Assembly (NCBI GenBank): GCA_964017195.1
Contig: OZ024894.1
Span: 32,494,284 to 32,558,283 of the forward strand
Source: Siderastrea radians
Lineage: Eukaryota; Cnidaria; Anthozoa; Scleractinia; Rhizangiidae
Reading direction: 5' to 3'
DNA: 64,000 nucleotides
Within the stretch, counting starts at the first letter, position 1. Each line of letters opens with the position of its first letter. The notes under the pieces are model-generated. The model did no database searches and had not been told where the DNA came from. It saw only the letters and a program-made list of their open reading frames with translations. Shown in pieces: positions 1 through 64,000 of the stretch. A program made the position numbers and the translations under genes.

Positions 1-488
1 GTTGGATGATGTTGAGTGCGTTTGTCCAGAGCCTTTATAGTCGCATAAGGAAGTAGCAAAACATGGGAAGTCGGCGACCACGATAGCAGAATTCAAGATG
101 TATAGGTTGGTTTTATACGATCGCTGAACTTTTGGCGACTAATTTTGTGTATTTCCGATCCTAAGGAAAACCAACCTTTCCATATGCCGTATTGATTTGC
201 CGCTTTCCAAAACGCTATGAATTTTTTAAATCTGAATTAATATTAACTTTCGGTTTCGGGTTAGAATTTCGAGTTAAAACCTTAAATTAGATGTTTTTAG
301 TCCAATTTGTGAAATAAAAATCACGTAGAGTGGAACTATATATGTGAAGACTAATCGTTTAAAGTCGGTGCTTGGGGTTAAATACTAAATCAGTACTCAG
401 GCTCCAACTCGATCTTAACTTGAACTCGAAGCGAAACTAATGAAATATGTAATCCTTTTTGGAAAGAAATACTAGTTATAGGAAATAC

Positions 489-866
489 CTTTATGCTGAA
501 GTGATGAAATATCTGGCTGGCAGCAAATTTGCTCGTGTTGTTGTATTTATCACTTGGCAGCAGTTCGCAAAAAATCTTTCTTTCCATGTCACGAAACGCA
601 GCAGCATTAAACGAGAAGCATGAAAAGTGGTCCACACAGAGTTTTCCGCATTCTCTAAACTCATTCACCGACACATATATCAAAGGAGTTATGTTCAGGT
701 AACGAAATTTGTGCGCAGCAAAGTTGGCGAAGGCAACACCATATCCTGAATGTCGCTGTAAACTTTTCGTGCCATCAAGGTAAATTTCACTTTTTGTTTG
801 ATAAACGACGATTGCGAAAACGCCAAGAATGAAAATCTCCACACGACCATAGACGCGAGACATCAC
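489..866 (-). CDS. Secreted PAN/Apple-domain protein, 5' coding exon (partial gene)
   Basis: This is the first coding exon of a gene that continues off the left edge. It gives 126 residues. A hydrophobic stretch at about residues 8-21 (IFILGVFAIVVY) reads as a signal peptide. A PAN/Apple-like segment follows, with the pattern FRECGKLCVDHFSCFSFN and a later Cys in [13 protein letters not shown] donor is possible at 488-487 after AAG. The frame stays open 33 codons past it, so the exact exon end is uncertain. A paralogue at 24433-24810 shares the same sequence pattern throughout. PAN/Apple modules bind proteins or sugars in extracellular proteins; the ligand is unknown. In the paralogue the next module is EGF and the junction phase looks different, so this copy may also be damaged. 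Confidence 0.6.
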
Positions 867-884
867 CAGTTTACAACTTAGTTT

Positions 885-1102
885 CGGTGTGCGACAAATG
901 CAGACTGCAGACTGGCACTCCAGTTAGCCTAAATAGCGCTTTGGTTAGCCTAAATAACGTTCCGGTTAGCCTGAATAGCGCTCCGGTTGGCCTGAATAGC
1001 GTTCTGGTTAGCCTGTTTACAGTTAGCTCTCAATAATAGTAATGGTAACACAATATTTACTAAAAAAGTGCCAGTCTGCAGTCTGCATTTGTCGCACACC
1101 GG
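885..1102. mobile_element. 218-bp MITE with 34-bp TIRs and 8-bp target duplication (hAT-like)
   Basis: The ends are inverted copies of each other: 885-918 starts CGGTGTGCGACAAATGCAGA and 1068-1101 is its reverse complement without a visible mismatch. CTTAGTTT occurs on both sides (877-884 and 1103-1110), an 8-bp target-site duplication as made by hAT-type transposases. The centre holds about five degenerate 20-bp repeats of GGTTAGCCTRAATAGCG type. There is no coding potential. It sits 18 bp upstream of the PAN exon start codon. Confidence 0.85.
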
Positions 1103-1110
1103 CTTAGTTT

Positions 1111-2820
1111 AGATAAATTGTGTTCCTCGAGGAGCGTTGACGAAATGTTAGACGACAGTTTTATCATAGGTGCGGCATCGTAAAAATTTCACTTGGGAAA
1201 AGAGGCACTTCTTGAAAACACTGGAATGAATCCTGGGCGAACGGCGTGAACACTACATGCTAATCATACATATCTTTAAAATTTAACAACATCCAACTAA
1301 GTGATTTAAGTCCAGCATTCAGCCAAACTGCTGTTTGTTTTGTTAACTGTTTACTTCAATACATGTATTAAATATTAATGCGGGCCTTTTACAAGGCCTC
1401 ATTACATGTATACAAAAATCTAGAAATACGATTCATTAGTCACTCCGTTTCGCTTTGGCAATTTGTGGAATTTCAAACGGGCTTCCAATCGAATGACACG
1501 CCCATAAACAAAAAAGCAAAATACTGGGAAGCAGCCAGAGAACAGGGATGAATTTTGCCGAGTCAATTTGTAACAAGACGGACAAGTATACCACATGCTG
1601 TTTCAGCAACTTTGCTGTTGTGATTACCGGTAGGGAAATGACGCATTAAGGTGGCTGACATTTCTAAGACGGTGACGTTCTAGAATTTTGATTGCAGTGA
1701 CCCTCTGAACCCAAATAAAAATCTTCGCGTTCATTCGATCCGAGAAAGCACATTTTGGGTGACAATTGACAGGTGTTTCATTCGGCAATTTGTATATGCA
1801 AAAAAATTGCCAAACTTTTCTAGAAAACTAACCATAGAATGTTTTTGCTTTGTTAATGAATAGTTTCACTAACCTATTTATTTTTAAGTTGTGAATACTT
1901 CAGCAAGGTTGTTTGTTTAATTTGGTGTTACGAAGCGGCACGAGCCTCGCTCTCTAACACCATATGACTCGTTAATTATCTCCTCAGTTTAATTTGCCTC
2001 GAAGTTTTTAATTTAGCTTACAGGTACTTTCCCGCCTATCTAACAAACAGTGTCAATAATGAACCCAAGTGATAAAACTGGGATTTTTAATAACTAGTGT
2101 TATCTTCAAAGGACTTTCTGTTACGTTTTAATTACTTTTGCCGTATTTATTGGTGCGGCACTTGTTGTACTTGCGACAGAAACGAGTGCAAATCGTATAT
2201 AAGTAATACTGAGGTATTACTGAGGAAAATATTTGGAAACTGTGTTTACCGAATGAAAACAACAAACCCAAACAAAGACGCTCAACAATGACAGCTGAGA
2301 ACTTTATTAAGACACAGTATCAACACATTAGTTATAACAATGAATGCTCTTCTGTCGATCCGTGTTGCGTAAGGTATTATTAATAATTAATAACAATTTA
2401 GTATTTATGGTGCGCAGGTTATAAAATGTGGAAGTAAATCTCAAAAGTACTAGCAGACGAGTGCGTGAATTTATTTGACATTTCTGTAATACCATATCAT
2501 TGCGAATCAGAAAAGTATGATCTTTTCGAATATTTCTCGAATGTTATAGTGCCACGAGAGGGCTAGAAAACCAAGTAGATGCAAGATGCACGAGTCCTAT
2601 GTTGTTCGTGCTTTACTTACTCACACAGTCAACATGCACAGATCAATCAAGAACATTTTGCGTCTCTTTTTCAGAGGCAATGAAAGAAAAACCAATTCAT
2701 TCTAACCGTCTTTTCAGCAGACACGATTGCACCACGTAACGAATTATGAGACAACGATTATGATCGATTGACAATCTTATATGTAAAGCCCAAGATTCTC
2801 CTTTACATCCTCCCCCCCTC
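1111..2820. other. Intergenic AT-rich sequence, no feature supported
   Basis: Only short open frames occur here (for example 2097-2291 on +). They have no recognisable domain and no convincing splice context. No tandem array or clear terminal inverted repeats were seen. Confidence 0.5.
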
Positions 2821-2836
2821 TCCGACTGACTGACTG

Positions 2837-2880
2837 AATGACTCTCACTCACTCACTCACTCATTCACTCACTCACTCAG
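2837..2880. repeat. ACTC/ACTG microsatellite at the 5' edge of a LINE fragment
   Basis: Imperfect tetranucleotide runs (ACTGACTGACTGA, then CTCACTCACTCACTC). They join directly to the truncated 5' end of the LINE reading frame that follows. The same motif adjoins the ATTACT tract at 18816-18860. Confidence 0.8.
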
Positions 2881-2882
2881 TC

Positions 2883-3647
2883 CCATGGTATACAGAAAAC
2901 ATTGCTTGCAGGGCAGAGCTTGGGCGAAATCCTAAAAGCATTGACATAAAAGCCTCAATCTTCAGCTACTGGCAAAGACTGAAGTATTCTTGTAACAACG
3001 TTTTGTTAAGTGAAGCATTTCAATATGCAACAACATCTACAACTTTTTTCGATGTTGCAATTAACGAAGAGATCACTAGGGGGCATCAAGTAACAGAACC
3101 AATAACCCGGCAACACATCAAGAACGGACGATTAACTATAAGGAAAACTCTCACAAAGCAGTATTCACAAAACTGGCTTGAGACCCAGAATAGTTCATCG
3201 TCAACTTCAAGAGAAAAATTTACACATAAGGAAGTTAAAAAGAGTTATGAATTTGAAAATTACCTAAAAACAGTTACAAATCCAGCACATAGAATAAGCC
3301 TGACAAAGCTTAGATTAGAATGTCATGTATTACGAATACAGACTGGAAAATATGAAAATAGAGGAGTATCAATCCATGTAGAGCAACGAACATGCTTGGT
3401 ATGTAAACAAAATTGCGTAGAAGACGAAAAGCATTTCTTGATGTATTGCCAGGGGTTTACCACCATACGACATGAGCTATATTCTCACATTTCAAAGATT
3501 GATGTAAGTTACATACATTTAAGTGAAAACGAGAGGACTAAGTACTTACTTAGAGATGACAATAAAAATACATCAAAAATAGTAGGTAAATACATACATT
3601 TAATGTTTAAAAAAGGGAAAGAGCTTCTCAACTTACAAACACAATGA
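2883..3647 (+). mobile_element. 5'-truncated non-LTR retrotransposon, C-terminal part of the RT polyprotein
   Basis: The open frame ends in TGA at 3645-3647. Its last 180 residues look like the tail of a LINE polyprotein downstream of the reverse transcriptase: a basic segment, an ENYLKTV...HRISLTKLRLECHVLRIQTGKY segment, and a zinc-knuckle-like C-x2-C-x8-H-x4-C arrangement (TCLVCKQNCVEDEKHFLMYC). This is the common C-terminal layout of LINE proteins. No endonuclease or RT catalytic block (FADD) lies upstream, so the copy is 5'-truncated. The apparent upstream start inside the ACTC microsatellite is not a real start. A short 3' UTR with AATAAA at 3776 leads into an ATTACT tract that serves as the element tail. 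Confidence 0.75.
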
Positions 3648-3782
3648 ACATTATATTCTTTTTCTCTTAAATGAATTGTATAAGAATCTAGTTTTTGTTA
3701 TTTCTTAATTGTATTAGCTAATGCTTAAACCTTTATTGTAAACAGACCAATACCTCCCTTTGGAGAGTACGGCGCAATAAAG

Positions 3783-4005
3783 ATTACTATTACTATTACT
3801 GTTACTATTACTATTACTATTACTATTACTATTACTATTACTATTACTATTACTATTACTATTACTATTACTATTACTATTACTATTACTATTACTATTA
3901 CTATTACTATTACTATTACTATTACTATTACTATTACTATTACTATTACTATTACTATTACTATTACTATTACTATTACTATTACTATTACTATTACTAT
4001 TACTA
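3783..4005. repeat. (ATTACT)n microsatellite, LINE 3' tail
   Basis: About 37 nearly perfect ATTACT units directly follow the LINE 3' UTR. Many LINE clades end in a short tandem repeat instead of poly-A, and this fits that pattern. Confidence 0.9.
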
Positions 4006-4009
4006 ATAT

Positions 4010-4720
4010 ATAGATTTGGCCAAGCCTAAAAGCGGAGCCGCGAAGGAATAAACTGGTGTTCGTTTCTCAAAAATAGTCCTGAAACTTTTCGGTCTGAAAT
4101 ATATTTCGGGGCTTTTTTTGGCTCGTTCGCTTTCGAAAAGTGTTTCTCAAAAAGCCTGAAACTGTTCCGAATTGTCCTCCAATATTTTGGGGATCTGTTC
4201 TGTAAAACCAAGCTCGAAAGGTCATTCTAGAGGCTGAGCACAGCTTGATTATTTTTTTTTTCGGGCATCAAACTGAACACATTTTTACTCACGGACCGTG
4301 TTGCTTGGTGTTTGTAATGTTTCCATATCCTGTCATTAACTGTCAAGGCTTGTCAAATCTCCTTGGATTATTGGCTGTTCGCTTGAATGAACTTGAAACG
4401 GCGCTCATTTACAAAAACAAAATAAAAATTATTCGACTGTTTAAATGGGTTATCTTCATCGCGTTCGGATGTTAACAAATAACATGAACTGCCACTAAAT
4501 AAAAATATTACTCTGGTCAAAAATTTATACTTACATTTCACCGGCATTTTACTGGGATTACCCGAAAAAAAAGATCTGGGGAGCTTCGGAGCACTTGTAA
4601 TAAACTTATCGAAGAAATGTCGCGTAGGTTTTAGCAGCCGCGAAAAAATTCAATCACTTTGAGGAACACACATTACTTACCGGATAAAATAGCTTTAAAC
4701 TCAAAACTGCTTCGCTTATA
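4010..4720. other. Non-coding spacer with one partial unit of the 213-bp repeat
   Basis: No gene is supported. Positions about 4610-4720 resemble the end of the 213-bp repeat at 17304-17730 (shared blocks TTTGAGGAACRCACA and ACTGCTTCGCTTA). The stretch ends exactly where the 12.57-kb element begins, at the TTATA of 4716-4720. Confidence 0.55.
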
Positions 4721-4836
4721 CAGTCCGGGATCGTTATCAATTTTGATAACTCAGAGCAAAACAAACCATTAGCCAATCGCCTCTCAAATTTTTGTGCACG
4801 TGACGCTATTTGCGAGGCATCGGCCATAAATTCAAT

Positions 4837-4932
4837 ATGGCGGACGAATGCGAGACGATTTCGGAAAGGCTGAGAAGTAGTTACATTGTACCTTCTTCAA
4901 GTGAATTTCATGTTTATATCACAGGAATATGA
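4837..4932 (+). CDS. Candidate 5' exon or short reading frame, unknown product
   Basis: ATGGCGGACGAATGCGAGAC opens a 31-residue frame (MADECETISERLRSSYIVPS...) 86 bp inside the left TIR. The start context (AATATGGCGG) is good for an animal gene. Whether it splices onward is not clear: a GT lies inside GAGAAGTAGTT, and the frame ends at TGA 4930. The product is not recognised. Confidence 0.3.
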   Translation: MADECETISERLRSSYIVPSSSEFHVYITGI

Positions 4933-5032
4933 AAAGAACATTATTTGAGAATGGTATTATGTATTAGACGTCTCTCCCCTCCGAACACGGCAAGCTGCCG
5001 GTGCGCGGAGACGCAGCTGTATTCGCAGGCTA

Positions 5033-5239
5033 AGAAATTATTTCCAAAAGCTGTGACATGAATTTCGAATACTTCATTGACCCAGCTCGATATCCTGTTA
5101 GTAGAGTCCCCTTCGATCTAGAAAAATCGGAGGAAGATTGAAGGAGACTTTGCTCGCAGGATACGACGTCAAATTTTCTCAAGCAACGACTGTTCTGAGG
5201 GAAATGACAAGTGAAGGAAGACAACGATTATTCTATTAA
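5033..5239 (+). pseudogene. Decayed coding fragment, unknown protein
   Basis: The + strand reads EIISKSCDMNFEYFIDPARY... to a TGA at 5138. One base out of frame it continues as KETLLAGYDVKFSQATTVLR... to a TAA at 5237-5239. The two halves read like one coding region with a one-base deletion near 5138. A possible acceptor (CTAAG) precedes it. It could be a downstream exon of the gene starting at 4837. No family was recognised. Confidence 0.3.
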
Positions 5240-5893
5240 CAAAGCGTTTATTCATTCATTTGATTACATTTTATTTTCACAGTGTTCGCTCTGTTCTTGC
5301 TTCTTTTTCTTTGCCGTGTTCATGGCAGGGAAGGTGAACGTTCATCAGTCTGTAGTAAAAACGAAATAATCACCATGAATAAATATTGCTTTCACAAACG
5401 ACGATACAGCTTATACTTGTGCTTGTATATTGAAGTATTCTATTGCACGGGAGGCGATTGAGGCTGCAATTGTTCACGTATTTAAGACTTAATTTGCATG
5501 TGCGGAAGTTTGTTTAGAAGGAAAGATATAAGCTTAGCTCTAAAGAAGCTACAACTTTCAAATTCTTGACGAAAAAGGTCTATAGCTACACTCCGTGATG
5601 CGCAACACAACATCCGGAAAGATTTCCGCACAGCCCCATACTTCATTATGCATGCAGAATAAATTAATTATGCATGCGCTCTATTGTTTTTTTAAGACAA
5701 TGGCCTTTTGAATATATATACATTGATAATTACTACTTACTTTTTCAATAAAAATGGATTTAGTTGCGTCTGCCTTTTTTCTCTCTTCTCTCACTCCTTC
5801 TTTTCCGTTCCTCTTCATTTCTTCTATTTTTCTCTTACCCAGTCCCTTACCGGTTTTTTTCTTCTTTTTTTCCTTTGGATTTACCCTCGGCTT

Positions 5894-5965
5894 GCCTCGA
5901 ACTCTCACTCTTTATCTTACCTTTGGATTAGCTGCCCATCTACTATACCACTACACCACGGTGAT
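5894..5965 (-). mobile_element. tRNA-derived SINE head inside each array unit
   Basis: On the - strand a box-A-like TGGTGTAGTGGTATAG (5958-5943) and a box-B-like GAGTTCGAGGC (5904-5894) are spaced as in a tRNA promoter. A GCAGCTAATCC anticodon-arm-like block lies between them. A copy sits at the same place in every unit (add 1477 each time). Confidence 0.5.
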
Positions 5966-6313
5966 TTGTTGACATTTTCCCGGTGATAAATTATTTTTAT
6001 GTTTAGCTACCAATCAACATTATTAAAATTTGACTAAATTTACATTTGAATTACTTCTATTACAAAGACACCTCACCTTTTAGAATTACTGCACGAAAAA
6101 ATGATTTATTTTTGTCCATCCATTGGTTCTCAGTTGAACAAAAAGGCCACGCATTTCACTCTTCTGCTCGATCCAGTCTTCGGCGGCCGTGAAACGAAGG
6201 CTTGCTTCCTTGTTCCGGTAGAGCGCAGTGATAAAGATACACTTTTTGCCCATCATACGCGCACACATCTTGCCAGGAACACGCGTGATGAGCGCCAAGT
6301 GGAAAGCTTATGA

Positions 6314-6574
6314 TTACGTACAAAACGAGGGCTATATTCATCTCACAGTCAACTAGTACAGCTTAAACTTCGCAGACTTAGGCACCGAGGTTTGCCCCGC
6401 ACAGGAACGTCCAAAGAACTCTACGAAAGCTACCTACAGGAGTGGATGTAGCATCAGCATTATAACAAGGATCCTTTTGGCAACATTATCAAGCCTATCT
6501 GCGACCTTTGTGAGGTCCGCAAGGACGCATATATGGTTCAGTTCCCGGAGTACCACTTTATGAACCGTTCGTAA
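6314..6574 (+). pseudogene. SAP-like motif in a reading frame with one internal stop (repeated in each unit)
   Basis: The frame reads LVQLKLRRLRHRGLPRTGTS followed by KELYESYLQEWM, then TAG at 6449-6451. It continues HQHYNKDPFGNIIKPICDLC and ends at TAA 6572-6574. Leucine spacing, the RGL-x3-GT-x2-EL core and length resemble an SAP domain, a helix-extension-helix DNA-binding module of about 35 residues. A Cys pair (CDLC) follows the stop. Transposon proteins often carry SAP domains, so this may be what is left of the element's own gene. It is present in all seven units with the same stop. Similarity was judged by eye only. Confidence 0.35.
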
Positions 6575-7092
6575 TTCGGCCACGCTACATTTCAACAGGG
6601 AAAGCAAGAATAAAATACGAAAAATTCCTGCTTCACAAGCATTGTCTCCATGTTAACAAGGAAAGCAAAAATAAAGAAATAAGTAAATAAAATAAAAAAA
6701 TAAACGACACAAGACACAAGAAGGGTAAGAAAACCTTTTATTTTTAAAATGTTATGTGGTTTACGTTAACAAAATATGCGCTGTTTATAACCTCATTTAT
6801 GGCTAACCTTACAACTTAAATCCACATTTTTTCTAACAATTTACACTCGAGACAGATTTAAAAACACGAGAAAAGTGCACAAATTTTTAAAAAATTGCTC
6901 GATTTTCCGTATTTTTGACCCAAAATCCGTAAATTTTGTCTAAGCCCATATGGACTTAGAAAAAGAATATAAACTTTGTTGAACAAAAGGAGTCATTAGA
7001 AATGCGCATTAGAAATACGCGCTATTGTTTTCTTTAAACAAAGAGCTGTATGCATAATGAAGTATGGGGCTGTGCGGAAATCTTGCCCAACA

Positions 7093-8564
7093 GGAAAGAT
7101 TTCCGCACAGCCCCATACTTCATTATGCATGCAGAATAAATTAATTATGCATGCGCTCTATTGTTTTTTTAAGACAATGGCCTTTTGAATATATATACAT
7201 TGATAATTACTACTTACTTTTTCAATAAAAATGGATTTAGTTGCGTCTGCCTTTTTTCTCTCTTCTCTCACTCCTTCTTTTCCGTTCCTCTTCATTTCTT
7301 CTATTTTTCTCTTACCCAGTCCCTTACCGGTTTTTTTCTTCTTTTTTTCCTTTGGATTTACCCTCGGCTTGCCTCGAACTCTCACTCTTTATCTTACCTT
7401 TGGATTAGCTGCCCATCTACTATACCACTACACCACGGTGATTTGTTGACATTTTCCCGGTGATAAATTATTTTTATGTTTAGCTACCAATCAACATTAT
7501 TAAAATTTGACTAAATTTACATTTGAATTACTTCTATTACAAAGACACCTCACCTTTTAGAATTACTGCACGAAAAAATGATTTATTTTTGTCCATCCAT
7601 TGGTTCTCAGTTGAACAAAAAGGCCACGCATTTCACTCTTCTGCTCGATCCAGTCTTCGGCGGCCGTGAAACGAAGGCTTGCTTCCTTGTTCCGGTAGAG
7701 CGCAGTGATAAAGATACACTTTTTGCCCATCATACGCGCACACATCTTGCCAGGAACACGCGTGATGAGCGCCAAGTGGAAAGCTTATGATTACGTACAA
7801 AACGAGGGCTATATTCATCTCACAGTCAACTAGTACAGCTTAAACTTCGCAGACTTAGGCACCGAGGTTTGCCCCGCACAGGAACGTCCAAAGAACTCTA
7901 CGAAAGCTACCTACAGGAGTGGATGTAGCATCAGCATTATAACAAGGATCCTTTTGGCAACATTATCAAGCCTATCTGCGACCTTTGTGAGGTCCGCAAG
8001 GACGCATATATGGTTCAGTTCCCGGAGTACCACTTTATGAACCGTTCGTAATTCGGCCACGCTACATTTCAACAGGGAAAGCAAGAATAAAATACGAAAA
8101 ATTCCTGCTTCACAAGCATTGTCTCCATGTTAACAAGGAAAGCAAAAATAAAGAAATAAGTAAATAAAATAAAAAAATAAACGACACAAGACACAAGAAG
8201 GGTAAGAAAACCTTTTATTTTTAAAATGTTATGTGGTTTACGTTAACAAAATATGCGCTGTTTATAACCTCATTTATGGCTAACCTTACAACTTAAATCC
8301 ACATTTTTTCTAACAATTTACACTCGAGACAGATTTAAAAACACGAGAAAAGTGCACAAATTTTTAAAAAATTGCTCGATTTTCCGTATTTTTGACCCAA
8401 AATCCGTAAATTTTGTCTAAGCCCATATGGACTTAGAAAAAGAATATAAACTTTGTTGAACAAAAGGAGTCATTAGAAATGCGCATTAGAAATACGCGCT
8501 ATTGTTTTCTTTAAACAAAGAGCTGTATGCATAATGAAGTATGGGGCTGTGCGGAAATCTTGCC
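7093..8564. mobile_element. Array unit 2
   Basis: Copy of unit 1; left spacer CAACA at 7088-7092, tRNA-like head at 7371-7442 (-). Confidence 0.85.
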
Positions 8565-8569
8565 CAACA

Positions 8570-10041
8570 GGAAAGATTTCCGCACAGCCCCATACTTCAT
8601 TATGCATGCAGAATAAATTAATTATGCATGCGCTCTATTGTTTTTTTAAGACAATGGCCTTTTGAATATATATACATTGATAATTACTACTTACTTTTTC
8701 AATAAAAATGGATTTAGTTGCGTCTGCCTTTTTTCTCTCTTCTCTCACTCCTTCTTTTCCGTTCCTCTTCATTTCTTCTATTTTTCTCTTACCCAGTCCC
8801 TTACCGGTTTTTTTCTTCTTTTTTTCCTTTGGATTTACCCTCGGCTTGCCTCGAACTCTCACTCTTTATCTTACCTTTGGATTAGCTGCCCATCTACTAT
8901 ACCACTACACCACGGTGATTTGTTGACATTTTCCCGGTGATAAATTATTTTTATGTTTAGCTACCAATCAACATTATTAAAATTTGACTAAATTTACATT
9001 TGAATTACTTCTATTACAAAGACACCTCACCTTTTAGAATTACTGCACGAAAAAATGATTTATTTTTGTCCATCCATTGGTTCTCAGTTGAACAAAAAGG
9101 CCACGCATTTCACTCTTCTGCTCGATCCAGTCTTCGGCGGCCGTGAAACGAAGGCTTGCTTCCTTGTTCCGGTAGAGCGCAGTGATAAAGATACACTTTT
9201 TGCCCATCATACGCGCACACATCTTGCCAGGAACACGCGTGATGAGCGCCAAGTGGAAAGCTTATGATTACGTACAAAACGAGGGCTATATTCATCTCAC
9301 AGTCAACTAGTACAGCTTAAACTTCGCAGACTTAGGCACCGAGGTTTGCCCCGCACAGGAACGTCCAAAGAACTCTACGAAAGCTACCTACAGGAGTGGA
9401 TGTAGCATCAGCATTATAACAAGGATCCTTTTGGCAACATTATCAAGCCTATCTGCGACCTTTGTGAGGTCCGCAAGGACGCATATATGGTTCAGTTCCC
9501 GGAGTACCACTTTATGAACCGTTCGTAATTCGGCCACGCTACATTTCAACAGGGAAAGCAAGAATAAAATACGAAAAATTCCTGCTTCACAAGCATTGTC
9601 TCCATGTTAACAAGGAAAGCAAAAATAAAGAAATAAGTAAATAAAATAAAAAAATAAACGACACAAGACACAAGAAGGGTAAGAAAACCTTTTATTTTTA
9701 AAATGTTATGTGGTTTACGTTAACAAAATATGCGCTGTTTATAACCTCATTTATGGCTAACCTTACAACTTAAATCCACATTTTTTCTAACAATTTACAC
9801 TCGAGACAGATTTAAAAACACGAGAAAAGTGCACAAATTTTTAAAAAATTGCTCGATTTTCCGTATTTTTGACCCAAAATCCGTAAATTTTGTCTAAGCC
9901 CATATGGACTTAGAAAAAGAATATAAACTTTGTTGAACAAAAGGAGTCATTAGAAATGCGCATTAGAAATACGCGCTATTGTTTTCTTTAAACAAAGAGC
10001 TGTATGCATAATGAAGTATGGGGCTGTGCGGAAATCTTGCC
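8570..10041. mobile_element. Array unit 3
   Basis: Copy of unit 1; left spacer CAACA at 8565-8569, tRNA-like head at 8848-8919 (-). Confidence 0.85.
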
Positions 10042-10046
10042 CAACA

Positions 10047-11518
10047 GGAAAGATTTCCGCACAGCCCCATACTTCATTATGCATGCAGAATAAATTAATT
10101 ATGCATGCGCTCTATTGTTTTTTTAAGACAATGGCCTTTTGAATATATATACATTGATAATTACTACTTACTTTTTCAATAAAAATGGATTTAGTTGCGT
10201 CTGCCTTTTTTCTCTCTTCTCTCACTCCTTCTTTTCCGTTCCTCTTCATTTCTTCTATTTTTCTCTTACCCAGTCCCTTACCGGTTTTTTTCTTCTTTTT
10301 TTCCTTTGGATTTACCCTCGGCTTGCCTCGAACTCTCACTCTTTATCTTACCTTTGGATTAGCTGCCCATCTACTATACCACTACACCACGGTGATTTGT
10401 TGACATTTTCCCGGTGATAAATTATTTTTATGTTTAGCTACCAATCAACATTATTAAAATTTGACTAAATTTACATTTGAATTACTTCTATTACAAAGAC
10501 ACCTCACCTTTTAGAATTACTGCACGAAAAAATGATTTATTTTTGTCCATCCATTGGTTCTCAGTTGAACAAAAAGGCCACGCATTTCACTCTTCTGCTC
10601 GATCCAGTCTTCGGCGGCCGTGAAACGAAGGCTTGCTTCCTTGTTCCGGTAGAGCGCAGTGATAAAGATACACTTTTTGCCCATCATACGCGCACACATC
10701 TTGCCAGGAACACGCGTGATGAGCGCCAAGTGGAAAGCTTATGATTACGTACAAAACGAGGGCTATATTCATCTCACAGTCAACTAGTACAGCTTAAACT
10801 TCGCAGACTTAGGCACCGAGGTTTGCCCCGCACAGGAACGTCCAAAGAACTCTACGAAAGCTACCTACAGGAGTGGATGTAGCATCAGCATTATAACAAG
10901 GATCCTTTTGGCAACATTATCAAGCCTATCTGCGACCTTTGTGAGGTCCGCAAGGACGCATATATGGTTCAGTTCCCGGAGTACCACTTTATGAACCGTT
11001 CGTAATTCGGCCACGCTACATTTCAACAGGGAAAGCAAGAATAAAATACGAAAAATTCCTGCTTCACAAGCATTGTCTCCATGTTAACAAGGAAAGCAAA
11101 AATAAAGAAATAAGTAAATAAAATAAAAAAATAAACGACACAAGACACAAGAAGGGTAAGAAAACCTTTTATTTTTAAAATGTTATGTGGTTTACGTTAA
11201 CAAAATATGCGCTGTTTATAACCTCATTTATGGCTAACCTTACAACTTAAATCCACATTTTTTCTAACAATTTACACTCGAGACAGATTTAAAAACACGA
11301 GAAAAGTGCACAAATTTTTAAAAAATTGCTCGATTTTCCGTATTTTTGACCCAAAATCCGTAAATTTTGTCTAAGCCCATATGGACTTAGAAAAAGAATA
11401 TAAACTTTGTTGAACAAAAGGAGTCATTAGAAATGCGCATTAGAAATACGCGCTATTGTTTTCTTTAAACAAAGAGCTGTATGCATAATGAAGTATGGGG
11501 CTGTGCGGAAATCTTGCC
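10047..11518. mobile_element. Array unit 4
   Basis: Copy of unit 1; left spacer CAACA at 10042-10046, tRNA-like head at 10325-10396 (-). Confidence 0.85.
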
Positions 11519-11523
11519 CAACA

Positions 11524-12995
11524 GGAAAGATTTCCGCACAGCCCCATACTTCATTATGCATGCAGAATAAATTAATTATGCATGCGCTCTATTGTTTTTT
11601 TAAGACAATGGCCTTTTGAATATATATACATTGATAATTACTACTTACTTTTTCAATAAAAATGGATTTAGTTGCGTCTGCCTTTTTTCTCTCTTCTCTC
11701 ACTCCTTCTTTTCCGTTCCTCTTCATTTCTTCTATTTTTCTCTTACCCAGTCCCTTACCGGTTTTTTTCTTCTTTTTTTCCTTTGGATTTACCCTCGGCT
11801 TGCCTCGAACTCTCACTCTTTATCTTACCTTTGGATTAGCTGCCCATCTACTATACCACTACACCACGGTGATTTGTTGACATTTTCCCGGTGATAAATT
11901 ATTTTTATGTTTAGCTACCAATCAACATTATTAAAATTTGACTAAATTTACATTTGAATTACTTCTATTACAAAGACACCTCACCTTTTAGAATTACTGC
12001 ACGAAAAAATGATTTATTTTTGTCCATCCATTGGTTCTCAGTTGAACAAAAAGGCCACGCATTTCACTCTTCTGCTCGATCCAGTCTTCGGCGGCCGTGA
12101 AACGAAGGCTTGCTTCCTTGTTCCGGTAGAGCGCAGTGATAAAGATACACTTTTTGCCCATCATACGCGCACACATCTTGCCAGGAACACGCGTGATGAG
12201 CGCCAAGTGGAAAGCTTATGATTACGTACAAAACGAGGGCTATATTCATCTCACAGTCAACTAGTACAGCTTAAACTTCGCAGACTTAGGCACCGAGGTT
12301 TGCCCCGCACAGGAACGTCCAAAGAACTCTACGAAAGCTACCTACAGGAGTGGATGTAGCATCAGCATTATAACAAGGATCCTTTTGGCAACATTATCAA
12401 GCCTATCTGCGACCTTTGTGAGGTCCGCAAGGACGCATATATGGTTCAGTTCCCGGAGTACCACTTTATGAACCGTTCGTAATTCGGCCACGCTACATTT
12501 CAACAGGGAAAGCAAGAATAAAATACGAAAAATTCCTGCTTCACAAGCATTGTCTCCATGTTAACAAGGAAAGCAAAAATAAAGAAATAAGTAAATAAAA
12601 TAAAAAAATAAACGACACAAGACACAAGAAGGGTAAGAAAACCTTTTATTTTTAAAATGTTATGTGGTTTACGTTAACAAAATATGCGCTGTTTATAACC
12701 TCATTTATGGCTAACCTTACAACTTAAATCCACATTTTTTCTAACAATTTACACTCGAGACAGATTTAAAAACACGAGAAAAGTGCACAAATTTTTAAAA
12801 AATTGCTCGATTTTCCGTATTTTTGACCCAAAATCCGTAAATTTTGTCTAAGCCCATATGGACTTAGAAAAAGAATATAAACTTTGTTGAACAAAAGGAG
12901 TCATTAGAAATGCGCATTAGAAATACGCGCTATTGTTTTCTTTAAACAAAGAGCTGTATGCATAATGAAGTATGGGGCTGTGCGGAAATCTTGCC
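11524..12995. mobile_element. Array unit 5
   Basis: Copy of unit 1; left spacer CAACA at 11519-11523, tRNA-like head at 11802-11873 (-). Confidence 0.85.
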
Positions 12996-13000
12996 CAACA

Positions 13001-14472
13001 GGAAAGATTTCCGCACAGCCCCATACTTCATTATGCATGCAGAATAAATTAATTATGCATGCGCTCTATTGTTTTTTTAAGACAATGGCCTTTTGAATAT
13101 ATATACATTGATAATTACTACTTACTTTTTCAATAAAAATGGATTTAGTTGCGTCTGCCTTTTTTCTCTCTTCTCTCACTCCTTCTTTTCCGTTCCTCTT
13201 CATTTCTTCTATTTTTCTCTTACCCAGTCCCTTACCGGTTTTTTTCTTCTTTTTTTCCTTTGGATTTACCCTCGGCTTGCCTCGAACTCTCACTCTTTAT
13301 CTTACCTTTGGATTAGCTGCCCATCTACTATACCACTACACCACGGTGATTTGTTGACATTTTCCCGGTGATAAATTATTTTTATGTTTAGCTACCAATC
13401 AACATTATTAAAATTTGACTAAATTTACATTTGAATTACTTCTATTACAAAGACACCTCACCTTTTAGAATTACTGCACGAAAAAATGATTTATTTTTGT
13501 CCATCCATTGGTTCTCAGTTGAACAAAAAGGCCACGCATTTCACTCTTCTGCTCGATCCAGTCTTCGGCGGCCGTGAAACGAAGGCTTGCTTCCTTGTTC
13601 CGGTAGAGCGCAGTGATAAAGATACACTTTTTGCCCATCATACGCGCACACATCTTGCCAGGAACACGCGTGATGAGCGCCAAGTGGAAAGCTTATGATT
13701 ACGTACAAAACGAGGGCTATATTCATCTCACAGTCAACTAGTACAGCTTAAACTTCGCAGACTTAGGCACCGAGGTTTGCCCCGCACAGGAACGTCCAAA
13801 GAACTCTACGAAAGCTACCTACAGGAGTGGATGTAGCATCAGCATTATAACAAGGATCCTTTTGGCAACATTATCAAGCCTATCTGCGACCTTTGTGAGG
13901 TCCGCAAGGACGCATATATGGTTCAGTTCCCGGAGTACCACTTTATGAACCGTTCGTAATTCGGCCACGCTACATTTCAACAGGGAAAGCAAGAATAAAA
14001 TACGAAAAATTCCTGCTTCACAAGCATTGTCTCCATGTTAACAAGGAAAGCAAAAATAAAGAAATAAGTAAATAAAATAAAAAAATAAACGACACAAGAC
14101 ACAAGAAGGGTAAGAAAACCTTTTATTTTTAAAATGTTATGTGGTTTACGTTAACAAAATATGCGCTGTTTATAACCTCATTTATGGCTAACCTTACAAC
14201 TTAAATCCACATTTTTTCTAACAATTTACACTCGAGACAGATTTAAAAACACGAGAAAAGTGCACAAATTTTTAAAAAATTGCTCGATTTTCCGTATTTT
14301 TGACCCAAAATCCGTAAATTTTGTCTAAGCCCATATGGACTTAGAAAAAGAATATAAACTTTGTTGAACAAAAGGAGTCATTAGAAATGCGCATTAGAAA
14401 TACGCGCTATTGTTTTCTTTAAACAAAGAGCTGTATGCATAATGAAGTATGGGGCTGTGCGGAAATCTTGCC
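13001..14472. mobile_element. Array unit 6
   Basis: Copy of unit 1; left spacer CAACA at 12996-13000, tRNA-like head at 13279-13350 (-). Confidence 0.85.
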
Positions 14473-14477
14473 CAACA

Positions 14478-15949
14478 GGAAAGATTTCCGCACAGCCCCA
14501 TACTTCATTATGCATGCAGAATAAATTAATTATGCATGCGCTCTATTGTTTTTTTAAGACAATGGCCTTTTGAATATATATACATTGATAATTACTACTT
14601 ACTTTTTCAATAAAAATGGATTTAGTTGCGTCTGCCTTTTTTCTCTCTTCTCTCACTCCTTCTTTTCCGTTCCTCTTCATTTCTTCTATTTTTCTCTTAC
14701 CCAGTCCCTTACCGGTTTTTTTCTTCTTTTTTTCCTTTGGATTTACCCTCGGCTTGCCTCGAACTCTCACTCTTTATCTTACCTTTGGATTAGCTGCCCA
14801 TCTACTATACCACTACACCACGGTGATTTGTTGACATTTTCCCGGTGATAAATTATTTTTATGTTTAGCTACCAATCAACATTATTAAAATTTGACTAAA
14901 TTTACATTTGAATTACTTCTATTACAAAGACACCTCACCTTTTAGAATTACTGCACGAAAAAATGATTTATTTTTGTCCATCCATTGGTTCTCAGTTGAA
15001 CAAAAAGGCCACGCATTTCACTCTTCTGCTCGATCCAGTCTTCGGCGGCCGTGAAACGAAGGCTTGCTTCCTTGTTCCGGTAGAGCGCAGTGATAAAGAT
15101 ACACTTTTTGCCCATCATACGCGCACACATCTTGCCAGGAACACGCGTGATGAGCGCCAAGTGGAAAGCTTATGATTACGTACAAAACGAGGGCTATATT
15201 CATCTCACAGTCAACTAGTACAGCTTAAACTTCGCAGACTTAGGCACCGAGGTTTGCCCCGCACAGGAACGTCCAAAGAACTCTACGAAAGCTACCTACA
15301 GGAGTGGATGTAGCATCAGCATTATAACAAGGATCCTTTTGGCAACATTATCAAGCCTATCTGCGACCTTTGTGAGGTCCGCAAGGACGCATATATGGTT
15401 CAGTTCCCGGAGTACCACTTTATGAACCGTTCGTAATTCGGCCACGCTACATTTCAACAGGGAAAGCAAGAATAAAATACGAAAAATTCCTGCTTCACAA
15501 GCATTGTCTCCATGTTAACAAGGAAAGCAAAAATAAAGAAATAAGTAAATAAAATAAAAAAATAAACGACACAAGACACAAGAAGGGTAAGAAAACCTTT
15601 TATTTTTAAAATGTTATGTGGTTTACGTTAACAAAATATGCGCTGTTTATAACCTCATTTATGGCTAACCTTACAACTTAAATCCACATTTTTTCTAACA
15701 ATTTACACTCGAGACAGATTTAAAAACACGAGAAAAGTGCACAAATTTTTAAAAAATTGCTCGATTTTCCGTATTTTTGACCCAAAATCCGTAAATTTTG
15801 TCTAAGCCCATATGGACTTAGAAAAAGAATATAAACTTTGTTGAACAAAAGGAGTCATTAGAAATGCGCATTAGAAATACGCGCTATTGTTTTCTTTAAA
15901 CAAAGAGCTGTATGCATAATGAAGTATGGGGCTGTGCGGAAATCTTGCC
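14478..15949. mobile_element. Array unit 7, right boundary of the array
   Basis: Its right TIR is followed by the full CAACATCC (15950-15957), not by CAACA plus a new left TIR, so the array ends here. tRNA-like head at 14756-14827 (-). Confidence 0.85.
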
Positions 15950-16114
15950 CAACATCCTGCAACAGAATTAAACACAAGAAGCCGCGGCCGGGCCGGCTAA
16001 ACTTTAGAATACCCGGGCACATATTTGCATGTCATTGAATATTAAACAATTGTTTCTTTTGTATTCATATGGCTCGTTCTTCAAAGCATTGAAAGATATG
16101 TAGATAAGTGGCCA

Positions 16115-16355
16115 GGGGCCCGTTTCTCGAAACTCCCGATAACTTTTCGGTCCCGGAAACTATTCTAGGTGCACAATATTCTCCAACAGCTATACAACTT
16201 TTATTGATTTTGAAAGCCAAATTTTAATCTTTATAATTTCGTGAACCATATCGCTAAGTTTGCGCCAATAATTACCATTAGCTGACAAACAAATGAGCTC
16301 GAAAAAATACTTACCGGACCCGGAAAGTTATCGGGAGTTTCGAGAAACGGGCCCC
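16115..16355. mobile_element. 241-bp MITE, GGGGCCCGTTTCTCG family
   Basis: The ends GGGGCCCGTTTCTCGAAACT (16115) and its reverse complement (ending 16355) extend as inverted repeats for about 35 bp through TCCCGATAACTTTYCGG. The interior is AT-rich and non-coding. No certain target duplication was read. A degenerate relative may lie near 4050-4170. Confidence 0.8.
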
Positions 16356-17024
16356 AGGTATTCTAAAGTCGCTCCGAGAGCAGCTCATTAAAACCACATT
16401 TAGTCGCTTAACAGACGATCAGATTTGGTCAAATTTAACTAAGAATAACTCATACAGGCACTAAGCCACAAGATATCAGAAAAAGACAGATATGAACTCG
16501 AGATCAAAGTCTTAAAGATGCGACGCCTAACCTTATAAACTGCTCAATTCAGTCATCATTCAAACATCCTCCAAACTAAACCCACTACAAAAATATAAGA
16601 AGCAAAATTGGTCGAAAGATCGAGATACATCAGACGCGGCTGACAAAGACGTGAAGTAGGAGTCGTGCAGGTCCTCTAATACCATTTTATAGCCGTAAGC
16701 TTAAGCTTTAAAGCTTAAATTTGTCACAGAAATTCAAACGCATCTGCGTAACAATGTCTGGGGATTACCACAAAAATCTATTTAACGAAGCATCTTAGAC
16801 ACGACGGATCAAGCGACGCAGTCAATAGGATCACAAAATGGCGGTTAGTGATGCAATCGGACTGCAAATCAAAATACGCCAGTGCACTTTTTAAATAAAT
16901 CGTGCACAACGATAAACAAACGACAAATCGAAAGGAATAAGGTTAAAGATTACGACATAATTTTTGTGGATGCCACAAAAATCTTTAAACAACTCAAATT
17001 TAACGGCAAAGTGGAAAAACATAC

Positions 17025-17242
17025 CTGATTTGGACGCAGAATCTGTAGTGTTCTTTCTCTTTGCGAGTAAAATTTGCTTCTTCATCGTCTGCCTTCATCC
17101 GCCATCTTTGACACACGTGGAGTTCATTCCTTCCCTGGCTTTCTCGAATAGAACTATTGGTATATAACCCGAGTATTACCGAACAAATAACGAATAAAGC
17201 TGACCAAGTACGAACATCCCCGATTTCTGAAATGGCCGCCAT
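17025..17242 (-). CDS. Candidate first coding exon, small N-terminally anchored membrane protein, unknown
   Basis: The start is ACAACATGGCGGCC, a strong animal context, 16 bp from the right TIR of the 12.57-kb element. The exon gives 72 residues plus two bases and ends at a consensus donor (CAG, then GTATGT at 17024-17019). Residues about 13-28 (WSALFVICSVILGLY) form a hydrophobic anchor or signal. The rest is charged (QRWRMKADDEEANFTRKEKEH). Downstream exons would lie toward lower coordinates, where the array sits; none was found. It may be a host gene fragment captured in the element. The product is not recognised. Confidence 0.4.
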
Positions 17243-17303
17243 GTTGTGACGTAACATGGTTATCAAAATTGATAACGATCCCGGACTGTTATAATTACTT
17301 AAG

Positions 17304-17730
17304 TAACCCTTATATTTCGTTCTCTAACTTGAGACCATCGAGATTGAAAACAAACAAACAAACACCGTCTAAACATTCTTAACTCTGTTGCATAAGTTTT
17401 GCGGCTGCAAATTGTCTGAAATTAGAGCGCTTTTAAAAATGCACAGAACTGTTTTTGGAAGCTTTTCGGATGTAATAGGTTTAAACCGACAACTGCTTCG
17501 CTTACAGTTTTTCAAATAACTGTTATATTTCGTTCTCTAACTAGAGACCATGAAGATTCAAAACAAAGAAACACCAAACAAACTTTAACTAAATTATGCC
17601 GGCATAAGTTTTGCGGATGCGAAGTAAGCCTATAATAAGTTAGGCGCTTTGAGGAACGCACAAAACTGTTTTCGCAAGCTTTTGGAATAAAATACCTTCA
17701 AACCGACAACTGTTTCGCCTAAAAGATTAT
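17304..17730. repeat. Two imperfect tandem units, period 213 bp
   Basis: Unit 1 begins TAACCCTTATATTTCG at 17304 and unit 2 TAACTGTTATATTTCG at 17517. Both share TTCTCTAACT-GAGACCAT, CATAAGTTTTGCGG and AACCGACAACTG blocks. A partial unit ends at 4720, on the other side of the 12.57-kb insertion. Confidence 0.8.
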
Positions 17731-18538
17731 TACTATTGAAAACTTCTAGGACAAGAAAATCGACAGTTGCACAAAGAGATGGACCGGGCAGTCAAAATTG
17801 AAAGCAAAGCTTGTGCAGTTGTCTTGCGACTGTGCTTAGACCTAGTGTTATGAATAAACAAACACAAAATAATGGACAGAGAAATCATTTTTGAAAAAAG
17901 TTTATTCGAAAACCCGTAAGTTTATACTTAAATGCAATTCGCGTTACACTTCCAAAATCGTAGGTCAGTCCACACTAGTGAAATCGGCTGAGTATGGCAA
18001 AATATTCAAGAATCTGTCACAAATCTGAGCGCGTTTTCTAATAATTTTTTAAAGTCAAAAGTAAATGACACATTTCTAATGGCATAAATCAAATTTCCAT
18101 TTCAAAACGTAATTTCTTTCACCGTAATACTCGAAATCATGTACCTTAGACCCTTTAAATTACTCGGTTGTGTTTCAGAACAGGGCAAACTCTCCGCCGT
18201 GAAGAAAACAAAGCCATGAGGTCCTTTGAAGGCAGCTTTCGTAACTTGAACTTTTCGCCTTCTACCAGTATTCTTTTGAACTTTTTCTTTCCATTTATAG
18301 ATATTAGATGTTTTTTTTTTTGTCAAGTATAAAACTTCAGTACTCTCGAACAATCTTTAAATGCTTAAGAAGCTTAAGCTTTTAAAGAAACCTCTTTTTC
18401 AAAAGGGACGATGGTCATGCGATTTCCCGCCAAGAAAAACGCGGGTTGCCCAAAAGCACCGCGCGATTTCCCGCCAAGAAAAGATGGCATTCTCTACCCC
18501 CGGTCGCGTTGTCTTGGCACTCCCCTCCCCCTCCCAGA
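17731..18538. other. Non-coding or unassigned
   Basis: An 83-residue open frame on - (18102-18353) is lysine-rich and shows no recognisable domain. Nothing else is supported. Confidence 0.4.
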
Positions 18539-18539
18539 G

Positions 18540-18598
18540 TCTGTGCGGACGGACGGACGTACGGATGTACGGACGTACGGACGTACGGACGGACGGTC
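18540..18598. repeat. GGACGGACGTACGG minisatellite
   Basis: Short repeats of GGAC and GTACGGAC between a C-rich stretch and GTCACGTGAC. Together with the ATTACT and ACTC tracts that follow, this looks like the tail region of a dispersed retroelement. Confidence 0.75.
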
Positions 18599-18698
18599 AC
18601 GTGACTATTACGTCACAACCAAAATTTCTCGGCTTGATAGGTTACTAAATTTCCTTAGCAATGGAGCTCCGCTGGCGGGCTTTGCCCGCAGGCTCCGC

Positions 18699-18815
18699 TA
18701 TTACTATCACTATTACTATTACTATTACTATTACTATTACTATTACTATTACTATTACTATTACTATTACTATTACTATTACTATTACTATTACTATTAC
18801 TATTACTATTACTAT
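18699..18815. repeat. (ATTACT)n microsatellite, second tract
   Basis: About 19 units, preceded by GCAGGCTCCGCT. Same motif as the LINE tail at 3783-4005, and probably the tail of a heavily truncated element. Confidence 0.85.
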
Positions 18816-18860
18816 TACTCACTCACTCACTCACCCACTCACTCACTGACTAACTGACTG
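18816..18860. repeat. (ACTC)n/(ACTG)n microsatellite
   Basis: Directly continues the ATTACT tract. The same tetranucleotide lies at the 5' edge of the LINE fragment at 2837-2880. Confidence 0.8.
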
Positions 18861-19259
18861 ACGAACTTGTCCCATAACCTAAGGAGGTCGTTGATTTCCT
18901 AATCAGGCTCTTTTCAGTTTTCTGTGTCCATAGCCAATCTCAGTCAAACTCTTAACATTTTCTCGCGTAGAATGCCAAACATTTTTTCTGACGCCGGTTA
19001 CGAGACACTGGTTTATCTAAAGTAATGTAAACGTTTGCAAAAATCCCCGGATTACTTTTGTTTAAAGGTACTCTTTGAGGACTCACCTTTTTTCGAGAGG
19101 GGAAGGGGAGTGAGGAGAGGGGAGGAGGGGTGAGGGAGAGAGGTGGGTCTCAAACAACATGTTACATCTCGTGACTATCTCCTACAACTGGGAGTTCATG
19201 TTCAATAGAGCAAATCCTTTGCTACGCCCGATGTTCAAACCTAAATGTTTTAACTTTGT

Positions 19260-19880
19260 CCTCTTGATTTAACAGCCGTGACCTGTCCCAGATTCAATGC
19301 TATGTTGTAAACCTGCACCTTTGCAATTCTTCCCTTGAAGTGTCGGCTGTCATCATCTTTCACGCCCATTCTGACATTATAATTGGTACTCAGAGGTGAA
19401 ACGCCAACATTCAAAGCTTGACTTCTGTTCCGTCAACTCACACTCTGGCAACTCCGGTGCTGTAATCATAGGACGCCGCCACGTAATTCCACTGCCAAGT
19501 GTTGCTAAAAGGAACCTTGTAAAGGGCTTGTAAATGCTGAACTGCTCTTTTCTGGACGGAAATACATTAAGCCACTGACTACCCAAACTGAACGCCCCAA
19601 TCAGCTCCAGACGGTCTGTACTGAAACAGGGGTCCGTCTTGACCCTCAGGGTACACCCACATACATATTGTGACAGAATACTGGGTATCTAATCTCCCAT
19701 TGTTTGGCAGTTCAATGTAGCTGTTGGACTAGCCAAAGACCTGGTACGAGCAATTGGGGTCCCCATAAGGTCCGGGTGCAAGCTGCACGTTGGAGGCAAT
19801 TCCAGTTGGTTGATTTCCCATCATGTCTGATGTAGTGTAAACTGAATTTAATGGGTACAGGGCGACTGGGTCTGGCACAT
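19260..19880 (-). pseudogene. LamG (concanavalin A-like) module of the PAN-EGF-LamG pseudogene
   Basis: After an acceptor (TTTTAATAG, exon from 19880) the frame reads DVPDPVALYPLNSVYTTSD... and NSYIELPNNGRLDTQYSVTI, then MWVYPEGQDGPLFQYRPSGA, all typical of a LamG_3-type jelly roll. In-frame stops occur after YQVFG, after VQFG, shortly after that, and after ARV. A frame change then leads to NVRMGVKDDDSRHFKGRIAK and VQVYNIALNLGQVTAVKSR, the usual C-terminal end of the fold. The module is complete in outline but cannot be translated. It is the 3'-most module of the gene starting at 24810. LamG domains bind sugars or proteins outside the cell. Confidence 0.75.
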
Positions 19881-20162
19881 CTATTAAAACAGAAGCATTC
19901 ATAAAAGGAAGGTACTTAGAAAGAGAGACCATCCCTGTGGTCGACTCTGAATACGCGAAACTGCGTGGCTTAGGTGGCCATTGTCTATTCGCTGACAATG
20001 ATTGGGTGCTTTTCCTTGAAAATTTAGATTTCTCTTGATTTCCAGACGGGAGCAAAATATCGGGTTTTCAATCGAAATAACTTAGTTGTCTATTAATTAG
20101 CACTGTCTACTCGTCCTTTGTGAGCAATGAGTGAGAGTAAACTCAGCTGTACCTCGATATAT

Positions 20163-20522
20163 AAGGCTGGCTGTCACTAGCGACGGAGTCGGAGTCGGAG
20201 TCGTAATCAGAAGCGTAGAGCGTTACGTTCTAGTCTATCTAAACCAATCACAAAGCGTGGGAACGAGCACTGTGATTGGTTTATCCTTCCGCTTCTGCTT
20301 CTGACTCCGACAACTGGTTTTTACTAGATCGTAAGAGACGGAATCGTAAGCGGCGTCGGAAGAAAATGGAAACGTTCTGATTCTTCCGACTCCGATTCCG
20401 TCGAGCTTATAACTCCGCTTACCACTCCGATTTTTAATTTTCACTAGGTCATAAGCGCTCTTACGACTCCGCTTACGACTCCGACTCCGACTCCAATTCT
20501 GTCGCTAGTGAAAACCAGCCTT
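20163..20522. mobile_element. 360-bp MITE with long imperfect TIRs, GGAGTC-rich
   Basis: The ends AAGGCTGG...TCACTAGCGACGGAGTCGG and CCGACTCCAATTCTGTCGC...CCAGCCTT are inverted. The arms carry repeated GGAGTC/GACTCC words for about 60 bp each. No coding potential. Confidence 0.75.
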
Positions 20523-21230
20523 TAAACAACTAAGTGTTTCTGTCGTGGGACTATTGGCTTAAAATTGCCCACGGCAATTTAATATTTTTCTTTGAACCAA
20601 TATTAATATGAGAAGCGAAGCTTCGAAGAGTTATATGTTAGTTTTAAGAAACATCAATTTCCAAGGAAACTATCACACCGATGTTTAATAACCACTAAAC
20701 TTTCCGAACCAAAATAACTGAAACTGGCATTTCGAATCAGCTAACCAGGCGATAGATTGGAATAACAAAGGAATAAACTTTCAAGATATAAATACAATGA
20801 AAGAAACTTTAGTTATTGTGTTGTTTTGTTTGACGTTTTTTTTTTTTCTTCTTCTTCTTTTTTTTTTTTGTTTTGTTTGCGGAAAGTTCTGTCCATCGGG
20901 GTATTTTCGCCGGACAGACCCTGTTGCCTGATCATGTCTCTCCGCGGATGAACACTACTACGTCGCGTGATCAATTTAAACCATCAGACTCGGAGAAAAT
21001 TTAGTGATGAACTATGCGGTCTCATAGGAAACTCGTCCTCATGGTCCAGTTGTCAATTACATAGACCCCGGATAAAAACGATAACTTACAGAGTTCATAA
21101 TTGTCCGCTACTCAACTATGGACAATCAGGGTCTGATAAACTGTTGTTCATTGTTTTTTTTTCTCCATACATCTATGTTGAATTTCACATCATATCGAGG
21201 ATAGAATTTCATGACTTGAACTAAACCCAA
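20523..21230. other. Intron-like spacer of the pseudogene, low complexity
   Basis: A T/C-rich run lies at about 20838-20870. Otherwise nothing is recognised. It lies between the third EGF exon and the LamG module of the - strand pseudogene. Confidence 0.4.
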
Positions 21231-21254
21231 CTGTTTAAAGGAAGATGAACAAAC

Positions 21255-21371
21255 CTATTGTCTCGCATCTTATCCCGATAATGTATGCAATACAGTTGCA
21301 TTGAAACTTGTTCACAAGATCCACAAACGTTCCACCATTCAAACATGGACTACTTGAACATTCGTTGATAT
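21255..21371 (-). pseudogene. Calcium-binding EGF exon 3 of the pseudogene, degenerate
   Basis: The acceptor CTTTTTCTTAG precedes the exon, and a donor-like GT follows it (21254-21253). The frame is open: DINECSSSPCLNGGTFVDLV, then NKFQCNCIAYIIGIRCET. It has the cbEGF signature (DINEC, CLNGG). The third cysteine is Phe (GGTF), and the usual GYTG turn reads YIIG. The exon is phase 1-1, which fits a shuffled EGF module. Confidence 0.7.
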
Positions 21372-21536
21372 CTAAGAAAAAGAAAGAAGAAATACAAATA
21401 TTCTTCAATGCAATAGACAACCTTGGCTTGGACACTCAACATAATCAATGATGTGTCCGAAAGTGGACTGATTAATGAAATCAAACGCTCAAATTTGAAC
21501 ACGCAGACAGACATGTAGCTCATGCAAGACATTGTT

Positions 21537-22024
21537 ATGCATCAGTCATTTCCAGCAGTGCCCTTCCCCCCCTCCCCGGGCCGACCCCCGGGCATAAGCA
21601 TTTTTTGAAAACAAACCGGCAAATGCCCCACGGCGGGGACAAACAAGCTGTTCAAATGCCCCGCGGTACAGGTAAAAAAAGAAGTTGATTTCTTAGTTTT
21701 CGAGCTTATCTTCATTCTAATCAAAGCTAAATCAGGCCAAACTAAGTCTGAAATAAGTCTTATTTCTGTGTATTGCTTCAGTGATCATTAGTTCTGTGGA
21801 TCTACCGTCTCATTTTGTCCTCTTTAGACAAAGTTAATCACAAATTTATCGTCCTTACCCGATAAATTTATCACTGAAAGGAAGTGACAGTGTTGTGACG
21901 TGAAAATTACTAGACTGTCAAATGCCCCGGGGTAGACTAATGCCCGGCCCCCGGGACAGACAATGAGGAAAAATGCCCCACTAATGCCCGGGGGGATGGG
22001 CACCGTTTGAATTGACTGATGCAT
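21537..22024. mobile_element. 488-bp MITE with 12-bp TIRs and AATGCCCC repeats
   Basis: ATGCATCAGTCA (21537) and TGACTGATGCAT (ending 22024) are exact inverted ends. C-rich AATGCCCCG and GGGGCATT-like words recur near both ends. Non-coding; it sits in a pseudogene intron. Confidence 0.65.
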
Positions 22025-22084
22025 TAGTTTTAGGTGCTTTGTCCAGGCTAATATGTTACAGTTAGCACACGAGAAGACAGCACC

Positions 22085-22282
22085 CTAGCCTGCGTAGCAA
22101 GCGTTTTCGTAAGCTATTCCGCACGTTTGAAGCATTTTGCACTTTTTGGCCTCGCGAAAATTGGGACGAGGGCGAAAAAATCCAATTTCCCCCATCTCAC
22201 CAATTTTCGCGCGGCCAAAAAGCGAAAAATGCTTCGAAGGTGAAGTAAAACCTACGGAAACATTCGCTACGGAGGCAAGCAG
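22085..22282. mobile_element. MITE, TAGCCTGCGTAGCAAGCG family, degenerate copy
   Basis: The left end TAGCCTGCGTAGCAAGCG is intact; the right end (GCTACGGAGGCAAGC) is mutated. An internal inverted pair AAAATTGGGACGAGGGCG / CACCAATTTTCGCGCGGCC makes the element self-complementary. Confidence 0.65.
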
Positions 22283-22532
22283 GGCCCTTTTTAATAGTTT
22301 CGAAGACCGACTATTCCCAGTCGACTTGTGCGGCTGTATATAGGTATAGCAGTCTTGAAAGGGCAAAATTTCGTGGTAAAAATTTTCACTGAAAAAAACT
22401 GAGTTAATCTTGACATGTCACGCCCGCGCCATCAAATCTTTGTAAAGCGCGAAATTTTGAGGTAGCTGAAAGGGGAACTCAGCACAAGAAGACTGTAAGT
22501 TATTTGTCTTTCCCATGCAACTATTTACCCAC

Positions 22533-22646
22533 CCGTCTCACAATGAACTCCAGTGTATCCTGTTTAACAGTTGCAAGTGTATGCGTCGGCTTGGTCGATA
22601 CAAGATCCTCCGTTCAAACAAGGTTCACTAAAGCAATCGTCGATAT
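22533..22646 (-). pseudogene. Calcium-binding EGF exon 2 of the pseudogene, one nonsense codon
   Basis: The 114-nt phase 1-1 exon follows TTTTTAAG and ends at a GT donor (22532-22531). It reads DIDDCFSEPCLNGGSCIDQA, then DAYTCNC, a TAA stop, and TGYTGVHCET. All six cysteines and the calcium-binding D-x-D are present. The only lesion is the stop after the fifth cysteine. Confidence 0.8.
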
Positions 22647-23363
22647 CTTAAAAATACAATTTATAATCAACCATTGTTCCAGGCAACTATGGGAGGAGCC
22701 GCATAGCACTCGTGTAGTAGATATAAATGTTGTTATAGTGTAGGTCCATGAGTGCTGAGTGAGGTAACACCCTAACCAATTTCCCCTAAGCTCCTAGCTA
22801 GCTGGGGGAAATCGTTTCTTGATATCCTTTTCAGGGCCAGTGGCAAACGGGAAATTCATTAGGACGTTATTTTCAGCACTATACATTTTAGAAACATTTA
22901 CATTATTGTTCTAAGCATTTGGGCAACCCCAATGGTATTAGCTAATTAAAACAAAACATTCCTGTTCAAGCATGTTAGCAGGTTAGATCCTGGCTTTAAA
23001 ATACCCTTTTGATTACAAAAATGGATACCCTATTTTGCCTTATGATATTATTTTGCATATACATCTTAAACCTTTCTGTATTCAGAGCTCAAACGAATGG
23101 CTGAAGCCTACCAATTTGGGAATATTTGGTTCGGTGTGACAGAATTCCAGAACCCAATGAAAAAAGAATGCCACTACGGGCCTTTTTTTTATCAGTCAAC
23201 ATGGTCTCATAGGGATGTTGTAAATGTTTATCAAATCAAAAACATTGTCTCTATTTACAGAAGCCGAATCTCATGTAAGGTCCTGTTACATCGTGTCACG
23301 TGACAAAAAATTAAAAGTTTTGCAACTTGACGTGTAGATGGGGGATTGTACGTTAAAATATAC

Positions 23364-23482
23364 CTGTCTCGCAGTTTCTTCCAACGTATCCTGGGACGCA
23401 TGTGCAGTGATAATCGTTATCTTGGTACTTGGCCACACACGTTGCACTGTTTATACAAGGAACACTGAAGCAAGGAGTCTAT
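23364..23482 (-). pseudogene. EGF exon 1 of the pseudogene, frameshifted
   Basis: The frame SVPCINSATCVAKYQDNDYH then CTCVPGYVGRNCETG shows an EGF module ending at a good donor (CAG/GTATAT at 23363). Near the 5' end one extra T (GACTCCTTGC) shifts the frame before the first Cys. No acceptor AG is left just upstream. Confidence 0.7.
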
Positions 23483-23521
23483 TTTATAGAAAAGTTAAGT
23501 GGCGCAGCACAAAAAGTTAGC

Positions 23522-23722
23522 TAGCCTGCGTAGCAAGCGTTTCCGTAGTGTAGGGCTTTCCGCAGGTTTGGAACATTTTTCCCTTTTTGAGCGTATGAAA
23601 ATTGGGGCGAGCGCAAAAAAGTTTTAGAAGGGGGGGGGGGGGGTGACGCTCGCCCCAATTTTCGCGCCGCCAAAATCGAAACATGCCTCGAAGGGGTGAA
23701 AATACACTTGCTACGCAGGCTA
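23522..23722. mobile_element. MITE, TAGCCTGCGTAGCAAGCG family, better copy
   Basis: TAGCCTGCGTAGCAAG (23522) and CTTGCTACGCAGGCTA (ending 23722) are inverted. A GGCGAGCG / CGCTCGCCCC pair and a poly-G run lie inside. Same family as 22085-22282. Confidence 0.75.
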
Positions 23723-24046
23723 TAAGTTAGCTAAACTTCTGATGACTTAAAAACAAGGTATTCTCTCTAACTGTATACAGTATATACATATATCACTCAA
23801 GATGCGTGGAGACGTACAAACGTAAGCTCGTGTAAGCAGTTGGTCAAACGTCTTTTCCCTTTAACAGCTGTCGAACCTTCTTCAATATACTTTTTAAAAC
23901 ATGGTCCCTATTTCGATTTTTGATGGACAGGTACACACGGCATTACAATTCTACCATTGTGTATTTCAAACATCGATATTCAATTCCTAGCGGTATGTAG
24001 GATGTTTGTCTCAGGAACCCGTAGTTCAATAGCCTAGCTTCTACGA

Positions 24047-24130
24047 GTCTCCTATAGCTCATTGGTAGAGTATCCGGACTAATCGGAAGGTCATAGGTAC
24101 GACTCCTATTGAGAGAACTTGGATTTTTTT
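24047..24130 (+). mobile_element. tRNA-derived SINE head
   Basis: Box A TAGCTCATTGGTAGAG (24055-24070) and box B GGTACGACTCC (24096-24106) are at tRNA spacing within a 70-nt tRNA-like segment. A T-rich stretch follows (24122-24132). The B box differs from the tRNA consensus by one base. It lies upstream of EGF exon 1. Confidence 0.65.
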
Positions 24131-24432
24131 TTCCAAGTGTACCTTTGTCATTCAATGTCGCAGATCATGAGCGACATTTGGAACAGGATTGATGAGTTGC
24201 CACTGTAATAATCGCTTTTTTTTTTTTTTCAAAAAAGAAAAATTAATTGATGCGTTCTATAGCGATGCAAATAAACTGAACCCAAGTAAAAAAGAAACGC
24301 TGTAATTGTTTTAATACAAATGTAGAAAAATAATTTGAACTTCCTAATCGGAATAAATATTAAATGTTTCAAAATTTTGCCGCCAACTCTAACCTTATGA
24401 GATATACAATGCATCGAACGAATTCTTTTTAC

Positions 24433-24810
24433 CCACCATTCTGCTGAAGTGATGATATATCTGACTGGCAACAAAACTGCTTGATTTGTTGTATTTATCG
24501 CTTGGCAACAGTTCGCACAAAGTCTTTCCCTCCATGTGCGAAATGCGGCCCCATTAAAAGAGAAGCAGGAAGAATGATCGACACAATGTTTGCCACACTC
24601 CCGAAACTCTGTCACGGAAAAGGAAACCAATGGAGTGATGTTCAGGTAGCTGAATTTGTGTGCAGCAAAGTTGGCGAAAGCTACACCATGCCCTGAATGT
24701 CGCTTCAACGTTCTCGAGCCGTCAACGTAAATTTCACTTTTTGTTTGATAAACAACGTTTGCGAAAAAGCCAAGAATAAGAATCTTCACCCGAGCAGGAG
24801 AACTAAACAT
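24433..24810 (-). pseudogene. PAN/Apple 5' exon of the PAN-EGF-LamG pseudogene
   Basis: Paralogue of the exon at 489-866. The start reads MFSSPARVKILILGFFANVV (signal peptide) and continues through [18 protein letters not shown] in frame. A single-base deletion just after FR (CGTGAC in the other copy, CGCAC here) then shifts the frame. The shifted frame continues [20 protein letters not shown] and HHFSRMV up to a GT donor at 24432. Downstream on the same strand lie EGF exons (23.4, 22.6, 21.3 kb) and a LamG module (19.9-19.3 kb). All are damaged, so the locus is read as one pseudogene. Confidence 0.75.
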
Positions 24811-25165
24811 TGTCAGCGTTTTTAGTCTGTCAGGTGGCTTTTGATGATCTACACTTTAATCAATTCCATTAGGTTTCTGCAATTAAAGAGCCTTTTTTAA
24901 CATACATGTACTCATCCAAAAAAAAAAACAGTCGACGGTCAGCAATGAATGTGTCGCTATAAAATTGAAGTTGAAGGTGATGCTTGTTTTATAGAATATG
25001 GTTAGATGATCGTGGCAGAAGTTAGAATGAAAAGTTGCTGAAAACTTCAATTTGCTTTCACCTATGAATAATAAAGTAGCTTGGACAAGTTAGAACGTCT
25101 TCATTAAGCAATACTGAATACTGTTTCATAAACAGCTTAAATAATACATGAACTTTTTAATTAAA
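24811..25165. other. Upstream flank of the pseudogene
   Basis: AT-rich sequence without a recognisable feature. Confidence 0.4.
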
Positions 25166-26128
25166 GCATCGCTGTGTAGCTAAATATGCAATTGAGGTTC
25201 AAAGAATCCCTGCAAGTTAAAGATGGCCAAAAATCGAACTTAAAAATAAAGACCCCGGGAAAACCAAAAATTCAGAAACCGCTGGGAAGATAATATTTGC
25301 ATTTCATGAGGTCAAGCAAAATTTTACTTTTTTGGCTGACAAAAATCAAGTTTACTGGTTTTATTCAGGGCAGGCAGGCATCAAGCTGTTTAAGTGAAGA
25401 GATAGGAGGAATAAATAATGACACACAAATGCGTTTTTCCGTGAGTACATTATATTTACGCTGATATTTTGCTTTTTATTAACGTTTCCAATCAAGACAT
25501 TGCGAAAGCAATTTCCAAGTATGAGGGCTTAAACGAATCTTGATCGAAAAACATTTTGATAAGATAGGTGTTTTTTAGCAGACTTATAGTATCCCTCACA
25601 TTATTTACAAACATAATGTTTTATTTACAAACATAATGTTTTCCGAGCATCGCTGTGTAGCTAAATATGCAATTACGATTCAAAGAATCCTTGCAAGTTA
25701 AAGATGGCCAAAAATCGAACTTAAAAATAAAGACCCCGGGAAAACCAAAAATTCAGAAACCGCTGGGAAGATAATATTTGCATTTCATGAGGTCAAGCAA
25801 AATTTTACTTTTTTGGCTGACAAAAATCAAGTTTACTGGTTTTATTCAGGGCAGGCAGGCATCAAGCTGTTTAAGTGAAGAGATAGGAGGAATAAATAAT
25901 GACACACAAATGCGTTTCTCCGTGAATAAATTCTATTTACGCTGATATTTTGCTTTTTATTAACGTTTCCAATCAAGACATTGCAAAAACAATTTCCAAG
26001 TATGAGGACTTAAAACGAATCTTGACCAGAAAACATTTTGATAAGACAGGTATTTTTTTGCAGACTTATAACTCAGGTGTTTTTTAGCAGACTTAGCAGT
26101 ATCCAGTACATTATTTACAAACATAAAT
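25166..26128. repeat. 481-bp tandem duplication, two copies
   Basis: GCATCGCTGTGTAGCTAAAT begins at 25166 and again at 25647. The two copies stay nearly identical through AAGACCCCGGGAAAACC, GGGCAGGCAGGCATC and GGAGGAATAAATAATGACAC, with scattered substitutions. The 25601-25640 junction also repeats TTATTTACAAACATAATGTT. No coding potential. Confidence 0.85.
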
Positions 26129-26963
26129 TTTTCATATCTTTCTTACAGTATAGTATCCGTAGAACCATTTTGCAAACAAGATCTTTTCATATTTTGCTTG
26201 CGGTGAACTACTGTTCACACTAGGGGCAAATTATCCGCCCTGGAAAACGAAATTTAGCTCGTATGGTCTCGTAGTTCCTCCGCATAAGGACGGACACTCG
26301 GAGGATTGATGCGACCATGCGAACTATCGATATCAGGTCTATCAGCTCTAATGGGTCCTGGAAGATACGGCTGATCGCATAAACTCGTTCCTAGGGCCCT
26401 TTCTCTTTTCCCCTCGAGAAAAATGGAAAGGAAAGTAACCCGGAAAACACGGCCAATGGATCCAGAAGAATAATGCGCCCCTAGCACCAAAAGGGCTGTT
26501 TTGTGCCTTCATGCGAGAAAAGCAACAATTATGGAGTGGAAGACAAGTGAATCAAAGTTTTCAGAATTCTAAGTGCACTTAAAATGGTTCTGAGTTGAGG
26601 GACTTCTGGCATGAAATGTGCTTCTAAATTCTTATCCAATGGCCACAGGCTGCAGTGTTACGAATTCATGACAGCAAAATATTCCCTTATGAGTAAAGAA
26701 AAGATGTGTTTCAGCATTGCACATCGCACATATTTCCAGCTTGTTAAAACTGATATGTGGAATAGACTGTATTATGGATTCTTACCCTCGATCCCGTCCC
26801 GATTCCGGCATTTCACCTGCCAGCGAATACTAAAGCACTGGAAACTACTTTGCCATTTCTACCGCTCTCCGGCATGAAGTACTGCAGGCTCAGGCTGGTT
26901 TGGGATGACGATTACACATGACTTAAATCAGCTGGTAAAACGGAGAAAAGTTAGCCCAGAAAG
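26129..26963. promoter_or_regulatory. Upstream region and probable 5' UTR of LRRC59
   Basis: There is no gene. A 78-residue open frame on - (26254-26490) has no domain. The last few hundred bases before 26964 should contain the LRRC59 promoter and leader. No TATA box stands out. Confidence 0.35.
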
Positions 26964-27065
26964 ATGACTAGAAAACTGTCTAAGGAAGAGATAAAGGACA
27001 AGTTTGATGGAGAAGAGCTAGACCTGAGTCTGTGCAATTTAACCAAAGTACCTGTACGAGAAATG
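26964..27065 (+). CDS. LRRC59: LRRC59 exon 1
   Basis: 34 codons, MTRKLSKEEIKDKFDGEELD to VPVREM. Start AAGATGACT; donor ATG/GTGAGT, phase 0. The segment DGEELDLSL matches the conserved N-terminus of the family. Confidence 0.92.
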
Positions 27066-28428
27066 GTGAGTAATTTTCGCGTCCAATCAAAGATTATCTT
27101 GCGTGGTAGCGCGCTAAGATACCGCGTCCGATATTCTGCGATCACTTCGAAGTCCCGAGTTAACATTCAGTGTGTTGTTAGAATGCCGGGTTAGAATGAA
27201 AGAGGTTTAAGCTGCATTAAATTACTTCTACTGTCTGTTGTGTTAATGGTGATTAGCAGAAGGCGAAAGATATGTCTAATAAAGTGTAGGATATTCGCTA
27301 AGGCAGTGTTTGGGGACGAACAAGCAATTAAAAATCTTTTCGCAGATGACACAGTCCATAAAACTCACATTAAGGCATAAGCTTATTTGTGAAATGAAAG
27401 AAGTCGTTAGTTCGCTTCGATTCAGTGGTCATTAAAGCGAATAAACATCTACTGATTAGATTTTGTTACGGGAGGATGGGACATTGAATTCGAACCAACT
27501 GTTATGGTGAAGAATGTGTATTAGCGTAGTTTTATTGATATAAATAAATTTTCACGTAGGCCTTATACATTTTCATTAATAAAAACTATTAAGCTCGTAA
27601 ATTGCTCATTCTTAAATTTGTTTTTCTCTCCACAGGCTTCTCTGCCTAAGGCTACGGTGGTCGATCTCTCGTGTAACAGTTTAACAACCCTACCGGTGAG
27701 GATTTTGTTATAATTTTTAATGCGATACCTAACCTGAATACACCTTTATTTGACGCGATCTGTTTGTGCCTGAAAACGCAGAATAAATTTTTGACCGCAA
27801 GCAATACTTATTGAACCTCTGGGAAATCCCCACGCAGATATTTTGACTTCGTGTGGAGTCAATCGATGGTCGAAAACCGGTCGAGTTTTTATTTGGTACT
27901 GTGTTTACATTACAGTTTTTGATATCTTGTGGCCCTCAAGCGACGTGCGATTAAAAAACAAATGTTGCCCAGCTGTTTATATAAGAAGCTTACACCGGAA
28001 TTGTTTGTTTTCTGACGACCAACGGATGATTTCCTATTGTCCTTCGTATGGGATGAAAAATTTCATGGGTAGTTTCAGCTCGGTTATAAATTACTATTTG
28101 CTTTTCAAACGCCATTTTTGAAAAATATAACTAATGCTTTAATAAGCGTAGGCGTAGATACATGTAACAATTAAGCTAAAAGTGTCCATTCCTTTTACGT
28201 GTACTTTTAATCATCACGGGGTTTTTAGACAATAAAATGGGAGGAGGGGTGTCATCAAGGAATATAAACAGGTGAAAATATGATGTTTAATCAAACGAGG
28301 GCAACTGGCAAGAACTTCTTGGTAATTTTTTGCATTTTTCGTGGAAAATCTTGACTTTTTTCAAGGAAAAACAACTATACATGTAGGTAGGCTAAAAAGT
28401 ACACCTGTTCTTTGTTTGTTTTGTTTTG

Positions 28429-28459
<31 letters not shown>

Positions 28460-31400
28460 TCTGGCACTCACCCCAGAAAACTGCTTTTTTCAGGCTACAT
28501 ACATGTAGCAGTTGCTCCAATCCACCTCCGGTTTTACCCTGACAGACAGAGAAGAAAATGTAATGAAGTATTAACCAAAACAGATTACTCATTTTGCCAA
28601 CTCTCATACTGAATTTGAATTCTGTTTTATTTTCAAGATGATTGGCCGACCTGAGAGAGAAGTGTACATTTTGATTTTCAGGCTCTTTGGCTGTGTTCAT
28701 GGCTATAGAGAAACAAATTGTTAAACACATTTCTTAGGTAGTTTCAGAAATTAAATCATCAAAACTGGTAAGTCAGCTGGTATTGTCTGACGTCAAAGAG
28801 AAATGCCGAATCTTGCTATCTAAGCAAGGTTTTGCCAAAATTTTTGAAATAGCTGTGAGAGAGAGGAAAAAGAAAATTATTAATAAATACCCCCTCAAAT
28901 TCAGCTCCCATTTCCCAGATAAAATAAGTTGATTGAGGGTGCATTTACATTTGGAGATCCTTGTTGTTTTACAAAAAGAATATTTTGATTCCCACATTGA
29001 TTGACTCAACAAAAGTTAGAGAAAATAGTACTAAAGATAAGGCATACAATTCCACTTTCCAGTTAACCTTAACCCTTCAGGCCCCAGTATCAACATGCAT
29101 ATTCTCCTTACTGTTCTTCATACATTTCTTATGGTACAAGTTAGGAGAATTTACTTAAACATTAAGAAATTTGGTATTTGGTGATCATTTTCCTTATTCT
29201 CATGGCATGGATGTTCCATCAAGTAGTAATGTTAGGAGAAATTAGATGCTTGTCACTATTGTGCTGATAGGAAAGTTCTCAGTGCATTTCTTTTACCAGA
29301 TTTTGATTTTTGGGTTGTTCCCAGCTGTTAAGATGCCCATACTGGGAATTTGTTTGCCAATTATTGAAATGCATCTGTTTTGAGAGTTGTGACAGCTTTT
29401 TTGTTCATGATTTTGAGGAAGAAAGACCAAAAGACAGTGAAAAATGATCATGAGTGAAGAGTAAGGTCGTGAGCTTAGTCTGCAGAGCTATGTTTAGTGG
29501 AAAAAGGGTGAATAATTTGGTAGCCATCCTTTCCAGGGTTTTGGTCCCTTCTTCAGTTGGTCAAATTTCAGAGTTGGTTGCTGCCATTCTTTAACTCTGT
29601 TCATTCACAAGGAGACTATTTCATAACTGCCACACCAGCACAGGGACCAGATGGCATTGTTATGCAGCCCTCAGGGCTACATGTACTTGTTTAGTTAAGC
29701 ATGGCGTTTACATACGGCAATTTTAGCTAATACCAAAAAGGAACCCTATCTAATGATCTCCCCAGGATCACAATACCAAAAAGGGGCAAAAAGGATACCC
29801 TACATGTATTTAAGGACTGAGAACCACAAAAACCATACCCTATTCGGTGGGACATACCCATGAAGCTTGTATATTTAATATTTTATATACATGTATGGGA
29901 GCACCGTCCCCCACCCCCTCGCGCCTTTAGCACAGGGTCCAGAAGAGTTCCACAGTTTTGATCATATAATATTGTCACTTCTCTTCGTCAATGTTTTGCA
30001 AGTTTTCCTTGTGTTACACAAAGTACAGTAGTTCCATCATGGGCCATATTACTGTGAGCTCCGAAGTTTGTGAAGGTTGTCATACACTTTGTGCCTCATT
30101 CAGAAATCTTTGCTTCCAGAAGAGAATTCTGGTGGTGACCCCACCCACAGTCAGCATTTGCTGCCTGTATTTTAAACATTGCAAAAGCCATACCAGGATC
30201 CATACAAACAACATAAGATCGAAGGATTTGGTGCACAGACACCTTATTATGCTCAGGCAGGGTCTACCGGTAACTAATTGGCTGTTTTTAAGTGTTTTTA
30301 ATAATTTGTACGTGTAAGCCCAGCATAGAGCTACACTGTAATGGAGAATCTCAGTGTCCTAAGAGGCCCATGATGCCAGAAGGCAGAAAACTTGTACTTC
30401 TAAACTGGTTACTAATTTACCCTGTATACCTTTGCTGTCTTGTAGGATTCATTTTGCACCTTGCGCCATCTCGTACGGTTGGATTTAAGCAAGAATGCTC
30501 TCACAGAACTTCCAAAGGATTTTGGTAACCTTACACAACTTAAGCGACTTGACTTGTACAGCAATCAGCTGAGTTCTTTACCACTAAGTTGTGTGAATCT
30601 TCGAGAACTTAGATGGTTGGACTTGAAGAATAACCCCTTACAGACACTGTGGCCAGATGTTATTGGAAATTGTTTAAATGCTGAAGAATGTAAACAGTGT
30701 GCAGTAAATGTAAGTGGTAGATACAAATTACAATAATTATTATTTATGGTATGAATTAAAGTGATTTGTACATGACTGTATAGCTGACAAAGTGTCTGAA
30801 CCTTACCACTGTTTCACAAGATTATTTACTGAATGATTTTTCATACAATTTGAAGACAACTCCTGCATTGTGAAAAGATTTTTTTGTTGACCGAGAGAAA
30901 TATTTTGGCTTGTCGCATGCAAAAAAAGTGGTGTTGTCTAAATAATTTAGACAACCATTAACAAACCATAAGTTTCATCCGATGGTTAAAAAATAATCAT
31001 ATGGTAACAATTAATTAATTGTTGATAGCAAGGTCAGTGACTTGAACTTGTATTGAATGAAGTTCAACTCACAGTAGCCTCATACACTGTATGCTCTGAA
31101 ATGATGCTTTAGTTTCTTAGTGAATAGAAAAACTTACCGACATGTATAAACTTCAGGAAAGTTATTACCATGGGTCAAGAGAGGCAACTGTATGGAAACA
31201 AAATCGGTCCGCACGCAGACCTGGGATGAGTGTAAACTTTTGTGGCTTTAAATAAGTGGGGATAAGATTATAAAATTATACAAAACAGTGTGATTGCTAT
31301 ATTAAAAAGTTAGAAAATACAAAATTGTTAATGTGGTTTTCATAGTTCATTCCTGCCAAAGCATTTCAACACGTCACAAGCATGGTGGGAGTCATGGGTT

Positions 31401-34400
31401 GGTTAACATGTGGTCGTGCTTACTCAAACATAGTACAGTAGAATCTCGACAACTCGAACCCTGGTGTATAATCAGGATTATACTGTACAGTACATATATA
31501 TGTATTTTGGAACTTACAAAATTGATTGAAATCTAGTGAAAAGTATGACTTGTTATAAACATTAAGCTTTAACGGCCAATCTTGACAAGTCACATTTTTG
31601 TGTGGCCAGTACATTTCCATATTTCTTCCATGACTAGATCGTACATGACAAATGTGCATGTGAGCACGCTTTTCCAGAAAACATCATCGCTTCTGCATGC
31701 ATTGCATGACTACATGTATGATTATGTCATGGAGCAAAGTGTCAAAAAAGTAAAGAGACAAATAAAAAATAAATAAATAAAGCCAGAGAACGTGCATTCA
31801 TAGGGTGAGCTGTTCTGCGCGTGCTCATCCAATAATTCATTACGAGCTCATTGGTACCAATCTTGGGTCATCCAATGGTCAACAACATTTTTGACTTTGC
31901 TGCATGACACAAATGCTTTTAAGCACAGGCATAACAAGTTTTCTCAATTTTCAAGAGATTCTTCTCTCATTGTAGGTACTGAGATATCTGAAGACCTTAG
32001 CTGTAAGTGAAGAGCAAGAAAACCAAATTAGATTGTCATTAGAAAGAGGTAATTCACAGAGTGGCTGTAAATTTCTTTCTATTTGTTTGATACCTAACTG
32101 TATTGATTGCGTGAAGACAACCTCTCTGTTGAACATGTTTTAATTTATGAGAAGCACATATAAAATGGCAACTTGTCCAGTTATTTAGGTCACTTAAATT
32201 TCAACAGTTGATTCTTTATTCAAGATGGCATGAAAGTTGTGTTAGTGTTTAGTGTAGCAAGTGAAACAAGAAAGCCTGGGCCTTCTTCGTTTGAATGTTT
32301 TTGGGAAATGGATTAGGCGGATTAGGGCTAGTGTTGAAGGTATGGTAAATTAAAGCAAAGTTTGGTGTGGAGTGCAACAATATGGTAGGTCAGAAGGTCA
32401 GTTATTCAACTTCAGTCCCTTCATCACATTGTGGTGTTGTTACCTTGGACAAGAAACTTTCCACATTGTCGCTCCCCACCCAGGGGTGTAAATGGGAACT
32501 GTACCTGCAGACCATAAGGGAATCCCTACGATTAAAGTACTGTACTGAAGGTAACCTGGCAATGGGCTATATTATGTCCCATCTAGGTAGGAGTTAAGTA
32601 ATGTCTGCAGTCACTTTATATGCTACAAAAACTAGGTTTTAATAGCTCTGGAGGTTGTGAACTACATTTAATTTACTAGGCTAAGACTTAACCTTTTTTT
32701 ATGATTAAGATCCAAACTTTAAGATGTGATGATATACACTGTACATTTACATTTACAGAGCAAAAAGCACTAGCAGAGGAAAAAGAACGGCGTGAAAGGC
32801 AACTTAGAAAAAGACAAAAGCAACAAGAAAAGCAGTTAAAGAGAGAAGCTTATGAAGCACTGGAAAGACAGAAAAAGATGATGGCTGAAGAAACAGACAA
32901 AGCCATAAAAGGTAAATCTGATGGGATTTGTAAATCATTATTATAAATACAAATATAACTGTGAACGAACTTCTTACAATGTTGAGAACTGGTGAGTATA
33001 AATCAGTAAAAAGGTCATCCTTTACACATTCTTTTGTGGACCCCCATGTTGAGAATGTTTACTTTGCGTGACTTGAAAGTAGATTTTGCGTCACATGGGA
33101 GTAAGCTTTGTTTGATTAGCCTCGTTTTGAAGTTTCAGACCTTGTGGTCAAAACGTATCGGAGACGTTTTTGCTTTTGTAATTTTCGGGTGACTTGATTG
33201 AGATTGAGCTGAGTTTATTTGGTGTATGGGGAGATCGACGAAATATTTCCCACACCCGTGAACCCCCCCCCCCCCCACCCCCCACCCCCAAAAAAGAACA
33301 AAAAATAAAATATTCTGGAGCTAAAAACCCAATTACCAATAACCGTTCACACGCTCCCTTTTACATTGTAGTTATAGTGACAACCAATGGACACCTCAAA
33401 ATGGCACAATGTAAGCCTCTACACAACTTAACAGATAGGTTGTCCATCTAGACCAACCCATCTTAAACGTAAAAATGTGCGGTTGTAGGAAACATCCATA
33501 CATCCCCAACAGATGGTTTTTTGGTTAAACACTGATGCACCCCTCTGGAAATTCCAGTTTGACCTCCTACCTTGCAATTCCCAGTGACCTTCCTTAGGGT
33601 TAATATGGATATTTTCTGCAACCCCACAATGGCCACTGATGATTCTGAAAAAGAATCATAGGTGTCACCTTCATTGTTACAATATTTATGAAGCCCACCT
33701 AAGCAACTCTCTCTTCCATGCAGCTCAAGAAGAATTTATGGAAACAAGGCCTCCCAAGCCAGACCTTCAATCAAAAGGCAAGTCATTTGAATTGATGTAC
33801 GTAGGTTAAACAAAGCTTGGTAAAAACCAGCAACTTCACTAAACTACTCTAACAATATGAAATGTTGGTTTTCATCATCAGCTTCATGCTGTAATTGATA
33901 CATGTGTTTATTAAAAGCTGAAGGGCACTTTACACGTAGAAGGTGTCAACCATGTGTCCAGAAATTGTTTTCTTCCCTAATTCATACATGTAACTTGTGG
34001 TAAAGAACCACAATAAATTATTGATGTAACTAAGAAAAAATGTAGTTTCAGTTACCAAAGTGACCCTATATATTTTTTTTTTCATTCTGGTCCCTAATAC
34101 ACGTACATTGTACAAATTTATACTTGATACATGTAGTTTAAAATGGTAGCAGTACTTGAAGGTTTCCTGTTATTTCACAGTTAATAAGGGGCCTTTAACC
34201 ATGACTGTATTAACTCTCAATGGTCCAGTGATCGGAAATGTAGGTTTCAGTATGAGACCTCAGAGGGCATAGTTGTGAGAATTCAAACTCTCCTGGACTC
34301 TGATCTCATGTCATTTGCTGGACAGTCGTTACCCCCTGGAAAGACTTGCATACTTGCCAACCGTCCTGACTTTTGAGTTTCAAAACCTAAAAAAAAATTG

Positions 34401-35033
34401 GGACATTCCGATTTTCAAAAAGAAAAAAGGACATTTCAATTGTAAAAGTTCGGAACTGGGCTGTTAAAGATTGATCTTGACTCTTCTAAATCCTATTGTT
34501 TTGTGCAATACATGTAGTGCTTGAGACCATTAAACAACACCTGAGAATTCTAAAGCTAAAACAGTACAGTACAGGCAATATTTTAAAAAAATTAATGCAA
34601 ACACCCTGGAGCATCCTGGACCCTGCTCAGTGCTGGGGGTAGGGCACTACCCCAGTACTGGGGTGAGCGGGGTCCCTATTTCTGATTTTATTTCTGATTT
34701 GATTTTTGGCAGGTGTGGACTTGCCATGTGCTTTCATGGGTTGCCATGTCATAGTAATGTGTTAATTGTTCGTAGTGAAAAAGCAGGAATGCTTGAATGT
34801 TCTGTTGACCTCAACTCCTCCAACCTCCTTTGGTCTAGCTTTAAAAACCCCTTTTAGAAGATACAAAATAATTAGAATTGTATTATTGTTCATTTTTTGC
34901 AGAGGAGGATGGAGGTCTGCTTGGACTGTTACTATTATTCTCATTGCTGACGCTAGGCATTGCTATTGCCCTTGTTATCTTCTGTCACCACGATGCGACA
35001 TGTCATGAACTGTTATCATCTTTATCATCTTGA
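26964..35033 (+). CDS. LRRC59: Leucine-rich repeat-containing protein 59 (LRRC59), complete, 7 coding exons
   Basis: Coding exons: 26964-27065, 27636-27695, 30446-30709, 31976-32048, 32759-32911, 33724-33777, 34903-35033 (837 nt, 278 residues; human is about 307). All phases agree. Residues about 18-130 hold leucine-rich repeats (VVDLSCNSLTTLP, LVRLDLSKNALTELP, LKRLDLYSNQLSSLP, LRWLDLKNNPL) and the conserved CLNAEECKQCA cap. Residues about 167-217 are a Glu/Lys/Arg coiled coil. Residues 241-263 are the single membrane segment with a 15-residue tail. In vertebrates the protein sits in the ER and nuclear envelope membrane with its LRRs in the cytosol, contacts ribosomes/SRP, and helps import FGF1. 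That role is inferred by homology. Intron 6 uses a GC donor. Introns 2 and 6 carry MITE fragments or low-complexity DNA. Confidence 0.92.
27636..27695 (+). CDS. LRRC59: LRRC59 exon 2
   Basis: 20 codons, ASLPKATVVDLSCNSLTTLP, one LRR. Acceptor TCTCCACAG, donor CCG/GTGAGG, phase 0-0. Confidence 0.92.
28412..28460. repeat. (TTTTG)n microsatellite in LRRC59 intron 2
   Basis: About nine TTTTG units. Confidence 0.9.
29070..29262. mobile_element. MITE copy A of the CCTTTAAGCCC family (LRRC59 intron 2)
   Basis: Shares GCATATTCTCCTTACTGTTC, TTGGTGATCA and TTGTCACTATTG with copies at 42756, 49425 and 51928. Its right end is eroded. Confidence 0.7.
29700..29930. mobile_element. Fragment of the CCCGGGGGG-ACTCCC MITE family, reverse orientation
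   Basis: Contains GGATACCCTACATGTATTTAAGGACTG and ACCATACCCTATTC, the reverse of AGGGTATCC and TAGGGT blocks in the full copy at 43537-43960. Confidence 0.55.
30446..30709 (+). CDS. LRRC59: LRRC59 exon 3
   Basis: 88 codons with three LRRs and the cysteine-bearing cap (NCLNAEECKQCAVN). Acceptor TGTCTTGTAG, donor AAT/GTAAGT, phase 0-0. Confidence 0.92.
31976..32048 (+). CDS. LRRC59: LRRC59 exon 4
   Basis: VLRYLKTLAVSEEQENQIRL to SLER plus one base. Acceptor CTCATTGTAG, donor AGAG/GTAATT, phase 0-1. Matches the start of the linker after the LRR cap. Confidence 0.88.
32759..32911 (+). CDS. LRRC59: LRRC59 exon 5, coiled coil
   Basis: EQKALAEEKERRERQLRKRQ and following: highly charged, heptad-like. 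Acceptor CATTTACAG, donor AAAG/GTAAAT, phase 1-1. Confidence 0.88.
33261..33293. repeat. Poly-C tract in LRRC59 intron 5
   Basis: A C-rich run with two A interruptions, flanked by A-rich sequence. Confidence 0.85.
33724..33777 (+). CDS. LRRC59: LRRC59 exon 6, GC donor
   Basis: AQEEFMETRPPKPDLQSK, 54 nt, phase 1-1. Acceptor CTTCCATGCAG. The donor reads AAAAG/GCAAGT, the extended consensus used by GC-AG introns. Frame and phase join exons 5 and 7 only with this donor. Confidence 0.78.
34903..35033 (+). CDS. LRRC59: LRRC59 exon 7, membrane anchor and stop
   Basis: EEDGGLLGLLLLFSLLTLGI then AIALVIFCHHDATCHELLSS LSS and TGA at 35031-35033. The acceptor TTTTTTGCAG gives phase 1. This exon contains the only membrane segment. 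Confidence 0.9.
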
Positions 35034-36508
35034 CACCAAGTCATCTTAGAATAGACTAAATTAATTTTATTCTTGTTAGATTTTAATGACGAGTCAGATT
35101 AATATTGATAAAGTTCTTACACATGCAATAATAGTTATAGATGTGTTCTTCCCCAACTCCCAAGAGTCTCGTAATATGCATGGTTTGTACTATAAGGTTT
35201 AAAGCAGGAGGGCAACTCTTTTTTTCAGACAGGTAAAAATGCTTGAATTCAAATGAGAACTTTGTATTGAAATTTTGGCTGAGATGCTGAAAAAAGCTGG
35301 AAATATCTTGTTTACAGCCTGTCAATTTGCTTCATCCCTGACCAAGTAATTTTATCTGGTTCTAACTGTGGATGAAATCCAAAGTGTGACCATTCAAGTG
35401 AAAGCTGTTAAGGTTAAGCAGCGTTTTTCATGTGGTGCTGTTCACTATAATAGGCTGATTCTCAGACAAATCTGAGGTGCTGTCTCTTTTCAATCTTTCA
35501 GCACCAGGATATTGCCTACTTGTGACTACTGGTAATTTTTTTTTTTTTAATGAACAGCTGCAAAGTGATATAATTTCTACTAGTGGTGCTGTTTGTTTTT
35601 TGTTTGTTTGTATGTTTCATTTCTTTTTACTAAATTTTTGTTCAAAAACTCACTTTGGCACTCTTTAAGGGCATGAAGGGTTAGTAATCGTAAAAGAAAA
35701 TGAAAAATAAAATGGGAAGCAGTCCTGTTTTACTAAGAGCTTTATAATTATTTTACCAAAACAAAGGTATCCTTTTAAACAGTTTTTCTTCTCATTGGTC
35801 TGATAACAAGGCAAAGGTCTCATTCTTAGCCTGATTTTAAAACAATCCAAGATGTCTGCTTCCCTTGAGGAGGCAGATAGAGCAGGTGACATCAAACCAT
35901 TGAAAGTGAAGCGAAAGTCTCAACTGTTAGATTGTGAACAGTCTCAGTACAAGATGCCTTCTACACTTGTAAACCACTGACAGCACATGCATCTTTTCAG
36001 TTGTAGTTGTAGGTCAGTACCGGTTAGTACAGTATTGCCATGTAGACCAAGAGATTACAAAACAAAAACTTTTTATGTCATAAAATGCAAAGAAATTTAC
36101 GCTAATTTAGCAGCAGACATTCGCATAAAAATCTTAAAATAAATGTGTTGACTTGGACACTTTGGAATTATGGTCATTCTAACTTCTCTGCCACATTTTT
36201 ACTTATGTACAATGCTTACACACTGTACCATTGCCACTTCCATAATGTTTGTTGTCAGTCTTTGACAACTTTTTGATGATAGCTTGAAAGATCTGTCAAT
36301 GTTGGAGTCGTTAAGTTTCACTGTTGCGCGCGCGATTTCTTTCATAGTTCTTGGATTCGATTGGTCAGTTGATAATTAATTGCATGGCTTGTAGTGTTGT
36401 AACATTCATTGTAAAGAAATTTAGAAAAGCACACATGCTTATATGAACTGATGCAAGCAAAGGAGGGAGTTTGGGAGAATAGGCTATTTTCACGATGTTG
36501 GAATGAGG
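35034..36508. other. LRRC59 3' flank, no further gene
   Basis: The 3' UTR of LRRC59 should begin here. AT-rich sequence with no coding exon or clear mobile element up to the DUF6589-like element. Confidence 0.45.
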
Positions 36509-36872
36509 GTCCACAAAACAGGAGGGCATTTTGCGTTAGCATGCGTGCGACCGCTGTACAAAAAACGTGTGATCGCGGGAATAAGAATGTCGCGGGAGAT
36601 TCAAATTGTATTTTTCGTAGTTTATCCTCTCGAGTTTTTATATAGAAGTTAATTTTCACTAAGGAAAAATGTGTTGTGTGTAGCAAGGACGTTAAATGAC
36701 AGGGTGGACCTCCCGTTTGCGGCTATCAGGCAGATTTTGAGGCTTCCTTTGGGATCGATGTCACAGCCGGTGGAAAAATATATAGAACATATAACATAAT
36801 TATATTGTTATTATTCTCATTTTTATTCATGTACAGCTTGTCGGAAAATTTGCCCGATTAAAGGGACTTTGT

Positions 36873-39030
36873 ATGGTAGTCAGCGAACTCGAAAGACAAA
36901 GACTTGGGGTGCATGAATACTGTGAAAGTGACTCAATAAGAACAATGAGGCAGATGACAGACGTATACTTCATTGATTTTATTGAGCTCATGCTGAAAAG
37001 TAAGGATGACTTTTCTGCTGCATTTGATATTGTTTTGAGTACAAATCTGGCCGAGTACCTTAAGCGATTTCTGATATTTCAGCCCGGAGACTGGCCAGCA
37101 CAGTTATACAGTCGGCAGATTATGTATGAAACACTGCAAAAATACTGCCGCACCTCCGATACTGCTCAGTGCGTAATATCTACTCCGACTGATCATGAAT
37201 ATGCCACACCCTTCACGTCAGTACATTCTCGGGAGGCACAAGTTGGAGAAGATAACGTAAACATCGGTGTGAATCAGCCGGCCATCTTGTCTGTTATACC
37301 GTGTATAGGGCCTTTACACATCTCTTTGAATGGCAGAGAAACTGTATTCAAAGAGTTCATGTGTTTCCTTGAAAATATCTACATCAAGCTCTTTCCACGA
37401 AGTTACCAAAATCTCCCAGGCCTTGGAGAATAAGTCTTGTTCTTCAGATAGTTTATAGCGGCTGGCTGTTCATCAGGGACGCTAGAAAAATTCAAAGTAT
37501 GTAAGGACACAGAATACATCACTTTGCTGAACCTGCTTGACAATTACATACCATTTGTTTTAACAATTTACAGCACAACTTTCAAGCTTAATAACTTTTT
37601 GGAATATTTCAATGCAATGATACGAATATGGGCCATGTTCATGTCTCTTGAGCGACATCATTATGACAAAGCTCCTCTTGTGTGGATAGCAATGTGCACA
37701 TACTGGGGAATTCATAACCCTGACTTATACCTCATGCTCCGTTTGTTTCTGTTAATGTTTGATGAATATCCTGTTGAAAATGCCCACAGTATCATTAGAT
37801 CAAAGACTAATGACAGTGACACAGTTGAACAGTTACAGCAAAACGCATTTAAGCTTCATTTCAGGCAAAAGCAGCTCAGTGTAAATTTAAGGCATATTTT
37901 ACACCCCCATCTAGCTTCACTTTCAGGCAAGCACAATTGAGTTACCTGAAAATCACGTGTGCAGACGTACTTTCACACATATTCATCAAAACAGCCCAGA
38001 ATCAGGGTAAAGCAGAATTTAGAGGCAAGGGAAAAACCTTAAGGGTGGTTTTGCCAACAATCTTCGTCCCAGACCCTGTTAAACCAAAAGGACTTCCTTT
38101 GGGATATTGCAGTGAACCAAAACCAGATCCAGAAAGGGTATGTGACATTCCAGATTGTATTGTTACCAATGATACTGAATGGGTTTTGTTTGAAGGGTGC
38201 TCTCACTCATTCCACCTTACTTGCCTCATAGAAATTCAATACTGTCCACTATGTCAAAAATTACTACAACACAAAGCAAAGAGCCTGGCAATCACAGCAC
38301 CACAGTCAGCAAACTAAAGAAAGTGAATCAGATGTACCAGAAGGTGAAGTTGCTTCAAATGGCACATTGGAAGATTCTAATATAAATATACCTAAGTGTG
38401 AAACAAGTAATGTGGAAGCTAATATTGTCAACATCAATAGACGAATATCTTCTTTGGCACCTATTGCACCCCCATCTCAAAAGAAACGGCAACAGCAACA
38501 GCAACAACCACAACAAACCCAAAAGGCCACAGAAGTTGTAACAGTGATTAAAACACCCCACTGCAAGCAGTGTGGTCATCCAGTAAAAGGCCATAAATGA
38601 CCACATCATTAAGTATGGAAATACCCTTTACAGCCAAATCAACTTACCACCAGGCCAACTTAATCTTGACATCAAAGAGGCTCTAGCCACAAGGAGTGAC
38701 CATTTCTCCTTGACAATCATGGATGATCTTGGCTTGTTCTCCCTTGCATGTCTAGAAATTAAATTGCAAGAAAATTGTCAGATCCCAGAACAGATCTGTG
38801 TAATTTTAATAGTTCCCCCTGACACGTCAATGCTTCTTTGCTTCGACTACACACAGAGGAAGCTTGGCTTACTTGAAAGCCACAAACACAACATACATGG
38901 TGGTGTAATTGCAGTTGGACAGTATGATGATATAAGTGGATTTGTGAGGTATCTTGGTCACATGCTTGCTCGTGGTTGGCATACAGGAATTCCCGGAACA
39001 AACATTTCTGTTTTCAAGAAACACATTTAG
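36873..39030 (+). pseudogene. DUF6589-like transposon gene with RING-like finger, at least four frame breaks
   Basis: Long + strand frames follow each other without introns. 36873-37433 contains SVIPCIGPLHISLNGRETVF, the sort of block I associate with DUF6589 proteins. 37524-37940 contains NFLEYFNAMIRIWAMFMSLE and VENAHSIIRSKTNDSDTVEQ. 37937-38317 has a RING-like cysteine-histidine cluster (CDIPDCIV...CSHSFHLTCLIE then YCPLC). 38328-38600 has a poly-Gln stretch and CKQCGHPVKGHK. About 38603-39030 reads IIKYGNTLYSQINLPPGQLN to ISVFKKHI. Breaks lie near 37433-37500, 37940, 38317 and 38600. The family name is from memory and uncertain. What is certain is an intronless, repeatedly frameshifted protein inside a TIR-bounded unit, so it is not functional. 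Confidence 0.6.
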
Positions 39031-39770
39031 CTGACAAAGCAGTAAAGCCGTCATTATGAGTAGACATATAGTGTAAATCTTAAAGAAATTACCATAAAAT
39101 AAAAAATAAGGAAAACAAAAACAAAAACAAACAAATACAAAATGGTTAGGTTTTAGTTCTTAAGCCATTTTTTTAAGCAGCTATGAGAACATTTCTGAAT
39201 TATGTATTTATCGCTTGTTCATATCATGATATTTTTGGACTGGTGATCTAGGCTAGATTTTGATTAGGAAGGCAAATAGTGTACTAATTAACACAATAAA
39301 ATGTAAACAAATAGTGCACCAAGACAAACAAAGAAAAAAACTTCAGAATTGAGACTGATCGCAGTCATTTCTTTCGCTTTTGATTAAGAAATGGTGGCAT
39401 TATCATAGTCTAATTTGTTATCAGGAATGCTCAATGTTATAAAGAAAAATGCAAAGGAGAGTTTCCCCGATAAATCTAACCAGAGAGAATGTACGATGAA
39501 GAAACCTAAAAATTACTACAATAGGCCATTTTTTAACACTACATTCGCAGCATCCAACAATTGTAAAAGAACTCCATGCTGCAATTATTAAGCGTTCACT
39601 TTGGAGATCATAGCTACATTCTGAGATTTTCAAATCGGGAGAACGGTGAAATCGCAGATTCAAAACAAAACCAAATCAAAATATCACCGCTGACCAAAAA
39701 GAAGGATTTTTGATTATAACATTAAGCAATAAAAAATGATGTATTACATCTAGGTACTTACTAGCTGCAG
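39031..39770. other. 3' non-coding part of the 36519-40112 element
   Basis: AT-rich, A-rich runs at 39096-39140. No frame with a domain. Confidence 0.4.
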
Positions 39771-40122
39771 TGCTTTATCCTTTCAGCTCCTCTTGCCGTT
39801 TAAACCACGGGCAGATATTCAAGCTCCTTACAACATTCAGTCGCCACATTGTCCTCGTGTCACGTTACCCACAGTAAATATCGGAGCTGATGAACGGCAC
39901 ACCGCAACAAAATACGCCTACTGTTGTCACACAAAATAAGTAAGCACTCTTAAGATGGTATCCCGCAAATAAAACCTAAAATTCGTTTCACTCTGAGCGA
40001 GAATTTCGGCCACAAATAGTGGACGATTATGTAAACAATCCATGGTAGAACGTTTCCTTTGTGCTCACTAGCCCACATCGACGCATGCGCACGCAAAATG
40101 CCCTCCTGTTGGTCTAACTGTT

Positions 40123-41639
40123 GGTCCACAATAGGGTTCTCAGATCCCGCCATCCCGCCTATTTTTTCCTGTTAATCCCGCAGTCCCGCCCTTCTTTACG
40201 TCGAAATCCCGATCCCGCCCAAATTTTGAAATTGTTTTCTATGTTCATGATGAAAGCATCACATACCTCTTATACAACGGGTAGCAGACAAACACGTTTT
40301 TATGGTCGACGTTTTTGTGGTCTCGATATCGCCACTAATGATCATAACGTGAGTTTTGTTTGTGTTATTCTGTCTTACCTTATCTTGTCCAGGTATTAGT
40401 GAAAAGTAAAGATTGACAAAGATTTTTTGTTATGATATTCTCGGCCCTGCTGTTTTTGGAAGACAACCAGCCGAATGTCTTTACGACATGTCCCTGTTTC
40501 TGTTCAAAATTTTAATAGAAGGGGTAGTTGTGCAGTGTTTAGCGCGCCGGGGTTTTGATCTGAAGGTCGGTGCGTTCCTCAGACACAAAAGTGTTCTCCA
40601 CGTTGTTTCTCTACACCCAGCTGTATAAAAATGGGTTGTATCCTTAGACAAGGCTAGGGGCACAAATTAAGGTCATACAAGATCGGTCCAGTTATGAGGT
40701 CTGCAAAAATGAAATGTAGAAAAGATTTCACACTACAGTGTAAAAGTCGACTCACCGTAACAGTCTATTTCAAAGCTTTTAGTGTCTTTACTTGCCTTCA
40801 GAAAATCTCTGCTTGGAAGTGTTCTTTTCGAAGAAAGGCATTCCTACTCGCACTCTTTTCATAATATATAGCAACAAAACTTGTGATGTCAAATACCTCG
40901 TTTACGGCGAACGTCGTTACATTATCGTCCACCCGTGTTGCCATACCGGCTAGACTAACCATAGCTGTTCCAACTAACGCTCAATGGAGAGGGTCAGAAA
41001 AGTCATGAACGCAGACAAGGCCAAGAAATGCAACACGACATGTGACTTGATACCTCTTTCTTGTGATGAAAGTGACGAGAATAGAAATGTCCGAAATCAA
41101 CACAAATCACCACAAAAGGACGCTTACTAGCTTGGCATTCAGGCTACCCTGCCTTGGTCGATTCATTACTTGAAAGACGACACACTTCATACCACAAAGG
41201 ATACATTTGTATCAGCCTGCCCTGGTAAAATCATGTAGTCTCATAAAAATTCAAAATTGACGAGAATAGAAAATGAAAGTGACGAGAATAGAAATGTCCG
41301 AAATCAACACAAATCACCACAAAAGGACGCTTACTAGTTTGGCATTTAGGCTACCCTGCCTTGGTCGATTCATTACTTGAAAGACGACACACTTCATACC
41401 ACAAAGGATACATTTGTATCAGCCTGCCCTGGTAAAATCATGTAGTCTCATAAAAATTCAAATACCGTATCCCGCTACTATTCCCTTGCGATTCTCGCAT
41501 CCCGACTTCTCAAAAACACAAAATCCCGCTCCCGCTCGTAATTGAAATTCCCGCATCCCGCTCCTATTTTCAGCTCCCATCCTGAATATCGCCACAAAAA
41601 TAAGCCAAATCCCGCATCCCGCCAAACCTATTGTGGACC
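40123..41639. mobile_element. 1.5-kb TIR element with CCCGC-rich ends
   Basis: GGTCCACAATAGG (40123-40135) and CCTATTGTGGACC (ending 41639) are exact 13-bp inverted ends. Inside each end lies a cluster of ATCCCGC and CCCGCC words, and these run in the same orientation at both ends. No transposase. It abuts the 36519-40112 element. Confidence 0.7.
41068..41465. repeat. 207-bp tandem duplication inside the 40123-41639 element
   Basis: GAAAGTGACGAGAATAGAAA begins at 41068 and 41275. The two copies are almost identical through CTACCCTGCCTTGGTCGATT and CATGTAGTCTCATAAAAATT. Confidence 0.88.
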
Positions 41640-41771
41640 TCTGGAATGCGTCATTCTACTACCAGGTAACCCCATTCAACTAACCCTTAAGCTCGAAAAA
41701 GCATAATGGAAATGAAGATTTCTCGTTGGAGTGCACTGTGGTTGTAAGACGACAACTTGTTAATCACTCAT

Positions 41772-41923
41772 TCCAAAATGGCAGAGAATGCATTATTCTT
41801 TTGTCTCCATGTTAATTGGCCCTTGTTGCCTCGTATTAAACCAAATATTCCTTTCGAGGCAACAAGGGCCAATTAAAAATGAGACAAAAGAGTAATGTAT
41901 TTTCCGCCATTTTGGAATAAGAT
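41772..41923. mobile_element. 150-bp palindromic MITE
   Basis: The arms ATTCCAAAATGGC...GGCCCTTGTTGCCTCG and CGAGGCAACAAGGGCC...GCCATTTTGGAAT are about 65 bp each with a 21-base loop (about 41837-41857). The transcript would form a long hairpin. Confidence 0.75.
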
Positions 41924-42194
41924 GTATTTTTCTCTAAAATTCTCATCCGTGATCTCAAATGCGTATCGGTCTCATGAAAATCTGCTGTTTTTCATCTGCT
42001 TGTTTCCGGACCCCCTTCCCTTGATTCCCCCTCTTTGATACCCAATCCCATATACCTGTTACAACCCTGGTGTCCAATCGAACCTCTCCAGTGGCAGATC
42101 TAGCAAAGGGCCCACTCTCCCTTCCCACCCCTCCCTTTTACTTTTGGCAAAGAAAAGAGGGCTGTGGAGCCAAAACTTACAGCATTTTGACTCA

Positions 42195-42674
42195 GGGGCC
42201 GATTACATGAGGCGGGCTGGCCCGGTTAGCCGGGCGGGTTCGATTTGCCGGGGCTCGGCTGTGAAACGCATTAAAAATCAACTTCGCTTCGCGATTACCT
42301 GGAAAAATTTCAGCTCGGCTAGCTGGGATCCCGGCATCGCGATGCCGGAATCCCGGCTAGCCGGGCTGAAAATTTAGCATGTCACCGCGATTGCTGGGCT
42401 AACCACTAAATTTCGCTTCAGAGCAAAATGGTTCACCAGAAGATCGATATTTCTGTTTCTATATAGCACATAAGGGTTTATCAGACCATAAAGCTACATA
42501 AAACTGAAAATATTACACCAAAATAATGGATCGGCGAAAATACAAACACTCGATTCATGCTCTTTGATGTAGCCATCTTTTCACACGAAAGCTGCTAAAT
42601 TTAGCCGCAGGCGGGCACCGGGCTGAGCAGTCATCTCGGTAGACCGAGCCAGCCCGGCTCATGTAATCGGCCCC
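42195..42674. mobile_element. 480-bp MITE, GGGGCCGATTACATGAG ends
   Basis: GGGGCCGATTACATGAG and CTCATGTAATCGGCCCC are inverted. The inner arms carry CCGGGCTAGCC words that fold back on each other. CTCAG occurs at both edges if the outermost G/C base is counted as flank. Confidence 0.8.
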
Positions 42675-42755
42675 TCAGTCCGCCTCGGCAATTTTGTTTT
42701 GGGCCTCACCTTACATGTTCTGGTTCTACCGCTGCTTTCCTTTCGGAAACCTTTA

Positions 42756-42970
42756 TTAGCCCTTAAAGCCCCAGCATCTGAACATACACATTCTCCTCAC
42801 TGTTGTTCCGTATATTTTCTATGGTATCAGTTGAGAGAATTTGCACAAACATCAAGATATTTTATGTTTGGTGATCATTTCGTTTATTCTCTTGACCTGT
42901 ATGTTTGATCAAGTAGGGATATTGTAAGGAGAAAATAGGTGCTTGTCACTATTGGGTCTAAAAGGGTTAA
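42756..42970. mobile_element. MITE copy B of the CCTTTAAGCCC family
   Basis: TTAGCCCTTAAAGCCCC at the left and GGGTCTAAAAGGGTTAA at the right are near-inverted. The core shares ACATTCTCCTCACTGTTG and TTGGTGATCATTTC with copy A. Confidence 0.75.
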
Positions 42971-43528
42971 GAACAGTGCACTTGGTTCCGGGTCTTCACT
43001 TCCATGATACGGACGGACTCCATCAAAATGACGATGTGTGTCTCTCTCTTTCTCTCTCTTTGGTGTCCGTATTAAAGAGGTTCGATTTTCCGTTTAACAG
43101 CTTTTATTTATTCGGGTTGAATGCAAATAACATCTGACGTTCTTTTCTGCAATATGGTGAAATTTATGAGGACAACCTTTGGGTCTCACACCACTGCAGT
43201 GTGGTCCCCCCGTACCCTAACTCCCTCTACCACGCCTTCCCCTCCCCGCTTGCGATATAATGTAACATGTGTTTGCAGATCGAGGAATCAGCATAATCAG
43301 TTTTCATACAAACCGGGTAAAGAGCAGCGTGACTACGTGAAATTAATTATGGCGTGACATTAAAACTGCACGCAAAGTGAGTAAAGCTCTTCATTTCCCT
43401 TTTCTTCGAAGACAGCATATTCAGCGCGTCGGTTTCTCAATTTTCAGTCTTTGCGAACATAAATAACTTCGCTGCTCATATAAATTTTTCATAGCAAATT
43501 TCAACAATTAATTTCCGCCTACATTTTC
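42971..43528. other. No gene seen
   Basis: Short frames only (43121-43357 and 42943-43137 on +) with no domains. A CT-rich microsatellite lies at about 43039-43062. Confidence 0.4.
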
Positions 43529-43536
43529 AAGTTGAT

Positions 43537-43960
43537 CCCGGGGGGACACTCCCTTATATATGCTATATAGGTATGTGCCGCCCGATAGGGTAAGGTTTTT
43601 GAGGCGCCCAGTCCTTAAATAGGGTATCCTTTTTGGTATTTTTTTGGTATTGTAATCTTTAGATGTTCCTTAGATAGGGCCACTAAATTGCAGTATCCAC
43701 CTCAACAGGCAAAGCGACAAACATATGGTCTGTTGAAACTGTACTACACGCCCGAATACACGTTATGAAGTTTAACAAAGCGATTTTAAAAGGACACTTA
43801 TAGCTTGTACTTCTGTAAAATAGGGTGCCATTTCTTGGTTTTGGGCCTTAAAAAGGGTATCAATTTTCGATTTTCTTCCCTTAAATAGGGTCAGGGTTTG
43901 AGAACCTTTGCGGCACACACCTATCCTAAATTGACGGGAGTACCTCCCCCCCCCCCCGGG
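43537..43960. mobile_element. 424-bp MITE, CCCGGGGGG ends, 8-bp target duplication
   Basis: CCCGGGGGGACACTCCC at the left pairs with GGGAGTACCTCCCCC...CCCGGG at the right. AAGTTGAT flanks both sides exactly (43529-43536 and 43961-43968), which supports a hAT-type insertion. The interior repeats TTAAATAGGG and GGGTAT words. Fragments of the family occur at 29700 and 48170. Confidence 0.85.
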
Positions 43961-44552
43961 AAGTTGATACGCCTGTTTTCTTCTAAACAAAAACAAAATC
44001 CTGAACCTGAATAAAATTCATCAAGCTTTCAAAATTCAATAGGTCTCTATTAGAATGCTTTGTTGTTAAGGGGGCAATATACCTGGATGCCTTTTCCCCC
44101 AACGTCTTAGCCTTTTTTCTTAATTATCTCCACGGGAGTTCATTCAATCCTAACCTGCGATCAGGCTCTATTTTCGTTTCGCTCGGTGAAACATTCAGGC
44201 GGGACGGGCGAAACGAAAAATAGAGCCTGATACAATTCTTCTACGGAACGTCTGCCGCCCACTTTTTTTGATTGATTGACGTTCAACAAAACAGCCAATC
44301 AAAATTTCTTCTGCTTGCACGATCCTCGGTATGCAAATTTCCCATAACAGCAATTCGCAGAAAGTCACGTAAATGTCGGCAAAATAAGAATATCATAGGC
44401 TACGATGTATCTTCTAGGCACAAGTACTCAAATTTACACGATTGCTAACTTGAAGGTTCCGGTACTGTACATGGTTGCTCTGTCTGAGCTGAAACTGAAT
44501 GAAAATTCAAAACACGACGAGGTTGTCATGTACAAAAATATGCTGCATGCTT

Positions 44553-45432
44553 GCTATCTCTAAAATAGGGAATGGGGAATCGAGGAACGGGGAACGGGGA
44601 ACGGGGAATCTCTAAAATAGGGAATATCTAAAACAGGGAATCTCTAAAATAGGGAATCTCTAAAATGGGGAATCTCTAAAATAGGGAATCTCTAAAACGG
44701 GGAATCTCTAAAATAGGGAATCTCTAAAATAGGGAATCTCTAAAACGGGGAATCTCTAAAATAGGGAATCTCTAAAATAGGGAATCTCTAAAACGGGGAA
44801 TCTCTAAAACGGGGAATCTCTAAAATGGGGAATCTCTAAAATAGGGAATCTCTAAAACGGGGAATCTCTAAAATAGGGAATCTCTAAAACGGGGAATCTC
44901 TAAAATAGGGAATCTCTAAAATGGGGAATCCCTAAAACGGGGAATCTCTAAAACGGGGAATCTCTAAAATAGGGAATCTCTAAAACGGGGAATATCTAAA
45001 ATAGGGAATCTCTAAAATAGGGAATCTCTAAAACGGGGAATCTCTAAAATAGGGAATCTCTAAAATAGGGAATCTCTAAAACAGGGAATCTCTAAAATAG
45101 GGAATCTCTAAAACGGAGAATCTCTAAAACGGGGAATCTCTAAAATAAGGAATCTCTAAAATAGGGAATCTCTAAAACGGGGAATCTCTAAAATAGGGAA
45201 TCTCTAAAATAGGGAATCTCTAAAATGGGGAATCTCTAAAATAGGGAATCTCTAAAACGGGGAATCTCTAAAATAGGGAATCTCTAAAACGGGGAATCTC
45301 TAAAATAGGGAATCTCTAAAACGGGGAATCTCTAAAACGGGGAATCTCTAAAATAGGGAATCTCTAAAATAGGGAATCTCTAAAATGGGGAATCTCTAAA
45401 ACGGGGAATCTCTAAAATAGGGAATCTCTAAA
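44553..45432 (+). repeat. Left arm: (AATCTCTAAAAYRGGG)n
   Basis: 16-bp unit GGAATCTCTAAAATAG with three interspersed variants (AATAGGG, AACGGGG, AATGGGG). The variants do not form a simple higher-order period by eye. Confidence 0.92.
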
Positions 45433-45660
45433 TCCACAAGCCCGAACTAAAATCTCATGTCTGTTTTTCTCTCTACCATAATTTGGAAAGGATAGATAAC
45501 CCAAGGGACCCTATAAACGCGTTGCGTGACCAACTCGTCACACATCCCTTTAATAAGGCACCGTAATTGCAGATTGAAGAGAGGTATCTTTTTCGGTGTA
45601 ATAAAATTGAGTGAACTGAAATAAATCACATCCTGCTGATTGTGATACAATTTATTTTTG
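45433..45660. other. Unique loop between the inverted arms
   Basis: 228 bp of non-repetitive sequence. A 67-residue open frame on - (45447-45650) fills most of it but shows no domain and no start context of note. Confidence 0.5.
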
Positions 45661-46133
45661 GTTCCCTATTTTAGAGATTCCCCGTTTTAGAGATTCCCTG
45701 TTTTAGAGATTCCCTATTTTAGAGATTCCCTGTTTTAGAGATTCCCTATTTTAGAGATTCCCTATTTTAGAGATTCCCCGTTTTAGAGATTCCCTATTTT
45801 AGAGATTCCCTATTTTAGAGATTCCCCGTTTTAGAGATTCCCTATTTTAGAGATTCCCCGTTTTAGAGATTCCCTATTTTAGAGATTCCCTATTTTAGAG
45901 ATTCCCTATTTTAGAGATTCCCCGTTTTAGAGATTCCCTATTTTAGAGATTCCCTATTTTAGAGATTCCCTATTTTAGAGATTCCCTATTTTAGAGATTC
46001 CCTATTTTAGAGATTCCCTGTTTTAGAGATTCCCTATTTTAGAGATTCCCCGTTCCCCATTCCCCGTTCCCCGTTCCCCGTTCCCCGTTCCTCGATTCCC
46101 CGTTCCTCGATTCCCCGTTCCCTATTTTAGAGA
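45661..46133 (-). repeat. Right arm: same 16-bp unit in reverse
   Basis: CCCTATTTTAGAGATT units with the same variant types as the left arm, ending in (CCCCGTT)n and CCTCGATT words that mirror the left end. Confidence 0.92.
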
Positions 46134-47409
46134 TAGCCTTCAAGGCGCTTGAATCATTTCCCATTTCAGGTGGTATCCGGAAATATTCTCTTCCCATTTG
46201 TCACCGATTTTCTGCGTAAAAAACCTTGGGCAATTAAGAGAAATACCTTCAGTTTCATTCTTTAGAATAAAGATATAAATAAAACCGTTTATAAGCAAAG
46301 GAGTATTTTGTAATTTAATTCGAGAAGTGATAAATATTTGAAATTAGCAGCGAATTTTATCTCTAAGCAGCAGCGAATTTATTAAGAACATTTATTATAA
46401 AACTAGTCAGATCCTTTGATGTCAATGTCAGAGATCAATAAAACGACATAAGTATTAAACAATGAATGAATAAACTGAAAATCGTTATTGCGACTTGATT
46501 GCGGTTCTCGCCAAACATCAGTTTACCGTTAAGTTTACCGAATTATCGGTTGACTTGTTGATCATTCTTGGTGAAAGATACTTGCTCGTCTGCTGTTTGT
46601 TTTGTTTCGTAAAACGCGGAAACAGCCACTACTCTGTTCATGTTGTCAATACTAGTTGAAAGCCGTCAAATGAAAATTCCGCGACACGATGCGATAAAAC
46701 GGAAGACATACTTCACAGTTGCTGTACTTCTCTGCTCCAGGTGAGAGACAGCTTGCGTCAAACCGAACGCCATTCTCAGGAGAGAAAGAAATGGTGACAA
46801 TTCTCCTAGAACGACGAGAATTTATTAGAGCAACACATTTTACTTCGGCAGACTTGTTCCTTGGTTGTTCCTTGGCGATGGCGGTTGGATCGAAATTACT
46901 TCCGTTGACAGCTCTATTGTTAAAGGGCCAATCAGATTGCGAGATTCCCGCGGCCAAAATTTGGCCGCCGACACGAACTCTTGTGAGAGATTGTATCAGG
47001 CCCTATTTTAGCGAGCGACCAACATAAGAGAATATGAGAGCGATGCTAAAATTCGGCCTGATCGCAGGTTAATTCAATCCAAAAATGCTCTCATAGGATC
47101 TTAGTGCGAGTTCCCATAAATGTGTGAGAATTTTTTCGCGATTTTTTTATTAAACGTAAGGGAGGAGAGGGGGGGGGGATTGATAAATTTTAAGAAAATT
47201 GAAAGTTGTTAAGAATTAAAGGTGAGTTAAAATTAAATTTAAAGTTAATAATTAATAGACGGATACCAAAACAGGCCACCGACATTACCACAAGTGCTCT
47301 TGCGTTGGGGTGGCCTGTCTGGGAGTGTCTACAAAAATTTAATCCCTCTTTTATTTATTTCTTAAATCTTATCCTATTTCCTCAAAATTCAGGTATATTG
47401 CCCCCTTAA

Positions 47410-48169
47410 TGTTGCGTTCGGTTCGAGATGTTTTTGAGCGTTGCGTTACATTCCGAAGCTGAGCTGTCAACCTCTATGCAAATTTGTTCAACGCGCTTTG
47501 AACTATAAATTTCATGTGGCGCACGCAAAAATGACACTGCGAATTTTAAATTCGCTGTTACCAAGAGATAAGCCGAAGTATTTTATGCTGTTTTACTCTA
47601 GTCTTTTTATTACCGTTTCAAACTTGGGCTTTAAATATTGTTTTTTCATTGTTTTTATTTTAATTAGGGAGTGAAATATCTAGTTTGAAATATCTTCGGG
47701 CGATACATGCTGTAGTAGCTGGTGATGAGAAGGTTTTCATGCGGGTATAAATCGGCCGGAATTTGTTACTTCACATTACAAGTTATGGTTCACACCTTTT
47801 CGGTTTACAAAGTGTTTCTGCTTCGGAGCAGAACACAACAATTCTCGAAATAAGTCGAGTTGGTTCGTTGCGACAACGACGTTCTACGCAGACTAAATCT
47901 CAAATTGACGAGTACGTCTCTTGTTTGCTGCCATGGAAATTTTTGCTTCGGCTTAGTTAAGGCAAGACTACAACGCGAATAAAATCCTGCCAGACATCAG
48001 GATACTCTCTCCTCCGCAGAGGTTCGGTGAGGCGTTATTAGATTTCTGCTGTGCGAAGTGAGCGCAGGCGCTAAACCGAAAGATCCATTGGGATTCTCTG
48101 GAGAGAGTCAAGGATACAAAACAGCGCATTCGAAGTATGTCCACTCGCGAATACAGACCACTTCAAAGC
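47410..48169. other. No gene seen
   Basis: Short frames only (47441-47674 and 47763-47960 on +). No domain, repeat or splice pattern was supported. Confidence 0.4.
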
Positions 48170-48290
48170 TCGGGGGTCGTACTCTCATAGTATAAGATGT
48201 ATGGGTATGTGCCGCTGTTGAACCAAGGGTTTCAGTGTATCGGTGGCACACCCCCAACATATCACAGAATACACCCCCAGCCTCACAGAA
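48170..48290. mobile_element. Fragment of the CCCGGGGGG-ACTCCC MITE family
   Basis: CGGGGGTCGTACTCTCATAG, GGTATGTGCCGC and GGTGGCACACCCCC resemble the ends and subterminal blocks of the full copy at 43537. Confidence 0.5.
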
Positions 48291-48950
48291 GAAAGACAAA
48301 CTGCATGCATGCATGCAATCGGGATTTTTTTCATGACGTCACTAACGTAACGTCATTGGCTTAAAAGGAAGATTAAGAAAGTGGTTAGGTAACTGAGATT
48401 GCATTTACTTTCACTGGGTCAGAAGGGCTAATTAACTTTTCTCAATAAACGCTTGGCAAACGTAAAAGCTGGCCTGGGTAGGCGATATACCGACGTAACT
48501 AGATCAACTGTGTATTCTGGTATGTAGTTCGTTTGTTACTCCTTCCTGTAACGAAACTGAAAGTCGGGGGCCTGGCCTGGCGGAAGCCTTATCACGTGAA
48601 GTGACACGTCCAATCAGGAGCCGCTTCCACCGTCATAGTCTTTTCACGTGGTTCATGTGATCTCCTGTAGTCTTCGCCCTAGTTGATCTGAAAGCTCGGT
48701 ACTAGGGTCGGTATACGCAACAACAAGACCTAGAAGACTTTAGTTTCTTGTTATACTCTCACAAAGATAGGAACAGGCACATGTGGAAGTGAGTTTGCCG
48801 AAGTTGCACCCAAGAAAACCGGGCAAAAGGTAAGAAATGTCACTTTATTACCTTGTCGAGTAGAATACTTACATGCAAGCTAGCGGCAAAAGCAATAAGC
48901 TCATAGTATACGTAAGCTTAAAATATAATTTGGTTGTATAATGCTGGTAA

Positions 48951-49181
48951 GTGGCCAGTCAAGATTCACACGAGCCGTTTGTCTGTAATGTTCCTGTCAA
49001 AGACCGTCGTGAAACTAAGCTGAAGAGCTTTTTGTTGAGTAATTCAGCAACCTATTGCACCGAGAGTTCTCGAATGTTCGCGCATTTGTTTGTACCACGA
49101 AAAACTGCGACTGAAGCACGTGAAAAGTTTGCTCTGATCTTTGACATAGTTACAAAATACGCAAAAATTAACACTTCTTAG
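48951..49181 (+). CDS. Hypothetical 76-residue frame
   Basis: Reads MASQDSHEPFVCNVPVKDRR... to TAG-terminated KINTS. No domain was recognised. A consensus donor (AAAAG/GTAAGA at 48831) lies 120 bp upstream, so a spliced transcript is conceivable, but there is no acceptor of quality before the ATG. It may be chance. Confidence 0.2.
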   Translation: MASQDSHEPFVCNVPVKDRRETKLKSFLLSNSATYCTESSRMFAHLFVPRKTATEAREKFALIFDIVTKYAKINTS

Positions 49182-49424
49182 CCCTAATAATTATTGGTTT
49201 CGTAACAAAATTATCATTTATAAACGTTCTGTACAATTTCCCTCGAAAAACTGTTGTTTTGTATGATGGCAGGGGTGTTGGGGGATTTTCTATACTATCA
49301 GAATTGTGGGTCTGCATTTAGCCCATGGCTCATGATTAAAACCCTTGCTAATATTCCAATAAAGAGGTGGTTTTGGAAACCCTGACTAAGTCCAACACCC
49401 TAAAATCAGGACCTTTTTCACAAG

Positions 49425-49634
49425 ACCCTTTAAGCCCTGCTGTGAAAATGCATATTCTCCTTACTGTTCTTCATACATTTCTTATGAAACTAGTAAGGAG
49501 AATTTATCTAAATATCAAGACATCTCATCCTTGGTGACCACTTTCGTTATTCTCATCACTTGAATGTTTGAACAAGTAGTGATGATGTAAAGAGAAGTTT
49601 CATTTTCATCACCATTAGGGCTTAAAGGGTTAAA
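49425..49634. mobile_element. MITE copy C of the CCTTTAAGCCC family
   Basis: GACCCTTTAAGCCC at the left and GGGCTTAAAGGGTT at the right are inverted ends. The core shares TGCATATTCTCCTTACTGTT with copy A. Confidence 0.8.
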
Positions 49635-49737
49635 TGTCCAAAAATCTATACCCTATCCAGACCTATTAGCCGAAATATATGACCTATTTCAGACCAAAAC
49701 GTCGGAAGACAAGTAGGCAAAACATTAGGGAACTTAA

Positions 49738-49921
49738 GCAGAGACGTTTTTGAGCCACAGATGTCGACAGGAAGTTGAATGTTTCTGTCCTTCCCCAAAG
49801 GATGGAAAACTCTTGTTCTGGTATCTGGTGGCTTGCCGTCATAGACGTCTTGGCATCAGAATGGCTCAAAGAGAAAACGTTACACTTCCAGTTGCCGTCT
49901 GTGGCTCAAGAACGTCTCTGC
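49738..49921. mobile_element. 184-bp MITE with TTAA duplication
   Basis: TTAA (49734-49737) then GCAGAGACGTTTTTGAGCCA; at the right the reverse complement (one mismatch) then TTAA (49922-49925). The inverted repeats extend for about 40 bp. Confidence 0.82.
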
Positions 49922-50100
49922 TTAACTCCCCTCCCCCCTCCCCACCCCCTTTGCTTGGGCAAACAGATCATATTAGGGGAGTATGACTTTCACCACCACC
50001 CCCACCAAGAGTTTGGGGTGGTTAGGAAAGGAGAGTTTAATCCATCCTCAAAATAATACATATAAATCGACAGATCTAGGATACTTTTCCTCACTTTTCC

Positions 50101-52363
50101 TTTATTTCACAGTGCACTGGCAGCTACAAATCTCATCTGAAAATATACTATATACAATAATTTTGTTCTATAAAAATTATGTTAATGTATAATTTTGTCA
50201 GACAGCAGGAGAAAAATACCAACTACATTCCTCTAAATAAAAACACAGCTCATCCAAATACATTTTTAGAAAAATAAATTGTTGTGATGACAAAATAAGC
50301 ACGTTATTCTACACTCTAGCATACAGCTATAATTTACTAATAATGAGTCCTTTAGCATGTAGCCATCGTCAACAAGCCCTGGGAGCAATACACTAATTAT
50401 ATGATAAACACTTCAAAAGCTTACAGCAATTAATACCATTGCATGCTCTGTACAGCCCTGAATTTATCACCATATAAAACCTGGCCTCTAAGTAAGCTTA
50501 AGTAAATATATATGTCAAATTTTCTAAAATTTCCACTTTGGGGAACATTGAAAAGTAACGCTTGACAGCTTTCATTTCACGAGACACACAGTCAAAACCA
50601 GAAAAGAATGGAACACTAAAATTTGGAATTTTTAGTATGTCAGAAGGGAAACCAATCAAATAAAAGATACATATAAATGTAGACGATATACAGGTAAAAT
50701 GGTGGTTCCCCCATCTGACTGGTCAGGACACAATTGACATGCTTTTCTGGTTAACACTATAATTTATTATTTTAGGGGTTTGCATTTACAGGCTAAAAAA
50801 ACACATTGCAAGACCCACAGCTGTAGTTACTGTAATCACTTGACATGAATTAAACAGCAGAGAGGGTCATAAATTTTTGAAAACCTTCAACAGCCTTACT
50901 ACAACAAGAGCTTGTACATGTAGCTTAATTGACCATTGTTTTAGCTTCAAAACTATTGCATTTATTTCATTACTTTGAAAAGATTCTCTTGCATTATTCC
51001 TGCATTGTAACTACACTGGTAGTTCAAATTCGATCATGACAATACTAACAAAGATTGATGTTGTAAACATCTATTTTTGTGAGCCAATCCCTGCATCCAT
51101 GCGTACATACAAATATAGTTTCCTAAAGTACACTTGTAAGCAGCCTCTGCTTGTAAGTGTAGGAATTGATCACAAAAATTATTTGGTCTTAAGACAGTGA
51201 ACCGTCAGTAGCTACTTGGTTACTAAAATCACTGCTTCTTGGATTTGCCAGCTTGTTACAAAAAATTGTAAAAAAAAGTATTAACATACTGTACATTGAA
51301 AAAATGGGCATTCTTTAAAAATGAATTATTCTCAATGCATTACTTGGACTCCCATGAGCAACAACCTCTCTAAGCAACTAAGAGACTACAATACCTTGAC
51401 TTTTTTTAACCCTGACATGACCTTAAGACCAGATTTTATGACCAAAAGCTCACAAGTGACCATCTGTCCTAAGCAATCATCTTTTCTAGTATTTAAGGTT
51501 TTCACTCATGAGATGTCTTACTGGACATAGCCAGAAACTCACAATAATTTATATTGTGAATTGTACATGAAAGTCACACAAAAATAAATTCCATTAAATC
51601 AAATAATATCATAACCTAATGTGAGAAACAAATGTGAAGCCTCATGGTTATACTTCTACTTCTTGTCACTACTGCCTTCAACCAATAGGTAAAATGCATG
51701 TATGATAATGATAGAACTTGTTCAAAGAAATAGGAATTTACAGGTCACTATACACTAGAATTAAGGTTCTAGGACTCACTATTTTTTACACCTTTCGTCA
51801 CCTACAAATTTAACAATGTAATTAGCAAACAAACTGTCACCACCCACAGAACACCATTGCCTCGATAGTCCAAAGTTGTTGCCCAATGTTGTCATATGGA
51901 TGACAATTTGTTGTTCTGAACTTGCATCTTAACCTTTAAGCGCCAATAGTGGTCAGCATCAAATTTGTCCTCACCATATCAGTGTATTGTAACACATATA
52001 GATCATGAGAATTAAAGAAATGAACTTTAGAAATGAAAATGTATGGAGACCAGTGAGGAGAATTTTCAAAATGATGCTGGGGCCTTATGTGTTAAACCGT
52101 CTGCCTAAAACACCTTTAATACTATTACAAGTACAAACAGGTGAAGAAATGAATAAAACTTCCTGTGAAAATGGAGTCTGTGATGCTCAAAACTCAAAAG
52201 TCATCTTCAATTTAATGAGCATTTCATTTCCATATGAAAGATCATGGTTTAAAAAAAGTGTTTTCAAACATAGCATGACCTATATGTAGCCCCTTAAACC
52301 TGTAGTTGGCAAGCAATTCTCCATACCATGTAACCAGTAGGCATTTGTTTTCTCATTAATTGC
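50101..52363 (-). other. Probable long 3' UTR of the GAB-like gene
   Basis: Downstream of the stop codon at 52364 lies 2.2 kb of AT-rich DNA with no gene. AATAAA on - at 50106-50101 is a candidate poly-A signal; nearer signals may exist. A MITE copy sits at 51928-52096 inside this span. Confidence 0.35.
51928..52096. mobile_element. MITE copy D of the CCTTTAAGCCC family, reverse orientation
   Basis: TTAACCTTTAAGCGCCAATAG at the left and GGGGCCTTATGTGTTAA at the right. The core is the reverse of copies A-C (GTGAGGAGAATTTTC). Confidence 0.65.
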
Positions 52364-52546
52364 TCAGCGAAACCCCTGCCTGGCATGACATGTTTGCAGC
52401 AGGGCTCTGGTAGATTCCTCATTTATAGATGTATAATTGGTGTTTTCTCTTCTTGGTGAAGAAGCATATGGAATTCTGACCTGTTGAGCTCCTTCAATTA
52501 TCTCGACTTCTGCATATAAAAGATCTCGTCTTTGCCTCTGTTCCAT
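52364..52546 (-). CDS. GAB-like exon 5, SHP2-docking C-terminus
   Basis: Acceptor TTTTTTTACTGCAG, phase 0, 60 codons and TGA. Tyr961 in DLLYAEVEI has the form LxYxxV. Tyr988 in TNYTSINEESTRALLQT matches the second SHP2-binding tyrosine of GAB1 in context (Y-x3-x2-x-T-x-A-L). The 27-residue spacing is close to GAB1. Confidence 0.85.
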   Translation of the reverse strand: MEQRQRRDLLYAEVEIIEGAQQVRIPYASSPRRENTNYTSINEESTRALLQTCHARQGFR

Positions 52547-55500
52547 CTGCAGTAAAAAAAAAACAGAATAAAAAGGATTTACTTGACTGTAGAATTACAT
52601 GTACATGTAATAATATGGCAAATGCTACAGTATCATTGGTAGTTACAGGTACAACTGTAGGAGCCTGCAATCTACAGCATTTGCTCTTGTTTGCAGTTAA
52701 TGTAAGGGATGTTTAAATGTACATGACACCAAAACATTTTTTTATACAAGTACATGTAGAAGTTCATGATGTGCATCTCGAACACAAGATGCACAATGAT
52801 GTATAGCTTGATCTTTATTTGTTGACAGCATACCAGTCCAAAATCTTACAACAGTACAAGCCCTGCTAGTACAATGTACGAGTTTACCCTGGTAGCTGTA
52901 CATAACAGATCAAGAAACAAAATCATCTTGTACCAGAAAGAAAACTATACAATGTACTGGTACATGCACTAGTATAAGGACACTCATGTTAAAACCCCAT
53001 TAATTCCCATTTGAGTTTTCAAAACCAAGGCAAAAGCTGTAACCCTACCTACTCTGTAGGCAGGAAAGGAACTGAGGAAACCAAAGTCACTACACGGTTT
53101 ATTGCATTGTACTTTTTGAACAGAAAATTACATGAACAGTGGTACCCACCATTAATATGACCATGGACAAGCCATAATAATTACAAAATACAGTCACATT
53201 AACAGGGGTGGTGATACAATCATTATGAAACATTTATTTAACTACATGTATAAAAAACTCACCTGTGCAGGAGAAGAACCATGGTGACTAGGATTCATTG
53301 GCGTGTACATATCTTCATTATCAGCTAACGAAGAAGATGAGGAAGAGTTGCTCCTTCCACTAGAATACCTCCTTGTCTGCAAAGCTGACATGTCTTCGTA
53401 ACACTGATCGTGATCCGGTGTTCTTGACCTTGGTGCATTCTCTTTACTATAGCTGTAGCACCTCGTCATTTCTGTTCTTGTTGGTGCCTCCATTGGGCAG
53501 TAATCAGCATCATCAACTAGCCCTGCAGACCACCGATCTTGCTGATTTGGCAAAGATCCAGCAAAGGGGTTTCCTGCTAACGTCTTTACAAGAGGCAGAT
53601 TCTGGGGACGTGTGGGAGGAACACCAAAGTTCACATAGCTGGGCTCAGGCTGGGGTACTGTGCCTCTTCTATGTTTACTGTCTCGATCAACTGGTGGTGG
53701 CATGTTACAATAGCTGTGGTCTTGTGTGGTTGCAGTCTTTGGCTTGTTGGCTCTGTTAACCTGTGGAGGACGCTTTGTGGAACGATCAATTACTGGATGC
53801 CCAGGGGATTGACTTGCAAGACCTTTGGGGTTTCAATAAAAAGTATACATTTAAGTACTGCTGTACTCTGGTAAAGGAGAGAGCCCAGGGGCGGATCCAG
53901 GGGGGGTGGATTGGGTGGCTAGCCACCCCCCTATTTGGGGTCTTTTAAGCTTAAAATCAAGAAAGGGAACAAAACTATCACCGGGGCGATTTTGTCTCGG
54001 ATTGTTCTGATATCGCTCTGTAAGGTCAGCCACCTCTCTTTCAAAACTCCTGGATCCGCCACTGGAGCCTGAATTTTAAGGTTACCATATTACTGTGCAT
54101 ATTATATATACGTACCATTATGAACAATGCACTACTAGCAGTTGTCTCTCGTACATCATGTTCTATGTACAAGTACATAAAACGTAAAAAACGTACTTTT
54201 AGCTCTAAAATGTTGAAAATTTGCAAGCCCTTGAAGGAAATTGTCAGCAGCAACAATTTTGCATCTGTCCAAATGAATTCAAACACATCTGAGCAACTTG
54301 ACAAGTCTTAAGCATTTCTTCTGTCCAAAACCAGACCTTTTCATCTACATGTAAGTTCAGCACAATAAAAATCTTACACAGCAAGAACACTGGTTAGCCT
54401 CCAGATAAGTGCAATGTGCAGTTCCAGAAATATCCACACCTATCCCAGGAAAGGTCATTCAAAATTCAGAGGGAGTTGGGGTCTCTATCAGGGATCACTC
54501 CCCCTGGACATAATAGCACCAGTACATTGCTTCTTAGTACCCGTTTACATGTATTATTAGATTTATGCCTCTGGGGATGGAGAAAGATACATGTACATGC
54601 TGTAGAGTGTCAAACATTCAGTGCATTAACCACATTACACAACATGTTTCCAAGTGATATGTGTATGATCAAAGATGAACACTATGTATTACATGGCATT
54701 GTACAGTGTATGAACACTCCTACCTTGGTTACTGTGTGATGGTGGCACATCATAGATTTCATCAGAGGTCATTGGAGGTGTATCATAAATCTCATCAGAG
54801 TGTTTAGGAAGCACATCATAGATACTCTCTTGTTTAGGAGGGACATCGTATATAGAATTCCTGGTTTCCCAGTTAGGAGGGATGTCGTAAATGTCATTTG
54901 GGTTCACATCGTCTGGTGAGTCGTCACTTAAAGATCCAGAATCCCTTGTGTTTGGAAGAGCTGGCAAAGGAGCGTTGTATCTATCCTCCTGGCCATCATT
55001 GCCTTCTGACTTCAAAGAACAGATGCTTGAAAATGAGGCATTAAGTCCAGAATCGGCACTTACTGGACGATTGGTATTCGGAAGAGGATCATAAGCATCT
55101 TTTTTGGGTCGGTATGGGGAAGGCCTTGGTGGTGCCGGTACCCACTCATGGGGATCACCTGTGGACTGTAGATTAGGAGGGACACTATAAATGTCTGACA
55201 AACGATGATCAACTTCATAAGAATGTGGTTCACCACTGCTCCCCAGTTCATTGGCTGTTGTTATTGCCCTGGGAGGTGGCACAATATCATAATCTTCACC
55301 AGCTGGGCGGGGAATTGGAACAACATCGTAATTTTCTTGAGGGTTATATGGTTGACTATGACTTGGTTTTGAAGAAACTGGTCTATGTACAGGGGGTACA
55401 ATGTCGTAGTTTTCCTGTGTTGATGAACGTCTTTCAGAAGGAAGATTATCGTAAGCACTTTGACCATCATACACGTAATGTGTAGTCTGTCGCTTTGGTA

Positions 55501-58500
55501 CAATATCGTAAAGGTCCTGTGATGTTTCTTGCTGAGTATGGTTTGGTTTGGGAACAACTGGTCGTGCAGGAGGAACAATATCATAATTTTCCTGCTCTAA
55601 CACTCTTCCAGATGGAATATCATACACCGAAGCTTGTCTCTTTGGCAGAACATCGTAATTTTCTTGTGAAGTTCCTGGTTGAATATGGTTTGGTTTGGGA
55701 GCAACTGGTCGGTGAAAAGGAGGAACAATGTCGTAATTCTCTTGCTCTAACATTCCCCTCCCTGATGGAGGAACATCATACACACTTTGAGTATCTCGAA
55801 CCTGTGGCGAAGGATGCCTCAATGGCACAACATCATAATTTTGTTGCAAATTATCTGATTGAACATGACTTGGTTTGGGGGCAACTGGTCGGTGTACAGA
55901 TGGAACAATGTCATAGTTATCTTGCTCCCTTCCACTTGGAGGAACATCATAAATACTTTGATCATCTTGACTACAAGAAGATGTTGGCCTTGGAGGAGGA
56001 ACTAAATCATAGACATCCTGCGATGATCTGTTACTAGCCTGGGATAATGGGCGAGGTGTGGGAACTGCATCGTATTCATCAGGCGGAAACAAATGATGCC
56101 CTGATTTCCTTCTAGGGGATAAAGAATTAGGTGCAGAATCACATGGTCGAGGTATTGGGACATCATCGTAATTATCTTGATTGTTCTCTAGCCCAGAGCT
56201 GAACACTGGCTGTATAACTTTCTTGGGACTTGGCAAGTTATCATACTCATCATGATGTAAAGGTCTAGGAGAAGGTACTGCATCATACGTTTCTGAAAGA
56301 ACTCCTGAAAGACGTGCCTTCCCTTGCATGTCACGGATGTTAAGAGGTGACGTGGGAATTCCAGCTTGCTCAGACTGCCTTCGAAGCATCCCACGGTGAA
56401 CCTGTGGAGCATCTGATGTATGTTCCGGAGGATCACTCATTGATCTTTGTTTGTTTCGATCATCCATAATGTGTTTGGGAATGGAAAGTGGACAAGGGCC
56501 TGTTGGTGACGTCAAGCTTGAGCTTGATGAAGAAACACTGGATGGTGTTCCAATAGGACTTGTTGTGCTGCGTTTGGCAGGTGCAATTGGTTTAGGGTGA
56601 GCTGGGGAGCTGTTGTACACATTCACTTTCCGACCTGCATTCCCATCTAAAAAAATGTGAGGAAAGTACAGTAAGAGTCAGAAAAGAAACATCACATGCG
56701 AAGTTTTAGTCCAACTATATACCTAGCTAGGTACATGTACATGTACATTTCATGTTACACCTGTCATGAGCTGCAAGCAGTACACACATTCACTCTCCTG
56801 TTTCACCTCATGTGCATTATTGTACAATGCTAAATTTTGGTGTGCTCCCATTAGTCGAAATCGATTATGTAACGTGATACTGTCTCTCCTCAGGGGGCGC
56901 CTATCCGCACATAGTGCCCGTTTTTGGCAATTTTCGCTCAAAATCTAGCATTGTACAATAAAAACAACAGAGTCCTTCTGTCTCAAGCCCTATATGTATG
57001 TGTGATAGGTTCCCTCAGAAATTCGATGTTCAAACGTTATATAAGCCCGTGAACTACATTCTCGGGTTAATATTTGTTGTGAACATCAAATTTCCTCAGG
57101 CAACCTATCACACGATAGTGCCTAAGACAGAACAACTCTATTGTTTAAATAGTGCATCGCAGTGTTACTTCCCAGCATTTTGGTAGGTTAATCCCTCTCC
57201 ATTCAACACAAAAGAAATATTGCCTTAGTTCCTGCTTTAGACAATTATGGCATGACTGCAGCATGACTACAGTGTACATGTAATAATGAGTCTTTTCTTC
57301 GTAAGTTACTACAGTCATGCATACAGTACCGCTCGAAAGTATTGGTGCATTTTCCGCGATACTGCCGCGGTGGAATTGCAGTTTGTATCTCCGGTTTGAC
57401 CTCGGGAAAACCTCGCCTAACTTCTTTGAAAACTCCGGTTTTACCTCGGTTTTTTGCGGTCAGAAATACCGCGGTAAAGAATAGGACGCGGTGGTGTTTG
57501 AATAGCCTTTTGTTTCCTTTGTTTCAAAGATTAATTAACTTCAATAAGCGAGACGTCGCGCGCCGATGATTTTATGATGTGATAGATTTCACATGATTAT
57601 TGCTTTTACCGTGATTCACAAACTGTGACTCCTGAGCACTTTTGCTGAACGCTAACGTTAGTCGAAGAAAGAAATGGAAACTCGTGCCATTTGCAACAGC
57701 TAGAAGAAATAAAACGGACATCATAGAGTTAGAATTGTTGCGTTACATACCATGTGACGTTCATTGAAAAGCTCACATTTCACCGTTATGCAAATTTGAT
57801 GCGCTTTTGAAGTGAAACTAACTCCGCGCTATATATCGCTATTTCTTACAAATTCTTTTACAATTGGCATTGTCTTTGAGCTTCAACATGAGTTTCATTT
57901 ACTATTTCAATTATCATCGAAGGATTAAGTGCGCAAAAGATCTAGAAAGGTTCGATTTGTTCCCACTCGCTCGCACAATTTATTTTGAGACTCACAGTAT
58001 GCAAATTAAAATTCAGTGCAATGCTCCGTGAACTAAAAATAATCTCTGGAAAAAACTTGCTATTTTAGTCTAATTCTCTTTCTAACATCATAACTTTTGC
58101 TTTTTAGTTCAAGTTACATTCACCAGTTTCGCTTTTGACGGCATGTTCGAGTATGGCGAAGGCATATTTCAATTCTGAAAATTTTAGCTTACGTCGCATT
58201 CGGCACGCAAATTATTCACGCAACGCTTGGCACCACATAGTCGTGTTTGCCGACTAAAACTGTTTTTTTTTTTTTTAAATAAAGAACATGTTTTACTTTA
58301 CTATTGAACGTGTCAGCTTCTGTTCGTTCGCTCGAAGTTTGCTTGCGGCTGCCTGACAATCCATTCTATTGTGATTGTGCATGATTCTGGCGCCTAGTCC
58401 CGCCGTCTTGCAAAGTCTGAAACGAGAACCTCTCCTGTTGTATCGCACGGACTACCGGCTTGCTCAAAAAACATTTAAATACATCGGCTTGCTCATAGCT

Positions 58501-61500
58501 CTCCTTAAACGATCTAATACCAATAAAAACACGATCTTTAAAGTTCTTTATTTATAATTGCACTTGGTGATAAAAACACCTGCAATGCCAAGCCGGCGTG
58601 ACAGCACACGATCGAGTCCGAAATCGGTTTTATCACGAAGCGCAATCTAGTGAAATTATACTGCTAACCTTTTGTCTATTTGCTCCTTTGAGAATATTAG
58701 TGAGATAAAGTATAAACAATGCCAAAACAATAGAAATTAGCCACTATTGTTTGGTTACTGAGGCATTGCCGCGTCAAGTCAGCCGCGGTGTTCGGTCGCT
58801 TTCATCCTTACCGAGGTTGCGGTTTTCGTCCCACCGCGGCAAATTCGAGGAAAACAAAATGGCGGCGGATGCATGAGGTATCGCCGCGTGCTTATGCACC
58901 AATACTTTCGAGCGGTACTGTAGTCTGAGGGTTAGCCTATACGAACGGCATTAATACATGTAACTCCAATTTCTGTAGCACCAAGGAAATACATGTACAG
59001 GAGTAGAATGTTTTCAGGTACTACGGAAACTCTGGAACTCCTTGACTGATGCATTAAATCATATCCTACCATTAACACGTTTGTAACAAAAATCAGAAAG
59101 ATGACCTTTGACACATGTAACTGTTATATTTGTAGCACCTAATAGTTCAGATAGTCTTTTTATTTCCACTTTCTCATTTCAGTTCTGTTACCATGTAAAT
59201 AGGTTTGTAATTATGTTATATCTTTTTTAGCCATGTAAATAGTTTTATAATGATTCTTTCATTTTCTTTTAGCTAATTTTGTATGGCTTCTTTCCAAAAC
59301 TCGACACATTACACATAGCTACTTAAGCTAGGGGCCTAGCAAGCTCCAGGTTTCGAGTAAAAATAAAGTGTGATGATGGTCATGATGATGATCATGATGA
59401 TGATGATGACTCTCCCCAGGATGGGATTCTAGTCGATCACAGGAGTTACCTAGCACTTTTTCTTTGGTACCCATTTATGCACCTGGTTAGAGTAGGACAA
59501 TGTCAGGTATCATTTTTAAGGAAACAGCATGACAGGATGCAGGGTATGTACAGAGTATGTACATGTATGACAACATGTACCCCTTCCATAATGTAATACA
59601 TGAAGTTTACATGAGAACTCACCTGAAGATTGATGCTGATCAGTCCTTCTGAAACCACAAACTTTGGTGAGTTTGTCCACCCAAGTCTCCATCTCCATTT
59701 GAGAGTCTGCTACCAGATAGTAAGTTCGCTGATCTGTGACAACACTGAATACAAACTTGAACTTCTCATGATTCAAATTTGATTCAATGCACTTGCAGTG
59801 AGACAGCTTTATTGGATCTTTGACTGGACGTGTTGTGTCCTTATCATTCTTGTAATAAAACAGGAGCTTGTTTTCATGCAAAACAAAGTAGCGTTTTGTC
59901 CACTGCAAAAGAGGCAAAAGAAAACTATGATCAGAAACAAGAATAGGCAAGGTATGCATGCACTGTTAGTGCACTGTCATTAAACAAGCCAGTTGATGAC
60001 TCATAAGGGCTACCGCTTGGCAGGAACCAATTAAGAAAACAATGTGACAGCCGACACCAGGCATAAATATGTGACTTTCATACATGTAGTTTGCATCAAA
60101 GGTCAGACATGCTAACCACTACAGTAGACCTCTGCACCCTCAATTTGCTGGAACATACACACATTCACTGTAGTTGCTTTCATTTAAAAGCAAGACATCT
60201 AAACTACCCCCAAAAAATGTTAAATCACTTATCGACTGCCAAACAATGATAGGTCAATACTAAACTCAGAGGATTTGTGCATACATGTAATACACTATGT
60301 CTCTTTTTAGCACAACTGATATGGCCCCCTGTGGGAATGCTAACACAGGTTCCATATACTGTATAACAAGTTATATTGAGTACTTCTATGCTCTGCCAGG
60401 ACAGAATACTAACTTCTTACTAACTGAACGCAAGGGTCGTACTGGGGAATACTGGCCCGAGTTCGTGGCAGTACGGACCGAGCGCAGCTCGGTCCGTACA
60501 AAAACGACCGAGGGCCAATATTCCTCAGTACCATCCCGAGCAAGTGAAGTTAGTAAGTAGTTTATTATATGGCATCATTTTTCGTACGAAGCAACACTTC
60601 CGGTAGTTCATTCAAGTCAATTTCCGGCGCGATTTCGAGGAAAGAAGCCAGCGATTTTAACTGGCTTTCGAATCAGTTTGACGATCGTTGCTGTCGATCG
60701 GCGAAAACTTGCGTGGCTCTTGAATGGAAACTGCTCTGCTTCTAATATACATGTCAGTTTTTCGTCGTCCTCTACAACACAATAGTTTTATTTGAAAATA
60801 CGTCTTCGTTTATATGGGCGGAGACAATTCAGGAAAAAGAAGAATAATGAAAAGGCCGCGATAAAATCTCAGAAACGTGCTTCTCAAACTGGAAATTGTG
60901 GCAGCGTGTTAGTCCGTAATGTGAAAGAAGGAACACTCGAACTTAAAAAAAGAAGACACTGGAAATTATCTCTCCATCAAATACTGCAAGGTGTTTGCTT
61001 CAGTGGCTTTATGGAGAACTTTGTGGATGCTGAGAGCAGATTTTCATCGCACCTAACAAAGTGGTTTGTAGCGAGCTACAGCAAGAGTGGACTTGTGAAC
61101 AAGCTAAAATTATTCTCAAGGATGTCCACTACAAGAGCAAAAATCTCGTTGAGGAATCAAGGTACACTGTTAGTTTAATACATGTACGTGTAGCTTTAAT
61201 TTGTTCTTGTGGAAAGCGCTGACTGAAGCGATGGCCAATAATAAACTAGACAAAAACATGATCGTTTCCTTTCGATTTACAGTTGCTGATGAAAGCCGTT
61301 TGCTAGTTGTTTTGCAATTTTCAGTTTTTTTCGCCGAGAGGTTTTCTTGTGAGAAACGTACTCTTTTGTTAATGCTGAATTTTAATAATTATTGTTTAAG
61401 TGTTGGCCGATTTACGCGGCTCTTTACAGCTTACAGTCTTATAGCCGTACAAAAAAACAGTAAACACACACACAGTCACTGAAGAATGTTGGCCATGCTT

Positions 61501-63571
61501 TTTGATTCACTGCTGGCGAGTGTTTTGCTTATATCAAAAAGTCGGTAAAGTTAATTGAAGAGCGCTTTTTCTAAACAGCCGTGTTTACCTCGTTCATTCC
61601 GGTTTTGTACGAGCTCCAAACCTTTCCTTTTATTATCTTCTTGTGTTTTCGCAGTTTGAATTTTGCAGGAGTGGGAGCACGAAAAAAATATCCAAAAAGG
61701 ACCGTTTCCATAGTAATGGTCCGTACTGTAAAATCCTGACCGAAAACCAACCAATCAGAATACTCGATTTAGACTGGAGAATTGCTTGCCATATGATAAT
61801 ACAGTTTATCCGGACTTGCTGAGACTGACAAAAATAAGTTCTGGATAATTGAGAGTCAGGATAACTAAATATATGACTGTGAATTTTTGTAAGGATCAAA
61901 ACTGGACACATCATCAAATAAGATGTGGGCGAGCAATCATACAGGTATATGAGTTTATTTCAGGAAGAAATGGTATTCACACATGACAAAAAGACATCCA
62001 TGTAACTGCTTAGCCTTGCCATTTCTCCGAGTGTTTTACAATCAGTATTACACTGGGCATTGTGAAGTAAATGGAGCCACTTTTTAATTATGAAAAACTA
62101 CATGTAATTGCAATATTGTCACTAATAGTTCTTTCAACCATGACTTGTCAACATTCAGGGAGAAACTGGAACAACAAATTACACTGTCTTTCAGTCTAGA
62201 TACTAGTAACCAAGGTTTCCTGTAGCACAAGCAAGCACCACAAAGAGAAAACGTGCAAGTGTCAGTGTAAGTGTGAGAAAAATGTTATAAGGGGCACGAG
62301 TTTCAAAACTGTAATATCATTTAAGATAATTAATCCAAAGAAAATGAAATAGGGCTAAATTTAACTTATTGTGAACAACTTCCCTTTTCTCACTTGTTTA
62401 CTCTATTTGGTATGACTTGGTCAATCTCTGTGTATGGGAATGTGACAATACATGCACATTTAACATGGACCAAAAGATATTTCAAAGGTTATCAACCACC
62501 TAATAGATTTCAATAATAAGTGCAAAATAGTTTAAAAATCTGAGCTCGAAGTTTACAGAACATGTAACTGTAGCATTATATCTGAGCTCGAAGTTTACAG
62601 AACATGTAACTGTAGCATTATATCTTAATGGCGGGTTCATGTTACAAATGTGGCAATGTTTTATGTTTTGAATTGCATGGAGGTGCTATTGCAAAAGCCG
62701 GGAGTTTTTTTTACAATGGATCTACAAGTTACAGCTCATATGCAATTAAGGAAATTTTGCTCTTACAACAAGATAGATTTTGATTGGGTCAGGATACTCG
62801 TAAGGAACTTTTTATTTCCGTATACGCACGAAAATGTGAATTTATTATGTACGTCTGCTCGAGAAAAATTAACGTATATTTAAGTGATTTGCCAAAGGCG
62901 ATGTTTGGCAAGATAAAATTTCAGGATACCCAATGACGTGACATGCAATTCTTTGCTTTCAACGCCACAATCTCAACTGCTAAAGGAAACCTTTGATCAG
63001 AGTTTCGGAAGAGTTCATTAAGTTTGATGGTCTACCTGCGGAAGTCATCGAAATCATGTACAACTCGTGGATTGCAGCTTGTGGCCGATTTATAAAACAA
63101 ACTAAACCACACCGCAATCAACAAGCGCAACATTCAACTCTGTTGAGCATTTGGTAATCATGAAGAAACCCGTTTTGACGCAGCGCCAGCGCGTAAAGAA
63201 GCAGTTTTGCGGTTAGCAACGCCACCAAGATCGACGAGCGAGAAAAACATAATTATCTATTTGGGAGTTTCAAGGGCTTTTCCGAGCCAGCGACAAGGAA
63301 AATCTGATTCCCAAGTGTACATATTATTGGCCCAAGTCAAAAAGTATCAAAGAAGCTAAAAATATGATACAGAATTGAGTCAACTCGCGTTTTCTGGCGA
63401 GCAGCAAGTTTGAAATCAACATTGGCGATCGAGTTCCATTCCGATACATGATCGTTTACATGTTCATTTCACTGATTTACTCACCGAACGAAGGTTGCGT
63501 AACTTGTTCTGTGGAGGAGATTTAAAAAGGTATCCTGAAATCACAACCCCTCCATTCTCCATCTTTGTCAT
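52364..63571 (-). CDS. GAB/DOS-family docking adaptor, complete, 5 coding exons
   Basis: Exons on -: 63571-63485, 59902-59623, 56646-54724, 53822-53263, 52546-52364 (3033 nt, 1010 residues), phases consistent (0,1,1,0). Residues about 10-117 form a PH domain (GYLFKSPPQNKLRN, WTKRYFVLHENKLLFYYKND, METWVDKLTKVCGF). Residues about 190-763 carry roughly 25 YDxP-type motifs (YDVPP, YDIVP, YDNLP), like Crk/Nck SH2 sites. Residues 783-791 match the Grb2 SH3 motif PxxxRxxKP. YVNF at 826 is a Grb2 SH2 site. YCNM, YCPM and YTPM are PI3K p85 (YxxM) sites. Tyr961 (LLYAEV) and Tyr988 (NYTSINEESTRAL) match the SHP2-binding pair of GAB proteins. These sites are predicted from motifs. The protein would link receptor tyrosine kinases to Ras, PI3K and Crk pathways at the membrane. 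An in-frame TGA lies 18 bp upstream of the ATG. Confidence 0.88.
53263..53822 (-). CDS. GAB-like exon 4, Grb2 and PI3K docking region
   Basis: Acceptor CCCCAAAG (weak pyrimidine tract), donor GCACAG/GTGAGT, phase 1-0. Contains RPPQVNRANKPKT (Grb2 SH3 PxxxRxxKP), SYCNMPPPVDRDSKH, PSYVNFGVPP, DADYCPME, a Ser-rich run and DMYTPMNP. A MITE lies only 63 bp upstream of the acceptor. Confidence 0.85.
53886..54064. mobile_element. 179-bp MITE, CAGGGGCGGATCCAG ends (hAT-like), GAB intron 3
   Basis: CAGGGGCGGATCCAG and CTGGATCCGCCACTG are near-exact inverted ends. A GGGTGGCTAGCCACCCCC palindrome lies inside. GAGCC is found at both flanks but shifted, so the duplication is not certain. Confidence 0.72.
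54724..56646 (-). CDS. GAB-like exon 3, tyrosine-motif domain
   Basis: A 1923-nt exon. Acceptor TTTTTTTAG, donor CCAAG/GTAGGA, phase 1-1. The start is Ser/Pro-rich (SPIGTPSSVSSSSSSLTSP). It then has about 25 tyrosine motifs spaced 10-40 residues apart (YDAVP, YDNLP, YDDVP, YDLVPPP, YDVPP, YDIVP, YDVLP, YDIPPN). No stop or frameshift over 640 codons with strong amino-acid periodicity shows selection for protein. Confidence 0.92.
57001..57112. mobile_element. Short hairpin MITE in GAB intron 2
   Basis: TGTGATAGGTTCCCTCAG...GATGTTCA and TGAACATCAAATTTCCTCAG...CCTATCACA are inverted for about 32 bp. A weaker inverted match continues outward on both sides (about 56958-57150: AACAACAGAG / CTCTATTGTT). 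Confidence 0.65.
57324..58920. mobile_element. 1.6-kb Tc1/mariner-type element with TA duplication, GAB intron 2
   Basis: TA (57322-57323) then CAGTACCGCTCGAAAGTATT; at the right the exact reverse complement, then TA (58921-58922). The TIR is 26 bp. The CAGT start with a TA target fits Tc1/mariner. No DDE transposase frame remains, so it is non-autonomous or carries unrelated filler. CCGCGG-rich inverted blocks lie next to both ends. Confidence 0.8.
59340..59412. repeat. GATGAT microsatellite, GAB intron 2
   Basis: Degenerate (GAT)n around ATGATGGTCATGATGATG. Confidence 0.75.
59623..59902 (-). CDS. GAB-like exon 2, rest of the PH domain
   Basis: Acceptor CCTCTTTTGCAG, donor TTCAG/GTGAGT, phase 0-1. 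Reads WTKRYFVLHENKLLFYYKND to CGFRRTDQHQSS. The Trp of the last PH helix (METWVDKL) is present. Confidence 0.92.
60439..60531. mobile_element. 93-bp near-perfect palindrome, GAB intron 1
   Basis: GTACTGGGGAATACTGGCCC and GGGCCAATATTCCTCAGTAC are the outer arms; GTACGGACCGAGC and GCTCGGTCCGTAC meet at the centre. Probably part of a MITE; a related TGCCATATGATAATA block lies at 61788. The + frame at 60792-61178 (128 residues) has no domain. Confidence 0.7.
62538..62621. repeat. Perfect 42-bp tandem duplication, GAB intron 1
   Basis: ATCTGAGCTCGAAGTTTACA begins at 62538 and 62580. The two 42-bp copies are identical. Confidence 0.92.
63485..63571 (-). CDS. GAB-like exon 1, N-terminus of the PH domain
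   Basis: 29 codons: MTKMENGGVVISGYLFKSPP then QNKLRNLRS. Donor TCG/GTGAGT, phase 0. The GYLxKSPPxxK block is the first PH strand of GAB proteins and fixes the orientation. A second in-frame ATG at codon 4 could also serve as the start. Confidence 0.85.
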
Positions 63572-64000
63572 GAGTCTGTTTGGACTTCAGTATCTAACGC
63601 ATTTAGCAGCACTACACACTTTGCTTCGTATCACTTGAGAGTCGACTCGATCGATCACTAACACTTCGCAACGCGGAAGTCGTATTGGCCCGATGAGATT
63701 CTCTGATTGGGTGATTTTAATCACGTGATCACTGTCATGAAACGCCGCTTTCAGCGGCAGCCGACCGAAAAACCCGACAACAACAGCACTAATCCGAAAG
63801 GCGATGGCAAAACAAACCTCGTGTTTCCTGCTTCCTTTCCCAAAATTGGTGCTATTTAAACCTCTCGTGATTTTGACAACATTTATGGAGTAAAAACTTC
63901 CTTAAATTCATCGGACATTAAGTGAATAGCTTGTCAAACGTGTCCACCTCAATTTGGCATTTCACAATTGGGCTCGTGGGCGTAACTAAAAGGTATTTAT
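63572..64000 (-). promoter_or_regulatory. Promoter and 5' leader of the GAB-like gene
   Basis: Upstream of the start codon lie CCAAT-like words on both strands (TCTGATTGGGTG at 63701) and an E-box in AATCACGTGATC (63718-63731). Local GC is higher than in the surroundings. No TATA box was identified, and the transcription start is unknown. Confidence 0.4.

Follow-up and report, generated by a model that had tools for sequence, protein, structure and literature searches.

Short one-flank bridges join the units of three tandem arrays of a Merlin-type transposon in Siderastrea radians

In three independent tandem arrays of a Siderastrea radians transposon, a non-autonomous Merlin (IS1595-type) element, the joints between neighboring units share one fingerprint: an exact left end, preceded by 5 or 6 bases that match the start of the right-end flank. 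Tandem transposons with terminal inverted repeats (TIRs) are thought to seed satellite DNA, and the question is how the first dimer forms. Probably, the joints described here arose by a one-end strand transfer in which the left end was joined to a point 5-6 bases outside the right end, and were then amplified. Circles formed in this way should carry the same bridge, so the first-dimer question becomes testable. Tandem TIR transposons and bacterial transposon circles are both already precedented.

The largest array (the C8 array, at C8:32499891-32510240) lies within the window, the whole 64-kb stretch of DNA that was analyzed (Table 1). Alignment of its seven copies, as counted in the assembly, reveals units of 1472 bp in head-to-tail order with no position that differs. 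Autocorrelation at a lag of 1477 gives a single identical run at 5616-14477, so that the repetition is perfect across 5616-15954. CAACA follows every copy: it fills the six internal joints, and after copy 7 it forms the first five bases of the outer CAACATCC. A prior sequence-only reading had described seven identical head-to-tail units with a 1477-bp period and CAACA between them, and had placed one 8-bp duplication at the outer edges; the former is exact to the base, and the latter is borne out by the surrounding DNA. CAACATCC occurs once at each outer edge of the array. The 8-mer alone is weak evidence, because it occurs four times in the window where about two occurrences are expected. It is identified as the target-site duplication (TSD) because it sits at both TIR tips and is present as a single copy in the empty site of every one of the eight paralogues that were fetched for the surrounding repeat. 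The left-flank part of this repeat yielded 733 first-look candidates, of which 40 were scored, and most of those listed are 93-99% identical. Unit boundaries other than GG...CC were considered and set aside: shifting the boundaries inward creates apparent 8-bp repeats between units, as it would in any tandem array; information therefore comes from the outer flanks and the empty sites alone.

Table 1. Coordinates of the C8 array and its surroundings in the window
Feature	Positions	Strand	Basis or remark
Left flank; belongs to a dispersed high-copy repeat into which the Merlin element inserted	4800..5607	.	Paralogue search
Left TSD CAACATCC	5608..5615	+	Edge position; single CAACATCC in 8/8 fetched empty-site paralogues
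Unit 1, non-autonomous Merlin element of 1472 bp; ends GGAAAG (left) and CTTGCC (right)	5616..7087	+	
Left TIR of unit 1, 42 bp	5616..5657	+	Inverted-repeat pair I17
Decayed Merlin transposase in unit 1, several frames with stops	6050..6574	+	Same in all units
Right TIR of unit 1, 42 bp	7046..7087	-	Inverted-repeat pair I17
Palindromic joint TIR-CAACA-TIR, first of six	7046..7134	.	Predicted single 89-nt hairpin, z -16.75
Spacer CAACA	7088..7092	+	
Unit 2, identical	7093..8564	+	
Spacer CAACA	8565..8569	+	
Unit 3, identical	8570..10041	+	
Spacer CAACA	10042..10046	+	
Unit 4, identical	10047..11518	+	
Spacer CAACA	11519..11523	+	
Unit 5, identical	11524..12995	+	
Spacer CAACA	12996..13000	+	
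Unit 6, identical	13001..14472	+	
Spacer CAACA	14473..14477	+	
Unit 7, identical	14478..15949	+	
Right TSD CAACATCC, first five bases = spacer	15950..15957	+	Empty-site paralogues
Same repeat as left flank, resuming up to another inverted-repeat insertion	15958..16111	.	8 paralogues; pair I16

The assignment to Merlin draws on ends, target sites and transposase. Merlin elements have TIRs that start with 5'-GG and TSDs of 8-9 bp (PMC8101967). The 42-bp TIRs of the array element are 95% complementary and begin with GG (GGAAAG and GGCAAG at the two ends), and there are 14 TIR matches against 0 expected. Apart from the empty sites of the array, the 30 best loci fetched included 24 non-array loci, 18 of which have an exact TSD of at least 8 bp (exactly 8 in 16 cases). 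The decayed transposase matches DDE_Tnp_IS1595 (PF12762) at 6222-6356 with an E value of 1.4e-4 and 22.4 bits, under Pfam's cut-off of 27. Its longer span (6050-6574) matches an open relative by tblastn (E 7e-30), and a relative with the same TIR carries an open PF12762 frame above the Pfam cut-off (E 2.5e-15). Open-frame relatives sharing the TIRs of the array element are present in this genome. A tblastn search with the open frame returned 43 plasmid records, and most of the 40 listed are annotated as IS1595 transposase. The transposase is of this type rather than Mutator-type, so likeness to IS256 is confined to the joints.

Pattern searches of the whole 805-Mb assembly uncovered ten TIR-TIR joints in three arrays. 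The C8 array has six CAACA joints and the TSD CAACATCC; the C2 array has one GAGCT joint and the TSD GAGCTTTC; and the C10 array has three AAATAG joints and the right flank AAATAGGA. In every one of the ten, the exact left end directly follows the 5 or 6 bases with which the right-end flank begins. A relaxed search with a gap of 0-30 returned the same ten joints and none in a reversed control. With a shorter pattern there were 41 matches forward and 16 in the reversed control; read by eye, only the ten known joints among them show the NCC...GGN arrangement of a TIR joint. The outer TSDs are intact at the C8 and C2 arrays. The C10 array has no left TSD: intact AAATAGGA is absent from the 2.1 kb to its left, where there is one one-mismatch match about 2 kb off. 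Three nested or composite copies (L033, L034 and L035) at first resembled partial arrays. L033 and L034 read as pairs of joined copies that transposed together, each pair within a single TSD (AAGCGCTG and GGTACGTT), and these two loci were therefore left out of the array count.

Could such joints result from simple duplication of a resident copy? Slippage or unequal sister exchange, with the 8-bp TSD serving as microhomology, could double the element, provided that 3 bases were lost from the joint ahead of expansion. Unequal exchange can certainly expand an existing dimer, and coral CMITE arrays have been attributed to replication slippage (PMC2872659). Simple duplication, however, predicts full TSD spacers, as the sequence-only reading had recognized in expecting 8 bp between units and in naming full-TSD joints elsewhere as a refutation of its view; in the 805-Mb assembly, with exact TIR tips required, none of the ten joints found has the 8-bp spacer. 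Separate losses of 3, 3 and 2 bases would be needed in the three arrays, each ending exactly at the left TIR. The joint pattern in the three arrays thus argues against plain unequal exchange, and also against the single 3-base loss that had been offered as one way to the CAACA spacer, since all three show a right-flank prefix, of 5, 5 and 6 bases. We regard the entire duplication-plus-deletion account as very unlikely.

It is highly improbable that the assembler simply expanded a single copy or a dimer. With perfect unit identity, the count of seven is an assembly figure that reads alone can verify. Even so, an assembler is hardly likely to have produced joints that, at three places, combine exact transposon ends with bases specific to the local flank. 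Because the spacer of each array matches its own flank, the joints are hard to attribute to assembly error, and at least a dimer or a circle must be real at each of the three loci.

The substitution patterns bear on when the arrays formed. Within the arrays of 7, 4 and 2 units there are no differences, and units from different arrays are 46-50 substitutions apart. In a comparison of 26 copies, the units of the three arrays show 19, 13 and 12 private substitutions, and their nearest other copies are 31-35 substitutions away. With 12-19 private mutations and no differences between units, the amplification was local and followed insertion, or else the units were homogenized, a process that would give tandem repeats a younger look. 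Barring homogenization, then, the sequences show that each array is the multiplication of its own copy after insertion. Such local amplification argues against family members having inserted independently side by side. Head-to-tail double insertions are known for class II elements (McGurk and Barbash 2018, cited in PMC12628747 and PMC12368964). Here, however, independent copies, each with its own TSD, are not the source of the units: array units are identical, against at least 31 differences to other aligned copies, and the spacers would require TSDs of 5-6 bp in a family where exact TSDs of at least 8 bp are the rule at the non-array loci (18/24). Ordinary independent insertion is thereby refuted, save where the inserting copy is the neighbor itself, and double insertion as a whole has a probability close to negligible.

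How, then, might a left end come to be joined to a few bases of right flank? The strand-transfer reading would begin with the insertion of a lone non-autonomous Merlin element at CAACATCC, duplicating those 8 bp in the usual manner. Much later, transposase supplied in trans, perhaps from the open same-TIR relatives in the genome, would cut the left end precisely, and the 3' end of the left end would be joined to the flank 5 bases beyond the right end. This asymmetric strand transfer would resemble the way in which bacterial copy-out elements begin transposition. The product would be circles of the element plus 5 bases, or an equivalent joint between sister chromatids, which would account for the sequence equally well. 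A circle could then recombine with the resident copy, or rolling replication could copy it into the resident copy, and later unequal exchange could further alter the unit number. The intact outer TSDs of the C8 and C2 arrays are compatible with donor retention during circle formation, although they do not prove it; the C10 array, as noted, lacks one. The sequence-only reading pointed to a trimmed junction in an intermediate that was circular or rolling; we too infer and favor such an intermediate, with the difference that the joint looks like a prefix of the right flank rather than a random trim.

Excised linear ends are the textbook route for eukaryotic TIR elements. Cut-and-paste excision with a stagger about 5 bases outside the right end would expose such ends, which host end-joining could turn into circles or concatemers that re-enter the donor locus by homologous recombination, giving identical joints with no need for copy-out chemistry. 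With a symmetric stagger, however, flank bases should remain at both ends or at either one, and in all three arrays they come from the right flank alone, next to an exact left end. End-joining usually gives scattered lengths, in contrast to the 5, 5 and 6 bases observed. We therefore consider excision followed by end-joining unlikely.

The joint rule rests on three arrays, a small number, and a shared donor side would arise by chance alone one time in four. A survey of PF12762 in this genome (150 of 168 candidates scored) gave 80 matches, and no tandem row was found among the 80 loci listed, which confines the observed rule to a single non-autonomous family. A script scan of nine other Merlin loci (L046, L047 and L050-L056) detected no GG tips with a TSD, and no inverted partner was found for the one boundary of other Merlin families that was read. 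It is possible, and we suggest it tentatively, that strand transfer by the Merlin transposases of eukaryotes is asymmetric and starts at the left end, that these transposases thereby produce replicative circles, and that failed circles re-entering donor copies seed tandem arrays, or proto-satellites, long after insertion. If this copy-out reading is true, Merlin is not purely cut-and-paste, and a eukaryotic superfamily that usually bears that label would be linked to the chemistry by which bacterial insertion sequences form circles.

Tandem TIR transposons this uniform had been called rarely described, which is fair, with the proviso that Bari1, coral CMITEs and KolobokP multimers are precedents in print. 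Bari1 is a Tc1/mariner-type element. Its two clusters in Drosophila melanogaster are precise head-to-tail arrays in which all copies share one small alteration, and a circular concatemer has been proposed; they are heterochromatic, with roughly 80 and six copies that each lack the first two bases (PMC8834629), whereas the Merlin units have intact ends and added flank bases. Coral CMITE arrays likewise contain full-size TIR elements in tandem with similar units and spacers, but these are piggyBac-type MITEs of about 100 bp, and the available text of PMC2872659 reports no flank-prefix rule. KolobokP multimers are usually TSD-flanked, and re-integration of a circle has been discussed; neighbors share long terminal direct repeats, which the elements described here do not have (PMC9587614).

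Among the closest known systems is the Merlin superfamily, the eukaryotic kin of IS1016/IS1595, with the same GG start, 8-bp TSD and DDE_Tnp_IS1595 remnant. The available text of PMC8101967 describes tandem repeats inside Merlin elements, and reports no whole-element arrays or circles. A circle of an IS1595-family element has been detected by inverse PCR, its junction being read by the authors as an overlap of 8-bp repeats and not a 5-6 base bridge (PMC12561309). A search for abutted ends modelled on one end pair of that element's TIR, run with no positive control for the presence of the element itself among the genomes, gave 0 matches in an 84,980-species bacterial and archaeal collection. 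Similar in joint structure are the copy-out/paste-in elements (IS256, ISCth4, IS3 and IS30), which have a short one-flank bridge at TIR-TIR joints, as here. One-flank joints are 6-8 bp in ISCth4, which has an 8-bp TSD, and 5, 6, 7 and 19 bp in IS256 (PMC7780238), and tandem dimers are known for IS30 (PMC9333248). These elements differ from the present one in transposase family and domain of life, and their circles are demonstrated whereas ours is inferred. Either end can be the donor in ISCth4 and IS256, whereas the left end is the donor in all three arrays here.

The seven units of the array in the window (1472 bp each) show 0 differences in a unit-by-unit comparison; CAACA occupies 6/6 internal joints, and the outer edges carry one CAACATCC each. 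A sequence-only reading of this stretch had described the same anatomy (seven identical copies, period 1477, CAACA joints and outer CAACATCC), and it was exact. The element ends in 42-bp inverted repeats that are 95% complementary, and terminal inverted repeat (TIR) matches number 14, versus 0 expected from shuffles. An 89-nt near-perfect hairpin is predicted at the first joint, and the prediction applies to all six. On sequence grounds, independent insertions side by side are excluded because the units are identical.

The array's left flank is part of a dispersed repeat of high copy number (733 first-look candidates, 40 scored), and each of eight paralogues fetched from the scored ones carries the uninterrupted empty site with one CAACATCC. 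This single copy in 8/8 paralogues places the array within one 8-bp target-site duplication (TSD) and indicates one original insertion. The inverted-repeat element to its right is absent from 8/8 fetched paralogues. Farther along the window, a long open frame rich in YDxP-like repeats gave no Pfam match at E 0.001; we presume that it resembles Cas/BCAR1-type adaptor proteins. Judging by gene content, the host would be an animal, possibly a stony coral.

Tandem arrays (element orientation) and other features of the window
Feature	Position	Composition	TSD or flanks	Joint
C8 array (contig of the window)	window 5608-15957	seven 1472-bp units, head to tail, period 1477	TSD CAACATCC	CAACA
C2 array	C2:55413326-55416256	two units	TSD GAGCTTTC	GAGCT
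C10 array (L031)	C10:16819417-16825313	four units	right AAATAGGACATT; left GGATGGCCATT, without TSD	AAATAG
Host repeat	window 4800-5607	abundant dispersed repeat; 93-99% identity for most copies among those listed		
Inverted-repeat element	window 16112-16358	just right of array, same host repeat; 53-nt arms, 89% complementary, 141 nt between		
Minisatellites (GGGAATCTCTAAAATA)	window 44604-45432 and 45662-46050	16-bp repeats, ~52 and ~24 copies, opposed as inverted pair		
Open frame	window 54689-56677, - strand	662 aa		

How general is the short joint? A pattern of two TIR tips lying 0-25 bases apart matched the 805-Mb assembly ten times (reversed control, 0), and a relaxed gap of 0-30 returned the same ten joints, which make up three arrays. 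In 3/3 arrays the joint consists of the first 5 or 6 flank bases at the right end, followed by an intact left end. Joints elsewhere with the full 8 bp, which the sequence-only reading had named as evidence against itself, were sought genome-wide and account for 0 of the ten joints found with these exact-tip patterns, from which arrays with mutated tips could escape. A shorter pattern (41 matches versus 16 in the control) added no joint, judged by eye. Unequal exchange would need a separate small deletion in each of the three arrays, every time at the same edge, and is improbable. Unit counts may be a matter of assembly; the joints are hardly so. At the left edge of the C10 array the left end is intact but no TSD flanks it, a state that a deletion beginning exactly at the left tip would produce.

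We consider it probable that the joints were made by asymmetric transposase joining. A cut precisely at the tip would free the 3' strand of the left end, which would then be attached, on the same strand, 5 or 6 bases beyond the right end, giving the order right end, 5-6 flank bases, left end, as observed; such joining would correspond to the first step of copy-out transposition. Whether a free circle then forms is, within this reading, about evenly balanced. A circle could recombine with its own donor copy, or rolling replication could copy it into the donor copy, leaving the full TSD at the outer edges and the short joint inside; joining between sister chromatids would yield identical DNA. 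Excision by a staggered cut followed by end-joining is possible, but it should show no preference for one flank, and the same flank was used in 3/3 arrays. That the left end was the donor in all three could itself be chance, a shared side having a probability of one in four.

In an alignment of 26 copies, from which L021-L023 and L025 (sister units of the arrays) and the composite L027 were left out, the three array units carry 19, 13 and 12 substitutions that are private within this sample, inside the span of 1-24 seen in other copies. Units of different arrays differ from each other at 46-50 positions, and within-array differences are 0 in the arrays of 7, 4 and 2 units. Private substitutions together with internal identity indicate that each array was built up from the copy already resident at its site. 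Given that the units show no mutation, array age can be bounded roughly, at 2%, 6% and 12.5% of private divergence (95% upper limits; 7, 4 and 2 units), bounds that no longer hold if the units were homogenised by gene conversion or unequal exchange.

By the criteria in excerpts of PMC8101967, the element is a non-autonomous Merlin. Its TIRs begin GG, and a family search of the genome gave at least 136 matches (202 first-look candidates, 39 scored). Six of the best 30 loci are parts of the other two arrays; among the remaining 24, 18 have an exact TSD of at least 8 bp, exactly 8 bp at 16 (L003 has 9 bp; L018 has 12 bp, within a TTTA repeat), and six lack such a duplication (L001, L013, L016, L019, L026 and L027). 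L002 and L007 have flanks in common and look like one event. L016 has no GCC at its right end; with the end placed at CTT instead, an 8-bp duplication, GGTGGTCG, can be read. The element's decayed transposase matches DDE_Tnp_IS1595 (PF12762) at E 1.4e-4, below the Pfam cut-off; the open frame of L034, a relative on contig C12 with the same TIRs, does so at E 2.5e-15. Two further copies of its ~1.64-kb subfamily, L048 and L049, share 95% and 98% identity with L034. Since PF12762 has 80 matches across the genome, many in open frames, a transposase source within the genome is plausible. L034 and L033 are composite Merlin insertions, two copies joined at an exact TIR end inside one new TSD (GGTACGTT, AAGCGCTG), as though nested copies had used their outer ends together.

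Bacterial copy-out elements offer parallels, here as described in excerpts of the papers cited. ISCth4 has 8-bp TSDs and joints of 6-8 bp, IS256 joints measure 5, 6, 7 and 19 bp, and integration is most efficient with a 6-bp spacer (PMC7780238); circles of IS256 and other Mutator-type elements hold 6-10 bp from one flank (PMC3942029). A circle of an IS1595-family element, bacterial kin of Merlin, was obtained by inverse PCR, and its authors view the junction as an overlap of 8-bp repeats (PMC12561309). No joint of the one IS1595-type end pair sought turned up in a scan of a bacterial and archaeal genome collection, and that scan thus lends the joint rule no support from bacterial kin. Head-to-tail TIR elements are already known, as excerpts of the respective papers describe: Bari1, each copy of which is missing its first two bases and for which a circular concatemer has been suggested (PMC8834629), coral CMITEs (PMC2872659) and KolobokP multimers (PMC9587614). 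Neither the listings from searches of open-licence papers nor the excerpts of PMC8101967 mention arrays or circles of Merlin, and a query on head-to-tail TIR elements that required all its terms together yielded no paper. What is new is a one-flank rule of 5-6 bases common to independent arrays of a eukaryotic element.
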